A stretch of 64,000 nucleotides of DNA from Flavobacteriaceae bacterium (GTDB lineage Bacteria > Bacteroidota > Bacteroidia > Flavobacteriales > Flavobacteriaceae). This document shows, in pieces, positions 1 through 64,000 of the stretch. The translations under genes were made by a program, and so were the position numbers. The DNA lies in contig JAJUIC010000001.1 of the NCBI GenBank assembly GCA_029265595.1, positions 19,530 to 83,529 of the forward strand, read 5' to 3'. Numbering within the stretch: position 1 is the first letter of the stretch; each line of letters opens with the position of its first letter. The notes beneath the pieces are model-generated. The model was not told the origin of the DNA. It did not search any database and saw only the letters and a program-made list of their open reading frames with translations.

Positions 1-249
1 AATTTCCGCCCGGGACTGGGCAATGGGCTTCCCCATTTCCTGAGTAATCATTTCTGCATACTCCTTCACATTATCATTTAGGTCTTCAGCCAGCCGAAGC
101 ATCAGCGAGGAGCGTTTTGCAAAAGTGGTTTGGCGCCAGGAGCTGAACGCTTCTGTTGCTTTATCCAGGACGGCGTCAATGGCCGATTGATCCATAGGTG
201 TATAGCGGCCAATTTCCTGTCCGGTATAAGGATTTTTAGATACTAACAT
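1..249 (-). CDS. aldehyde dehydrogenase family protein (N-terminal part, truncated by window edge; succinate-semialdehyde dehydrogenase-like)
   Basis: Reverse complement from 249 reads MLVSKNPYTGQEIGRYTPMDQSAIDAVLDKATEAFSSWRQTTFAKRSSLMLRLAEDLNDNVKEYAEMITQEMGKPIAQSRAEI, a typical ALDH N-terminus; open to window edge. Confidence 0.85.
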   Translation of the reverse strand, partial: MLVSKNPYTGQEIGRYTPMDQSAIDAVLDKATEAFSSWRQTTFAKRSSLMLRLAEDLNDNVKEYAEMITQEMGKPIAQSRAEI

Positions 250-389
250 ACTTCTGTGATATTTAACTTTAAAGGTAAAAACTTGTGGTGGTGTTTAGAA
301 ACTTTCCGCCTGGAATCACCCTATTAAACTTTTCCCAATTCTTCTGTATTAAGAGGTTGGTTGGCTAATTTTATGGAAAAACCAAGTTT

Positions 390-848
390 ATGAGTGTCAA
401 TAAAGAAAAGGTCTTCTATAAGTGCCTGGACGAGGTGAACCGGCAAATTGAAAAACACCAGGCTAAATTAGATGAAATCAGCGGATACAATGAAGAAAAC
501 AATATGCATCCTGATTTCGATGAGTATGGAAACAAGGGAGAAATGTTCAACACTTATGAGCAGCATACCTCTTATCTGGATAACGCTCAGAAGATGAAGG
601 AGACGCTTGTCAATCTGGATACGGACCTGACCCACCGAAGTACGACTATCGGTCCTGGGAGCTTAGTGGAGACAGAGGAACATTATTACTATATCTCCGT
701 GCCCCTGGGAGAGTTGGAACTGGACGACGGGAGCCGGGTATACGCCATTTCCACGGAGGCTCCTATTTATCAGGAGCTTGAGAACCTCAGGGAAGGAGAT
801 CACTTTACCTTTGACGGAAAGGAGCACCGAATAGTCGGTATCTTCTAG
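390..848 (+). CDS. GreA/GreB C-terminal-domain-like protein (transcription elongation factor-like, hypothetical)
   Basis: 152 aa ORF; coiled-coil-like N-terminus and C-terminal GPGSLVETEEHYYYISVPLGELELDDGSRVYAISTEAPIYQEL..GDHFTFDGKEHRIVGIF resembling GreA-type C-terminal domain of Bacteroidota homologues. Confidence 0.65.
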   Translation: MSVNKEKVFYKCLDEVNRQIEKHQAKLDEISGYNEENNMHPDFDEYGNKGEMFNTYEQHTSYLDNAQKMKETLVNLDTDLTHRSTTIGPGSLVETEEHYYYISVPLGELELDDGSRVYAISTEAPIYQELENLREGDHFTFDGKEHRIVGIF

Positions 849-870
849 GATAGCTTAAAGAGAAGAGAGG

Positions 871-2916
871 TTATTCGGGGTATTCAATACGCAGGTGAAA
901 AATATTCTGAAGTTTTCGTTTCAGGACTTTTTTCACCTTTTGTATTTCCATAAAGGTGATGTCGGCATTGAGGAACTGCCCCTCCTCCATTTGTTTGTCG
1001 ATGATTTTCTCCACGAACTGATCGATGAGTTTGGTGGTGGGTTCCTTCAGGCTTCTGCTGGCTGCCTCTACGCTGTCACACATCATTAGGATAGCCGTTT
1101 CCTTACTGAAGGGAATGGGACCGGGATACCTGAAATCCTCCGGATTGACCTGGGCATCCGTCTCTTTGGCCTTCATATAGAAATAATAGACGGTGGTGGT
1201 ACCATGATGGGTGCGTATAAAATCGATGACACGGTCCGGAAGGTTCCGTTTCTTGGCAATTTCAATCCCATGAATGACATGTTCTATTATAACCTGCGCA
1301 CTTTCATGTGGAGACAATTCATCGTGTGCGTTGACATTGGTCGTCTGGTTTTCTGTAAAGAACGGCGCATTTTTCATTTTCCCGATATCGTGGTATAGAG
1401 CTCCTACCCGTACCAACATGGAATTTGCACCAATTTCATTGGCGGCAGCCTCCGCCAGGTTTGCCACATTGAGGGAGTGGTGAAAGGTACCGGGAGCTTT
1501 ATCTGACAGCTCCTTTAGCAATTTGGAATTGGTATCGGAAAGCTCCAGCAGAGACATATCCGACATGAGCCCAAAAATCTTCTCATAGGCATAGATCAGC
1601 GGCTGCACAAATAAAGTGGCAAGACCTCCCAGAAGGAACATCAGGAAAGTTTCAAACTGAATTTGTGCCACAGCGCCTTCCTGAATGATGGTGAAGGCGA
1701 AATAGGCAATAATATAGACCAGGGTTATCTGACCCACGGCGATGAATAAATTGGCCCGTTTGTAGAGCTGAGAAAAAGTAAGAATGGTCACTATTCCGGC
1801 AATAATCTGCAGGAACATATATTCATAACTGTCGGGAACAATAAAGCCCAGGAGCAGCACCGTGATGATGTGCGTGAGAAGTCCCAATCTGGAATCAAAG
1901 AAGGCCTTCAGAGTCAGCGGCAGAATACACAGGGGCACGACATAAACCAGGTTGACATTGAATCTCAGCACCAGGGTCGTTAGCAGGACCATTAAAAGGA
2001 GATTGAAGAAGATAAAAGTAACCTTGGTGTTGTTTTCATAAATATCGAAACGGTACTTGCGGATAAAAAGCAGCAGCATCAACAACGCCAAAAATACCAG
2101 GGTGCTATAGCCAAAAATAACCCAGTTGTAGCTGGCTTCACTCCACAGTTGGGACTCGTATTCCGTTTTAAGAGAATTGAGGATCCGGAGTTTGTTACCC
2201 TCCACCACCTCCCCCTTGGAGACGATGATGGTCCCGCGCTCCACACTGCCCCTGGTATAAGAAATCTGGTCGTACTTGCTCTCCAGTTCCCGAAGTGTCA
2301 GTTCCTCATTGTACCGTACATTTGGATATACATTGTTAAAGAATAGCTCTAATAAAGGAGCTCTATAATCTTGGAAATTAGTGCTATTAATGCGCTGTAT
2401 AATGTAATTTCGCAGCTGGTGCTGTTTCAGGATTTCACTATAAAGCACCTGGGTTACTTCATTGCCCTCTCGAAGGTAGATCATTTGCTCGGGGTCCTGC
2501 TCCTGACTCTCCTGTAACAGGCCCTTACTATAAATTTCGGAAGCCGTTACATCTACAAAATTCCAGAGTCGCGTACGCTGGTATTGCGGAATGGAATCCG
2601 GAAATACCACCGGAAATTCTTCAGCCAGATCTTGTTTAACGGAATCCACGGCGGTGGGATCATAATCATAATAGGGCATGTGTTCCTGCCGAATCTGGTC
2701 CCGTTCCTGCTGAATTTCTTCCGGGGTTTTGAGTATGGCAAAATCAAAGGGTGCGTACAGGTTTTCGTACTGCCAGGGTTTGCCTTTTGGAATCTCATAC
2801 TTGAACTTGCCTCCTTTAGGAAACAGGTACACGATCAGCACCGTCGTGAGAAGAAATAAAAATACTTTATAGAATAAGGCCTGGTTCTTATAAAGGTATT
2901 CTACGAACTGTTTCAT
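871..2916 (-). CDS. 7TM receptor with intracellular HD hydrolase (PgpH-like, candidate cyclic-di-AMP phosphodiesterase)
   Basis: 681 aa; extracytoplasmic N-terminal domain, several TM helices, C-terminal HD domain with HHSLNVANLAEAAA...LVRVGALYHDIGKM... Confidence 0.85.
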   Translation of the reverse strand: MKQFVEYLYKNQALFYKVFLFLLTTVLIVYLFPKGGKFKYEIPKGKPWQYENLYAPFDFAILKTPEEIQQERDQIRQEHMPYYDYDPTAVDSVKQDLAEEFPVVFPDSIPQYQRTRLWNFVDVTASEIYSKGLLQESQEQDPEQMIYLREGNEVTQVLYSEILKQHQLRNYIIQRINSTNFQDYRAPLLELFFNNVYPNVRYNEELTLRELESKYDQISYTRGSVERGTIIVSKGEVVEGNKLRILNSLKTEYESQLWSEASYNWVIFGYSTLVFLALLMLLLFIRKYRFDIYENNTKVTFIFFNLLLMVLLTTLVLRFNVNLVYVVPLCILPLTLKAFFDSRLGLLTHIITVLLLGFIVPDSYEYMFLQIIAGIVTILTFSQLYKRANLFIAVGQITLVYIIAYFAFTIIQEGAVAQIQFETFLMFLLGGLATLFVQPLIYAYEKIFGLMSDMSLLELSDTNSKLLKELSDKAPGTFHHSLNVANLAEAAANEIGANSMLVRVGALYHDIGKMKNAPFFTENQTTNVNAHDELSPHESAQVIIEHVIHGIEIAKKRNLPDRVIDFIRTHHGTTTVYYFYMKAKETDAQVNPEDFRYPGPIPFSKETAILMMCDSVEAASRSLKEPTTKLIDQFVEKIIDKQMEEGQFLNADITFMEIQKVKKVLKRKLQNIFHLRIEYPE

Positions 2917-3028
2917 TATATCGAATGACTGACGTCAAATGTACTAAAAATTGACTGTACCCCCATTGTACATTGATTAGTTCCTCTTAAATGTTTAAAT
3001 TCGCCATACAGGAACCAAACACAACAAT

Positions 3029-4207
3029 ATGAATAAAGAAGTGGTTATAGTAAGCGCAGCGCGCACCCCCATTGGAAGTTTTATGGGAAGTTTATCTTCT
3101 GTCCCGGCTACCAAACTGGGTGCCATTGCCATTAAGGGCGCCTTGGACAAAATCAATCTCAAACCTGACCTGGTGGAAGAAGTTTTGATGGGAAATGTCG
3201 TTCAGGCAGGTAACGGTCAGGCTCCTGCCCGGCAGGCGGCTCTTGGTGCCGGAATTCCTCATTCGGTACCCTGTACCACTGTAAATAAAGTATGTGCCAG
3301 CGGTATGAAAGCCGTCATGCAGGCTGCTCAGGCGATTCGTCTGGGAGATGCTTCTGTAGTGGTTGCCGGTGGAATGGAAAATATGAGTCTGATTCCCCAC
3401 TATGTTCATATGAGGCAGGGTCAGAAATTCGGGCCTGCAACTCTTGAAGATGGGATGCAGAAGGATGGATTGGTGGATGCCTATGATCACAATGCCATGG
3501 GCGTCTCTGCAGATTTATGCGCGCGGGAAAATAATATCTCTAGAGAAGAGCAGGATCAATTCGCCATTCAGTCTTATGAACGATCCAGGCGGGCCTGGGA
3601 AGCTGGAAAATTCGATCAGGAAGTGGTGCCGGTTGAAGTTCCTCAGCGCAAGGGGGATCCGATCGTTGTGAAGGAAGATGAGGAATACAAGAATATCCGA
3701 ATGGACAAACTCTCAGGACTTCGTCCTGCATTCTCCAAAGATGGAACCGTAACAGCCGCCAATGCCTCCACTATTAATGACGGGGCTGCTGCACTGGTTC
3801 TGATGAGCCGGGAGAAAGCTCAGGAACTGGGCCTGAAGGTGCTGGCAAGCATCAAGGGGTTTGCAGACGCCGCGGGAGAACCCCAATGGTTCACCACAGC
3901 TCCGGCCAAAGCCTTGCCAAAGGCTCTTGAAAAAGCCGGTGTAACTCAGGACCAGGTGGACTATTTTGAACTCAATGAAGCTTTTTCCGTAGTGGGTCTG
4001 GTGAACATTCAGCTACTGGGACTGGATCCTGAAAGAGTCAATGTGAATGGAGGAGCCGTTTCTCTGGGGCATCCCCTTGGATGTTCCGGAGCGAGAATCA
4101 TCATGAGCCTGATGAGCGTCCTGGACCAGAACAACGGAAAACTAGGAGCTGCCGCAGTCTGTAATGGCGGAGGTGGTGCATCGGCTATGGTTATTGAAAG
4201 AGCTTAA
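3029..4207 (+). CDS. acetyl-CoA C-acyltransferase (thiolase)
   Basis: 392 aa; motifs NKVCASGMKAV, NGGAVSLGHPLGCSGARI, CNGGGGASAMVIE. Confidence 0.95.
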   Translation: MNKEVVIVSAARTPIGSFMGSLSSVPATKLGAIAIKGALDKINLKPDLVEEVLMGNVVQAGNGQAPARQAALGAGIPHSVPCTTVNKVCASGMKAVMQAAQAIRLGDASVVVAGGMENMSLIPHYVHMRQGQKFGPATLEDGMQKDGLVDAYDHNAMGVSADLCARENNISREEQDQFAIQSYERSRRAWEAGKFDQEVVPVEVPQRKGDPIVVKEDEEYKNIRMDKLSGLRPAFSKDGTVTAANASTINDGAAALVLMSREKAQELGLKVLASIKGFADAAGEPQWFTTAPAKALPKALEKAGVTQDQVDYFELNEAFSVVGLVNIQLLGLDPERVNVNGGAVSLGHPLGCSGARIIMSLMSVLDQNNGKLGAAAVCNGGGGASAMVIERA

Positions 4208-4225
4208 ACCTCTAACACCATTTAA

Positions 4226-4969
4226 ATGACATACGGAATATGCAATCTTAGCATGGTTGCACTCAGAAGAGAACCCGGTCATCAGTCTGAAATGATCAAT
4301 CAGGTTCTCTATGGGGAATCTTTTGAAATTTTGGAGCAGCAGAAAACCTGGTCTTTCGTAAAACTGCTGGCTGACTTATTTGAAGGCTGGATTGATAACC
4401 ATCAATTCCTTCCGGCCTCGGCCGATCAGTGTGGGATGGATCAGGAATTGCTCCTGTCAGCAGACCTGATGGAATTTGTCACTGACCCGCAGGAGCAGCT
4501 CATTCCCATTCCTATCGGGTCAGTTCTCAATACCCTGCCTGCCATCAACCATCGGTTTTTGGGGCGCCATACTTCAGGAAAAAAAGAGAAATCAAATCTT
4601 TTGCAAACGGCCTATTTGTATCTGAATGCTCCCTTTCTCAAAGGAGGACGAAGTCCTTTTGGGGTGGACGCGGACGGCCTGAGTCAGATGGTTTACCGGC
4701 TCAGTGGATATGATCTTCCCCGGGTGGCTCAGCTTCAGGCCCAGCATGGGGAATCCCTGAGCTTTATCGAAGAGGCTGAAGCTGGTGATCTGGCTTTTTT
4801 TGACAATGAGGAAGGGGAAATCAATCATGTGGGAATACTGATGGATGATAACCACATTCTACATGTTTCGGGAAAAGTCCGAATCGATCGGTTAGATCAT
4901 CTGGGAATCTACAATCCAGAGACCCGTCGTCATACCCATAAGTTGCGGCTGATCAAGAGGATTTTTTAG
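4226..4969 (+). CDS. SH3-domain NlpC/P60 (C40) family protein with catalytic Cys replaced (DADG instead of DCSG)
   Basis: 247 aa; N-terminal SH3-like domain; KGGRSPFGVDADGLSQMVYRLSGYDLPR...GDLAFFDNEEGEINHVGILMDDNHILHVSGKVRIDRLDHLGIYN. Confidence 0.88.
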   Translation: MTYGICNLSMVALRREPGHQSEMINQVLYGESFEILEQQKTWSFVKLLADLFEGWIDNHQFLPASADQCGMDQELLLSADLMEFVTDPQEQLIPIPIGSVLNTLPAINHRFLGRHTSGKKEKSNLLQTAYLYLNAPFLKGGRSPFGVDADGLSQMVYRLSGYDLPRVAQLQAQHGESLSFIEEAEAGDLAFFDNEEGEINHVGILMDDNHILHVSGKVRIDRLDHLGIYNPETRRHTHKLRLIKRIF

Positions 4970-5012
4970 GAGGAGTCATACCGATGGAATCCTGAAAAAC
5001 AGCAACAAAAAA

Positions 5013-5033
5013 ACGCCCGGAACTTCCGGGCGT
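5013..5033. terminator. bidirectional terminator between convergent NlpC/P60-like and TPR genes
   Basis: ACGCCCGG-AACTT-CCGGGCGT hairpin flanked by A-rich and T-rich tracts. Confidence 0.75.
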
Positions 5034-5058
5034 CTGTTTCTGATAAAGAAAAGAATTC

Positions 5059-6321
5059 TTATTGACCTGCAGCTTCTAAGTCAGCTACTTTTTGCTTCAT
5101 TTCTTCGGCTTTTTCGGGCTCGTTTATCTGATAATAAATGTTCATCATGGTTCGAGCTGCCTCAATGTTGTCCGGATTGTTCTCCAACACGACTTCCAGG
5201 TGAGGTAAGGCTTCCTGATAAATAGCCATTCGTTGTTTCCCCAGTTCGTCGTATTTTTTATTATCCGCAGCACTGGTGCCCAGGCTGTTCATCTCTTCCA
5301 CGATCGCCCGCTCTTCAGATAAAATAAGGAAGGCGATGTTGATACGGGCATTGGTCATTTGCGGATCCAGCTCTAATGCCTTCTCATAGTATTCGATGGC
5401 TTTCTCATTGTCTCCAAGCTCAGAAGTACTCACACCCAGGTTGTAATAAAGATTTGGGTTGTCAGGATCCTGCTGGACTACCTGCTCCATGATGTCGCGG
5501 TACTTCTGCATATCACCCATACGATAGTACATATCGGCTTCAGCCTGCATCAGGGCGATGTCATTGGGGTTTTCCCTTTTTGCATCTTCCATAGCAGCAA
5601 TAGCCTTCTCATCTTCACCTCTCTCAATGTAAATCAGAGCGGTGTTCTTGGCGATTTCACCTTTACGGGATTCGGTTACTTCTGTACGAGGGTTGGTGTG
5701 GGTTCCGGCTTTAACAAATAGATCCATCTGTTCGGCAGAAGGCATCAGTTCGTCTTCTCCGGTTTCCTTGTTCGTGGCCAGGTACTGGGTTGAAATCCCT
5801 GTAAAGCCAAGATCTTTTAGTTCCTCGTAGTAGTCAAGAGCCACATCGTAATTTCCTGCGTTGACCGCATTAGAGGCCGCATAATACAGGTAAATAGTAT
5901 CCTGCTTGTTCAGGTCATAGCTGGCATAGAGTTTTTCAGTTGCCGCCTCAAAATCCTGCGCATTCTGATCGCTGATCGCTGCATTAATAAGGGCATTACT
6001 CACAGTCTGAATGCCTGCATCGGCTTCTGCGTGACCCAGCTCTTTTGCCTTTTTAAAAGACTCTACGGCTGCCATCAGGTCCTGAGTGGGGACATTTTCT
6101 CCGTTCCCAACCAGTGCATATCCGCGGTATAGGTAAAAATCAGCCTGCTGGCTCTGATTGGCGCCATCCAAAGAAGCTTCCGCTTCCTGCAAATGACTCA
6201 TAGCTTCTTGATATTCACCTTTTTCAACCGCCTTTCCTGCACGCCTGATTTCTCTTTTTTGAGCAAATGCCACTACTGTAGTCAGGGCGAGCACTGCTGT
6301 CAAAATTCTAGTTTTCATCAA
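5059..6321 (-). CDS. secreted tetratricopeptide-repeat protein
   Basis: 420 aa with signal peptide MMKTRILTAVLALTTVVAFAQ and TPR units (NLYYNLGVSTSELGDNEKAIEYYEKALELDP). Confidence 0.85.
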   Translation of the reverse strand: MMKTRILTAVLALTTVVAFAQKREIRRAGKAVEKGEYQEAMSHLQEAEASLDGANQSQQADFYLYRGYALVGNGENVPTQDLMAAVESFKKAKELGHAEADAGIQTVSNALINAAISDQNAQDFEAATEKLYASYDLNKQDTIYLYYAASNAVNAGNYDVALDYYEELKDLGFTGISTQYLATNKETGEDELMPSAEQMDLFVKAGTHTNPRTEVTESRKGEIAKNTALIYIERGEDEKAIAAMEDAKRENPNDIALMQAEADMYYRMGDMQKYRDIMEQVVQQDPDNPNLYYNLGVSTSELGDNEKAIEYYEKALELDPQMTNARINIAFLILSEERAIVEEMNSLGTSAADNKKYDELGKQRMAIYQEALPHLEVVLENNPDNIEAARTMMNIYYQINEPEKAEEMKQKVADLEAAGQ

Positions 6322-6340
6322 TTTTTGGTTTTTATTCTAC

Positions 6341-8866
6341 TTATTCTTCGGTGTTATTCTCAATAGTTGTGCCACCCTCATTCAGCTCAGGATCTATAGG
6401 GGTTTCGGCTATTTGATCTACCTCTTCCTCCTCGTTCATCACCTTGGCTACGGCCGCAATGGAGTCATTCCCCTTGAGGTTTATGAGTCGCACGCCCTGC
6501 GTGGCTCGTCCCATAACTCTCAATTCGGCAACAGACATCCGAATGGCCAATCCTGATTTATTGATAATCATTAAATCATCAGAATCAGTGACATTCTTTA
6601 TGGCTACCAAATTACCAGTTTTTTCGGTAACGGAAATAGTTTTAACGCCTTTTCCGCCCCTGTTGGTAATTCGGTAATCTTCCAATTTAGAGCGTTTTCC
6701 ATACCCGTTTTCAGAAACCACCAGGATATCGTCGTCAAAATCGCTGACAGCAACCATTCCTACTACTTCATCTTCAGGACCTTCCAGGGTGATTCCGCGG
6801 ACTCCGGAAGCGTTTCTTCCCATAGGACGGGTTTTGCTCTCTTCAAACCGGATGGCTTTGCCGCTCTTTACGGCCAGCATCACCTGGCTATCCCCGTTGG
6901 TGAGTCTGACCTCGAGCAGTTCGTCTCCCTCTCTAATGGTGATGGCATTGATGCCGTTGGCTCTTGGTCTGGAATATTGTTCCAGAGAGGTTTTTTTGAC
7001 CTGGCCTTTTTTGGTGGCCATAATCAGGTAGTGGTTGTTGATATATTCCTCATTCTTGAGATCCTGGGTACTGATGACCGCTTTTATGGAATCATCCGGC
7101 TCAATGTTTATCAGGTTCTGGATAGCACGGCCTTTGGAGGTGCGGCTCCCTTCAGGAATTTCATAGACCCGCAGCCAAAACACTTTACCTTTCTGGGTAA
7201 AGAACAATATGTACTGGTGATTGGTCCCTACAAAGAGGTGCTCCAGGAAATCTTCGTTTCTGGTAGTGGAGCCTTTCTGGCCCACTCCTCCCCTGTTCTG
7301 GGTTTTGTATTCCGTCAGGGAAGTCCTTTTAATATATCCGGCATGCGACAGGGTGATGACCACCTGCTCATCAGGAATCATATCCTCAATGCTGAAGTTT
7401 CCTCCGGCGTATTCGATATCGGTTCTTCTGGGGTCGCCGTATTTTTCCTTGACCTCCAGTAATTCTTCTTTGATGACCTCCATTCTGCGCTCTCTTCTGG
7501 CTAGAATGTCTTTCAGGTCCTCAATGGTTTTCATCAGCTCTTCGTATTCCGCCCGGAGTTTGTCCTGCTCCAGTCCGGTAAGCTGTCGCAATCGCATCTC
7601 TACAATGGCTCTGGCCTGAATATCGGTCAGTTCAAAACGTTCGATCAGTTTTGCACGGGCTTCATCGGCATTGCTGGAGCTGCGAATCAGGGCAATCACC
7701 TCGTCAATGTTGTCTGAGGCAATGATCAGTCCTTCCAGTATATGTGCCCGTTCTTCTGCTTTTCGAAGTTCGAATTCTGTTCTGCGTACCACCACCTCGT
7801 GACGGTGATCCACAAAATGAACAATCAGATCCTTCAGGTTCAGCATCTCGGGCCGGCCATTGACCAGCGCAATGTTGTTGACACTAAAGGAATTCTGCAA
7901 TGCCGTATGCTTATAAAGGGTGTTGAGCACGATATTGGGAATGGCATCCCTTTTCAGGACGTACACAATCCGCATTCCGTTGCGATCCGATTCGTCGCGG
8001 ATGGTGGAAATACCCTCCAGCTTCTTTTCATTTACCAGTTCAGCCGTTTTGCGAATCATTTCGGCTTTGTTGACCAGGTAAGGAATTTCCGTGACCACCA
8101 GGGCCTCCCGTCCATTAACTTCCTCCAGGGTCGCTTTGGCGCGCAGCACCACACGTCCGCGTCCTGTTTTAAAAGCTTCCCGTACCCCGTCATAACCATA
8201 GATGGTTCCTCCGGTTGGAAAATCCGGCGCCTTGATGTATTCCATCAGGCCTTCCACGTCAATGTCGTTGTCATCTATATAGGCAATGGTGCCGTCCACA
8301 ACCTCCGACAGGTTGTGCGGCGCCATATTGGTGGCCATCCCCACGGCGATCCCACTGGCACCATTGACCAGCAGGTTGGGAATCCGCGTTGGCAATACCA
8401 CCGGCTCTTTTAGGGAGTCGTCAAAGTTGAGTTGGGTGTCGACGGTCTCTTTATCAATATCAGCGAGCATATCTTCACTGATCTTTTTCATTCTGGCCTC
8501 TGTATAACGCATCGCGGCGGGACTGTCCCCGTCTACAGATCCAAAGTTACCCTGACCGTCTACCATGGTATAGCGCATGCTCCAGTCCTGAGCCATCCGT
8601 ACCATGGTGTCATAAACAGAAGAGTCCCCGTGTGGGTGATATTTACCCAGTACTTCTCCAACAATTCTGGCTGATTTCTTGTGCGCTCTGTTGGAAAGGA
8701 CTCCTAATTCATACATTCCATATAATACCCGCCGGTGCACCGGCTTCAAACCATCACGTACATCTGGCAGAGCACGTGACACAATGACCGACATTGAATA
8801 ATCAATGTAGGCCGATTTCATTTCATCTTCAATATTGATAGGAATTAATCTTTCTCCTTCCGCCAT
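6341..8866 (-). CDS. gyrA: DNA gyrase subunit A
   Basis: 841 aa; [55 protein letters not shown], GyrA-box-like C-terminal repeats. Confidence 0.97.
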
Positions 8867-9118
8867 AAATTCGATTATTTTGGTTCTAAAATCTAACGAG
8901 CCAATTTACGCATTTTAGCTGGGACTGGGGCCCTATAAGGGGATGTTTTCCCTGATTTTATTAACAAATCTTTACGGCGGGTTCGTTGATAAGTTCGTTA
9001 TATTTCTCCTTGTAAAAATCGAACTAATTTCGTCATTTAGCAGTATCTCATAATAAGGTATGGTTTTTGAAATTCCCTATGTGAGTACAAATCTATTAGT
9101 AGAGAAAGGAATTTAAGT

Positions 9119-11659
9119 ATGGATGATAATTTTTCCCCTAAAGTAAAGGATGTTATTGCCTACAGCAAGGAGGAAGCGCTGAGGCTTGGACATGACTTTA
9201 TCGGAACAGAGCATTTGATGCTGGGCCTTCTTCGAGAGGGAGAAGGAAAGGCAATAAATATTTTGAATGAAATGGAAGTGGATTTAGCTCATCTTCGAAG
9301 GAAGGTAGAGATTCTGAATCCTGCCAATCCCAATACCGTGGCCTCCAACGAAAAACGGAATCTGCATCTGACCCGTCAGGCTGAGCGCGCCTTGAAGACC
9401 ACCTTTCTGGAAGCCAAACTCTTCCAGAGTCCGTCGATCAATACCGCCCACCTGTTGCTGTGTATATTGAGAAACGAAAATGACCCCACCACCAAATTGC
9501 TCAACCGCATGAAAGTGGACTATGACGGGGTGAAGGAGGAATTCAAGCAGATGATCACTCAGGATGAAGACTTTAAGGACATCACCAGAGCCTCGTTTTC
9601 AGACGAGGATGCCACTGCAGATGATTCGGGTAAAAGTAATCCTTTTTCAGGTGCCTCCGGAAAAACCGGAAAGAAATCCAAGACTCCGGTCCTGGATAAC
9701 TTCGGACGCGATCTGACGGCGCTGGCAGAACTAGGAAAGCTGGATCCGGTAGTGGGTCGTGAGAAGGAAATCGAACGGGTGTCGCAAATTCTGAGCCGCC
9801 GCAAAAAGAACAACCCCCTGCTCATTGGAGAGCCGGGAGTGGGTAAATCGGCTATAGCCGAAGGCCTGGCACTTCGAATCGTAAAGCGCAAAGTATCCCG
9901 AATTCTATTTGACAAACGAGTGGTGACCCTGGATTTGGCCTCTTTAGTGGCAGGTACCAAATACCGTGGTCAGTTCGAGGAGCGCATGAAGGCGGTCATG
10001 AATGAACTGGAAAAGAATGATGACATCATATTGTTTATTGATGAGATTCATACCATCGTAGGTGCAGGTGGAGCTACCGGTAGCCTGGATGCCAGTAACA
10101 TGTTCAAGCCTGCGCTTGCGCGTGGAGAAATCCAATGTGTCGGAGCCACTACCCTGGATGAATACCGGCAGTACATTGAGAAGGACGGAGCCTTGGAGCG
10201 ACGTTTTCAGAAGGTGCTGGTGGAGCCCACAACGGTAGAGGAAACCATTCAGATTCTCAACAACATTAAAGACAAATATGAAGAGCACCACAATGTGGTG
10301 TACACCGATGAGGCGATTTTGGCCTGTGTGAACCTGACCAACCGGTATATGACTGATCGGTTCTTGCCCGACAAAGCCATTGATGCTTTGGATGAGGCCG
10401 GGTCGCGGGTGCATATTACCAACATTCAGGTTCCGGAAAAAATACTTCAGCTTGAGAAGAAGCTCGAAGAGGTACGGGAGTTGAAGAACGCCGTGGTGAA
10501 AAAGCAGAAATATGAGGAAGCTGCCAAGCTTCGGGACGACGAAAAAAATCTGGAAAAGGAACTGAGTATCGCTCAGGAGCGTTGGGAGGAAGAATCCAAA
10601 CTGCACCGGGAAACCGTTACAGAAGACAACGTGGCGGATGTGGTATCCATGATGACCGGAGTTCCGGTGAACCGGGTAGCACAAACGGAAATGAATAAAC
10701 TGGCTGAGCTCCCGGACCGCATTAAAGGTCGGGTGATTGGTCAGGATGCAGCGGTGTCCAAAGTGGTCAAAGCCATTCAGCGAAACCGTGCCGGACTCAA
10801 AGATCCCAACAAACCCATTGGATCGTTCATTTTCCTGGGGCAAACCGGAGTTGGTAAAACCCAGCTAGCCAAGATACTTTCCAAGGAATTGTTTGACTCT
10901 GAGGATGCCCTGATACGCATCGACATGAGTGAATATATGGAGAAGTTCTCTATCAGTAGACTGGTAGGAGCACCTCCGGGGTACGTGGGGTATGAAGAAG
11001 GTGGACAGCTGACTGAAAAAGTACGAAGAAAGCCCTATGCGGTAATCCTGCTGGATGAGGTTGAAAAAGCCCACCCTGATGTGTTTAATATGCTCTTGCA
11101 GGTACTGGATGACGGTTATCTCACTGACAGTCTTGGAAGACGTATTGACTTTAGAAATACCATCATTATCATGACCTCCAATATTGGAGCGCGAACCCTG
11201 AAGGATTTTGGTCAGGGAGTTGGATTCGGAACTGCTGCCCGACAGGCACAGGCCGATGAACATTCCCGAACCGTGATTGAAAATGCGCTGAAGAAAGCCT
11301 TTGCGCCGGAGTTCCTTAACAGGATTGATGATGTGGTGATTTTTAATCCTTTGGAGAAAGAACACATTCATCAGATTATAGAGATCGAACTCAAGCGTTT
11401 GTTCTCCAGAGTCGGAAGCCTGGGTTATCAGTTAACCCTGAGTGAGAAGGCTAAAGATTACATTGCTGAGAAAGGATTCGATCGCCAGTACGGAGCGCGA
11501 CCATTGAGCCGCGCGATCCAGAAGTACGTGGAAGATGTCCTGGCTGAGGAGATTATCACCTCCAAAATATCTGAAGGAGACAATATCTTTATGGACTTTG
11601 ACGAAGAGCAGAAGAAGCTGACGGTCGAGGTAGAGAAAGCCAAGGAAGCAGAATCCTGA
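9119..11659 (+). CDS. clpC: ATP-dependent Clp protease ATP-binding subunit ClpC
   Basis: 846 aa; N-terminal Clp repeat, two AAA+ domains ([29 protein letters not shown]), UVR-like middle region. Confidence 0.95.
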
Positions 11660-11685
11660 ATCTGAGTTTTGATTCATAATGGTTA

Positions 11686-11718
11686 AAAAAGCTGCCCGAT
11701 AATCGGGTGGCTTTTTTA
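11686..11718 (+). terminator. rho-independent terminator after clpC
   Basis: AAAAAAGCTGCCCGATAATCGGGTGGCTTTTTTA hairpin plus T tract. Confidence 0.7.
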
Positions 11719-11730
11719 TTGAAGAAGAAT

Positions 11731-11772
11731 AAAAAGACACCGCCCCGTTAACTTCAACGAGGCGGTGTTTAA
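11731..11772. terminator. second hairpin in the clpC/SPFH convergent intergenic region
   Basis: ACACCGCC...GGCGGTGT stem with inner CGTT/AACG, flanked by A and T tracts. Confidence 0.6.
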
Positions 11773-11813
11773 TTTTAGCAGCTCGCACAGTGCGAAGCTG
11801 ATATGTCTGAATC

Positions 11814-12629
11814 TTAGTTATTTCCCAGAATCAGGGGCAGTCCCTCATCTCCTGAACCAATTACCACCACTTTGGCGTTATCAGATCTGGAGAGTTCAAT
11901 GGTTGCCTGAATTCCCTTTTCTTTAAGAACCATGTCGGTTAGGGATTCGGCCAAAATACGGTTTGCAGTAGCCTTTCCTTCGGATTCGATTCGCTGGCGT
12001 TCGGCTTCCTTTTCAGCTTTTTCCAGACGGTATTCGTACTCCAGAGATTCTTGTTCCTGCCGTAGTTTACGTTCAATAGCATCCTTAATAGTCGGCGGCA
12101 GCGATACGTCTCTGACCAGCACTTCATTTACCTGTACATACTGGTCTTCTAGTAGCAAACGGGTCTCTTCAAAGATTTCCTCCTGAATTGCTTCTCGCTT
12201 ACTGGCATAGAGTTGTTCGGGAATGTACCGTCCTACCACACTCCTGGCTGCCGATCGAATGGCTGGCTGCAACACGCGTTGCACATAAGCCTCTCCCCGT
12301 TCACTGTGAAGCCGGCCAAGGTTATCGTAAGAGGGCTGAAACCACACGGTAGCATCCAGCTTAATTTCCAAACCGTTAGAAGACAACACCTGCATTTTTT
12401 CATCCAGGGATTGCTGGCGAACCTCATAAACGAATACGCGGTTCCACGGGGCTACCAGATGAAAACCCTCTCCCAGCGGAGGTTTATCGGTAACGACTCC
12501 TCCACCAAAGGTTTTGTAAAGGACTCCGGCCTCACCCGAACCAATGGTGACAGCCGATTTAGAAACAAGAATGATGAGCAGTACCACTCCTATGATAACG
12601 GGTAATCCAATTTTAGGTAATCTTTCCAT
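11814..12629 (-). CDS. SPFH/prohibitin family membrane protein
   Basis: 271 aa; N-terminal TM, VGSGEAGVLYKTFGGGV, coiled-coil EYRLEKAEKEAERQRIESEGKATANRILAESLT. Confidence 0.9.
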   Translation of the reverse strand: MERLPKIGLPVIIGVVLLIILVSKSAVTIGSGEAGVLYKTFGGGVVTDKPPLGEGFHLVAPWNRVFVYEVRQQSLDEKMQVLSSNGLEIKLDATVWFQPSYDNLGRLHSERGEAYVQRVLQPAIRSAARSVVGRYIPEQLYASKREAIQEEIFEETRLLLEDQYVQVNEVLVRDVSLPPTIKDAIERKLRQEQESLEYEYRLEKAEKEAERQRIESEGKATANRILAESLTDMVLKEKGIQATIELSRSDNAKVVVIGSGDEGLPLILGNN

Positions 12630-12864
12630 TTAAATGATTTCTTAATATTAAATTAATTTAGGCACTTCATCCTGATGGATATTTTTCAAAATGCTTATGA
12701 AAAATATATCAGCCGTACCCATTCCTGCAAATATACGATGTTTAGCCGCATTTTTTGTTGGGATTTTCACGGAATTAAACTGGTCGCCTCCTTTTTCGAA
12801 AGTTTGCAGGTGTGTTAAGGGAAATGTAAGAGGAATGCGGGTGGGTGTGGGATTCAGAAAAATG

Positions 12865-12896
12865 AATCCCTGCAAGAAGAATTACCTGCAGGGATT
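12865..12896 (-). terminator. terminator downstream of fabG (end of the lipid A/EF-P/sucD/fabG cluster)
   Basis: 10-bp inverted repeat AATCCCTGCA...TGCAGGGATT with 12-nt loop; minus-strand read-out followed by CATTTTTCT. Confidence 0.6.
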
Positions 12897-12944
12897 ATTA
12901 TAAAGACATTTGGCAGTAAATACTGCTGGGCCTTATTTAGAAGA

Positions 12945-13691
12945 TTAGGTATGCATGCCCCCATCCACGTGTATGACCTGTCCCGTAACGTATGAACTCA
13001 GGTCGCTTCCAAGATACACACAGGCATTGGCGACATCCTGGGGAGTTCCTCCTCGCTTGAGTGGAATGGCATCTCTCCAGCCCTCCACTACTTTAGGATC
13101 CAGTTTTCCGGTCATCTCAGTTTCAATGAATCCCGGAGCGATCACGTTGGTGCGAATGTTTCGCGATCCAAGCTCCAGGGCCATGGATTTGGAGAACCCG
13201 ATGATTCCGGCTTTGGATGCTGCATAGTTGGATTGTCCGGCGTTCCCCTGGACACCCACCACACTACTCATATTAATGATGCTTCCCCGACGCTGCTTGA
13301 GCATGGTGCGCTGCACGGCCTTGGTCATGTTAAAGATCGATTTCAGGTTCACCTCAATGACCTTATCAAAATCTTCCTCTGACATACGCATCAGCAGGTT
13401 ATCGCGGGTGATCCCGGCGTTGTTCACCAGAATGTCAATACTGTCAAATTCCTTTAGGACATTCTCAATGAGCTGCTGCGCCTGCTCGAAACTGGCGGCA
13501 TTAGATTGATATCCCATAGCCTTCACCCCCATGTCCCGGAGTTCTTTCTCAAGCTCGTTGGCAGCTTCTACAGAAGAACTGAATGTAAAAGCGATATTGG
13601 CGCCGTGCTGGGCAAAGGTCAGGGCGATTCCCCGGCCAATTCCTCTGCTGGCTCCGGTTATGATGGCATTTTTTCCTTCAAGTAATTTCAT
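12945..13691 (-). CDS. fabG: 3-oxoacyl-[acyl-carrier-protein] reductase
   Basis: 248 aa SDR; GASRGIGRGIA, NNAG, YAASKAGIIGFSKS, C-terminal VIHVDGGMHT. Confidence 0.93.
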   Translation of the reverse strand: MKLLEGKNAIITGASRGIGRGIALTFAQHGANIAFTFSSSVEAANELEKELRDMGVKAMGYQSNAASFEQAQQLIENVLKEFDSIDILVNNAGITRDNLLMRMSEEDFDKVIEVNLKSIFNMTKAVQRTMLKQRRGSIINMSSVVGVQGNAGQSNYAASKAGIIGFSKSMALELGSRNIRTNVIAPGFIETEMTGKLDPKVVEGWRDAIPLKRGGTPQDVANACVYLGSDLSSYVTGQVIHVDGGMHT

Positions 13692-13768
13692 GATAGTTCT
13701 TTGTCAATTATTTTTCGATTTCTCAAAGTGGTTTCAAATATAGCAAAACCTGTGAACGGCCAAACAAA

Positions 13769-13812
13769 AAACCTTCTGAAGTTCCCTCACAACGAGGAAA
13801 ATCAGAAGGTTC
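13769..13812 (-). terminator. hairpin between sucD and fabG
   Basis: AACCTTCTGA...TCAGAAGGTT 10-bp stem, flanked by A tract (T tract on minus strand). Confidence 0.55.
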
Positions 13813-13832
13813 CTTAATGGAGGTTGCTGGGA

Positions 13833-14705
13833 TTATCCAAGCACTTCCTTTACTTTCTTTCCGATTTCTGCAGGGGAATCCACCACGTGAATTCCGCACT
13901 CTCTCATAATGGCTTTTTTAGCTTCTGCAGTGTCTTCGCTTCCTCCAACAATGGCACCAGCGTGTCCCATTGTTCTACCTTTAGGAGCTGTTTCTCCTGC
14001 AATGAAACCAACCACTGGTTTTTTATTTCCGGTAGCTCTCACCCAGTTAGCGGCATCCGCCTCAAGCTGACCTCCAATTTCTCCGATCATGACGATACAC
14101 TCAGTCTCCGGGTCATTCATAAGCAGTTCCACCGCTTCTTTGGTGGTGGTCCCGATAATAGGGTCTCCTCCAATTCCGATGGCTGTGGTAATACCCAGTC
14201 CCTGTTTCACTACCTGGTCCGCGGCTTCATAAGTCAGGGTACCGGATTTTGAAACGATTCCCACGCTTCCTTTCTTAAAGACAAACCCGGGCATAATTCC
14301 GACTTTGGCCTCCCCGGGAGTAATAACACCCGGACAGTTCGGTCCAATCAGGCGGCAGTCTCTGTCTTTAATGTAATGAGCCGCTTTAATCATATCGGCC
14401 ACGGGAATCCCTTCAGTAATGGTAATGATTACTTTAATTCCCGCATCCGCTGCTTCCATGATTGCGTCGGCAGCAAAAGCCGGCGGAACAAAGATAATAG
14501 ACACATCTGCTCCGGTCTTATCCACCGCTTCCTGAACAGTATTGAATACAGGTCGGTCCAGATGTTTTTGTCCCCCTTTTCCAGGAGTTACACCCCCGAC
14601 TACGTTGGTACCATACTCAATCATCTGTTCCGCGTGGAAAGTTCCTTCACTTCCAGTGAATCCTTGAACAACTATCTTTGAATCCTTATTGACTAAAACG
14701 CTCAT
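13833..14705 (-). CDS. sucD: succinyl-CoA synthetase (succinate--CoA ligase) subunit alpha
   Basis: 290 aa; [48 protein letters not shown]. Confidence 0.95.
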
Positions 14706-14775
14706 AATTGTTTTTTAATTTTTTTTGGAGTTACAAAATTAGGCTATTAAAGCTCAAACCTAAAGCTTTTCAATA

Positions 14776-15168
14776 TTAAATTGGCAGAAAGGAATCCAGG
14801 TTGTCGGGATGGTCGTCTGCCTGCTGACTCATTTGATGTCCCCGGTATAGTTTTCCGTCCTTTACCTCCCAGATGGCCATGAAATGGGCCATGGGAAGTT
14901 CTTCCTCATCATTCTCAATGGTTCTGACAAAATAGGTAAACCGGATACTGACCCTCTCCCCTTCTTCCAGAAGATGACTGGCTTCGAGTCTAAGGGAGGA
15001 ATAGGCCCTGGAAAGTTCTGTAGCCATGGCCTTGATGCTCTGATAATCCATTCGGTGAAATCCCGAACTGCTGTTCCAGAAAAGCACCGCATCGGGGTGT
15101 AAATACGAATCTACATCCGGAAACTCACTATAAAAATGTACGACAAGCTCTTTGAGGTTATGGTTCAT
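14776..15168 (-). CDS. nuclear transport factor 2 / SnoaL-like family protein
   Basis: 130 aa; HPDAVLFWNSSSGFHRMDYQSI...VRFTYFVRTIE-type NTF2-like pattern; overlaps upstream gene end by 11 bp. Confidence 0.75.
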   Translation of the reverse strand: MNHNLKELVVHFYSEFPDVDSYLHPDAVLFWNSSSGFHRMDYQSIKAMATELSRAYSSLRLEASHLLEEGERVSIRFTYFVRTIENDEEELPMAHFMAIWEVKDGKLYRGHQMSQQADDHPDNLDSFLPI

Positions 15169-16099
15169 TCCTGCGGATTTTTTCTAACAATTTAGGCAAT
15201 TGCCGTAAAAGAGCCAACTCTTTAAGGTACGCCCTTACGTCATTGGCCGGTGTGCCGCCATAAACCGTATCGGGCCGGGTTGATTTGGTGATCCCGGACT
15301 GCGCCTGGATAACGCTGCCCTGGGCGATGGTAATGGCACTTCGAACCCCCACCTGTCCCCACATGGTAACATTATCTTCTACCACAACCGCTCCGGCAAT
15401 ACCTACCTGAGCCGCAATAAGACAATTTTCTCCAATCACCGTATCATGGCCGATCTGAACCAGGTTATCAATCTTGGTTCCTCTTTTAATAAGAGTATCT
15501 CCGGTTACGCCTTTATCAATAGTAGTATTGGCTCCGATTTCAACATCGTCCTCTACCACTACCCGCCCTCCGGATAACAATTTATCATACCCCTCCTGGC
15601 GCCTTTTGTAATAGAAAGCATCGCCTCCGAGCACGGCCCCTGCATGAATGGTTACGTTATCGCCTATGACACAGTTGTCGTAAAGACTTACATTGGAATG
15701 AATCACGCAATTATCGCCAATCTGAACTTTGTTCCCGATAAAAACATTCGGCTGAATAATGGTGTTTTTGCCAATTCGGGCGGTTGGTGCAATGGCGTTA
15801 TCCGTACCTTCGAAAGGCTTGAAAAATTTGGTGAGTTTATTGAAATCCCTGAATGGGTCCTCTGAAATCAGCAGGGCTTTACCCTGAGGACAATCTACCT
15901 CCTTGTTGATCAGCACCACAGTTGCCGGGGAGCTGAGCGCCTTGTCATAGTACTTTGGGTGATCCACAAATACCACGTCTCCCGGACCAGCCACATGAAT
16001 CTCATTGATTCCATACACCGGGAAATCTGCATCACCCACAAATTTTGTGGCAGTGATGGTAGCAATTTGCTCCAAGGTGTACTTTTCGGGGAATTTCAT
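15158..16099 (-). CDS. LpxD-like N-acyltransferase (second LpxD paralogue)
   Basis: 313 aa; LpxD-type N-terminal domain plus hexapeptide repeats; retains KIDNLVQIGHDTVIG; GGDAFYYKRRQEGYDKL in place of GGDGFGF. Confidence 0.88.
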   Translation of the reverse strand: MKFPEKYTLEQIATITATKFVGDADFPVYGINEIHVAGPGDVVFVDHPKYYDKALSSPATVVLINKEVDCPQGKALLISEDPFRDFNKLTKFFKPFEGTDNAIAPTARIGKNTIIQPNVFIGNKVQIGDNCVIHSNVSLYDNCVIGDNVTIHAGAVLGGDAFYYKRRQEGYDKLLSGGRVVVEDDVEIGANTTIDKGVTGDTLIKRGTKIDNLVQIGHDTVIGENCLIAAQVGIAGAVVVEDNVTMWGQVGVRSAITIAQGSVIQAQSGITKSTRPDTVYGGTPANDVRAYLKELALLRQLPKLLEKIRRNEP

Positions 16100-16155
16100 A
16101 ATTACTTGGTTAACTGGATGGAATGGTTGTACTGCGCGGGGAGTCTTCGGATGCT

Positions 16156-16722
16156 TTATTCCTTAATCCGTTCTTTATAGGTCCCTTTGTCTGTCTCCAC
16201 CCGGATCTTATCTCCTTCATTGATAAACAGCGGCACGTTTATTTCAGCTCCTGTTTCTACCGTTGCGGGTTTGGTCGCGTTGGTCGCCGTATTTCCTTTT
16301 ACTCCGGGCTCGGTATGGGTCACCTCCAGAATCACGCTGGCTGGCATTTCCACGGACAAGGGAAGATTGTCTTCGGTGTTAATCAAAACCGTCACCACTT
16401 CCCCTTCTTTAAGGAGTTCAGGAGTGTCCAGTGCACTCTCCAGCAGACGGATCTGACTGTAGTCATCCACGTGCATGAAGTGGTAAAACTCTCCGTCGTT
16501 ATACAGGTACTGAAACTTGTGGCTTTCCACACGGACTTCATCAATCTTGTGTCCGGCAGGAAAAGTATTTTCCAGGGTTTTTCCCGTAGTCACACTTTTT
16601 AAACGGGTCCGAACAAAGGCCGGCCCTTTCCCCGGTTTCACATGGAGAAATTCCACGACTTTATAGATGTCGTTATTCATTCTGATGCACAGACCATTTC
16701 TGATGTCACTGGTTGTTGCCAT
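16156..16722 (-). CDS. efp: elongation factor P
   Basis: 188 aa; VVEFLHVKPGKGPAFVRTRLKSVTTGKTLENTF... Confidence 0.97.
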   Translation of the reverse strand: MATTSDIRNGLCIRMNNDIYKVVEFLHVKPGKGPAFVRTRLKSVTTGKTLENTFPAGHKIDEVRVESHKFQYLYNDGEFYHFMHVDDYSQIRLLESALDTPELLKEGEVVTVLINTEDNLPLSVEMPASVILEVTHTEPGVKGNTATNATKPATVETGAEINVPLFINEGDKIRVETDKGTYKERIKE

Positions 16723-16732
16723 AAGATGCTTG

Positions 16733-17518
16733 TTAATTTGAACTAAAATATCCTTTCATAATACCCCGCTGCGAATTTTTGATGAATTGCAGAATTTCGT
16801 CGCGCTCCTGAGTGGCCTCCATTTCAGCTTCAATGATGCTCACGGCCTGGGTATTATTGTAATTCTTTTGATAGAGGATTCGGTAGATGTTTTGGATTTC
16901 CCGAATCTGCTCGGTGGTGAATCCCCGCCGTCTAAGGCCAATGGAATTCACACCTACATACGATAATGGCTCTCTTCCTGCCTTTACAAAGGGCGGTACG
17001 TCTTTGCGCACCAGAGATCCGCCTGTTACAAAGGCGTGTTTCCCGATGCTGCAAAATTGTTGAACGGCTGCCATTCCGGCAAGTACCACATAGTCCCCTA
17101 CCACAATATGCCCTGCCAGGGTACTTTGGTTAGAGAACACACAGTTGTCCCCCACCACGCAGTCGTGGGCAATATGACAGTAAGCCATGATCCAGCAGTT
17201 GTTGCCAATGACGGTTTTCATCCGGTCACTGGTTCCTCTGTTAATGGTGACACACTCACGGATGGTGGTGTTGTCCCCGATAATGGTCAGGGTATCTTCG
17301 TCGTTGAACTTTTTATCCTGAGGAATGGCTGAAATCACGGATCCGGGAAAAATACTGCAGTTCTTGCCAATTCGTGCACCCTCCATAATGGTCACATTGG
17401 AGCCAATCCAGGTGCCTTCCCCGATAACCACATTGTTGTGAATGGTGGTGAAGGGCTCGATAACCACGTTTTTGGCAATCTTTGCGCCGGGGTGAACGTA
17501 TGCTAAGGGCTGATTCAT
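16733..17518 (-). CDS. lpxA: acyl-ACP--UDP-N-acetylglucosamine O-acyltransferase
   Basis: 261 aa hexapeptide repeat protein; NRGTSDRMKTVIGNNCWIMAYCHIAHDCVVGDNC...GRRGFTTEQIREIQNIYRILY. Confidence 0.96.
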   Translation of the reverse strand: MNQPLAYVHPGAKIAKNVVIEPFTTIHNNVVIGEGTWIGSNVTIMEGARIGKNCSIFPGSVISAIPQDKKFNDEDTLTIIGDNTTIRECVTINRGTSDRMKTVIGNNCWIMAYCHIAHDCVVGDNCVFSNQSTLAGHIVVGDYVVLAGMAAVQQFCSIGKHAFVTGGSLVRKDVPPFVKAGREPLSYVGVNSIGLRRRGFTTEQIREIQNIYRILYQKNYNNTQAVSIIEAEMEATQERDEILQFIKNSQRGIMKGYFSSN

Positions 17519-17522
17519 AGTC

Positions 17523-18911
17523 CTATTTTTGTTTTACAATTTGGGCCATTAAAACGGCCTCGGTAACGAGTTTGCCGTTAGCGTAGGCATAGCCCTGCAT
17601 CTGGCAAATCCCCCTTCTGATCGGGGCGAGTAATTCAAGTTTAAAGATAAGGGTATCCCCGGGAACAACCTGACGTTTGAATTTCACGTTGTCTATCTTC
17701 ATAAAGAAAGTGAGGTAATTCTCCGGATCCGGTACCGATTTCAATGCCAGAATTCCTCCGGTTTGCGCCATGGCCTCTACCTGTAAAACCCCTGGCATCA
17801 CCGGCTTTCCGGGGAAGTGACCTACAAAGAACGGCTCGTTCATGGTCACGTTTTTCACCCCTACCACAGAGGAATCGGTCAGTTCCATAATTTTATCCAC
17901 CAGAACAAATGGCGGTCGGTGTGGCAAAACCTGCATGATTTCGTTGACATCCATCAGTGGCGGCTGCTCCAGGTCAAATTTAGGAACATTGTTGCGACGC
18001 TCGGCGCGGATAATCTTGGATAGCTTTTTGGCAAAGGAGGTGTTGATTTTATGACCGGGTTTGTTGGCAATCACCTTGCCTTTGATTCGGGTACCCACCA
18101 GGGCCAGATCCCCTATCACATCCAGCAGTTTGTGCCGGGCCGCTTCGTTAGGGTAATGGAGGGTCAGGTTGTCCAGGATGCCGTTGGGCTTCACCGAGAT
18201 GGAGTCCTTCTTGAATGCTTTTCTGAGTTTCTCCATGGTCTCCTGACTGAGCTCCTTATCAACGTACACAATGGCGTTGTTCAGATCTCCTCCTTTTATA
18301 AGGCCGTGATCCAGCAGGGCTTCCAACTCGTGTAGGAAGCTGAAGGTTCTGGCATTGGCAATTTCGTCTTTAAATTCAGAGAGGGAGTTAATGGTGGCAT
18401 TCTGGGTTCCCAGTACCTTGGTTCCAAAATCAACCATAGTAGTCACCTGATATTCGTCTGCAGGCATGACCAGCAGTTCGCTTCCGGTAGCTTGATCTCT
18501 GTAGCAAATCACTTCCTCCACTACATATTCCTCGCGCTCGGCATCCTGTTCCGTAGTTCCTGCTTCTTCCAGGGCCTGCACAAAATATTTAGAGGAACCG
18601 TCCATTATAGGAGGCTCCGGGGCATCCAGTTCGATAATGACATTGTCCAGATCCATTCCCACGCAAGCCGCCAGGACATGTTCTGAGGTGTGGATGCGAA
18701 CCCCATTTTTTTCAAGGTTCGTTCCTCGCTGAGTGTCAACTACAAAGAGTGCATCGGCTTCAATAACCGGCTTGCCCTCCAGGTCCTTTCTTACAAAAGT
18801 AAAACCGTTGTCCACAGGAGCCGGTTTGAACGTGAGAGTGACTTCATGCCCAGTATGAAGACCCACCCCATGCAAAGAAACTTCCTTCTTAATGGTTCGC
18901 TGTTTAGCCAT
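17523..18911 (-). CDS. lpxC/fabZ: bifunctional UDP-3-O-acyl-N-acetylglucosamine deacetylase / 3-hydroxyacyl-ACP dehydratase
   Basis: 462 aa fusion; LpxC motifs HTSEHVLAACVGMDLDNVIIELDAPEPPIMDGSS, HKLLDVIGDLALVG; FabZ motifs LPHRPPFVLVDKI, GHFPGKPVMPGVLQVEAMAQ. Confidence 0.97.
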   Translation of the reverse strand: MAKQRTIKKEVSLHGVGLHTGHEVTLTFKPAPVDNGFTFVRKDLEGKPVIEADALFVVDTQRGTNLEKNGVRIHTSEHVLAACVGMDLDNVIIELDAPEPPIMDGSSKYFVQALEEAGTTEQDAEREEYVVEEVICYRDQATGSELLVMPADEYQVTTMVDFGTKVLGTQNATINSLSEFKDEIANARTFSFLHELEALLDHGLIKGGDLNNAIVYVDKELSQETMEKLRKAFKKDSISVKPNGILDNLTLHYPNEAARHKLLDVIGDLALVGTRIKGKVIANKPGHKINTSFAKKLSKIIRAERRNNVPKFDLEQPPLMDVNEIMQVLPHRPPFVLVDKIMELTDSSVVGVKNVTMNEPFFVGHFPGKPVMPGVLQVEAMAQTGGILALKSVPDPENYLTFFMKIDNVKFKRQVVPGDTLIFKLELLAPIRRGICQMQGYAYANGKLVTEAVLMAQIVKQK

Positions 18912-19932
18912 CAGTGTTTGATTTTTTTTCCAATTGAGTTATACGATCTACTATTTTAGGCAGATTTCTAAAATGAACATATGCTTTGTTGAAATCCCCG
19001 TATGCCAGGGCCGGTGTGCCCTGCAATACTTCGTCATCATTTACATTGCGACCGATTCCGGTCTGGGCCTGTATCTTGACCCGGTCACCGATGCTAATGT
19101 GTCCCGCGATACCAACCTGCCCGCCAACCAGACAATTCTTGCCAATTTTGGCAGAACCCGCAATCCCGGTTTGAGCGGCTATGGCTGTATTTTCTCCAAT
19201 TTCAACATTGTGAGCGATCTGGATCTGGTTGTCCAATTTGACTCCTTTTCCGATTCGGGTGGATCCCAGGGTGGCACGATCAATGGTGGTGCCCGCTCCT
19301 ATTTCCACATAATCCCCCACAATAACATTTCCGGTTTGAGGTACTTTCTTGTACACCCCTTCGGTATCCGGAGAAAAACCAAAACCATCTCCTCCGATTA
19401 CCACGCCGCTGTGAAAGATGCAATGATTCCCGATAACCGATTCCGAATATATTTTCACTCCCGCAAACAGCACTACATCATCACCAATGACTACATTGTC
19501 TCCGATAAAAGTGTTAGGGAAGATTTTGACATTATTTCCAATCCGGACATTCTCTCCGATGTACACAAAGGCACCCACATAGACGTCCTCTCCGTATTTC
19601 GCAGAATCAGAGATATAACTGGGTTGTTCAATCCCGGTTTTATGAAGTTTTACCTTGTTGTAATATTCCAGCAACCTGGAAAAGGCCTCATAGGGGTTTT
19701 CGACCTTGATCAGGGTGGGAACAATTTCTTTGTCGGTTACAAAGTCTGTTCCTACGATCGTGATCGAGGCCTGGGTGGAATAAATATGGGATTTGTATTT
19801 TGGATTTGCCAGAAAGGTAATGGAACCCGGAGTCCCCTCTTCAATCTTGGCCAACTTATCAACCTCCACATTGGGATCACCTTCAATATCCCCTCCTAGT
19901 ATACCGGCTATTTGCTGTGCTGTAAATTTCAT
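18904..19932 (-). CDS. lpxD: UDP-3-O-(3-hydroxyacyl)glucosamine N-acyltransferase
   Basis: 342 aa; canonical GGDGFGFSPDTEGVYKKVPQ, LDNQIQIAHNVEIGENTAIAAQTGIAGS. Confidence 0.95.
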   Translation of the reverse strand: MKFTAQQIAGILGGDIEGDPNVEVDKLAKIEEGTPGSITFLANPKYKSHIYSTQASITIVGTDFVTDKEIVPTLIKVENPYEAFSRLLEYYNKVKLHKTGIEQPSYISDSAKYGEDVYVGAFVYIGENVRIGNNVKIFPNTFIGDNVVIGDDVVLFAGVKIYSESVIGNHCIFHSGVVIGGDGFGFSPDTEGVYKKVPQTGNVIVGDYVEIGAGTTIDRATLGSTRIGKGVKLDNQIQIAHNVEIGENTAIAAQTGIAGSAKIGKNCLVGGQVGIAGHISIGDRVKIQAQTGIGRNVNDDEVLQGTPALAYGDFNKAYVHFRNLPKIVDRITQLEKKSNTDG

Positions 19933-19956
19933 TCTGGCAAAAGTAAAAAAAATGTG

Positions 19957-21186
19957 TCAATCTTTAGGTTTGGGATAGCATATATAAAATTTGGTCACAG
20001 GACTGGCAAGGGCTTTCAGGTTAAAATGATCCGAAGCTTCCACAACATCTCTCACGTTTCCATTCTTATACAGAATTTTAATCCCCTCCTCCTCCATGCG
20101 GTAGGCCGTGTTGGTGATGTCTCCGGAAAAGACAAAATAGCCGGCCTCATGGGGTGTTAAATCATATTTTGCAGCAAGCTGGTGCCGGTGTGAGGCCAAG
20201 GCTTCCTCAGAAGGCGGCTCCTTACTGATGACGACTTTTAGTAAATCGCGATTCAAAATCATCCTGGAAAGGGTGCTCAGTACAAAATCCTCATGGTGAC
20301 TCCATTGTTTCATAGCCGCCAGGACATCGGAGTCATCCAAACTGGCGAAGGTTTCGAGAATTTCCGGAGTGAAATCAGCTTCGGTGACTTTTGTTTCCAG
20401 AAAATACTCCAGGGCATTGCCCAGATAAAGCTGGTGACCGGCACCGAAAAGCTCCTTGGCGCGCTTGAGGACCCGGATCAGCAATTGTTCAGCAGCTACT
20501 CCCGTTTTGTGCAAATACACCTGCCAGTACATCAGACGGCGGGCCAGTAGAAACTCTTCGACGGAATATATCCCCTTTTCCTCTACCATCAGCTCATCGT
20601 TCATGACATTGAGCATGCTGATCAGGCGTTCACTATTGATATTTCCTTCCACTACCCCGGTGTAGAAACTATCGCGCTTGAGGTAGTCCAGGCGGTCCAT
20701 ATCCAGCTGGCTGGAAATCAGCTGGCAAAGAAAGATGCGGGGGTACTCCCCTTTAAAAATGGCAATGGCCAAATCCAGCTTCCCATTGAATTCTTCATTT
20801 ATTTGGTTCATGAACAAAATGGAGAGCCGCTCATGGCTGACGCCTTCCACAATACTGTGTTCCATGGCATGGGAAAAGGGACCGTGACCCACATCGTGCA
20901 GTAAAATGGCAATATACAGGGCCTCCTCTTCTTTTGGTGAAATCTCCACTCCCTTAGCTCGCAGTACCCGAACCGCACTCTGCATCAGGTGCAGACATCC
21001 CAGGGCGTGGAGCAGACGCGTATGGTGGGCGCCGGGATAAACCAAATAAGAAAGACCCATTTGGGAGATTCGGCGAAGGCGTTGAAAGTACCGGTGTTCA
21101 ATAATATCGAAAATCAATTCGCTCGGGATGGTAATAAACCCGTAAATTGGATCGTTCAGTATTTTCAGTTTGTTTCTTGGAACCAA
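19957..21186 (-). CDS. HD-domain phosphohydrolase (dGTPase/SAMHD1-like fold)
   Basis: 409 aa; FQRLRRISQMGLSYLVYPGAHHTRLLHALGC, LLHDVGHGPFSHAMEH. Confidence 0.9.
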   Translation of the reverse strand: MVPRNKLKILNDPIYGFITIPSELIFDIIEHRYFQRLRRISQMGLSYLVYPGAHHTRLLHALGCLHLMQSAVRVLRAKGVEISPKEEEALYIAILLHDVGHGPFSHAMEHSIVEGVSHERLSILFMNQINEEFNGKLDLAIAIFKGEYPRIFLCQLISSQLDMDRLDYLKRDSFYTGVVEGNINSERLISMLNVMNDELMVEEKGIYSVEEFLLARRLMYWQVYLHKTGVAAEQLLIRVLKRAKELFGAGHQLYLGNALEYFLETKVTEADFTPEILETFASLDDSDVLAAMKQWSHHEDFVLSTLSRMILNRDLLKVVISKEPPSEEALASHRHQLAAKYDLTPHEAGYFVFSGDITNTAYRMEEEGIKILYKNGNVRDVVEASDHFNLKALASPVTKFYICYPKPKD

Positions 21187-21224
21187 ATTATTTTTTTAAA
21201 TTAAACAATTACAAAGATACATAT

Positions 21225-22775
21225 ATGGATAACATTAAAATACTATGGGTTGATGACGAAATTGATCTGTTGAAGCCACATATTCTTTTTTTAGAAGAAA
21301 AGGACTATGAAGTCTTTACGGCCAGAAGTGGCACGGAAGCGCTGGAGGAAATTGACAAGGAGAATTTCGACATCGTGTTTCTGGATGAAAACATGCCGGG
21401 GCTGACGGGGCTGGAAACCCTGCAGGGAATCAAAAGTAAAAATGCGGCCCTGCCCGTGGTGATGATTACCAAGAATGAGGAAGAATCCATTATGGAGGAT
21501 GCCATTGGATCCAAGATCACCGACTACCTGATCAAACCCGTTAATCCCAACCAGATTTTACTGAGTATCAAAAAAAATCTGGATCACTCGCGTCTGGTCT
21601 CCCAGAAAACGACCTCCAATTACCAGCAGGAGTTTCGCAAGATCGCCATGGATCTTGCCATGGTCAATTCCTATGAGGACTGGGTAGAGCTGTATCAAAG
21701 ATTAATTTATTGGGAACTTGAGCTGGAAAACATCGAGGACCCGGGAATGTTCGATATTCTGGAGTCTCAGAAAACGGAAGCCAATTCGCAGTTCTTCAAA
21801 TTTATTTCGAAAAACTATGCCTCCTGGTTCGAGGAAGACGCTGATGCGCCCATTATGTCCCATACCCTGTTTCGGGAGAAGGTAATGCCGCAGCTGAGCA
21901 AAGACCAGCCCACCCTGCTGGTGGTTATCGACAACCTGCGTTACGACCAGTGGAAAGCCTTTGAGCCGGTTATCAATAATTACTACAAGAAGCAATCCGA
22001 GGAGGCTTTCTATAGCATTTTACCCACGGCTACGCAATATGCCCGCAATGCCATTTTTTCCGGACTCATGCCCAGTGAAATGGAACGCCTATATCCGGAT
22101 TTATGGAAAAACGATACGGATGAAGGGGGAAAAAACCTTTATGAAGAAGAATTTCTTCAAAGACAGCTTAAAAGGCTGGGAGCGGATATCAAGTATGAAT
22201 ACCACAAGATCAGTAACCTGCGCGCCGGGAAAAAACTAGTCGAGAATTTCCGGAGCCAGAAAGAAAATGACCTGTGCGTGGTGGTATACAATTTTGTGGA
22301 CATGCTCTCGCATGCTAAAACAGAAATGGAAGTCATAAAAGAGCTGGCTTCCAACAATAAATCATATCGGTCCCTGACCCACAGCTGGTTTAAGAACTCT
22401 CCACTGCTGGAAATTATTCAACAGGCCCAGGTAATGGGGTTCAAGTTAATCATGACCACTGACCACGGCACCATTAACGTGAAGAATCCCTCTAAAGTGA
22501 TCGGAGATAAGGAGACGAGCCTGAATTTGCGCTACAAGACGGGTAAGAGCCTTACCTATGACAATAAGGATGTGCTGGCGGTAAAGGATCCCAAAAAGAT
22601 TCATCTGCCGAGCATTAATATGAGCAGTTCTTTCATATTCGCCAAGGGGGATTTGTTTTTTGCTTACCCCAACAACTACAACCATTATGTGAGTTATTAC
22701 AGGGATACCTTTCAACATGGTGGGGTTTCTATGGAAGAAATGATTATTCCTTTCAGCGTTTTAAACCCCCGATAA
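21225..22775 (+). CDS. porX: PorX-like response regulator with PglZ (alkaline-phosphatase superfamily) domain; type IX secretion regulator
   Basis: N-terminal receiver domain (KILWVDDEIDLLKPHILFLEEKDYEVFTA...DIVFLDENMPGLTG) plus PglZ domain (YARNAIFSGLMPSEMERLYPDLW, TTDHGTINVKNP); start set at ATG 21225. Confidence 0.92.
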   Translation: MDNIKILWVDDEIDLLKPHILFLEEKDYEVFTARSGTEALEEIDKENFDIVFLDENMPGLTGLETLQGIKSKNAALPVVMITKNEEESIMEDAIGSKITDYLIKPVNPNQILLSIKKNLDHSRLVSQKTTSNYQQEFRKIAMDLAMVNSYEDWVELYQRLIYWELELENIEDPGMFDILESQKTEANSQFFKFISKNYASWFEEDADAPIMSHTLFREKVMPQLSKDQPTLLVVIDNLRYDQWKAFEPVINNYYKKQSEEAFYSILPTATQYARNAIFSGLMPSEMERLYPDLWKNDTDEGGKNLYEEEFLQRQLKRLGADIKYEYHKISNLRAGKKLVENFRSQKENDLCVVVYNFVDMLSHAKTEMEVIKELASNNKSYRSLTHSWFKNSPLLEIIQQAQVMGFKLIMTTDHGTINVKNPSKVIGDKETSLNLRYKTGKSLTYDNKDVLAVKDPKKIHLPSINMSSSFIFAKGDLFFAYPNNYNHYVSYYRDTFQHGGVSMEEMIIPFSVLNPR

Positions 22776-22831
22776 TAAAATTGTAAAGGGTTTCGTACAT
22801 TTGCTAGTAATAAATTGATCAGAAAAAGTCC

Positions 22832-23236
22832 ATGGTGATTCAATACAACTTATCGGAATTAGACGCGGCAGCCCGGCGGATTGTGGAGGCAGCCTCCTTT
22901 AGAACGCTTCTGTTTGTGGGAGAAATGGGCGCGGGTAAGACCACCCTGATTAAGGCACTGGTAAAAGCCCTTGGAAGTGAGGATCGGGTATCCAGTCCGA
23001 CTTTTTCCCTGGTTAATATTTATCAGAGCCCAAACGGGACTATAAATCACTTCGATTTTTACCGATTGGAGGAACCTGAGGAGGCCCTGGATATAGGTTT
23101 TGAAGAATATCTGGATGGGACGGACTGGAATTTGATTGAATGGCCTCAAAAAGTAGCGCATTACATCCCGCAGAATCACCATATTCTGGAAATTTCGACC
23201 CATGGAAAAAGTGAAAGAAAGTTAAAATTAAGTTAA
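22832..23236 (+). CDS. tsaE: tRNA (adenosine(37)-N6)-threonylcarbamoyltransferase complex ATPase subunit
   Basis: 134 aa; GEMGAGKTTLIKALVKALG, SPTFSLVNIY, HFDFYRLEEPEEALDIGFEEYL. Confidence 0.95.
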   Translation: MVIQYNLSELDAAARRIVEAASFRTLLFVGEMGAGKTTLIKALVKALGSEDRVSSPTFSLVNIYQSPNGTINHFDFYRLEEPEEALDIGFEEYLDGTDWNLIEWPQKVAHYIPQNHHILEISTHGKSERKLKLS

Positions 23237-23464
23237 ATAAAACTTAAAGCTCAAATAAATTGTTTAAATATATTGAAGGCGACAATGTTGTAATAAATCA
23301 GATTAACGGACTGATTCTACGACATCATTGTAAATTCATTTTATAAAACGAGAGATAGAAGAAGTTGCTTTAAGACTTTTAAGCTTCGAACATTTTTATT
23401 TTTAGCAGAAAAAAGGGCGCAAAAGTACAATTAATGTATTAATTTCTTGCACTTAAATCTGTTG

Positions 23465-23472
23465 TAGGTTTG
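23465..23472 (+). promoter_or_regulatory. putative Bacteroidota -7 element (TAnnTTTG) upstream of small ORF/hypothetical gene
   Basis: TAGGTTTG with an upstream TTG at 23447-23449; spacer is short for the consensus. Confidence 0.3.
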
Positions 23473-23512
23473 CTTCAGTTAAACATCGAAACAACCATCA
23501 AAAGCAATAAAA

Positions 23513-23659
23513 ATGAAAATCAAAGCATTTATCTTCGCAGCATCAATTTTAGGAGCAACTTATTTTGTAACTTCCACTCCTGAAAACAACGTCAAAGACA
23601 ATGACATCCAAAAGACAGCTGTCGATAAAAGAAAAATCCGCATTCCTCGTATGGGGTAG
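23513..23659 (+). CDS. small secreted/membrane peptide (48 aa), hypothetical
   Basis: ATG...TAG reads MKIKAFIFAASILGATYFVTSTPENNVKDNDIQKTAVDKRKIRIPRMG; signal-like hydrophobic N-terminus; below ORF-track length cutoff. Confidence 0.6.
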   Translation: MKIKAFIFAASILGATYFVTSTPENNVKDNDIQKTAVDKRKIRIPRMG

Positions 23660-24194
23660 TGTCATAGCGGTACTGATTGCCGTATCGCCTTATATATTTT
23701 ATCTTTATGAGATTTTCCCAGACGGTCGGTTCTGGGAAAATGCTCTATTTACGTATGAGAGTAAATTCTACGAGGATGTTCAGACGGCCATGTGGACTTA
23801 TCTGGGCAAGATAACCCCACTTATGCTGCTGCTCATCTGGTTTTTTACCTGCAAGCACTGGTGGTACCATGCCATCCTGGTTCCCATCGTTATGTATGCC
23901 TTCCAGCTGTTTGTGGCTTTTACTGATGACTTTTATGGGGAAGGAGCATATTCTCTGGATACCAATGGACTGATTTATCTTGCTCCCTTCTTTATAGTCA
24001 TACTTTCCATAGTTTACCTGATCCGAATCAAAGTTTTTGACCGGATTTACGGTATAGACCTGACGGAAATCGAACGGGAAAATCTCAAACCCTTCTCCCC
24101 TTTCTCCGATAAAGAACACCAGGAAATCGAACAGTTTCGAAAAGAAGTTGATAAAGAAAAGAGTGCTCAGGAAGATTACTACGTCAAGCTCTAA
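23601..24194 (+). CDS. hypothetical multi-pass membrane protein
   Basis: 197 aa; several hydrophobic segments; lies between tsaE and ald; overlaps 23513-23659 in another frame. Confidence 0.8.
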   Translation: MTSKRQLSIKEKSAFLVWGSVIAVLIAVSPYIFYLYEIFPDGRFWENALFTYESKFYEDVQTAMWTYLGKITPLMLLLIWFFTCKHWWYHAILVPIVMYAFQLFVAFTDDFYGEGAYSLDTNGLIYLAPFFIVILSIVYLIRIKVFDRIYGIDLTEIERENLKPFSPFSDKEHQEIEQFRKEVDKEKSAQEDYYVKL

Positions 24195-24245
24195 GATTAT
24201 GATCTGAAAAAATAGGCGCAAACAGAGCCATCTATAGTTCAATAT

Positions 24246-25445
24246 ATGGGCAAACAACTATTTCCATTTACCCGAGAGCAATTAATTCCGCAGGAAGAAA
24301 CCCTGGAAGTATACAAGCAGCAGGGAAAGTTGTTTATTGGCATACCCAAAGAGAATTCTTATCAGGAGCGGCGCGTGTGTTTGACGCCGGATGCAGTGGC
24401 GGCCCTAACTGCGCATGGTCATCGGGTGATTGTGGAGGCTGGGGCTGGTGAAGCTGCCGGTTTTAGTGACCGGGAGTATTCAGAAGCCGGTGCGGAGGTT
24501 ACGGGAGATACTAAAAAGGTTTTTTCCTGTCCGATGATCCTGAAGGTGGAGCCACCTACCCTGAAAGAGCTGGATCTGGTGAACCTGCAAGCTACCATAA
24601 TTTCAGCCCTTCAGCTAAAGACCCAGAACAAGGCCTACTTTGAGAAATTAGCCAATAAGCGGGTTACCGCGCTGGCTTTCGAGTTTATAAAAGATGCGGA
24701 AGGAACGTACCCCGCCGTACGCGCTCTGAGTGAAATAGCAGGAACGGCAGCCATATTAATTGCCTCAGAACTAATGAGCAATCACAAGGGAGGAACGGGG
24801 TTGATGTTTGGAAATATCAATGGGGTGCCACCCGTTGAAGTGGTCATTCTGGGAGCCGGAACGGCCGGTCAATTTGCTGCCCGATCAGCCATGGCTATGG
24901 GTGCCAGCCTAAAGCTATTTGACAATTCCCTTACCCGGCTTCGCAGCGCACAACAAATTTTAGGACGGCCTCTGTATACCTCTACCCTTCAACCCAGGAC
25001 ACTTCTGGAAGCCGTAAAGAACTGTGATGTTCTCATCACTGCTGTACGGGGAAAGAATCGGGCGCCTATCCTGGTAACGGAAACCATGGTGGAAAACATG
25101 AAAAAAGGAGCCGTTATTATAGATGTCAGTATTGATATGGGAGGATGTGTGGAATCCAGTGAAGTCACTACGCACGAGAAACCAACATTTGTCAAACACG
25201 GGGTGATTCACTACTGTGTTCCCAACATTCCATCCCGTTATGCACAGACAGCCTCCCTCTCCATCAGTAATATTTGCACCCCTTATCTTCTGCATATTGC
25301 TGAACAGGGGGGGCTGGAAAATACCTTGAGGTATGACCGGGGATTGAGAAATGGTTTGTACTTTTACCACGGAGTTCTGACCAATAAATCAATTGCTGAC
25401 TGGTTTGATCTCCCCTACAGGGATATCAATCTTTTAATTTTTTAA
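24246..25445 (+). CDS. ald: alanine dehydrogenase
   Basis: 399 aa; IGIPKENSYQERRVCLTPDAVAAL, VVILGAGTAGQFAARSAMAMGA. Confidence 0.93.
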   Translation: MGKQLFPFTREQLIPQEETLEVYKQQGKLFIGIPKENSYQERRVCLTPDAVAALTAHGHRVIVEAGAGEAAGFSDREYSEAGAEVTGDTKKVFSCPMILKVEPPTLKELDLVNLQATIISALQLKTQNKAYFEKLANKRVTALAFEFIKDAEGTYPAVRALSEIAGTAAILIASELMSNHKGGTGLMFGNINGVPPVEVVILGAGTAGQFAARSAMAMGASLKLFDNSLTRLRSAQQILGRPLYTSTLQPRTLLEAVKNCDVLITAVRGKNRAPILVTETMVENMKKGAVIIDVSIDMGGCVESSEVTTHEKPTFVKHGVIHYCVPNIPSRYAQTASLSISNICTPYLLHIAEQGGLENTLRYDRGLRNGLYFYHGVLTNKSIADWFDLPYRDINLLIF

Positions 25446-25451
25446 AATCCG

Positions 25452-25829
25452 ATGAAATTTCTTCACCGCCTGGGGTATTACCTCGGAGGATTCGCCATAG
25501 GTCTGGTATTTTTGTTTTTCTTTTTAGGAGGAAAGCGTGCACGATGCGATTACGGACCCACGGACCGGGTGTTAAAAAACATCCGCATTAAAGAAAGAAG
25601 CTACTCAGGAGAAGCGCTCAGTACCATGGCAACGCATCAAATCGATTCTGCACAGATTGCCAATATTCTCAACCGGGGAAAAGTGGATTTTGACCGGACT
25701 CCCCGAGGCCTGGATTCCTGTAAAACCTATTACATAAGCGGAGCGGCGAAAGACCGTCCCGTGGAACTTGTGGTGGAAAATTGTGATTCGATTGCGACGA
25801 TTCTGGAATTGAACTTGCTGGAAGAGTAA
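25452..25829 (+). CDS. DUF4258-type membrane-anchored protein
   Basis: 125 aa; N-terminal TM; MATHQIDSAQIANILNRGKVDFDRT...CKTYYISGAAKDRPVELVVENCDSIATILEL. Confidence 0.75.
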   Translation: MKFLHRLGYYLGGFAIGLVFLFFFLGGKRARCDYGPTDRVLKNIRIKERSYSGEALSTMATHQIDSAQIANILNRGKVDFDRTPRGLDSCKTYYISGAAKDRPVELVVENCDSIATILELNLLEE

Positions 25830-25928
25830 AATCCAGTTGATACCCATAAAAAGCCCTGGATACACTGACTGTTTCCGGGGTTTTCTTGTACTAAATGGTA
25901 CGAGGATCGCAATGTTAAAAGAGGGGGG

Positions 25929-26378
25929 CTATAAAATCTGCGCGGCGTGATCTTTGGTTTTTACCTTCCCGATCACTTCGGTGATAATTCCGCTTTCGTC
26001 AATAACAAAAGTGGTGCGATGAATGCCTTCATACTCTCTTCCCATGAATTTCTTTGGCCCCCAAACTCCGTAAGCATTAATAACTTCTTTATCCTCGTCT
26101 GCTAAAAGTGGAAAAGGCAATTCTTTCTTTGTTTTAAAATTGTTCTGGCGCCTTTGTGAATCTGCACTGACGCCCACTATTTCGTAACCTTCCTGTTGAA
26201 AGCGCTGGTAATTATCTCGCAGGTTACAGGCCTGAGCGGTGCAACCCGGTGTACTTGCCTTAGGATAAAAGAATAACACCAGTTTCTTCCCCCGGTAATC
26301 TTCCAGGGTTCTCAGCACGCCATCCTGATCCTTAACTGAAAATTCCGGAGCTTTGTCTCCGGCCTTTAATGTCGTCAT
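25929..26378 (-). CDS. bcp: thioredoxin-dependent thiol peroxidase (BCP-type peroxiredoxin)
   Basis: 149 aa; FFYPKASTPGCTAQACNLRDNYQRFQQEGYEIVGVSAD. Confidence 0.95.
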   Translation of the reverse strand: MTTLKAGDKAPEFSVKDQDGVLRTLEDYRGKKLVLFFYPKASTPGCTAQACNLRDNYQRFQQEGYEIVGVSADSQRRQNNFKTKKELPFPLLADEDKEVINAYGVWGPKKFMGREYEGIHRTTFVIDESGIITEVIGKVKTKDHAAQIL

Positions 26379-26402
26379 AATTATTAAATTTGTGTAAAGT
26401 TA

Positions 26403-27077
26403 ATGATAATGACCAAGAAGGAAAAAGTCCAGTTTGTAATCGACACGCTCGAAGAGCTCTATCCCCACCCCCCAATTCCACTGGACCACAGAGATCCCTA
26501 CACCCTGCTCATCGCCGTTTTGTTGTCAGCGCAGTGTACCGACGAGCGGGTCAATCAAATCACCCCACTTTTGTTTGCCAGGGCCGATAATCCTTATGCG
26601 ATGGTAAAGATGTCAGTGGATGAAATCCGGGAGATTATAAAGCCTGTGGGCCTCTCCCCCATGAAATCTAAAGGTATTCACGGTCTGTCGGAAATCCTGA
26701 TAGAAAAGTATAACGGAGAAGTTCCTGCTGATATGGAAGCTCTGGAGTCCCTTCCGGCGGTGGGACGTAAGACTGCCAGTGTAGTCATGGCACAGGCCTT
26801 TGATATACCCGCATTTCCAGTAGATACCCATATTCACCGTCTGATGTACCGCTGGAACCTCTCAAATGGAAAAAGTGTGGTGCAAACCGAAAGAGATGCC
26901 AAACGGCTGTTTCCCAAAGAGCTTTGGAATAAACTACATCTACAAATTATTTATTACGGCCGGGAATATTCTCCTGCCCGAAGCTGGGATCTGGAAAAAG
27001 ATGTCATTACCCGAACCATCGGAAGAAAAAGTGTCATAAAGGACTACCTGGAAAAACAACAAAAGAGGAAAAAATAA
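26403..27077 (+). CDS. nth: endonuclease III-like DNA glycosylase lacking the C-terminal [4Fe-4S] cysteines
   Basis: 224 aa; HhH-GPD: LESLPAVGRKTASVVMAQAFDIPAFPVDTHIHRLMYRW; C-terminus REYSPARSWDLEKDVITRTIGRKSVIKDYLEKQQKRKK has no Cys. An alternative start is at 26412. Confidence 0.92.
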   Translation: MIMTKKEKVQFVIDTLEELYPHPPIPLDHRDPYTLLIAVLLSAQCTDERVNQITPLLFARADNPYAMVKMSVDEIREIIKPVGLSPMKSKGIHGLSEILIEKYNGEVPADMEALESLPAVGRKTASVVMAQAFDIPAFPVDTHIHRLMYRWNLSNGKSVVQTERDAKRLFPKELWNKLHLQIIYYGREYSPARSWDLEKDVITRTIGRKSVIKDYLEKQQKRKK

Positions 27078-27161
27078 CCCCCGGCAGGCTCCTATGGAGC
27101 TACAAGGGGCGTGCTTGATATTTTATCCTTCCGGTTTACGGAGCCGGAACGGAAAATTAAT

Positions 27162-27365
27162 TTACCTACTTTCCCGGATTATTTCCCGGTGACGAAATAA
27201 GGTGAGCTTTTTCTTAGCCGCTTTTAAACTGAGCACTTTCCTTCGTTTAGGAATCGATTCAGGGAATCGTTCCCCTGAGATCATTTTTGATAGCGTTTGT
27301 TTTTCTCTTGGTTGCAGTGCTGATAAATGAGGCTCTAACAAATTGTATAAGGTCCTGGCATCCAT
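27162..27365 (-). CDS. hypothetical small basic protein (67 aa)
   Basis: MDARTLYNLLEPHLSALQPREKQTLSKMISGERFPESIPKRRKVLSLKAAKKKLTLFRHREIIRESR; helical, plausible coding composition. Confidence 0.55.
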   Translation of the reverse strand: MDARTLYNLLEPHLSALQPREKQTLSKMISGERFPESIPKRRKVLSLKAAKKKLTLFRHREIIRESR

Positions 27366-27705
27366 ATTCTTTCTGTCTTTATCCTAAATATAAGGAAAAT
27401 TGAGCCAGTAACAACTTACAAGCCAATGGATTATAGTCGTTATAACATTAATTAATAGAGTCTTAGGAACTAGAAGGGTGGCTCTTCAACCTACTGCCTC
27501 TAAAATAACAACGGGTTTACCTTAGCTTATCCTCTTTTAAAAGAAGCATTGGAGCTGCGGGAAACCCGTTACTTAAATAAATAAAGAAAGAAGATGGCTC
27601 ACCTATCCTCCGGCGGAAAAGTCCCCCCAGATTTTTTCACAACCCCAAAAGATTGATGAGCATCTTCCTTGAAAAAGAAGTTTCAGATGTTACTGAACGC
27701 TTTCC

Positions 27706-27870
27706 TTATGCAAAAATCTGATTGTACAGACTTTGCAGCAATAAAACTACAGCGGTGGTAGATGCCAAAGCGATAAAGCCAAGCACAACAGCTATAATTG
27801 ATTTTTGAACAAAACTCATGTCCTGAGTTGATGAATGGATGTTCTGCCAAATAGTAGTAATTGTATTCAT
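27706..27870 (-). CDS. micro-protein with single TM segment, paralogue 1 (54 aa)
   Basis: Manual translation MNTITTIWQNIHSSTQDMSFVQKSIIAVVLGFIALASTTAVVLLLQSLYNQIFA; ungapped similarity to the ORF at 28268-28417. Confidence 0.7.
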   Translation of the reverse strand: MNTITTIWQNIHSSTQDMSFVQKSIIAVVLGFIALASTTAVVLLLQSLYNQIFA

Positions 27871-28267
27871 ATGCTATGCTTTTTTTCAGGCAGTAAGCCC
27901 TTCGGTTGATTTTATACAGCAATAATAAGAAGGAGAAGTCTTACGGAAAGAAAAAAAACGATGACTGGCTTCTTTATTCGTTAAAAAAGAATATCAGACG
28001 GTGGTATAAAGAAATGTCCTACAGCGCTTTAAGGTTTTTTAACAAGAGGAAGAGGAAACCAGGACAAAACGGAAGATTTTCCTCTCAAAGGTTGCGTTAA
28101 ATTAAGGAAAGACTTCCATGGGGAGTGTTCACTGAGCTACCTCAAGGCTACTATCCTTCACGGGCAAAGCTTTTTAAAAATGGAGTTATGGGTCAAAAAT
28201 TGGACATAACAATTCTGCATTCCTTCTTTGAGAATGTTCGAAATCCTGCTACACCCGCTCAACCTCA

Positions 28268-28417
28268 TTAGGCCAATCCCAGGATCAGAAACACAGTAGC
28301 GGCACCAGCTGCTAAGATAATGAATGCCAGTACGATACTGATAATGGCCCGTTGAAGCCAGTTAAACTCTACGATGTAGTCGAGATAGTTCCTCCAAATT
28401 TCCTGAAGCATATTCAT
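28268..28417 (-). CDS. micro-protein with single TM segment, paralogue 2 (49 aa)
   Basis: Manual translation MNMLQEIWRNYLDYIVEFNWLQRAIISIVLAFIILAAGAATVFLILGLA; 18 identical positions with paralogue 1 in ungapped alignment. Confidence 0.7.
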   Translation of the reverse strand: MNMLQEIWRNYLDYIVEFNWLQRAIISIVLAFIILAAGAATVFLILGLA

Positions 28418-28762
28418 AGTAATAGGGTTTTAAAGGCGATAACAAAAGGTTATCTGAACACGTCCTTAAAGTACAAAATTTATAAACATCTGACAACTAA
28501 ATGTTTAAATAAATTTAAGCCGGAATCTTTGGCAGTTTTATCCTGTTTTTTTATGCCTGTGGAAGGAGGTCGATTTTTATAAATTATGCCATTTTTCTCC
28601 GTCATCCCTCAAGTGTACACTGCGCCATACCACCTATTCAAAAAATGATGGCAGAATCACACCTGAGCGGCCAAAGATTTAGCCATGCAATCCTTTCCAC
28701 TGACGGGCTAGAAGTAACATCCGTTGGGAAATTTTGATTAAATTCGTGAAAAATGATATAAC

Positions 28763-30961
28763 ATGAAATTTAGGAGAAACCACCACAGAGGATTGACCCT
28801 GGCCGGAGCCCTGGCAGCCGGATTGGCAATGGGGTGCGGTACTGGGGAAACAACTTCTGCTGTATCCCCTGGCGATACGCAAAACACTCAAACAGTTATG
28901 GAAGAAAACCCGCTACTACAAGAATGGGAAGGACCTTATGGAGGAGTGCCGGCCTTTGACAAAATGGAGCTTACAGATCTGGAGCCAGCTATGGAGCAGG
29001 CCATGGCCATGCACCTGGAAGAATTAGATGAAATTGGTCGGATGACCAGTACGCCCACTTTTGAAAATACCATTATTCCTTATGAAAAATCTGGTGAGGA
29101 ACTTAGCCGGGTTTTTACCTATTATGGTATCTGGAGCAGCAATATGTCCTCTCCGGAATTTAGGGAGATTCAACAGCGGTTGGCTCCTAAGATATCCGAT
29201 TATAGTTCTGCCATCCTTCAGAATGAAGCTTTGTTTAACCGGATCAAGGCCGTTTATGAGGCTTCGCTGGAAAACCCATTACCGGCTGACCAGCAGCGTA
29301 CCGTTCAACTGATTTATGAAGGCTTTGCACTGGAAGGTGCAGATCTGGATCCGCAGGCTAAGGAACGTTATGCGGCCATTAATAAGGAGCTCTCTCAGTT
29401 GTACACCCAGTTCTCGAATAACGTTCTTGCGGACGAGGAGAATTATGTTGTGTATTTCTCGGAGGAACAAACCAGTGGCCTTCCGGAGTCTTATCTGACT
29501 TCGGCTGCAAAAGCGGCTGCAGAAAGAGGAAGAGACGGAATGTATGCTGTGCTCAATACCCGTTCCTATATGGACCCTTTTCTGACCTTTTCAGATGAAC
29601 GGGAATTGCGTAAAGAGGTTTGGGAAAATTATTATTCCAGAGGGGACAACAATGATGAATTCGACAACAAACGAATCATCGAGCAAATCCTAAAGCTACG
29701 GGATGAGCGGGTGGGACTCCTGGGCTTCGAGAATTATGCCCAGTGGAGATTGCAAAACAGAATGGCCAAAACTCCGGAAAATGCCATGAATCTAATGAAA
29801 GCTGTCTGGCCAGCTGCCCTGGAGCGCGTGGAGCAGGAAGTAGCCGATATGCAGGCCATCGCGGATGCGGAAGGAGCTGGTATCACCATTGAGCCCTGGG
29901 ACTATCGCTATTATGCCGAAAAGGTACGCCAGCAGAAATACCAGTTGGATTCAGACCAGATCAAGCAATACCTTCAACTGGACAAACTGACCGAGGCGAT
30001 CTTCTTTGTGGGAGGGGAACTTTTTAATTTTGATTTCACAGAGGTTCCCGCCGGGAGTGTTCCAGTCTTCCATGAAGATGTGAAGGTCTGGGAAGTAACA
30101 GATAAAGATTCTCAGGAACATATTGGACTCTTCTATCTGGATCCCTTCGCCCGAACCGGAAAACGTTCTGGAGCCTGGGCTACCACCTATCGAAGCCATA
30201 CCAACCTTGGGGAGGAAGAAACAGTTCTGGCCTCTAACAACTCCAACTTTATCAAACCAGCTCCCGGTGAGCCCGTTTTGGTTTCGTGGGATGATGCAGA
30301 AACCTTCTTCCACGAATTCGGACACGCGCTTCACTTTTTGGCTTCAGAGGTGAAATATCCCACCTTAAATGGAGGTGTACGCGATTATACCGAGTTCCAA
30401 TCTCAGCTTTTAGAGCGTTGGCTTGCTACCGATCCGGTTATTGATCAGTTCCTGGTACACTACCAGACGGGAGAACCCATTCCTGATGAATTGGTGGCGA
30501 AGATTAAAGAAACTTCGACCTTCAATCAGGGATTTGCAACCACAGAATTTCTGGCCTCTGCCCTGATGGATATGATTTTACATACTACAGATCCAGAGGA
30601 AATCGACATGGATACTTTTGAGCAGGAAACTCTGGAATCTTTGGGTATGCCTTCAGAAATCGTGATGCGTCACCGCACGCCTCATTTTGGCCACGTGTTC
30701 TCCGGCGAAGGGTATGCAACCGGTTATTACGGATACCTATGGGCAGATGTACTGACTTCTGATGCCGCAGAAGCTTTTGCAGAGGCACCAGGTGGTTTCT
30801 ATGATGAAACAGTGGCAGGTAAACTGGTAAAGTACCTGTTTGCACCCCGTAATGCCATTGATCCGGCAGAAGCATACCGCATGTTCCGCGGAAGAGATGC
30901 CTCTATTGATGCATTGATGCGAGACCGCGGGTTCCCGGTTCCTTCAGAGGGAGGAAACTAA
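28763..30961 (+). CDS. M3 family metallopeptidase (peptidyl-dipeptidase Dcp-like), lipoprotein
   Basis: 732 aa; lipobox LAMGC; FFHEFGHALHFLAS zinc motif; FGHVFSGEGYATGYYGYLWADV. Confidence 0.95.
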   Translation: MKFRRNHHRGLTLAGALAAGLAMGCGTGETTSAVSPGDTQNTQTVMEENPLLQEWEGPYGGVPAFDKMELTDLEPAMEQAMAMHLEELDEIGRMTSTPTFENTIIPYEKSGEELSRVFTYYGIWSSNMSSPEFREIQQRLAPKISDYSSAILQNEALFNRIKAVYEASLENPLPADQQRTVQLIYEGFALEGADLDPQAKERYAAINKELSQLYTQFSNNVLADEENYVVYFSEEQTSGLPESYLTSAAKAAAERGRDGMYAVLNTRSYMDPFLTFSDERELRKEVWENYYSRGDNNDEFDNKRIIEQILKLRDERVGLLGFENYAQWRLQNRMAKTPENAMNLMKAVWPAALERVEQEVADMQAIADAEGAGITIEPWDYRYYAEKVRQQKYQLDSDQIKQYLQLDKLTEAIFFVGGELFNFDFTEVPAGSVPVFHEDVKVWEVTDKDSQEHIGLFYLDPFARTGKRSGAWATTYRSHTNLGEEETVLASNNSNFIKPAPGEPVLVSWDDAETFFHEFGHALHFLASEVKYPTLNGGVRDYTEFQSQLLERWLATDPVIDQFLVHYQTGEPIPDELVAKIKETSTFNQGFATTEFLASALMDMILHTTDPEEIDMDTFEQETLESLGMPSEIVMRHRTPHFGHVFSGEGYATGYYGYLWADVLTSDAAEAFAEAPGGFYDETVAGKLVKYLFAPRNAIDPAEAYRMFRGRDASIDALMRDRGFPVPSEGGN

Positions 30962-30980
30962 TCATTCATTGATAAAATAA

Positions 30981-31019
30981 GAGGCCGTCTCCCGTAAAAT
31001 GGGGCGGCTTCTTTGTTTT
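30981..31019 (+). terminator. terminator after M3 peptidase gene
   Basis: GAGGCCGTCTCCCGTAAAATGGGGCGGCTTCTTTGTTTT imperfect hairpin plus T-rich tail. Confidence 0.5.
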
Positions 31020-31290
31020 AAGGAACTATAAACCACTTTCTTGTTTATCGCTCTTGATTTAAAGCATCCAATTTTTTCTAAAAATGGAGAGAAAGAATAT
31101 CGGGTGTCATGGCTGCAATCCGACTCTCACTATGATATACTGGAATACACGATTGTGGGGTATTATAGAATGATCCGTCTGCTGATCCAAAGACCAAACC
31201 TTTATCTCCTGGCGATTATTTTTAGGAGTTATTCAAAAGAGATTGGAAGGTTCTTTAGTTTTGAAACTGGGTTCTTCAGTAGAAAAAAGA

Positions 31291-32427
31291 TTATTGCGCG
31301 TGATTCAAGGCATAAAGCGCAAAACTGCCCAACCAATGTCCTCCTTCATACGTGTCTCCTACTAAATTTGGAAAGGAATAAGACAGATGGTGATCTGCGA
31401 CTTTTCTTAAATGAACATACTCAGGATATTGATTGGCCAGGCCGTATAAAATCCAGGCCCTGTTGAAATTCAATCCATCCAAATGAACCAGCTTTCCGTC
31501 TGAGCGGTCGGACACCTCGCCTGGTTCCAGATTAAAAGATTTGTTTTTTAGTTGAGGCATAAAATCGTCCATCCACAGGCCGAAAGCATTCTTAGGAAGA
31601 ACCCTTCGCATAATATCGATCTCGGCCAGACATGGGGAAAGAAAATCAAAACCGCTGGGCTCCCATTCCAAAGGACAGTTATCATCGTGCAGATAGAAAT
31701 CTCGGGCTCTGCTTTTAATCAAATCCAGTAACGCTTCATTTCCCGTAGCCTGAGCGTAGTCAAAAGCAAGAGCCATGGCAAAGGCTGTATTGGTGTGCTC
31801 CCCTACCCTTATGGGGTAATTGAGTTTGGGAAGAAACTCCATGAACAGCTGGACGATACGATCCGTAAGCGGTTGCAGGGTTTCCTCTAATTCTTCAGCC
31901 AAAGGATCATCCCATTGATGTAATTCAGTGGCAAGCTGTAGCAGCCACGCCCATCCATAGGGACGTTCCCAGGTATCACTATGGGGACGGTTGAAATAAG
32001 CAACCTCCACTCTTACATTTTCTGGAGTAATGGTAGTCTTTAGGTATTCCCTGATTTGGTCGGCACGGTCAAGCTCCGGAAATTGACGAAGCAGGCTGAT
32101 AAGAGCCCAGTGACCGTGAACGGAAGAATGCCAGTCAAAGCAGCCGTAGAAAATGGGGTGCAGGTCCCGGGGGCTTTCAAGATCTCCCTCATTTCCCAGT
32201 ACCTGATTAAGCTTATTGGGATATTCGGTTTCAATACAATCCAGGGGGAGCTGAGCAAGTTTATTGGCTTCATCCAGATTTAGCCGGATCCGCTGTGTGG
32301 GTTCATCTGGCATTTGTAAAAACTCAGAAACTGTATCGCCTTGTGGCGACTCTTCAACTTCTTTAGTTCGGGAGTCATTACAGCTCCACATGAAAACCAA
32401 TGCCGATACCAATAGTACTTTTCTCAT
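31291..32427 (-). CDS. DUF2891 family lipoprotein
   Basis: 378 aa; LVFMWSCNDS lipobox; HPIFYGCFDWHSSVHGHWALISLL...RPYGWAWLLQLATELHQW...HTNTAFAMALAFDYA. Confidence 0.85.
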   Translation of the reverse strand: MRKVLLVSALVFMWSCNDSRTKEVEESPQGDTVSEFLQMPDEPTQRIRLNLDEANKLAQLPLDCIETEYPNKLNQVLGNEGDLESPRDLHPIFYGCFDWHSSVHGHWALISLLRQFPELDRADQIREYLKTTITPENVRVEVAYFNRPHSDTWERPYGWAWLLQLATELHQWDDPLAEELEETLQPLTDRIVQLFMEFLPKLNYPIRVGEHTNTAFAMALAFDYAQATGNEALLDLIKSRARDFYLHDDNCPLEWEPSGFDFLSPCLAEIDIMRRVLPKNAFGLWMDDFMPQLKNKSFNLEPGEVSDRSDGKLVHLDGLNFNRAWILYGLANQYPEYVHLRKVADHHLSYSFPNLVGDTYEGGHWLGSFALYALNHAQ

Positions 32428-32876
32428 GTCAGGAAGCTTTACGTGTAATTGATGCCGGAGTCACCTCATTGTAGAATCTCTCACAGCCAAGCTGATCAGG
32501 CCACGGGTAACAATAGGTGGAAACAACAAGCCCGGAATTTCGGCAGGCAGACCCGGTCGATTTCGAATCCATACCGCAAGCTGGGGTTAATCGAACCTTG
32601 CCTTCACCCATAAATAAGGAAAATATTCGACCATCCCTTCTCATTAGATTGAAAAGCGGCAGCGTTTTCACGCATGTTATAATTCTCCCCAGAAGTGTCG
32701 ATGCTGCTACAGCTAAAGAAAATAAGATGGTGGTAGGGTTTAACGGGTGTTTTGGCCCGGTCACCATCCTTTCCTTAGCGCATAATAATGTCGAACCCAC
32801 AGGATTAACAAGGTAATTTACCAGCATTCAAAGAATCTTTCTTTAAAAGTAGTAAAATTATTCCTTGTCAAATTCC

Positions 32877-33740
32877 TTATAAAGATTTGTTTAGCATCTT
32901 TTCCCGGTAGTAGTGTAGTAATCCATCAATGGGGCGTCGCACAAAATTCCCGATCTCCAGATGGTAGGGCTTGGCACAGTCCCTTATAATGTCCTGAGAG
33001 AAATAGGCAATGGATCCTATAAAATGTACCGGTACCTTTTGCGCCTGCTTGAAGCACAATACGCGGTGTTCGATGAAATTTTTCATTCCCTCGTCTATCA
33101 GGGAATAAAAGTAACCGTTTCGCTCCTGAGTAAAGATGAACTCGGCAAAAGAAGCCAGATACGAATTGGGGTTCTCTTTCTTATACAGGTTCTCTTTTAT
33201 AACGTCCGGAGTCAAATCGAATTGCTTTTCAAACTCCTCAGCCAGTCCCTGTGGCATTTTTTTGTAAAAATAATCCCGGATCAGACGCTTCCCGAAATAA
33301 TTTCCACTGGCCTCATCCATAAGGATATACCCAAGAGAATCCACCGCTGTGCTGATGTTCTGGCCATCGAAATAACAACTGTTAGACCCGGTGCCCAGGA
33401 TACAGACAATTCCTGGCTCGGTTGTTGCTGCATATACGGCAGCGACCATATCTTCCTGAACCAATACTTCGGTAGAGTTTTCGAAGAATTGTTCCAGAAT
33501 AGTTTGTAAGATTTTAGTCGGGCCCGGAGTTCCGCAACCCGCACCATAAAAATGAACGCGTTCGACCTTTTCCTTCACACCGTAAAGGTCTTCGTTTTCC
33601 CTGATACGCTGCTCCAGGACTTCCGTCTTGAAGACAGCGGGATTCAGGCCTTTTGTTCTGGTTTTAAAAACTTGTTCCCCCTGCGAATTCAGTAATATCC
33701 AGTCACATTTGGTGGAACCTCCATCTGCTATTAGAATCAT
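32877..33740 (-). CDS. BadF/BadG/BcrA/BcrD-type ATPase, N-acetylglucosamine kinase-like
   Basis: 287 aa; MILIADGGSTKCDWILLNSQG; GIVCILGTGSNSCYFDG; DEASGNYFGKRLIRDYFY. Confidence 0.87.
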   Translation of the reverse strand: MILIADGGSTKCDWILLNSQGEQVFKTRTKGLNPAVFKTEVLEQRIRENEDLYGVKEKVERVHFYGAGCGTPGPTKILQTILEQFFENSTEVLVQEDMVAAVYAATTEPGIVCILGTGSNSCYFDGQNISTAVDSLGYILMDEASGNYFGKRLIRDYFYKKMPQGLAEEFEKQFDLTPDVIKENLYKKENPNSYLASFAEFIFTQERNGYFYSLIDEGMKNFIEHRVLCFKQAQKVPVHFIGSIAYFSQDIIRDCAKPYHLEIGNFVRRPIDGLLHYYREKMLNKSL

Positions 33741-33763
33741 TTGTAGCTTGATTATTTAGTAAA

Positions 33764-33789
33764 AAACCCCTGCTGTTGCGCAGGGGTTT
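33764..33789 (-). terminator. terminator after gap
   Basis: AAACCCCTGC-TGTTGC-GCAGGGGTTT perfect 10-bp stem, A/T flanks. Confidence 0.75.
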
Positions 33790-33807
33790 CGAAAGTATGA
33801 TAAATAT

Positions 33808-35809
<2,002 letters not shown>

Positions 35810-35885
35810 TGACCCAAATCTAAGTCTTTTGAAGATTATAAACCAATTTACACAAAAACTAAATCGTTTGCGGTTGATAAAAAAG

Positions 35886-35912
35886 AAAAATGCCCTTAGA
35901 AAGAGCATTTTG
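35886..35912 (-). terminator. hairpin in the pfkA / GH13 intergenic region
   Basis: AAAATGC...GCATTTT inverted repeat. Confidence 0.45.
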
Positions 35913-35932
35913 TAACAGATTTAAGAACGCAT

Positions 35933-37387
35933 TTAATTATTTATCAAAATTTTATATTCCCATGCGTCCAACTCCAGCGAAGCTTCCGGAGTGAGTTTTA
36001 CTGGCTGCCCTGCCATGTAGTCGTCAAAGGATCCTTCGAGTTCCAGACTAAAAGGCGTCCATTGATCGCTCATATTGGCTACAAATATAAGGCGTTCTCC
36101 TCCTTTTTCCCGCTCGAAAGCCAGAATTTTATCATCCTGGGTGGATTTCAGCCTATTATAAGAGGCAGCCTCCTTTCCTCCGTGCAGGGCCTTGGAACTA
36201 TTTTTTAACCTGCCCAGCTCCACCAGCAATGGCCACATTTCTCCCCGGGTTTTGGGAATGCTGTCTTTTTCAAAGAACTTCAGGCGGTGATCCAAGTCAT
36301 ATTCCATCCCGCTGTAGATTAAGGGCATCCCGGGTATGGTATAGCTCATGGCAACGAAAGTTTCTGAGGCATCTCCCATCCGCTCCCGGATGGTTCCTGC
36401 CCAGGAGTTTTCGTCGTGATTGGTCACAAAGTTCATTAGAAAATCATCCTTTTGATATGTGGTATCAATCTTCTTCATATAGTCATCCCATGCTTGGACG
36501 GTAATCTCCCCCTGAGCCAGCTGGTTCATCAGGTGATGGCCTTCCCAGTTGTAACCCATATCAAAAGCCTTGTGAAACAGCGATTTCTTTTCTGATTCGG
36601 CCAGCATAAAAAGAGGTTTGTGCTCCTCCAGTGCCGCTACCGCCTCCTCCCAGAAAGCAGTCGGTACTTCTCCGGCTACATCCGCCCGGAATCCGTCAAT
36701 ATTAAATTCCGTGACCCAATACTCCATCTCCTCCTTCATAGCCTCCCAGAGGTCCTTATTATCGTAATTAAGATCAGCCACATCCGTCCATCCCCAGGAT
36801 TCACCGGTGCCCGGATCGATGGGATCTATAATCTCCCCTGCTGCATTTGTGGTGTAGTACTCCGGATGCTCCTCCAGCCAGTGATGATCCCAACCGGTGT
36901 GGTTGGCCACCCAGTCCAGAATCACATACATCCCGTTCTGGTGAGCCGTTTCCACCAGCGTCCGGAAATCCTGCTCATTGCCAAACTCCGGATTGATGCC
37001 CCGGTAATCTGCAATGGCATAATAACTTCCCAGGTACTTTTCTTTTTCCTGAGGATCGGTTATATCCTCTATACTCAAATCCGGGGTGGCTTTTCGTTTC
37101 ACCATGGATATCGGGTGAATGGGCATCAGCCAGATAATTTTTACTCCCAGTTCCCGAAGCTGCGGAATATCCTGGGTAAAAGATGCAAAATCTCCCTTGG
37201 CGGAATACTGGCGAATGTTCGCTTCATAGATGACCGCCGATTCCATCATCTGGTCAGAGACCGGTGGCAAACCTTCCTGAGTGGTTTCCCGGGTCTGCGT
37301 GGATTCCTTTTCTGCGTTTTTGCAGGAATAGAAAAGCAACATGGCGGCTGCCATGAGTAATGAAATTTTCCTGAAACTGGTTATCAT
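35933..37387 (-). CDS. alpha-amylase family GH13 lipoprotein
   Basis: 484 aa; lipobox LLFYSC; VILDWVANHTGWDH, GFRADVAGEVP, FVTNHDENSW. Confidence 0.92.
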   Translation of the reverse strand: MITSFRKISLLMAAAMLLFYSCKNAEKESTQTRETTQEGLPPVSDQMMESAVIYEANIRQYSAKGDFASFTQDIPQLRELGVKIIWLMPIHPISMVKRKATPDLSIEDITDPQEKEKYLGSYYAIADYRGINPEFGNEQDFRTLVETAHQNGMYVILDWVANHTGWDHHWLEEHPEYYTTNAAGEIIDPIDPGTGESWGWTDVADLNYDNKDLWEAMKEEMEYWVTEFNIDGFRADVAGEVPTAFWEEAVAALEEHKPLFMLAESEKKSLFHKAFDMGYNWEGHHLMNQLAQGEITVQAWDDYMKKIDTTYQKDDFLMNFVTNHDENSWAGTIRERMGDASETFVAMSYTIPGMPLIYSGMEYDLDHRLKFFEKDSIPKTRGEMWPLLVELGRLKNSSKALHGGKEAASYNRLKSTQDDKILAFEREKGGERLIFVANMSDQWTPFSLELEGSFDDYMAGQPVKLTPEASLELDAWEYKILINN

Positions 37388-37467
37388 AATTTTGATTTTT
37401 TCTTAAAGGCTAATGCTAAGCAGGCACAATTTTCAGGCCGACCCGGCCTTTTTCGAGTTGGGTCCTT

Positions 37468-39306
37468 TTAATTTTTAAGTTCTATAACCATAGGGGTTTT
37501 GCCCTTCACCTTTAGGGAAGTCTGAAGATTCAGGGACCGGCCGGTGAGCACATCCTTCCCCGTAGTGGCGGATCCGAGGCCTTCGGAAAACCGCTCCATC
37601 TCGAGCTGCTGCGCCTGTGGGCTGTTGTTGAGCACCACCATCACCGTTTGCTCCTGCCCGATTCGAAAATACACATAAACATTATTTTCCGGCAGATAAT
37701 GAAGCAGTCTTCCCGAGTGGAGGGCGGTAGTGGTTTTTCTGTAATTCAATAACTTTTTGGTAAAGGAGTGAAAAGCTTCCTGCTGGCTGGTGCGACCTTC
37801 CCGGGTAAAAGCATTTTGGGTGTCCGCAGCCCATCCTCCGGGAAAATCCCTTCTGATATCTCCATCTCCTTTGCTTTTCTCTCCCCGCATGCCGATTTCA
37901 TCTCCGTAATAAATCTGAGGAATTCCTCGGGTGGTGGCCACCAGGGTGAGCGCCAGTTTATAGGCCCCCAGGTCCTGATCGTACAGTTCATGAAAGCGCT
38001 GGGTATCATGATTCCCCATAAATACCAGCAGGTTGTCAGTATCGGCATATAAGAAATCATTGGTGAAATTCTCATAAGCCCGGATCATTCCGCTCCCCCA
38101 GTCCGCTTCGTGCTCATGGAACATCAGCCCGATGGCATCATGCAAGGTGAAATCCATCACAGAAGGCAGGCCGGAGTTATAACTCTGAATGGCTCCTATG
38201 GGAGAGTCTTTCTGCCAGTAGGAAATCTGAGCCTGATCGTGCATCCACACCTCCCCCACTATATTGAAATTGGGGTATTCATTCATGATGGCCCGGGTCC
38301 AGGTCGCGATCGCCTCCTTGTCATTATAGGAATAGGTATCCACCCGGAATCCATCCAGCCCCGCATATTCGATCCACCAGATGGCGTTTTGAATCAGGTA
38401 ATTTAAAACCAGGGGATTGCGCTGGTTCAGATCCGGCATGCTGGAAACAAACCAGCCATCCACGCAGTACTGGTGATCAATGTGGGAAGCATTATGGTCA
38501 AACTGCGTGGTCATGCGGTAATTTGAATTCTCATATCCGGGCCATTGATTCAGCCACTGGTAGGTAGGCAAGTCTTTCACCATCCAATGTTCCGCCCCCC
38601 AGTGGTTGGTCACATAATCCATAATGAGTTTCATGCCTCTTTTGTGCATTTCCTCTGCCAGTCGCCGATAATCCTCATTACTGCCATAGCGGGGATCAAT
38701 GCGGTACACATCACTCTGGGCATAGGTGTGATAGGAATAGGTGGCATCGTTATCTTCCAGAAGCGGCGTACTCCAGATGGCCGTGACCCCCAGGTCCTCC
38801 AAATAATCCAGATGATCAATTATCCCTTGTATATCTCCTCCGTGACGTCCACCTTGTTTGGATCGATTCGCTTTTTCGGTCAGCTCGGGATGGGAATCAT
38901 TGGAAGGATCTCCATTGGCAAAACGATCCGGCATAATAAGGTAAATCACATCGCTGGAATCAAATCCTTCCCGCTCAGCCGATCCCTCCTCCCGTTCCAG
39001 GATCGGATAGGAATGGGAAAACGCTTCCCCTGCTGCGTTGGAAAAATCAAACCGGAGGTTCCCCGCGGGCAAATCTGCGGTATTGACCGTGACAAAAAGA
39101 TAGTTGGGGTTTTCGGTTTTAACCACCCCCAAAATTCGGGCTCCCTCTGACACCTGGACCTGGTGCTGGGCAATATCCGGCCCGTAAAACATGATCTGCA
39201 GGGATTCCAGGTTCATTCCACTCCACCAGTTGGGCGGCTCTACCCTCTCTATCTGTGCCTGCAGGTTAAAACTCAGCAGGCACAGCAACAGCATTCGGAT
39301 TTTCAT
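37468..39306 (-). CDS. GH13 cyclomaltodextrinase/neopullulanase (SusA-like), secreted
   Basis: 612 aa; N-terminal cyclomaltodextrinase-type domain (ERVEPPNWWSGMNLESLQIMFYG), YLIMPDRFANGDP, MDYVTNHWG, GFRVDTYSY, FMGNHDTQRF. Confidence 0.93.
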   Translation of the reverse strand: MKIRMLLLCLLSFNLQAQIERVEPPNWWSGMNLESLQIMFYGPDIAQHQVQVSEGARILGVVKTENPNYLFVTVNTADLPAGNLRFDFSNAAGEAFSHSYPILEREEGSAEREGFDSSDVIYLIMPDRFANGDPSNDSHPELTEKANRSKQGGRHGGDIQGIIDHLDYLEDLGVTAIWSTPLLEDNDATYSYHTYAQSDVYRIDPRYGSNEDYRRLAEEMHKRGMKLIMDYVTNHWGAEHWMVKDLPTYQWLNQWPGYENSNYRMTTQFDHNASHIDHQYCVDGWFVSSMPDLNQRNPLVLNYLIQNAIWWIEYAGLDGFRVDTYSYNDKEAIATWTRAIMNEYPNFNIVGEVWMHDQAQISYWQKDSPIGAIQSYNSGLPSVMDFTLHDAIGLMFHEHEADWGSGMIRAYENFTNDFLYADTDNLLVFMGNHDTQRFHELYDQDLGAYKLALTLVATTRGIPQIYYGDEIGMRGEKSKGDGDIRRDFPGGWAADTQNAFTREGRTSQQEAFHSFTKKLLNYRKTTTALHSGRLLHYLPENNVYVYFRIGQEQTVMVVLNNSPQAQQLEMERFSEGLGSATTGKDVLTGRSLNLQTSLKVKGKTPMVIELKN

Positions 39307-39307
39307 T

Positions 39308-41635
39308 TTAATGGTCTTTTTTATTTAGTTCCACGTTTACTTCTTCCCCCGGTTCCACGGTGAAGACTTCCAGTCCTACCGCGAGTTTTTCCGGCTCGTT
39401 CCCTTCGACACTAATAGTGGCTTTGGATTTATCTACCTTCACTTTAAGGATATTACCTCTGTAATTGATTTTAAAAGAATAAGACTCCCATTGATCGGGA
39501 ATGATGGGATTGAACTGCAGGACTGGATTCTCCGTTCGCATTCCGCCAAAACCCTCCACGATACTGAGCCAGCTGCCGGCCATACTGGTAATATGGCAAC
39601 CTTCCTTTACCTCGTGGTTGTAGTCGTCCAGATCGAGCCGGGCCGTTCTTAGGTAGAACTCATAGGCCTGATCCACCCGGCCGAGTCGAGCGGCCAGTAT
39701 GCTGTGGATACATGGGGAAAGGGAGGATTCATGAACGGTCATGGGTTCGTAGAAGTCAAAATGTCTCTCCAGGGAGTCTGTGGAAAACCTGTCGGGAAAG
39801 AAATAGAAGCCCTGCAGGACATCCGCCTGTTTGATAAAACAGGACCGCAGGATACGATCCCAGCTCCAATGCTGATTGATGGGCCGCTCCTCTGGCGGCA
39901 GCTCCGATGCGGCCATGAGCTCCTTGTCTAAGAACCCATCCTGTTGCAGGTAAATTTCCCGCTCCTTGTCGTAGGGGAAATACAAATTCTGCAGGATTTC
40001 CTTCCACTGTTCGGATTCCTCAGATCGAAGTCCGGTGACTTCTACAATTCGCTGGTAATCCTTAGGGTAGTCCCTTTTGATGATATGTAAAAAAGCGCGG
40101 GTGGCGGCCATGGAAAACTGAGCCATGTAATTGGTGTACCAGTTGTTATTCACATTGTTTTCATATTCATTGGGACCGGTCACCCCCAGAATCATATATT
40201 TCTGAGCCTGCTGGCTATAAGTGACGCGTTGGGCCCAGAAGCGGGAAATGGCGATCATGACCTCCAACCCCTTCTCTACTATATACTCCATTTCTCCCGT
40301 ATACTGGTAATACCGAATCATAGCCATAACCATGGCTCCATTGCGGTGGATTTCTTCAAAGGTGATTTCCCATTCATTATGGCATTCTTCTCCATTCATG
40401 GTAACCATCGGATACAGGGCAGCACCTCCGGTAAAGCCCAACTTTTCAGCATTCTCAATGGCTTTTTGCAGGTGATTGTACCGGTAAACCAACAGATTGC
40501 GGGCCACAGACTGATCTTTGGTGGCCATATAAAATGGAAAACAAAAGGCTTCCGTATCCCAATACGTACTGCCTCCGTATTTCTCCCCGGTAAATCCTTT
40601 TGGGCCTATATTCAGCCGGGGATCTTTGCCCGTATAGGTCTGGTTTAACTGAAAGATATTAAACCTGATTCCCTGCTGTGCTTTGAGATCTCCCTCAATG
40701 GTGATGTCGGCCATTTCCCAAATTGCTGCCCATGCCTCCTCCTGCTCCTGCAACAGGTCATCAAAACCAATAGACGCCGCTTCTGAGGCGACCTTTCCAG
40801 CCACAGTAACCAGCTCGTTTTTGGGATGGTTCAAATCGGTGACATAGCCTCCGAATTTCTCCAGCCTGAGGTGCCTTCCACTACTGGAGGACAGCTTGTA
40901 GGTAAAACCAATCCGTTCCTTTTCCACCTTTACCTGCGGCTGCCCCTCAACCGGCTGGCCGCCTTGAAACATTTTGGTTTCCATAAAAGTACAGGCATGG
41001 AAATTGGTTTTATGGGTGCGTGCGGTAATGAAGGCCTGATTCTGGTGATGGCTCACATCCAGGGTTTCCCAGAACTTCTCGTCCCAATTGGCATCCATGT
41101 TGGTAATTCCGCTATCGAGATAAGGCGTGATTTCCACCTGGGCCTCCCCTTTAACAATATCGACCTCATAGGATATGGCGCCCAGTTCCTCGCGCCTCAG
41201 GGACAGAAAACGTCTGGCCCGCACCGCTATTTCGATTCCGTCTGGGAGCACGGCGTAAAAAGAGCGCCTGAGGTACCCCTCTTTCATATAGAGTACCTGC
41301 TCATACTCACGGACCTCCTCACAAGTCACAAGATCTAGCGCCTGTCCGTTGATTTTTACGTCAATGCCGATCCAATTGGGTGCATTGAGAACTTTGGCGA
41401 AATATTCGGGATAGCCGTTTTTCCACCAGCCGACCCTGGTTTTGTCCGGATAATAAACGCCTCCAATATAACTTCCCTGCAGGCTTGGTCCGGAATACTG
41501 CTCTTCAAAATTAGCCCGTTGTCCCATCACCCCGTTTCCAAGGCTGAATAAACTCTCTGAGGACTCCACCCGGGAAGGATCGAAACCCTTCTCGATGATG
41601 TTCCAGGCATCCGGTAAAATATAATCTTGATTCAT
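39308..41635 (-). CDS. glycoside hydrolase family 65 phosphorylase (maltose/alpha-glucoside phosphorylase-like)
   Basis: 775 aa; SLFSLGNGVMGQRANFEE, GPKGFTGEKYGGSTYWDTEAFCFPFY, ILGVTGPNEYENNVNNNWYTNYMA. Confidence 0.94.
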   Translation of the reverse strand: MNQDYILPDAWNIIEKGFDPSRVESSESLFSLGNGVMGQRANFEEQYSGPSLQGSYIGGVYYPDKTRVGWWKNGYPEYFAKVLNAPNWIGIDVKINGQALDLVTCEEVREYEQVLYMKEGYLRRSFYAVLPDGIEIAVRARRFLSLRREELGAISYEVDIVKGEAQVEITPYLDSGITNMDANWDEKFWETLDVSHHQNQAFITARTHKTNFHACTFMETKMFQGGQPVEGQPQVKVEKERIGFTYKLSSSSGRHLRLEKFGGYVTDLNHPKNELVTVAGKVASEAASIGFDDLLQEQEEAWAAIWEMADITIEGDLKAQQGIRFNIFQLNQTYTGKDPRLNIGPKGFTGEKYGGSTYWDTEAFCFPFYMATKDQSVARNLLVYRYNHLQKAIENAEKLGFTGGAALYPMVTMNGEECHNEWEITFEEIHRNGAMVMAMIRYYQYTGEMEYIVEKGLEVMIAISRFWAQRVTYSQQAQKYMILGVTGPNEYENNVNNNWYTNYMAQFSMAATRAFLHIIKRDYPKDYQRIVEVTGLRSEESEQWKEILQNLYFPYDKEREIYLQQDGFLDKELMAASELPPEERPINQHWSWDRILRSCFIKQADVLQGFYFFPDRFSTDSLERHFDFYEPMTVHESSLSPCIHSILAARLGRVDQAYEFYLRTARLDLDDYNHEVKEGCHITSMAGSWLSIVEGFGGMRTENPVLQFNPIIPDQWESYSFKINYRGNILKVKVDKSKATISVEGNEPEKLAVGLEVFTVEPGEEVNVELNKKDH

Positions 41636-41636
41636 A

Positions 41637-42302
41637 TTAGTCCGTTAAAATGTGTTGGTTAATAAATTCGGTGTTTATCTGCGAAAAATCAGAAAAAACA
41701 TAATCGGCCTTTCCAAGGATGTTCTGGTCTCCAATTCCCACGCAACGCATCCCCGCCCGATTGGCCGCTTCCACTCCTGCCTGTGCATCTTCAAAAACCA
41801 GACATTGATCGGGAGCCACTCCTAATTTTTCGGCCGCTATTAGAAACACTTCAGGATGCGGCTTGGCTTTGGTGACATCATTTCCATCGACAATGGCTGA
41901 GAACATCCCGTCGATCTTTAATCCTCTGAGAATGGCTCTGGCATTTCTACTGGCTGATCCCAGTGCGAAAGGGACCTGGTGCTGGTGCAAATAATCCAGA
42001 ATCGGCTGCACCCCGGGCAGGAGGTCCTCCTGATTAAGATTGGAAATAAGCTCCAGGTAATGTTCATTTTTCGAGCGCATGAGCGCTTCAAATTCCGGCT
42101 GACTCACCTGAATGTTTCCCCAGCCCAGAATCTGGTTGAGGGAATGCACCCGGCTGACGCCTTTTAATTGTTCGTTTTGCTCCAGAGTGATGTCAAAACC
42201 CAGATCATTGGCCATTTTCCGCCAGGCGATATAATGAAAACGCGCAGTATCTACAATGACTCCATCCAGGTCGAATATCACAGCTTTTAATTTATTCATC
42301 AT
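41637..42302 (-). CDS. pgmB: beta-phosphoglucomutase
   Basis: 221 aa HAD; AVIFDLDGVIVDTARFHYIAWRKMANDLGF, LGSASRNARAIL, VFEDAQAGVEAANRAGM. Confidence 0.95.
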   Translation of the reverse strand: MMNKLKAVIFDLDGVIVDTARFHYIAWRKMANDLGFDITLEQNEQLKGVSRVHSLNQILGWGNIQVSQPEFEALMRSKNEHYLELISNLNQEDLLPGVQPILDYLHQHQVPFALGSASRNARAILRGLKIDGMFSAIVDGNDVTKAKPHPEVFLIAAEKLGVAPDQCLVFEDAQAGVEAANRAGMRCVGIGDQNILGKADYVFSDFSQINTEFINQHILTD

Positions 42303-43651
42303 TTTTCTTGTAAAACAGGTTCATCAACATCGTCAATCCGCAAGGTTAAAAAAGCCGCAATGAGCAGGGCCACGCCACTGGTAACCAGGGCGTAGATCGG
42401 ATTGCCTCCATAGAAGTATTTGACCATTGGGCCACCAATAAAAGCATTGACAATCTGCGGCAGGACAATGAAGAAATTGAAAATGCCCATATACACGCCC
42501 ATCTTCCGGGCCGGAATGGATCCCGCCAGGATGGCGTAGGGCATCGAGAGAATACTGGCCCATCCGATACCCACTCCAATCATGGAAAGGATCAGCCAGT
42601 TTTCATCAGGCATGATATAAATGGACAGCAGCCCCAGCGCCCCAATTAGAAGGGATACAAAGTGGGTCTGCTTCCGCCCGATTTTTAAGGCAATGGCCGG
42701 TAGGAAAAAAGCAAAGATGGCGGAAACCCCGTTGTAAATTCCAAAAAGAATCCCCACCCAGTCCCCGGCATTCTGATAGGTCTCACTGCTGTTGTCTGAT
42801 AAGGGCAGGCCATAGATGTGATGCGCCACGGCCGGAGTGGTGAAAACCCATAAACCAAAAAGGCCGAACCAGGAAAAGAATTGTACCCAGCTCAGCTGCT
42901 TCATGGTATGTGGCATCTTTTTGAAGTCCGAGAAAATATCCAGCAAACTGGACTTTTCCTCAGGCTCCGGCAATACACCTGTGTGATCATCCATTTGATC
43001 CAGTTCCTGTGGGGTGTATTCCCTGGTGGTGGACACCGTTACCAGAATACTGATAATCAGAATGGCAGCACCTATGACAAAGGAAAGGGTCAGGTGCAGT
43101 GGCACCTCTCCAATCACGGCCTGATTGCTGATCCCCAGCCAGTTGGCCAGGACATAAGGCAGCCAGGAACCTATGACCGCCCCAATCCCTATGAGGACCG
43201 TCTGAACACTGAATCCCAGGGTGCGCTGATCGGAAGGTAAATTATCCGCCACCAGTGCCCGAAAGGGTTCCATGGCCACATTAAAGGAAGCGTCCATGAT
43301 AAAGAGCATTCCGGCTCCCACCCAAAGGGCTGGCAGGACCGCCACGAACCAATCGGCATTCGGCATCAAGATCAATCCCACTGCAGCCATAAGGGCTCCG
43401 GCCAGAAAGAACGGACGGCGCCTGCCCATTCGGGTCCAGGTGCGGTCACTATAATATCCGATAATTGGTTGAACGATGAGACCGGTCAGGGGTGCCACTA
43501 ACCAGAAAAAGGAAAGCTCGCTGACATCGGCTCCGAAGATTTGAAGGATTCGGCTGGCATTGGCGTTTTGAAGGGCGAAGCCTAACTGAATTCCAAGGAA
43601 TCCGAAACTCATGTTCCAGATCTCCCAAAAGGACATGGATCTTTTTTGCAT
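42299..43651 (-). CDS. MFS sugar transporter (SLC45/maltodextrin transporter-like)
   Basis: 450 aa; PLTGLIVQPIIGYYSDRTWTRMGRRRPFFLAGAL; multi-TM; 4-bp overlap with pgmB. Confidence 0.92.
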   Translation of the reverse strand: MQKRSMSFWEIWNMSFGFLGIQLGFALQNANASRILQIFGADVSELSFFWLVAPLTGLIVQPIIGYYSDRTWTRMGRRRPFFLAGALMAAVGLILMPNADWFVAVLPALWVGAGMLFIMDASFNVAMEPFRALVADNLPSDQRTLGFSVQTVLIGIGAVIGSWLPYVLANWLGISNQAVIGEVPLHLTLSFVIGAAILIISILVTVSTTREYTPQELDQMDDHTGVLPEPEEKSSLLDIFSDFKKMPHTMKQLSWVQFFSWFGLFGLWVFTTPAVAHHIYGLPLSDNSSETYQNAGDWVGILFGIYNGVSAIFAFFLPAIALKIGRKQTHFVSLLIGALGLLSIYIMPDENWLILSMIGVGIGWASILSMPYAILAGSIPARKMGVYMGIFNFFIVLPQIVNAFIGGPMVKYFYGGNPIYALVTSGVALLIAAFLTLRIDDVDEPVLQEK

Positions 43652-43667
43652 ATCGTGTATAGGTTAC

Positions 43668-43687
43668 GATAAGCACATTGACTTATC
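43668..43687. promoter_or_regulatory. inverted repeat GATAAG-N8-CTTATC in the 5' region of the MFS operon
   Basis: Perfect 6-bp inverted repeat 17 bp upstream of the MFS start codon. Confidence 0.35.
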
Positions 43688-43815
43688 AAAACTTGTTTAT
43701 TGGGAAGTAGAAATACAAGCTTTGACTCTTAAGTCGAAACAAACATAAGGAGAAAAAATGTAACTGGTTTAAAAAGTTTTCTCCTGCCCGACCTTTTCAG
43801 GCAAAACGATAAGGT

Positions 43816-44835
43816 TTACAAGCTCGATTCCCGCTCCACCAGACTCGTATGTATCATTTGAGTTTTATAAGGTTCTTCTTCACCCGGATCAGCCTCCAGG
43901 CGGTTAATCAGCAGGTTTGCGGCTTTCTCCCCCATTTCTGCGCCGTGCTGATTGATGGTTGTGAGGCTGGGTATGAACCGGGCCGACAGGCTCCCATCGG
44001 AAAAGCTAACCACGCGGACCTGATCCGGAACTTTCACTCCCATTTTGTGCAGTGCCCGGATGGCACTTGTTGAAAACTCCTCGTTCACCCCGAATATGCC
44101 ATCCATCTTTTGCTCGCGAAGAAACTGCGCAATCTGCTCCTCGCTGCGATCCATGTCCTCAATCTTCAACACCAGTTGCTCATCAACCGGGATGCCACAG
44201 GACTCCAAAGCCTTTCGATACCCCTGGGTTCGCAGCTTTCCCACACTGACATAATCCACCGTGGTAATAATCCCTATTCTTCTGCACCCACGCTCCAGCA
44301 AGTGTTTTACTGCCATACAGGCCCCTTCTTCATCATCAATAATGACCTTGTCACATTCAACCTCCTCCACAATTCGATCAAACAGGACCATGGGCATTCC
44401 CTGGTGGATCACTTCCTTTAAATGGTGATAATCACCCCGCTGCTGGGTCTCCTTGGCAACCGCCACGATAAACCCATCGGTACTTCCACCGGCCAGCATC
44501 TCCAGGTTCATCACCTCATGATCAAAAGAGTTATTGGATACACAGATGATCACGTTATACCCCTGTTCATGAGCAACCTTTTCAATTCCGGCGATCACCG
44601 TGGCATAAAAATGATGTACGATTTCCGGAATCAGTATCCCAATGGTCCGGGTCTTCCGGTTTTTCAGACTCAGTGCAATGTTATTGGGACGGTAGTTATA
44701 GAGCTTGGCAAAAGCCTTGATCTTTTGCCGGGTGTCCTCACTGATTTCTGTTTTATCACGAAGGGCCTTCGACACGGTGGAAACCGATACGTCGAGTTCG
44801 CGGGCGATCTGTTTGAGTGTGAGCTTTGGTTTCAT
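43816..44835 (-). CDS. LacI family transcriptional regulator
   Basis: 339 aa; KLTLKQIARELDVSVSTVSKALRDKTEISEDTRQKIKAFAKLYNYRPN; periplasmic-binding-like effector domain. Confidence 0.96.
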   Translation of the reverse strand: MKPKLTLKQIARELDVSVSTVSKALRDKTEISEDTRQKIKAFAKLYNYRPNNIALSLKNRKTRTIGILIPEIVHHFYATVIAGIEKVAHEQGYNVIICVSNNSFDHEVMNLEMLAGGSTDGFIVAVAKETQQRGDYHHLKEVIHQGMPMVLFDRIVEEVECDKVIIDDEEGACMAVKHLLERGCRRIGIITTVDYVSVGKLRTQGYRKALESCGIPVDEQLVLKIEDMDRSEEQIAQFLREQKMDGIFGVNEEFSTSAIRALHKMGVKVPDQVRVVSFSDGSLSARFIPSLTTINQHGAEMGEKAANLLINRLEADPGEEEPYKTQMIHTSLVERESSL

Positions 44836-44928
44836 GACGGTTTCCGATAAAATTAAGCAAAAATTCGAAATCAGGCCAAAAGATTTTAAGAAAACGATCC
44901 GGGGAACAATTTGAAAAAGTTTTCAACA

Positions 44929-44943
44929 CGAAAACGTTTGCAA
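44929..44943. promoter_or_regulatory. candidate LacI-family operator
   Basis: CGAAAACGTTTGCAA; central AAACGTTT palindrome in the lacI/susC divergent region. Confidence 0.5.
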
Positions 44944-45050
44944 GCCAGTGAGAGTAAAGGATTCTCATTTTCAATACCTTATTTTCTGTAACTTGGACTC
45001 GGAAGTAGAATTACAGGCAGAAATGCAGTTCAATTTAATTCGTATAATTT

Positions 45051-47978
45051 ATGAGAACAATAATTAAAAGCACATTGCTGCTGATCTTTTTGATGCCAAT
45101 GAGCTTTTTTGCGCAGTCCAGTCTCAGCGGTACCGTTACCGAGGGGGCCACTGGAATGCCCATTCCGGGGGTGAATGTCCTCATTGAGGGCACCACCACC
45201 GGGACGACAACCGACTTTAACGGAGAATTTACACTTACAGGTGTGGCCGAAAACGATGTCGTTTTGTTTAGCTACCTGGGATTTGCCACCTATGAGCTTG
45301 TTTATGCGGGCCAGGATCAGGTAGAGATTGCTCTGGAGCCGGACCAGGCTGTATTGGATGAGGTCGTACTGATCGGTTATGGATCCACTACCCGGCAGGA
45401 TGCAACCGGGGCAGTGGAACAGGTCAGTCCGGAGGAATTTAACCGGGGTGCGATCGTTTCGCCTGAGCAGCTCTTATCCGGAAAATCCGCCGGGGTACGC
45501 ATTACCTCCGGAAGCGGTGCTCCGGGAGGAGGTTCTGAAATCAGAATTCGGGGAGGATCTTCCCTGTCAGCCAACAACTCTCCGCTTATTGTGGTGGACG
45601 GTCTTCCACTGGACCAGCGCGGGGTGCAGGGCGTTCGCAACCAACTCAACGCGATTAACCCAAATGAGATTCAGGATTTTGTAGTACTCAAAGATGCATC
45701 AGCTACCGCTATTTACGGATCCAGGGCCTCCAACGGAGTGATTCTGATTACCACTAAAAAAGGAAACAAAAACAGTCCTTTGCAATTTGAGTATGATCTA
45801 AAAGCCTCGGTAGGAACCATAACCGATAAAGTAGATGTACTGGATGCCGATCAATTTCGAAACATGATAGAATCCACCCCGGGTACCAATCCGGATCTAC
45901 TGGGAGATGCCAATACCGATTGGCAGGATCAGATTTACCAGACTTCTGTGGGGGCAATTCACAACCTCACCGTGTCCCAGGGGTTCGATAACTTCTACTA
46001 CAGGGTGAACTACAACAACACCTCTCAAACCGGTCTACTCAAGACGGATCTTTACGAGAGAAATGCCCTGAATCTGGCCCTTAATGCGGATTTACTGGAT
46101 AACGATTTAAAACTTACCCTGACGGCCAAGGGAAGTATAGACGGGAACCGTTTTGCAGATGAAGGAGCCATTGGAGCTGCCATCAACTTCGACCCTACCC
46201 ATCCGGTTTATGATGCGGACAGTCCTTATGGAGGTTATTACGAGCATCGGATGGCCAATGGAGTTGCCATGCAACAGGCCACCCGGAACCCTCTGGCCCT
46301 ACTAAGACAGTACAACGCTCGTGGCGAGACCAAGCGGGTCATTTCCAACTTTAATGTGGATTATCGCCTGCCCTTTCTGGAGGGACTTCGATTTAATATG
46401 AATGCGGGAGTTGATTATGCCGATAATGACGGATACAATTTCCGGCCGCTGGAATCCGCCGTGGTCCTTCAGGATATAGCCGATGAAGAAGAGTACTGGG
46501 GCTTTGACCGCAACACGCTCTTGGATTTCTATTTCAACTATAAGACTCATGTTGATGCGCTCGATACCCAGGTAGACCTAACAGCAGGTCACTCCTATCA
46601 GGAGTTCTATACGTCCAGTCAGCGACGCTACACAGATCAGGACGTGGAAGGAAACTGGTATCTGGACAACAATAACATCAACCGCAACTCTCTGGAGTCC
46701 TATTTTGCACGTGCCAGTTTTGATATTGCGGATCGGTATTTGATCTCAGCGAGTTTCCGTACCGACGGATCCTCCAGGTTTAGTCAGGAGAACCGCTGGA
46801 GTAACTTCCCGGCTTTATCGGTGGGATGGAAACTTCATAATGAGGGATTCCTGAGGGATTCCCGGAATCTTTCGGAACTGAAGCTTCGAGCAGGTTACGG
46901 GGTAACTGGAAACCAGGAGATCGGATCGAATTACGGTTATCTGGGGTACTACACCCCCAGTATCAGTGGGGCGAGCTACCAGTTTGGAAACCGCTTTTAC
47001 AGAACCATTCGTCCTGAAGAATACGATCGCAATTTGCGATGGGAAGAACTGGAGACCTATAACGTGGGACTGGATATCGGGTTTTTCGACAACCGTCTAA
47101 CCGGTACTGTTGATGCCTATTATAGGACCACCGACGGGCTTCTTGCAGAAGTACCCGTTCCGGCAGGATCCAACCTTTCCGACCGGCTGATTACCAACGT
47201 AGGAGAAACCACCAGTAAGGGTATTGAATTCGCCGTTAATGCAGATATCATCCGGGGGGACAACCTTAACTGGAGTATGAACTATAACATGACGTTCCAG
47301 GATCTGGAAATTACCAAACTGGCTCTGGGAGATGACCCGAACTTCTTTATTCCACAGGGAGGAATCAGTGGAGGTGTCGGAAACATGATTCAAATCTGGA
47401 AGACCGGAATTGATCCTTCCACTTTCTTTGTTTACCGGCAGGTATACAGCCCGGAGGGACATCCCATTGAAGGAGCTTATGTGGATGTAAATGGAGACGG
47501 ACAAATTACGGAGAGCGACCGGCAGCCCTATAAAAAGGGAACACCGGACTTCTTTATGGGTCTGACCAATAACCTGAGCTACGGAAACTTTGATTTGAGC
47601 TTTACCTTCAGAGGAAGTTTCGGAGGTTATATGTATAACAACGCCCAGTCAGGAACGGGATTCCGAGGCGCCGGTACCGTCACCCCACAGCCTTACTATT
47701 CCAACCTGAGCAGCAATTTCCTGGAGACCGGTTTCAACGACAACCAGTTTTTCTCTGACTACTATGTTCAGAGCGCCGATTTTGTGAAACTCGACAACGT
47801 ATCCATCGGATACCTCATTCCGGGGGAAAAGGTAGATTTCAGGGCTTCTCTAACGGCAACCAACGTGCTGACCATCACCAATTACGATGGATTGGATCCG
47901 GAGATTGCCGGTGGTATTGACAATAACTTCTATCCCCGTCCAAGAACTTTTACCCTTGGCTTGAATCTTCAGTTTTAA
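45051..47978 (+). CDS. SusC/RagA family TonB-linked outer membrane protein
   Basis: 975 aa; signal peptide, carboxypeptidase-like SGTVTEGATGMPIPGVNVLIEGTTTGTTTDFNGEFTL, plug and barrel; KDASATAIYGSRASNGVILITTK. Confidence 0.97.
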   Translation: MRTIIKSTLLLIFLMPMSFFAQSSLSGTVTEGATGMPIPGVNVLIEGTTTGTTTDFNGEFTLTGVAENDVVLFSYLGFATYELVYAGQDQVEIALEPDQAVLDEVVLIGYGSTTRQDATGAVEQVSPEEFNRGAIVSPEQLLSGKSAGVRITSGSGAPGGGSEIRIRGGSSLSANNSPLIVVDGLPLDQRGVQGVRNQLNAINPNEIQDFVVLKDASATAIYGSRASNGVILITTKKGNKNSPLQFEYDLKASVGTITDKVDVLDADQFRNMIESTPGTNPDLLGDANTDWQDQIYQTSVGAIHNLTVSQGFDNFYYRVNYNNTSQTGLLKTDLYERNALNLALNADLLDNDLKLTLTAKGSIDGNRFADEGAIGAAINFDPTHPVYDADSPYGGYYEHRMANGVAMQQATRNPLALLRQYNARGETKRVISNFNVDYRLPFLEGLRFNMNAGVDYADNDGYNFRPLESAVVLQDIADEEEYWGFDRNTLLDFYFNYKTHVDALDTQVDLTAGHSYQEFYTSSQRRYTDQDVEGNWYLDNNNINRNSLESYFARASFDIADRYLISASFRTDGSSRFSQENRWSNFPALSVGWKLHNEGFLRDSRNLSELKLRAGYGVTGNQEIGSNYGYLGYYTPSISGASYQFGNRFYRTIRPEEYDRNLRWEELETYNVGLDIGFFDNRLTGTVDAYYRTTDGLLAEVPVPAGSNLSDRLITNVGETTSKGIEFAVNADIIRGDNLNWSMNYNMTFQDLEITKLALGDDPNFFIPQGGISGGVGNMIQIWKTGIDPSTFFVYRQVYSPEGHPIEGAYVDVNGDGQITESDRQPYKKGTPDFFMGLTNNLSYGNFDLSFTFRGSFGGYMYNNAQSGTGFRGAGTVTPQPYYSNLSSNFLETGFNDNQFFSDYYVQSADFVKLDNVSIGYLIPGEKVDFRASLTATNVLTITNYDGLDPEIAGGIDNNFYPRPRTFTLGLNLQF

Positions 47979-49591
47979 TGAAACAAAAAAACGACAACAT
48001 GTTTAGTAAAATAAAATCTTTCGCTGTCATTCTCCTGGGCCTGTTGGTTTTGGCCGGATGTGAGAACGAGCTGGAACTGACTCCTGAGGATCACCGTCAG
48101 GGCGCGGGAGAGCTCTTGCAGGATGCCAAGGGCTATAAAGAGTTCCTGGCAAAATTGTACGCCGGGCTGGCGGTCTCCGGACAACAGGGGCCGGCTGGAG
48201 ACCCGGACCTGGTGGGACTGGATGAAGGTTTCTCCCAGTATCTGAGACTGTATTGGATGCTTCAGGAAATACCCACCGATGAAGCCGTACTGGGCTGGAA
48301 TGACGAAGGTATTCCCAGTTTAAATTATCAGAACTGGACCTCCGGGAACCCCTTTATCCGAACCATGTATTCCAGAATTATGTATCAGGTGGCCCAGGCC
48401 AATGAGTTTATTCGGAAGACCGATGCCGGAGCGCTTGATGCCAATGGTGTTCCTGAAGCAGACCGTGGTACCATAGCGGAATTTCGTGCGGAAGCCCGTT
48501 TCCTCAGAGCTTTGAGCTACTACCATGCCCTGGATTTGTATGGGAACCCTCCTTTTGTAACAGAAGAGGATGAAATTGGAGCTTTCCTACCCGAGCAAAT
48601 CAGGCGCCCGGAATTATTCGACTACATAGAGGCTGAACTTCTGGCGATCGAGCCGGAGTTGGCGGCTCCCGGTCAGAATGAATACGGGCGGGCGGATCAG
48701 GCAGCTGTATGGACGCTTCTGGCCAAGCTGTACCTTAATGCTGAAGTTTATACCGGCAGCGATCGTTATGCAGATGTCATCACCTATACCGATAAAGTCA
48801 TAAATTCAGGATACAGCCTGGTGGATGATTATCAGAAATTATTCCTGGCCGATAATGATGTGAATGGCGCGCAACAGGAAATAATATTCCCCATCCGCTT
48901 TGACGGAATCCATACCAACTCCTACGGTGGAATGACCTTTATTATTCACGCAGCGGTTGGGGGCGACATGGATCCTGCGGACTTTGGGGTGAACTCCGGA
49001 TGGGGAGGTCTTCGAACCACTCCTGAGTTTGTGAGCCTCTTCCCGGGAGGAGCAGATTCTGAAGATGCCCGGGAAATGTTCCATACGGAAGGGCAAAACC
49101 TCGAAATTCCCCAGATGGAGAACTTCGCCAATGGTTATGCGATCCGTAAATTTAGAAACGTGACCGTAGATGGGCAGCAGGGAAGTGACCGTACGGGGGA
49201 ACACGTCGATAATGATTTTCCCATGTTCCGACTGGCAGATGTCTATTTAATGTATGCTGAGGCTACGCTTCGCGGAGGAGGTGGAGACCAGGGGCGGGCC
49301 CTAAACTACGTCAACGAGTTGCGCCAGCGGGCCTATCCCAGTGGAGGAACCATAAACGCATCTGAACTCACGCTGAATTTCATCCTGGATGAGCGTGGCC
49401 GGGAATTGTATTGGGAGGCGCACAGAAGAACGGATTTAATTCGATACAACCAATTTACGGAGAACGGAATCTGGGCCTGGAAAAACAACGTGCCTCAGGG
49501 AAGTCCGACTCCGGCCTATCGCAACCTCTATCCCCTACCCGCTTCGGACTTAGGAGTGAACACCAATTTGGAACAGAATGCAGGATATTAA
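47978..49591 (+). CDS. RagB/SusD family starch-binding outer membrane lipoprotein
   Basis: 537 aa; lipobox VLAGC; RFLRALSYYHALDLYGNPPFVT; ILDERGRELYWEAHRRTDLIRYNQF; an alternative start lies ~21 bp downstream. Confidence 0.95.
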   Translation: MKQKNDNMFSKIKSFAVILLGLLVLAGCENELELTPEDHRQGAGELLQDAKGYKEFLAKLYAGLAVSGQQGPAGDPDLVGLDEGFSQYLRLYWMLQEIPTDEAVLGWNDEGIPSLNYQNWTSGNPFIRTMYSRIMYQVAQANEFIRKTDAGALDANGVPEADRGTIAEFRAEARFLRALSYYHALDLYGNPPFVTEEDEIGAFLPEQIRRPELFDYIEAELLAIEPELAAPGQNEYGRADQAAVWTLLAKLYLNAEVYTGSDRYADVITYTDKVINSGYSLVDDYQKLFLADNDVNGAQQEIIFPIRFDGIHTNSYGGMTFIIHAAVGGDMDPADFGVNSGWGGLRTTPEFVSLFPGGADSEDAREMFHTEGQNLEIPQMENFANGYAIRKFRNVTVDGQQGSDRTGEHVDNDFPMFRLADVYLMYAEATLRGGGGDQGRALNYVNELRQRAYPSGGTINASELTLNFILDERGRELYWEAHRRTDLIRYNQFTENGIWAWKNNVPQGSPTPAYRNLYPLPASDLGVNTNLEQNAGY

Positions 49592-49607
49592 AATTAACAC
49601 CATCAAA

Positions 49608-50738
49608 ATGAAAAAACTACCGATATTTTTAATTGCTTTTGTTGCGCTGCTGGGCCTGAATGCTTGCTCCAGTGATGACGATGTGGTCTTTATTGCGCAA
49701 CCTGACATGGAGGGAATTGCTTTTTTGAATACATTTTCCTCTAACTATATTTTGACACCTGCTACCGGAACCAACGTTGCAGAGCGCTTTGTGTGGAATC
49801 AGGTGGATGTGGATGTACCCACTAATATTCAGTATGAGGTTCAGGGATCCCCCAGTGCTGATTTTGAAGAAATTACAGTTATGGGGAGTACCTCGGATAA
49901 CAACCTGGCGGTGACCGTAAAACAAATGCTGGATTTGGCAGGGGAAGCCGGGATTGACAGTGACCCCGAGACCGAAGCTCCCAATACCGGGACCCTGTAT
50001 TTTCGGGTGGTAGCCTCAGTAGGAACCGGAGGGGATCTGGCTCATACCTCTGAGCCCCAGGCCCTGACCGTTACCTTGCCTGAAGGTGGAGACGATGGAG
50101 GTATTACCTACCGTAATTTCTACCTGGTTGGAGATGTAACTGCCGCAGGATGGAGTGAGAATAATAACAATACTCCCCTATTCAGAGATGCGGAAAATTC
50201 GGACCTATACCACTTCACCGGACGCTTTGCCGGCGGGGATGACCTGGAAGGATTTAAATTGCTGGAGATTCTAGGAAAGTGGCAGCCGCAATGGGGTACT
50301 GACGGCTCGGGCAACCTTACCAATAATGAACTTTATGGCGAGGATCCGATAGCGTTCGCTGTAGAGGAAGATGGATATTTTACTCTCACGGTGGATGCCG
50401 ATGAGATGACCTATTCTTTTGAGGAGTACGATGCCAGCGAGGCAGAAACCTACGCAAGTATTGGAATAGTGGGAGATGCTACGCCAGGCGGATGGGATGA
50501 CGATACCATGCTGACTCAGACGGAGTTTGATCCGCACCTGTGGTATGCCGCAGATGTGGCACTGGCTGAAGGGGAACTTAAGTTCCGCGTGGACGGCGAG
50601 TGGGCCATGAACTGGGGAGGTACTACCTTCCCTAGTGGAGAAGGTGTTTTTGACGGTGGTAATATTCCAGCAGAAGAAGGTGTCTATACTATCTGGTTCA
50701 ATGATATTACCAAACGGTATATCCTGATTGCGCAGTAG
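49608..50738 (+). CDS. SusE/SusF-type surface lipoprotein with tandem starch-binding-like modules
   Basis: MKKLPIFLIAFVALLGLNACSSDDD lipobox; two repeats FYLVGDVTAAGWSENNNTPLF... and IGIVGDATPGGWDDDTMLTQ...; start set at 49608. Confidence 0.9.
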   Translation: MKKLPIFLIAFVALLGLNACSSDDDVVFIAQPDMEGIAFLNTFSSNYILTPATGTNVAERFVWNQVDVDVPTNIQYEVQGSPSADFEEITVMGSTSDNNLAVTVKQMLDLAGEAGIDSDPETEAPNTGTLYFRVVASVGTGGDLAHTSEPQALTVTLPEGGDDGGITYRNFYLVGDVTAAGWSENNNNTPLFRDAENSDLYHFTGRFAGGDDLEGFKLLEILGKWQPQWGTDGSGNLTNNELYGEDPIAFAVEEDGYFTLTVDADEMTYSFEEYDASEAETYASIGIVGDATPGGWDDDTMLTQTEFDPHLWYAADVALAEGELKFRVDGEWAMNWGGTTFPSGEGVFDGGNIPAEEGVYTIWFNDITKRYILIAQ

Positions 50739-50756
50739 ATAAGGCTTAAAATAGCG

Positions 50757-50785
50757 AAAGGGCTGTCGTGCGGCAGCCCTTTTTT
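50757..50785 (+). terminator. terminator after SusE-like gene (before GH13)
   Basis: AAAGGGCTG-TCGTGCGG-CAGCCCTTTTTT. Confidence 0.75.
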
Positions 50786-50798
50786 AATACTTTAAATT

Positions 50799-52241
50799 AT
50801 GAGAGAAAAAACATTAATGCGGTTTGTGATTGTCGCGATATTAAGCCTTGCATGGGCGTGTTCCTCCGACGATCCCCAGGAATCCGATCCGGATCCCACT
50901 TTGCCCCCCACTCCACCCGGTAGTAAATACCAGCCGCTGGATTTAACCGCGCTGGACAATGGACAGGGGGTGATGATGCAGGCCTTTTACTGGGACGTGG
51001 AGCCTCGCCACCAGTGGTGGAATACCATTAAGCCAAAGATTGGGGAATGGGCGGATGCAGGAGTGGATCGCATCTGGCTTCCGGTAGCCACCAAAGGACA
51101 ATCGGGCGGGTATTCCATGGGATATGACCCCAGTGATTACTTTGATTTTGGAGAGTATGATCAGCATGGCACCATTCCCACCCGAATGGGAACCCGGGAG
51201 GAACTGGAAGCCGTTATTGCCCAGGCGCACGCCAAAGAGGTGGAAGTAATAGCCGATATTGTGCTGAATCACAATTCGGGAGGAGGACTGCAATACAACC
51301 CATACCGGCATAAGCAGACCTACACCCTGTTTAATGAAGACCATGGAAATGCTTCGGGGAAATTCAACAGGGATTTTGAACACTTTCATCCCAATGCGAT
51401 TCACGAGCGGGATCCGGAGGCCATGTTTTTTGAAGAGCAGGACCTTTGCCACGATCATCCCCATGTGCAGAATTGGCTGTGGAAAAGCGAGGAGTCGGTG
51501 GCAAAATATTATAAGAACGTGATGGGGTTTGATGGGTGGCGTTTTGATTATGTCAAGGGTTTTGAACCCTGGGTGATCAGAGAATGGATGAAGAGTGTGG
51601 GTGGATATGCTGTGGGAGAGTTGTGGGAAGGCAATGGAGCCGTCCTGGCTCAGTGGGTGGAAGAAACCGGAATTGCAGCCTTTGACTTTGCGGCTTTCTA
51701 TAAAATGGAAGAAGCCTTTGACCGTCACAATGACCTGAGGTATCTGGATCGAGATATGCTACGAAAGACGCATCCGCAGCTGGCCGTTACTTTTGTTGCC
51801 AATCACGATACCGAAAAAGACGAGCACCCGGACAACCGGATTTCAAAAGCGAATAAAATGAAATCCTATGCCTATATCCTCACCCACGATGGGTATCCAA
51901 CTATTTTCTATCTCGATTATGAAGATCAGGACTTCAGCGAGGAACTCCGCCAGCTCATGTTAATCCATGGAAGTTTAGCCACTGGAGAGGTCGAAGTGCT
52001 TTATGTAGATCAGGACGAGTATGTAATGAGGCGCAGTGGCGGCCCAGGCAATCCGGGCCTCATTCTATATATGAACATCGGAAACAATATCAAAAGACGA
52101 AGTGTCCAGAGCCTGTGGAATGATCAGCCGGTAATGGATTATGCGGGTCAAACTTCTTATACCAGCACTTCCGATGTATCTGGGAAAGTCATGCTGGAAG
52201 CTCCGGCAAAAGGATATGCCATCTACAGTGTGATGGAGTAA
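50799..52241 (+). CDS. alpha-amylase GH13 lipoprotein
   Basis: 480 aa; LSLAWACSSDDP lipobox; VMMQAFYWD, VIADIVLNHNSGGG, GWRFDYVKGFEPW, FVANHDTEKD. Confidence 0.94.
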   Translation: MREKTLMRFVIVAILSLAWACSSDDPQESDPDPTLPPTPPGSKYQPLDLTALDNGQGVMMQAFYWDVEPRHQWWNTIKPKIGEWADAGVDRIWLPVATKGQSGGYSMGYDPSDYFDFGEYDQHGTIPTRMGTREELEAVIAQAHAKEVEVIADIVLNHNSGGGLQYNPYRHKQTYTLFNEDHGNASGKFNRDFEHFHPNAIHERDPEAMFFEEQDLCHDHPHVQNWLWKSEESVAKYYKNVMGFDGWRFDYVKGFEPWVIREWMKSVGGYAVGELWEGNGAVLAQWVEETGIAAFDFAAFYKMEEAFDRHNDLRYLDRDMLRKTHPQLAVTFVANHDTEKDEHPDNRISKANKMKSYAYILTHDGYPTIFYLDYEDQDFSEELRQLMLIHGSLATGEVEVLYVDQDEYVMRRSGGPGNPGLILYMNIGNNIKRRSVQSLWNDQPVMDYAGQTSYTSTSDVSGKVMLEAPAKGYAIYSVME

Positions 52242-52260
52242 TCAGCCAAAACAGGTGGGA

Positions 52261-52283
52261 GCAGTCCCCTTTGCAGGGACTGC
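52261..52283. terminator. terminator-like hairpin after GH13 (convergent with VOC gene)
   Basis: GCAGTCCC-CTTTGCA-GGGACTGC. Confidence 0.5.
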
Positions 52284-52317
52284 CTTGCCTTACTGCTTTC
52301 ACTTTCCATTTTAAACC

Positions 52318-52698
52318 TTAAGTTTGAGGTGGTGCGTAGGTCACCAGGTCAATCCCAATTCCATTGGGATCCATAATAGCAAAGTGCCGATCCCCCCAGG
52401 GTTCGTCCCGTAGGTCAATATGGATTTCGACTCCCTTTTGTTGGAGCCTATGATACCAGGCATCCACATCTTCTACTTCTATGGTCAGATAGACCCCTTG
52501 ATTCTGAAAAGGTTTTTGAAACAGGGGCTGCTGAGAGGCATGCTCGGGAATTAAAAAACTGATTTCAGCTTCCTGGCCTGGGGTGTGCAGTAATAGATAA
52601 AAATCATTCTCGAAAGAAACTCCAAATCCTAACACCTCCGTGTAAAAAGCTTTGGATTCCGATAATTTTGGTGTAATCACACCTGCGTTTAATTTCAT
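52318..52698 (-). CDS. VOC (glyoxalase/bleomycin resistance) family protein
   Basis: MKLNAGVITPKLSESKAFYTEVLGFGVSFENDFYLLLH...GDRHFAIMDPNGIGIDLVTY; start set at 52698. Confidence 0.88.
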   Translation of the reverse strand: MKLNAGVITPKLSESKAFYTEVLGFGVSFENDFYLLLHTPGQEAEISFLIPEHASQQPLFQKPFQNQGVYLTIEVEDVDAWYHRLQQKGVEIHIDLRDEPWGDRHFAIMDPNGIGIDLVTYAPPQT

Positions 52699-52810
52699 TT
52701 TTTTGATTTTGGTTAAACATGTTACCACCTTAAAGGTGGAGCCTTTTAAATAGGTCACGCTGCAAAATTGGAAAATAATAACTTTGGAGGATTGTAAAAA
52801 TCGGACAACC

Positions 52811-53608
52811 TTAATCTCTGGTGGCCTTTAGAGGGGTAGAACCGTAGAAATTTTTAAAGTCTTTAATTAAATGCGGCTGATCGTAATAACCCAAATCGGT
52901 AACTTCTCCCGGATTCTGGGAAGAAGTTTCCTGAAGCAGCTTCTGAAACCGCACCACTTTACTGAAAGACTTGGGGCTGGCCCCTATGTAGTGATCGAAC
53001 ATCCTGCGCATTTGTCTTGGGCTTAGACCTGTGTCTAAATCCCTTTCTATACGCAGCAGGCCGTTGCATTGAACGATTTTGCCAAGGGCGCGGTACACAC
53101 GTGGATCAAGGTCAATTACTGCCTGAGATAAGCACTGTAGAAATAGCCGGTCCAGTTCCAGGAGAATGTGCCGGGTCGAGAGCGAGGGCTTAAAATGTCT
53201 CTCAATGGCACTTGAAAGCGATGGCACTACCAGGTGTAAGGCTTCGGAGCGATCCAGCAGTTCACTGGCTTTCACAGGAAAAAGTTGCGGGAACATCCCC
53301 GGGAGAAATCGGACGCCAACATAACGAAACGTGTTTTCAAGAGCAAAGTCCGTAAAGGTTTTACAAAAACCGGTGACGGCATTCTGCTGTGGATCGTCCA
53401 GATTGAAATAGATATCCATACATCCATCAGCCACCACACGGTACCTGAACCCCCGGGATAAAGCTTGGGTGCTCTCCAGGAGCCAGTAGCAGTGAATGTA
53501 GGGCTGGAGTCTAAGGTGCGGCTTAAATTCGGTATATACCACTTCTCCCCCATTAGAGGAAACCGTTGGTTGTATCGGATGATAGTCTTTGACAGTTAAT
53601 TCCTGCAT
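52811..53608 (-). CDS. AraC family transcriptional regulator (N-terminal DUF6597-like domain)
   Basis: 265 aa; FKPHLRLQPYIHCYWLLE; GLSPRQMRRMFDHYIGASPKSFSKVVRFQKLL...DLGYYDQPHLIKDFKNFYGSTPLKA. Confidence 0.9.
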   Translation of the reverse strand: MQELTVKDYHPIQPTVSSNGGEVVYTEFKPHLRLQPYIHCYWLLESTQALSRGFRYRVVADGCMDIYFNLDDPQQNAVTGFCKTFTDFALENTFRYVGVRFLPGMFPQLFPVKASELLDRSEALHLVVPSLSSAIERHFKPSLSTRHILLELDRLFLQCLSQAVIDLDPRVYRALGKIVQCNGLLRIERDLDTGLSPRQMRRMFDHYIGASPKSFSKVVRFQKLLQETSSQNPGEVTDLGYYDQPHLIKDFKNFYGSTPLKATRD

Positions 53609-53676
53609 AGGTCCTGCTGCAGTTTATGCTCCTGGTTTCGAAATTTAAAAATAGAGAAAATTCAGTCCCTTAGAAA

Positions 53677-54417
53677 CTACCTGGGGATATTCATCCATTT
53701 TGGCTTCTGAGTCTCCGGGTTGTTGAAAACGTGCTTAACACTGTCATAGGCCAATCCCAGAAGAAGAAGGATCGCCGGGATTAAAAAGACATACAGTCCC
53801 ATATAGGGATAGAAAAAGCCTCCGGTGGTGCCACCCAAAAAGAAATAAATAATGATACGCAGGCGAAGCCTGATAGTGGTAGCCAGGCGCTTTCGCTGTT
53901 TACGGGTTTTGTAAAAGAACCACTGTGAGAGTTCTATTCCCAGGTCTGTGAAGAGTCCGGTGAGGTGGGTAGTTCGAACAATGGCATCAGAAATTAAGGT
54001 GACCAGAGAGTTCTGTAATCCCATGGCAAACAAAAGAATATAAGCGATGAGATTAAAATCAATCTCCAGGAGCCGATACCCCATAAGCGCTACCACAAAT
54101 AATAGAGCACTCTCAATGATAACCGGCAGAATGTAAATATAACGATCGGACTTCCTTTTTAGCAGTTCGACAAGTAAGTTCGATACAAAGGATCCGAGCA
54201 GGAAGCAAAGAATGTAAAATAAGTAGATGAAAGCCCCCTTTACCTCGGGCGAGTAAAACCCTTCAATAAAAAATGCAAAATGCCCCGTCACATTAGTAGT
54301 AAGCTGCTGTACCGCCATAAATCCCGCCACGTTCACCAGACCGGCTACGAAGGAGAGTAAGGAGGCAATCTGCTTGTTGTGTTTAAGGGTACGGAGTTTT
54401 CCTCGGTGTCTGAACAT
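53677..54417 (-). CDS. YoaK/DUF1275 family membrane protein
   Basis: 246 aa; LSFVAGLVNVAGFMAVQQLTTNVTGHFAFFIEGF; multi-TM; NSLVTLISDAIVRTTHLTGLFTDLGIE. Confidence 0.9.
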   Translation of the reverse strand: MFRHRGKLRTLKHNKQIASLLSFVAGLVNVAGFMAVQQLTTNVTGHFAFFIEGFYSPEVKGAFIYLFYILCFLLGSFVSNLLVELLKRKSDRYIYILPVIIESALLFVVALMGYRLLEIDFNLIAYILLFAMGLQNSLVTLISDAIVRTTHLTGLFTDLGIELSQWFFYKTRKQRKRLATTIRLRLRIIIYFFLGGTTGGFFYPYMGLYVFLIPAILLLLGLAYDSVKHVFNNPETQKPKWMNIPR

Positions 54418-54534
54418 TTTACTGAAGACCGGTTTTTGCGTGCATATCAGGTATTAACTGAATGGGTTTAAGGTCTCCAAAATTATGAAATTGGGGTGAG
54501 ATTGCTCCTGCTGATCCTTATAATCTGCGAACTG

Positions 54535-54894
54535 CTACCTTTCGGGCTCCCTCTTATAATCTGTAAGAAAGTAATTTAAGGCGGCCATGGAGAGCATCCC
54601 AAGGTGAAAAGCCAGGGTGCGTTTGTCTTTTCGGATGGTTTTTGAAAATGTCAAAATCGACAATCCCGCCAGAAATCCCATATCAGCCTTCTGATGGTTT
54701 TCAAAGGGAATCACTCTGGCCAGTCCATAAGGAGTATCGGTCAGTGCATTGGTAGCGAGAAAGCCCGTAGACAATGCCTGGTAGGTTCTGGCCGCTTCAT
54801 CATTAATTCCGAAAGCGACGGGGCCCATTACCTGCATTCCGGTATAGGCATAGTCAATTAAGGCGTGTTGGGAAGGACTTATTGGTTTTTCCAT
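54535..54894 (-). CDS. hypothetical membrane protein (119 aa)
   Basis: Hydrophobic segments; MEKPISPSQHALIDYAYTGMQVMGPVAFGIND... Confidence 0.7.
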   Translation of the reverse strand: MEKPISPSQHALIDYAYTGMQVMGPVAFGINDEAARTYQALSTGFLATNALTDTPYGLARVIPFENHQKADMGFLAGLSILTFSKTIRKDKRTLAFHLGMLSMAALNYFLTDYKREPER

Positions 54895-55105
54895 TGCGAT
54901 GATTTTTCTGTTTTACTCAAATCTACTGATTTTCAGGTTATTGAGCCTTTAAAATTCCAGCAAAGCTTTGTTAACTATGGCTTAAACCTACTTGACTCAA
55001 GAATGTGGTAGGAGGTTGTTACCCGGATGGTTAGGCTCCCATGCTGATTTCTTTTACTTTTGTTTTAGTTATACTATTGTTGAATCACACCTGGACCTCC
55101 CCCTT

Positions 55106-56116
55106 ATGACAGTACTGGATTTCGAACCCATTCAGCATGCAGATTTTGACCAGGCCCAATTGCCTGAGGAAGTACTTCGGTGGATTGCGCAGCATAACCT
55201 GTGGAATATATGGGTGCCGAAGGCCTTTGGCGGGCAGCAGCTAACCCTAAGTCAGGGGCTGCAGGTTCAAAAAGAACTGGCCCGATTTGATGGAAGTCTC
55301 GGCTGGACCCAAACTCTTTGTAGTGGGGCCAATTTTTTCATAGGGAATCTTCAAAAAGAGGTCATAACAGAAACTTTCGGGACTTATGGTAACAGGATTT
55401 GTCTGGGTGGAAGTGGAATGCCCACCGGTGAGGCTCAAAAGGAAGGGGACCACTACAGGATCACCGGCAACTGGAAATACGCTACCGGAGCTCCTCATCT
55501 TACCCATTTTACCTTGAATGCACGGGTGGTGGAAAATGGAAAAGCGGTCCTCTCAGCAGATGGGAAAGAGGTGGTTCAGTCATTTCTGTTATCGAGAAAC
55601 CAGGTGAAGCTGATTCGGGACTGGAATACGATGGGCCTGAAGGCCACTGCCAGTCATTCCTTTAAAGTGGAAGATATTCTGGTGCACCAGAGCCACTCCT
55701 TTATTTACAACGAAACCTACCTCCCCCAGCCTATTTTCAAGATTCCATTTCCGATTTTTACAGACCTCACCCTGTGGGTAAATTATCTGGGGATGGCCCA
55801 GCATTTTCTCCAAGAGGCCAAAAGTACCGGTTTGCAACTGGACTTTAGCAGATTGGAGGGGGTACTCATGGCTGCTGACAGCGCTATTGACCAGTTTGCC
55901 TCGGAGGTGGAGGCGACCCTTGAAAAAGGAGGATCCTTTTCAAAGGAATTTACCAGTGAGGTGCATGAAGCCGGAGCCAGCTCGGTGAGACACCTTACCA
56001 GCTGCCTGATCGCGCTTTATCCAAAACTGGGAATGCGAGCCTGCAGTACAAGTCAACCCCTGAACAAAATATTTAGAGATTATTTTACTGCTACCCAGCA
56101 CATTAATTTTCTGTAG
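55106..56116 (+). CDS. acyl-CoA dehydrogenase-like flavoprotein
   Basis: 336 aa from ATG 55106; IWVPKAFGGQQLTLSQGLQVQKELARFDGSLGWTQTL, YRITGNWKYATGAPHLTHF. Confidence 0.82.
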   Translation: MTVLDFEPIQHADFDQAQLPEEVLRWIAQHNLWNIWVPKAFGGQQLTLSQGLQVQKELARFDGSLGWTQTLCSGANFFIGNLQKEVITETFGTYGNRICLGGSGMPTGEAQKEGDHYRITGNWKYATGAPHLTHFTLNARVVENGKAVLSADGKEVVQSFLLSRNQVKLIRDWNTMGLKATASHSFKVEDILVHQSHSFIYNETYLPQPIFKIPFPIFTDLTLWVNYLGMAQHFLQEAKSTGLQLDFSRLEGVLMAADSAIDQFASEVEATLEKGGSFSKEFTSEVHEAGASSVRHLTSCLIALYPKLGMRACSTSQPLNKIFRDYFTATQHINFL

Positions 56117-56137
56117 TGGAATTTCCGGAATCCGGCC

Positions 56138-57034
56138 TTAATCCACTTCTTTAATAATGAAAAACCCATCATTGCCCTGGGATTGATACAGGGGCATGAA
56201 AATCGTAGCATCCCATCGGCTTCTGATTTCTTTGCCATTTTGAAGTGCCAGTAACTGGTCATCCTGAATTTGCTCAAAATTCTCGAAACCAGGACGCATT
56301 TCAAAGGAATCCCCTTTTTCCAGACCGTGCCGGTGGATGATTTCGAAGGTTTTCTGTCCTTCCGGATATTGGCGGGCAAAGACTTCATAACAACCCGGAT
56401 AACAGGAAAGACCCTCCAACTCCAGGTCACAGGCCTTCTTCAGGGCCAGCCAGATCAGGCTCTCCTGATTTCTCTGGGTTTCTTCTGCCTCGTGTTGTCC
56501 CCCTTCAAAGGTAAATCCGGTAAGACCGTTCTTGCTGAAGTATTTATCTATGGAGCCATCCACGATGTCGCTAAAGCCCTTGACGATATACACCGGAAAG
56601 CGATGGGCAAATTCGTTGTTACCGCCTACATCCTGCACGGAGATATAAGGCAAACTGCTGGAAGAGGTGGTATGACAATCCACAAAATAGCGCTGGGGAT
56701 ATTTATCGGGCCCGTAGTCCTTTAGGATCTGGATGATTTCCTGCATCTCCTTTTCTTCGTGGGTGGTAGGATCCCTTTGAAGTTTTTCATCGGTCCATGT
56801 ACGGTTTAGATCCTCATCTATAAAACGCTGGTTTTGCTGAAGCCCTTCCTGATTCCCCGCAATCCCGATAAAGGTTCCTTTCATGCGAGGTTTTTTCTCT
56901 TCCAGTTCCCTGAAAACCTCTTGCAGGGCCCGAACGCCACTGGGCTCATTTCCATGAACCCCTGCCGTTATCAGCAGCAGGGGCCCTCCTTTTTCTCCTT
57001 CATATTTGCCTAACATTCTCGGAACCCGTTCCAT
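56138..57034 (-). CDS. succinylglutamate desuccinylase/aspartoacylase (AstE/AspA, M14-like) family protein
   Basis: From ATG 57034: MERVPRMLGKYEGEKGGPLLLITAGVHGNEPSGVRALQEVF; FVDCHTTSS; GFTFEGGQHE. Confidence 0.9.
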   Translation of the reverse strand: MERVPRMLGKYEGEKGGPLLLITAGVHGNEPSGVRALQEVFRELEEKKPRMKGTFIGIAGNQEGLQQNQRFIDEDLNRTWTDEKLQRDPTTHEEKEMQEIIQILKDYGPDKYPQRYFVDCHTTSSSSLPYISVQDVGGNNEFAHRFPVYIVKGFSDIVDGSIDKYFSKNGLTGFTFEGGQHEAEETQRNQESLIWLALKKACDLELEGLSCYPGCYEVFARQYPEGQKTFEIIHRHGLEKGDSFEMRPGFENFEQIQDDQLLALQNGKEIRSRWDATIFMPLYQSQGNDGFFIIKEVD

Positions 57035-57050
57035 AATACTCCTTTTTAAA

Positions 57051-58100
57051 TTAAACCATGGTCGCCAGTACGCGGTTGGAAATCTTTCCCTTATAGAGTC
57101 TTTTATACTCCATCTTCTTTTCAATGGAATCAATGACCACATCAGAGAAATCGGGCAGGCCAATTTCATTAAAGTGATCCAGCCCACCAGGGCTCAGTAC
57201 ATTGATTTCAATAAGCTTGTCCTTAACAATATCAAGACCCACGAAAAAGAGTCCATCCCTGATGAGTTTGGGAGCTGTTATTTCAATAATCCGCTTCATT
57301 TCATCGGTTAAAGGACTACTATCCGCCGTTGCTCCCTGAGCGAAGTTACTTCTGAATTCTCCTTCTCCCAGAACCCGCTTGATAATGCCGTATTTCCCAT
57401 CTTTTTCCATGACCCGGCCATTCATAAGGAGGACTCTTACATCTCCCTCAGTCCCCGCAGGCAGATACTCCTGAGCAATGATATAGCCCTTGTTGGAGAG
57501 GTTGGTGAGAATCTGGTTGAGGTTCTTTTCATTCTTGTCTATGAAATACACATCTCTTCCACCCGAACCCTCCAAGGGTTTTAAAATCATCTTTTTCTTC
57601 TTCTGTTCGTAGAATTCCATGATTTCCTCCTTGTCCCGGGTAATAATGGAAGGTGGCTTTATTATACTGGGTAATTCTTCAAAATAGAGTTTGTCGATAA
57701 AGGCATGAGAAAGGGCATAGGCGTCATTGAGAACAAGCACCCCGGCTTGTTGCATCATTCTTCCGAAAGCGACTCCCGCCTGCTCTGCCCACTGACGGTC
57801 CGAACCTTCCTCTGTGGGGTTGTTCCGGATAAAGAGTACATCGAGATCTGTGGCGATGATTTTTTGTTTTTTTGCCCTTTCACTCTGGAGGACCTCAAGA
57901 AAATGCTGCGGAGAATCAATCTCGGCATTTTTGGGTATATAGGTGCTGATAATGGACAAAGGTTTGTCGTGGGCGAAGCTGAAGTCCCCCACTCCCATCA
58001 CGTAAACTTCATGCTTGCGTCTGCGCGCTTCGTGCATGAGATAAACGGTAGTACCACAAGTCTCTGTGGAGATGGAATTAATAACAAAGCATATTTTCAT
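57051..58100 (-). CDS. ATP-grasp glutathione-synthase-like ligase
   Basis: 349 aa; MILKPLEGSGGRDVYFID, AQEYLPAGTEGDVRVLLMNGRVM, GLFFVGLDIVKDKLIEINVLSPGG. Confidence 0.9.
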   Translation of the reverse strand: MKICFVINSISTETCGTTVYLMHEARRRKHEVYVMGVGDFSFAHDKPLSIISTYIPKNAEIDSPQHFLEVLQSERAKKQKIIATDLDVLFIRNNPTEEGSDRQWAEQAGVAFGRMMQQAGVLVLNDAYALSHAFIDKLYFEELPSIIKPPSIITRDKEEIMEFYEQKKKKMILKPLEGSGGRDVYFIDKNEKNLNQILTNLSNKGYIIAQEYLPAGTEGDVRVLLMNGRVMEKDGKYGIIKRVLGEGEFRSNFAQGATADSSPLTDEMKRIIEITAPKLIRDGLFFVGLDIVKDKLIEINVLSPGGLDHFNEIGLPDFSDVVIDSIEKKMEYKRLYKGKISNRVLATMV

Positions 58101-59977
58101 TCGCGTATCATTTGTGAGAGGCTGATGCCGTCCCGGATTTTCTGTAATCGTGTTTGAGTTTCTTCTGATTTTAAATAGCGTGGAATCAGGTTGGTGTCTT
58201 TCATCACGCCTCGTTCTTTGAGCTCCCGGATTACGGGAAGATGTTTTAATGCAAATTTTCCAGAAAACAGAATTTCAAGTTCTCCACCTTTTTGCAGGTA
58301 TTCCCGGAGCTGTACCAGGCCCCGGAGGTATATCACATCTTTAGTAAAGCCGCCACCTTGCAGGATTCTGGAGGTGGTATTAAAAGCTCTAAGGTCGCTA
58401 AAGCCGTATTGGCGGTGCAGAAGTCGGAATATCTCCTGAAAGTCAGCCCCGTCCAGGCGGGCAGCAGCAGCTACCACTCTTCCGGCAAGGGTGCGCATTC
58501 GGTTGGCCGTTAATCCGTTTACCAGATACTCAGCCAGCACCGCAATCCCCTCCTGAAGTGCGTCGTAATCGGTGAGACCCGTGGAAAGCATCCGCAGCGG
58601 ATGTTGTATTCCATTGTAATAGGTCAGCACATGAGTACCCACTTCGTGCTGGACCAGTGCTTTGGTCTCCGTGGGAGCCATTTTATAGTCGCTTGGGATA
58701 TACAACTCACCCTGAGAAACCATCAGGATATTGACATCATCCCGGACATGAATCCGGGAATAGAAGTTTCCGTCCTGCTCTTTAAAATATTCGAATTCCT
58801 CCTGGGCCAGATTCTTGAAATCCTGAGCATCCATCTGGTAGTGAACAGGGTCTAAAGGGTCCTCTTCCTGTACTTCATCAAGCAGTTGTTGGGCCTGCTG
58901 CTGCAGCTCCCTTTCGATCCCATCATACAACATCAAGCTATTGTAAAAGAAATGAGGTGTCCCTCGGTCCGTTAGCATACTTATCTGCATTTCCAACTCT
59001 TCGCGTTTTTCTCTAAAGAGAAAAGACAGGGCAGGGTCATCCACTTCCTCTATTTTTAGATTATAGAGTTCCCTCTTTAGAACATCAGGATCAATGGGCA
59101 GCAACCGGTAGTGGTAATTGAGCAATTTCTCATAGTTGCTTTTGAAGAAGGTTTCCTTGACTTGCCGAATGTTGGAAGGAGAAATAAGCCACAGAAATTG
59201 ATAGGAGGTTTCTATGTGTGACAGAGCCTTGTCAATCTCCAGCACCTTTTCCCTAAGCTTTTTCTGTCCCAGAGCCCTGTAACTTTCTACCCCGCTACTG
59301 GTTTGAACCCGAATAAATTCAAAGATGGTTTTATGTAGAACCAGCACCAGGTCATCCTTGAAGCTTCTGAAAAATACCGGGTACTCCTCCCCTTCATTGT
59401 TGCGATACAGCGGCGGAATTTGTAGACCCAATAGCAATATACCGGCATCTTTGAGTTCGTTGACTTCCAATAATGGAAGCTCGCCCTCCCCCTGTCGTTG
59501 TTCCGTATCTTCTATATTGGTTTCAGAAAACGACAGGCCCTGATATTTGGCCGTCATTTTCTCCAGTTCCTCCTTGAATACTTTAATGGTAGTTGGTAAT
59601 TTAGTGGCAGGTCCTTTCAAATTAAACGAACTACTGCCCTGTGGCCCGGCATAAAGCTCCAGTAACAGAAATGTCTTGAATTTACTAGCCATCGCATCTC
59701 CCAGACTGAACATCAATTGTCGGTACGCTTCGAAGTCTTTGTTGCCCAAAATAAGAAAGGAAGCCTCACTCAAAACAAACCGAATGGTCGCTTTATCCTG
59801 ATCGGTATCTTCCTTTAGCCGATAAACTACCAGATATGGGAGTTCTTCACTCATGTGCAGGTAGCCGCCACCCGGTAAATGCCGTTCCACCTCCCCTTCT
59901 TCCTGAAGTTCCCGAAGAATTTCAGAAATGGGGGTCTCCCCTATGACTGAATCTCTGTTATCGGTACTAACTTCCAT
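58097..59977 (-). CDS. DUF1704 family putative metallopeptidase (flavohemoglobin expression-modulating QEGLA motif-type; here QEGIA)
   Basis: 626 aa; LVQHEVGTHVLTYYNG (HExxH), DYDALQEGIAVLAEYLVNGL; 4-bp overlap with the downstream ATP-grasp gene. Confidence 0.88.
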   Translation of the reverse strand: MEVSTDNRDSVIGETPISEILRELQEEGEVERHLPGGGYLHMSEELPYLVVYRLKEDTDQDKATIRFVLSEASFLILGNKDFEAYRQLMFSLGDAMASKFKTFLLLELYAGPQGSSSFNLKGPATKLPTTIKVFKEELEKMTAKYQGLSFSETNIEDTEQRQGEGELPLLEVNELKDAGILLLGLQIPPLYRNNEGEEYPVFFRSFKDDLVLVLHKTIFEFIRVQTSSGVESYRALGQKKLREKVLEIDKALSHIETSYQFLWLISPSNIRQVKETFFKSNYEKLLNYHYRLLPIDPDVLKRELYNLKIEEVDDPALSFLFREKREELEMQISMLTDRGTPHFFYNSLMLYDGIERELQQQAQQLLDEVQEEDPLDPVHYQMDAQDFKNLAQEEFEYFKEQDGNFYSRIHVRDDVNILMVSQGELYIPSDYKMAPTETKALVQHEVGTHVLTYYNGIQHPLRMLSTGLTDYDALQEGIAVLAEYLVNGLTANRMRTLAGRVVAAAARLDGADFQEIFRLLHRQYGFSDLRAFNTTSRILQGGGFTKDVIYLRGLVQLREYLQKGGELEILFSGKFALKHLPVIRELKERGVMKDTNLIPRYLKSEETQTRLQKIRDGISLSQMIRE

Positions 59978-60222
59978 ATAAGTTTTTTTGGACTTTATAC
60001 AATTAAGAAAGAAGCCTATTTGGCCCCTCTTGTAAAAGTAAAATTTAATTTCAACCCAATAGAATCAAGGGCTGAGCCTTAAGTGAATATTAGCAATACT
60101 TTAACCACAAGCAACAAGGGCAAGGGATTTTCGATAGTCTAGGATCGTTATAAAAGGATCTGCGGGGGCCAAAGTGAAATATGGAAGAGGAATATCCGAA
60201 TGGTTAATGTGCAAATTGACCA

Positions 60223-60266
60223 ATAAAAAAACCCTAACCACTTGCGATTTAGGTGATCAGGGTTTA
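60223..60266 (-). terminator. terminator downstream of tRNA-Arg
   Basis: Minus strand AAACCCTGATCACCTAAATCGCAAGTGGTTAGGGTTTTTTTA: AAACCCT/AGGGTTT plus inner CACC/GGTG-type pairing and T tract. Confidence 0.65.
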
Positions 60267-60270
60267 AAAG

Positions 60271-60344
60271 TGATCACGCCAGGATTCGAACCTGGGACCG
60301 TCTGCTTAGAAGGCAGATGCTCTATCCAGCTGAGCTACGTGACC
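60271..60344 (-). tRNA. tRNA-Arg (anticodon TCT)
   Basis: Minus strand GGTCACGTAGCTCAGCTGGATAGAGCATCTGCCTTCTAAGCAGACGGTCCCAGGTTCGAATCCTGGCGTGATCA; full cloverleaf, anticodon loop CTTCTAA; CCA not encoded. Confidence 0.97.
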
Positions 60345-60675
60345 ATTTTTGCGGTGCAAATATAGCGAGCTTTTCAAAAAACACAACCAATAGTCTTGAT
60401 TTATTTTAAAGAAACATTTTTATGTATATCGAGAAATCACCTAATGTTTTGTCATGCACCTAATTAGAAGGAAACTCTTAGCCAAAACTTTTATAGTCCG
60501 TTAGAGCATTTTTACCACCAATCCCTATTTGGCAAATCAAAAACCTGACAATATCATTACAGAAGGTTTGCAGGTATCACAATTAGCAGTTAAATTTGAG
60601 TGACACCTGGTTAAAACTTGGGATTTGCACTCAGCATGAAATCAGGATGACGTGCATCCACCTAACAATTGAATT

Positions 60676-60870
60676 ATGGACAAGAAAAATAGGTTATTGT
60701 TCAAATTGCTTGGCATGGGGCTAATAGCTATTGTGATTGGGGCTAATCTGAAAATCAATGGTAACCCTAATGCCCATTATACTTTGTTTACCGGCTTGAT
60801 TCTTGAACTGGGATCAATACTAGGTTTGATCCTGTACAATCTGTCCAAATTGAAATCGATATTAAAGTAG
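60676..60870 (+). CDS. small hypothetical membrane protein (64 aa)
   Basis: MDKKNRLLFKLLGMGLIAIVIGANLKINGNPNAHYTLFTGLILELGSILGLILYNLSKLKSILK; two hydrophobic helices. Confidence 0.6.
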   Translation: MDKKNRLLFKLLGMGLIAIVIGANLKINGNPNAHYTLFTGLILELGSILGLILYNLSKLKSILK

Positions 60871-61016
60871 GCTTTAGAAGCTGGTGGTTACTGTAATTGA
60901 GTTTTAGCTTCAAGACAAAAGTGATGTGCAAGGCTTCCTTCTCAAACTGGAATACATAGCGCTATCCAAGAGGATACGGGAATAGAGAATATGTTTAAAT
61001 TTCCCGGAGTAAAATC

Positions 61017-62528
61017 TTACTCCTTTAAAAGGAAATCAAAAATGAAATTCAATGGTGCATGCTCCTTGTCTTTATATTGTTTAATGGTTGGGATTACCTC
61101 ATAATGGGGAATCACTCCGCGTCCAAAGGGAATTTTTTCCTCTACGTTCAGTTTGAATTGAAGAGCAGGAATTTCTACCTGAATCTTCGAATGTGGTAGT
61201 ACATATTCTTCTCTATATCCGCTGGTGTTCCCATAATACCCTCCACCGGTTTCCTGACCCACAAAAACACCTATGTTCTGAGAATAAGCCATACTGGCAA
61301 ATTCACTTCCACCGGAATACGTCCCGGGTCCGATTATAATGAAGATGTTTTCACCCTGGTATTTGTATTTCGGTTCTTTTGAGTAAGCCATTAATCCGTG
61401 TCCGAAAAGTCCGTTTCTACGTCGGATGCCGCCGTCTGCCATTTTTTTGGTGGTGAAGAGTCTTTCTAGAAGACCGAAGGTTTTTAAGGTTATTGGCTCA
61501 TCTACTCTATTGTCTAAAAAGGATTTCTGAGCTTTGGCCATTACGGTGTGATACTTTTGATAATTATTTCCAATATAAGAATATAAGTGTCCCTCATTCC
61601 CTTCATCTCCCCCATCATTTTTACTGACATCAATGATGATTGTCTCGATCTTTTTCTCTGCTATAGTTTTAAAGCTCTTCTTTAGAAAGTTCTTCAGTGT
61701 CCTATGGTTCGACTGGATTTGTATCCGGCTGTTGGAGAACGTGTTAATGGATAAAACTGCTACTGAATCTCTCAGAATTTGAAACTCTAGAGGAGCAATG
61801 ACTGAGGCTGCTGATGGCTCTCTCTTGCCGTATCTTTCTTCTATTTTTCGGTTGATCTGCGGTAACGTGAGAGGCTCCAGTCGAAAGGTGGAATCCTGAC
61901 CTTCCATTTCTACCTCAAAGGAATCTACCTCTCCGTAATAGTAGTAGTAATTCAAGGCAAAATCGAAATGGTCAAGGTAAAAGTATTTTGTCAGTTGAAT
62001 GTTTCCATCACTGGCATATAAGGTTCCCAACTTTGAGATAATTTCATCTGGCGTCTCTCCATTTATCATCTTGATTTTCCTAAATTTGACTTTTTCAGAA
62101 GAAAAACTCAAGTCCTCCGTTACGTAAAGATCTGTTCCTAAAAACTTAACCATCAATGGCAGGAACGTAGCTTTTTCCCTTATTCCGTTGTTAATAGACT
62201 GAGGTAAAACAAGAGCGGTATGAGCTTCTTTTGACATGGAGATTAAGGGAGCTATCGCCTTGTGGAATTCCAGAACATTCATGTCCCGATTAATTTTTGA
62301 TTTAGCTCGGGCGAAAGCACCATCAAAACTGTCTTTCGAAGTGTACCAGTACAACCCCGTATGATACTTCTCCAGGCCCTGTTTCAGAAGTTCGAAATCC
62401 AGCAGTAACGAATCTTTTTCAATAAGAGGAAAACCGCCATATTGCTGGGCGTGGCCTGCTGAACTTGAAAATACCAATAGAAAAAGGAAAACGAGGATAA
62501 AATTTGCTTTCAATAAGGCTTTGATCAT
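61017..62528 (-). CDS. S41 family peptidase, secreted
   Basis: From ATG 62528: MIKALLKANFILVFLFLLVFSSSAGHAQQ signal peptide; IIIDVSKNDGGDEGN, GPGTYSGGSEFASMAYSQNIGVFVGQETGGG. Confidence 0.85.
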   Translation of the reverse strand: MIKALLKANFILVFLFLLVFSSSAGHAQQYGGFPLIEKDSLLLDFELLKQGLEKYHTGLYWYTSKDSFDGAFARAKSKINRDMNVLEFHKAIAPLISMSKEAHTALVLPQSINNGIREKATFLPLMVKFLGTDLYVTEDLSFSSEKVKFRKIKMINGETPDEIISKLGTLYASDGNIQLTKYFYLDHFDFALNYYYYYGEVDSFEVEMEGQDSTFRLEPLTLPQINRKIEERYGKREPSAASVIAPLEFQILRDSVAVLSINTFSNSRIQIQSNHRTLKNFLKKSFKTIAEKKIETIIIDVSKNDGGDEGNEGHLYSYIGNNYQKYHTVMAKAQKSFLDNRVDEPITLKTFGLLERLFTTKKMADGGIRRRNGLFGHGLMAYSKEPKYKYQGENIFIIIGPGTYSGGSEFASMAYSQNIGVFVGQETGGGYYGNTSGYREEYVLPHSKIQVEIPALQFKLNVEEKIPFGRGVIPHYEVIPTIKQYKDKEHAPLNFIFDFLLKE

Positions 62529-62690
62529 GCTTGGTTCAATGGGCGGTTCGAAATAAAGAGGTTGAAAGGCCAGCAGTACCCCTAAAATAGAAATATTTTT
62601 GATACTCCATGGGACATGTTTAATCTTCTGGTAATGGTCCATGTTCTTTAACCTCCTGCTAATTGCGTATCTTGCAGAAAAAATTGTTCT

Positions 62691-63506
62691 ATGGATTTAT
62701 CAGGAGTGAAACTCGTGGTGACGGATATGGATGGCACCCTACTGAATGCTAAAGGGGAGCTCAATGAGGAGTTTCCGGAAATTTTTCATCAGCTAAGAGA
62801 AAACAATATCAAATTTGCCGTGGCCAGTGGGCGCCAGTACTACAGCCTGGTTAAAAAGTTTCGTCCTGTCCTGGATGATTTGATCTTCATTGCGGAGAAT
62901 GGAGCCATTGTAATGGAAAAGTCACAAGAGCGATTCTCTGTTCCCATGAAACGGGATAAAGCCATGGAAATCATCGAAGTTGTCAAGACCCTTGGTGAAA
63001 AATATCTCATCCTTTGTGGGAAAAAAGCGGCTTACATTGAAGATACCAACCCGGAGTTCATGAATCCATTTCTGCAGCACTACGATAAGTATGAAGTAGT
63101 GGATGATCTGACCAGGATAGAAGATGATGAAATCCTAAAGGTTACCATCTGCGACCTGGCCGGAGCAGAGGAAAATTCGCTTCCTCATGTCAAACATTTT
63201 GAGAGCGATTTGCAGGTGAAGCTATCAGGGGAAATTTGGATTGATTTTACAGATAAACAAGCTCAAAAGGGTAATGCCTTATCAAGGGTACAGGAGCATT
63301 ATGGTATCAGCCCACAAGAGACCATGGTATTTGGAGACTACTTCAATGATGTGGAGATGTTTTCTCAGGCTGCCTTTAGCTTTGCGATGGAGAATGCACA
63401 TGAGCAGGTAAAGCCCCATGCCAAATACCAAACCGCCAGCAACGAGGATGGTGGCGTGGAACAGATGTTGAAAAGGCTGCTGCAATCCGTAACAACCCGC
63501 AGTTAG
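62691..63506 (+). CDS. Cof-type HAD-superfamily hydrolase
   Basis: 271 aa; KLVVTDMDGTLLNAKGELN; FAVASGRQYYSL; QKGNALSRVQEHYGISPQETMVFGDYFNDVEMF. Confidence 0.93.
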   Translation: MDLSGVKLVVTDMDGTLLNAKGELNEEFPEIFHQLRENNIKFAVASGRQYYSLVKKFRPVLDDLIFIAENGAIVMEKSQERFSVPMKRDKAMEIIEVVKTLGEKYLILCGKKAAYIEDTNPEFMNPFLQHYDKYEVVDDLTRIEDDEILKVTICDLAGAEENSLPHVKHFESDLQVKLSGEIWIDFTDKQAQKGNALSRVQEHYGISPQETMVFGDYFNDVEMFSQAAFSFAMENAHEQVKPHAKYQTASNEDGGVEQMLKRLLQSVTTRS

Positions 63507-63525
63507 TCCCCTCGGGGATCTCCGG

Positions 63526-64000
63526 CTAAGATATCGCAATGCTCAATAGTCCGATCATGATGATAATGATGCCGATCAGACGGTTTCGGAAGTTCTCCCT
63601 TTCCTTCATAAAGAAAAAGGCAAATAGAATGATGAATACGGAACTGGCTCTTTTAATAGAGATTACGTAAGGAACCAGAATGAACTGAATGGCGAACATC
63701 TGCGTGACCACACTGGTCGATTTGAAAAAGCCCACCATCAGAAGGGGCCAGCGACGATTCCTGATTTGCAGTAAAGGTTGCCTGGATTTCCACAGGACAA
63801 TCGGGATCAAATAGATCAGGATGACAAAGTCTTTGGTGAAAGCCCAATAAATCGGAGAGGTCTCCTCCACTCCTATTTTGTCAATATTGGAGGTGATACT
63901 CCAGATAAAAGCCACCAGGAGCATATAGCGCGATCCCTGATTGCGCAACAGGGAAACAAAAGGAGCAAAGAACTTTTTGGAGTCATCACTGATATTTGAA
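63526..64000 (-). CDS. EamA/DMT-family transporter (C-terminal part; truncated by window edge)
   Basis: Frame open to 64000; SLLRNQGSRYMLLVAFIWSITSNIDKIGVEETSPIYWAFTKDFVILIYLIPIVLW... multi-TM. Confidence 0.8.
   Translation of the reverse strand, partial: SNISDDSKKFFAPFVSLLRNQGSRYMLLVAFIWSITSNIDKIGVEETSPIYWAFTKDFVILIYLIPIVLWKSRQPLLQIRNRRWPLLMVGFFKSTSVVTQMFAIQFILVPYVISIKRASSVFIILFAFFFMKERENFRNRLIGIIIIMIGLLSIAIS

Follow-up and report, generated by a model that had tools for sequence, protein, structure and literature searches.

A duplicated, genus-restricted family of single-transmembrane micro-proteins with a conserved helix face in Salinimicrobium

Two short open reading frames on the minus strand of the window, by which is meant the whole 64,000-nucleotide stretch of Flavobacteriaceae DNA analysed here, appear from their sequence to be genuine genes that are selectively maintained. 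They belong to a duplicated family of micro-proteins that seems, as far as sampled, to be confined to Salinimicrobium. The reading that we favour, with a probability of about 0.55, is that these two proteins, mp1 and mp2 (micro-protein copies 1 and 2), are inner-membrane members of this family in which one face of the transmembrane (TM) helix docks onto a partner or onto another copy of the protein, and that they serve as small regulators or accessory subunits. The family matches none of the curated families searched; its kind, that of small single-TM proteins, is already known.

The gene for mp1 occupies positions 27706 to 27870 on the minus strand (54 residues) and that for mp2 positions 28268 to 28417 on the same strand (49 residues, built on the same plan). 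Both are exact open reading frames, and their coordinates, strand and translations had been given correctly, to the letter, in a preliminary description of this DNA. The gapless likeness of the two proteins with 18 identities, also reported there, is recovered by BLASTP as 18 identical positions of 48, with an E-value of 2e-11 as a single comparison. The accompanying judgement that chance similarity was unlikely holds as well: in a test in which one partner was shuffled while the compositions of the N-terminal part and the TM part were kept separate, none of 200,000 shuffles matched the observed identity or BLOSUM score, and the likeness is therefore not due to shared hydrophobicity. A non-circular test is provided by a profile built from other species alone, with mp1 and mp2 left out. 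Run against the 1841 six-frame segments of the window, this profile picks out only mp1 (E 3.7e-11) and mp2 (E 6.5e-10), and the next-best segment reaches an E-value of 3.3.

A two-row profile of mp1 and mp2 finds the family in 12 of the 12 Salinimicrobium genomes sampled, and homologues with an intact frame and a fixed length of 47 residues are present in all 11 genomes besides the window genome; mp2 alone, as the first query against the genome contigs, found nothing. The family comprises two subtypes, A and B, in both of which start codon, length and stop do not vary. Averaged over 45 pairs, pN/pS is 0.17 for the A-type; over 28 pairs it is 0.35 for the B-type, and synonymous differences are near saturation in each. 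Because pN/pS is low while synonymous sites are close to saturated, the amino acids are what selection keeps, and purifying selection on both subtypes is, by this measure, strong. It might be argued from their very short length and from the lack of any curated family that these are chance open reading frames, or that the conservation is of a non-coding kind. However, the independent profile matches, the conserved start and length, and a pN/pS well under 1 where synonymous sites are almost saturated make this reading extremely improbable and effectively refute it. The proposal of a duplicated membrane micro-protein family in the preliminary description is thus upheld by frames kept in all 12 genomes, by low pN/pS with its synonymous bias, and by the prediction of an amphipathic helix and a TM helix. 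Of the outcomes that the same description had named as refuting, a lack of frame-preserving homologues and a lack of synonymous bias were put to the test, and in each case the result favours the genes.

An AlphaFold2 model of mp1, made from a 20-sequence alignment, has helices at residues 3-16 and 20-53 with a mean pLDDT of 88. Of the two, the N-terminal helix is moderately amphipathic, and a clear TM segment lies in the second, long helix. Both mp1 and mp2 carry the family columns I/L-W at 7-8, Q at 19, K/R at 20, I at 30 and A at 37. E44, near the C-terminal end of the TM helix, is found in every aligned A and B protein and is missing from mp1 and mp2; this loss is taken as divergence within the family, E44 being common rather than defining. 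Column by column, conservation in the TM helix rises and falls with a 100-degree period (p = 1e-4 when columns are shuffled), which defines a conserved face composed of I23, V26, I30, I33, A34, A37, V41 and E44 in family columns. The same face is obtained from B alone (p 0.0009) and from mp1 and mp2 alone (p 0.02), and A alone has the same phase without reaching significance (p 0.11). No 100-degree period was found in mean hydropathy or residue volume along the helix. The period in conservation is the pattern expected if one side of the TM helix packs against something specific, and it points, indirectly, to a candidate TM helix interface of the sort seen in AcrZ-, KdpF- and CydX-like subunits.

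Salinimicrobium, which we take to be a genus of Flavobacteriaceae, is the only place in which the family was seen in a Bacteroidota-wide search. The window genome, an incomplete assembly (75% complete, 210 contigs), is grouped with this genus and looks like the deepest Salinimicrobium lineage sampled, since the C-terminal part of its DnaE is only 65% identical to that of genome G007, against 74-84% for the other species. In the 236 other Flavobacteriaceae genera sampled, no family match at E 0.01 or better was found. As 237 genera were reached alike with 301 and with 241 genomes drawn, every genus of Flavobacteriaceae in the sampled collection was probably covered. A phylum-wide draw gave only weak matches of 21-33 residues to short TM segments inside longer open reading frames, and no relatives of the micro-proteins were found in the viral contigs and plasmids searched. 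Profile matches in other genera with E-values of 0.01-5 were scattered over larger proteins or over frames with stops and were rejected, as were two matches within the genus (G152, contig C12; G156, contig C49) that are not family members. Five evenly spaced matches in genome G079, the most promising cluster, were likewise set aside, as they lie on the antisense strand of a repeat protein. The repeat is a six-copy, 237-nt tandem array inside a surface-protein-like gene (L070; G079:C1, approximately 2382123-2383175), whose antisense frames resemble small TM open reading frames and give rise to false micro-protein matches.

Searches of Pfam, NCBIfam, PADLOC, PDB sequences, PDB folds and Rfam returned nothing convincing. 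A phage-encoded small membrane protein or holin was rejected, the best PHROGs match having an E-value of 0.044 and viral contigs giving no match. mp2 resembles subunit IV of CAA3-type cytochrome c oxidase (PF20814) weakly over 23 hydrophobic residues (E 0.045), but the score of 14.5 bits is far under the curated cut-off of 27.5 and mp1 has no such match, and the likeness was treated as chance. A literature search returned no paper joining 'Salinimicrobium' with 'small membrane protein'.

The two subtypes differ in genomic position. A-type proteins (47 residues, consensus MSALTNIWNNYTVEFSTTQKVIIAIVLGMIF...) occur in 10 Salinimicrobium genomes other than the window genome, where a MATE efflux gene lies divergently beside them and a companion gene follows downstream; next come genes for an SDR-like and an FAD oxidoreductase-like protein and a convergently oriented M3 peptidase gene. 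B-type proteins (47 residues, consensus MTVLTQLWKEQT.FS..QK...) occur in eight genomes, in seven of which the gene lies between dnaE and trxA on the strand opposite to both; the eighth genome also has B. On a short contig of genome G156 (L048; G156:C106:1-5617), a B-type gene is near trxA and an esterase-like gene stands where dnaE would be expected, which suggests a local rearrangement. B is a later insertion within the genus, as it is missing from the dnaE-trxA interval of the window genome (gap of 160 nt) and of G151 (123 nt), and as no small TM open reading frame like B lies between these genes where they adjoin in other genera (about 50-250 nt). The same region with B inserted is seen in other Salinimicrobium genomes (loci L097-L105).

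The family is duplicated, with A and B as its two products, and in the tree B forms one clade (98/100). mp1 and mp2 are more divergent than any A orthologue and group with A on long branches, with an internal grouping of 89/83. These long branches could mean relaxed selection in the window lineage, and the internal grouping could be a product of long-branch attraction, so that the window tandem pair is a possible rather than an established duplication of its own. In position, mp2 and mp1 correspond to the A-type, upstream of the companion gene and on the same strand.

The interval had been described as gene-poor, but it is less empty than this, because the companion, a conserved open reading frame for 67 residues, lies just downstream at 27162 to 27365 on the minus strand and forms the third gene of the block. 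The roughly 400 nt between mp1 and mp2 match no RNA family in Rfam. The companion, labelled DART for its MDART start, is a soluble, charged protein for which three helices are predicted (pLDDT 85) and for which no curated relatives were found. In 10 further Salinimicrobium genomes its orthologue, of 70-74 residues and with the MDART start in several species, stands directly downstream of the A-type gene (E 2.6e-32 or better). A second, more distant version of the companion is present in three species in unrelated surroundings (L159, G007:C24:537416-537619; L153; L154), the neighbours of the L153 copy looking phage-like.

On the minus strand of the window the order is mp2, mp1 and companion, with the M3 peptidase gene adjoining mp2 and nth lying past the companion. 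A-type gene and companion are adjacent in two settings, one with SDR and FAD oxidoreductase genes (most species) and the other with M3 peptidase and nth (the window genome). In the latter, the genes for SDR and FAD oxidoreductase lie on a separate contig, in the vicinity of uvrA and a sigma factor gene (L143; G000:C42:6000-18000), and this contig carries neither micro-protein nor companion, showing a rearrangement between lineages that left the SDR and FAD genes apart from the block. Micro-protein and companion have thus stayed together even though their surroundings changed.

In most A loci a hairpin directly follows the A stop codon, and its arms differ between loci yet remain complementary, suggesting that A is its own transcript; no convincing hairpin was found after the stop codons of mp1 and mp2. 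Of 20 upstream regions, 3 match a Bacteroidota-type promoter pattern where 1.6 would be expected, which is not clearly above chance, and promoter-like matches in the mp1/mp2 interval did not exceed the shuffled mean. Structure in the 5' regions is no more than mild (z about -1.5 to -1.7).

According to the reading that we favour, each protein would be L-shaped, with the N-terminal amphipathic helix and its I/L-W motif lying on the membrane surface, the invariant Q and K/R placed at the membrane boundary, and a single TM helix following and presumably inserted in the membrane. The conserved face of this helix would pack against a larger protein of the membrane or against a second molecule of the micro-protein, and the role may be regulatory or accessory in the manner of AcrZ, KdpF and CydX. 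It is the period of the conserved face that favours such a small regulator or accessory subunit, and the periodic face and the stable chromosomal positions, both read from sequence, seem more in keeping with an adaptor or regulatory subunit than with a toxin. Two features of mp1 and mp2 tell against this reading: both lack the E44 of the conserved face, and both have diverged further than any A orthologue. Joining a larger membrane complex is how most well-studied small membrane proteins act, AcrZ, KdpF and MgrB among them (PMC11539335). Membership of the AcrZ, KdpF or CydX families themselves was rejected, as no PDB chain was matched in sequence up to E 10 and no match above cut-off was found in Pfam or NCBIfam.

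AcrZ, the partner of the AcrB efflux pump of E. coli, is similar in having about 50 residues and a single TM helix, and it is reported to interact with the transmembrane part of its larger transporter (PMC7267776). The A-type gene is likewise divergent from an efflux gene in 10 Salinimicrobium genomes, which makes the MATE protein a tempting candidate partner. However, a search of the window genome (75% complete) did not detect the MATE gene, and B lies between housekeeping genes with no transporter adjoining; both points count against MATE as the partner, weigh against the docking reading and, together with the lack of any match of mp1 and mp2 to a solved chain, set the family apart from AcrZ. 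A linkage to MATE beyond the genus was also rejected, since the one other genus with a close MATE orthologue (73%) has no micro-protein, companion or SDR gene beside it. KdpF and CydX are comparable as small single-TM proteins working inside a membrane complex (PMC11539335; PMC4325964). In contrast to these, the Salinimicrobium family is encoded apart from any operon for a large complex and is found in one genus only; the cytochrome bd oxidase of which CydX is part occurs throughout Eubacteria (PMC4325964).

Several other functions have to be weighed against this. The proteins could be type I toxin-like peptides that disrupt membranes and are repressed by an antisense or trans-acting RNA, carried in tandem or dispersed copies. 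Their size, the single TM helix, the tandem duplication in the window genome and the second, dispersed copy in other species would all suit such peptides, of which TimP, a conserved small TM protein, is an example repressed by an sRNA (PMC7667032). TimP and DinQ are indeed alike in length and in having one TM helix, but genus-wide presence, low pN/pS, stable synteny and strong selection on a specific helix face exceed the needs of a non-specific pore former. Furthermore, the Rfam search and promoter scan gave no antisense or sRNA signal, the 5' regions show little structure, and no mobile-element relatives were found, on viral contigs or on plasmids. A type I toxin is thus possible but not favoured, and we consider it quite unlikely. 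A stress-induced, YohP-like effector that would settle in the membrane and adjust its physiology, or metabolism, with no single defined partner is suggested by the small size, the hydrophobic helix and the apparently independent transcription units indicated by the hairpin after the A stop in most species. YohP, a small bacterial membrane protein, is reported to cause metabolic silencing (PMC12719787). However, a generic effect on the membrane does not predict one conserved helix face, and the promoter signature could not be recognised above expectation; this explanation also appears unlikely.

The two-gene arrangement allows a special case of the favoured regulator or accessory subunit, not exclusive of it, in which the micro-protein anchors the soluble companion at the membrane. 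Adjacency in two different contexts and co-occurrence of the two genes in 11 of 12 genomes speak for it. Against it, B has no companion gene beside it, the hairpin between A and companion suggests separate transcripts, and the one genome with B alone is missing the companion, although that genome is 75% complete. Overall, we regard this anchoring role as doubtful.

As to origin, it may tentatively be proposed, with less confidence than in the docking role itself, that micro-protein and companion arose at the base of the genus, possibly de novo from non-coding sequence, that strong selection then acted on one helix face of the micro-protein, and that duplication followed at least once, giving A and B, with the window lineage adding a tandem pair. 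If this is true, the family would provide a natural example of a bacterial gene being born, one that is tractable and whose interaction surface is mapped.

Annotation readily overlooks short single-TM proteins, and what most of them do is unknown. In mp1 and mp2 a pair of them can be assigned to a family that is constrained, duplicated and restricted to one genus, and on which a candidate interaction face has been mapped. In addition, the family is carried by named species in public collections (among them S. catena, S. terrae and S. sediminis), which makes the questions of partner, deletion and gene birth directly testable.
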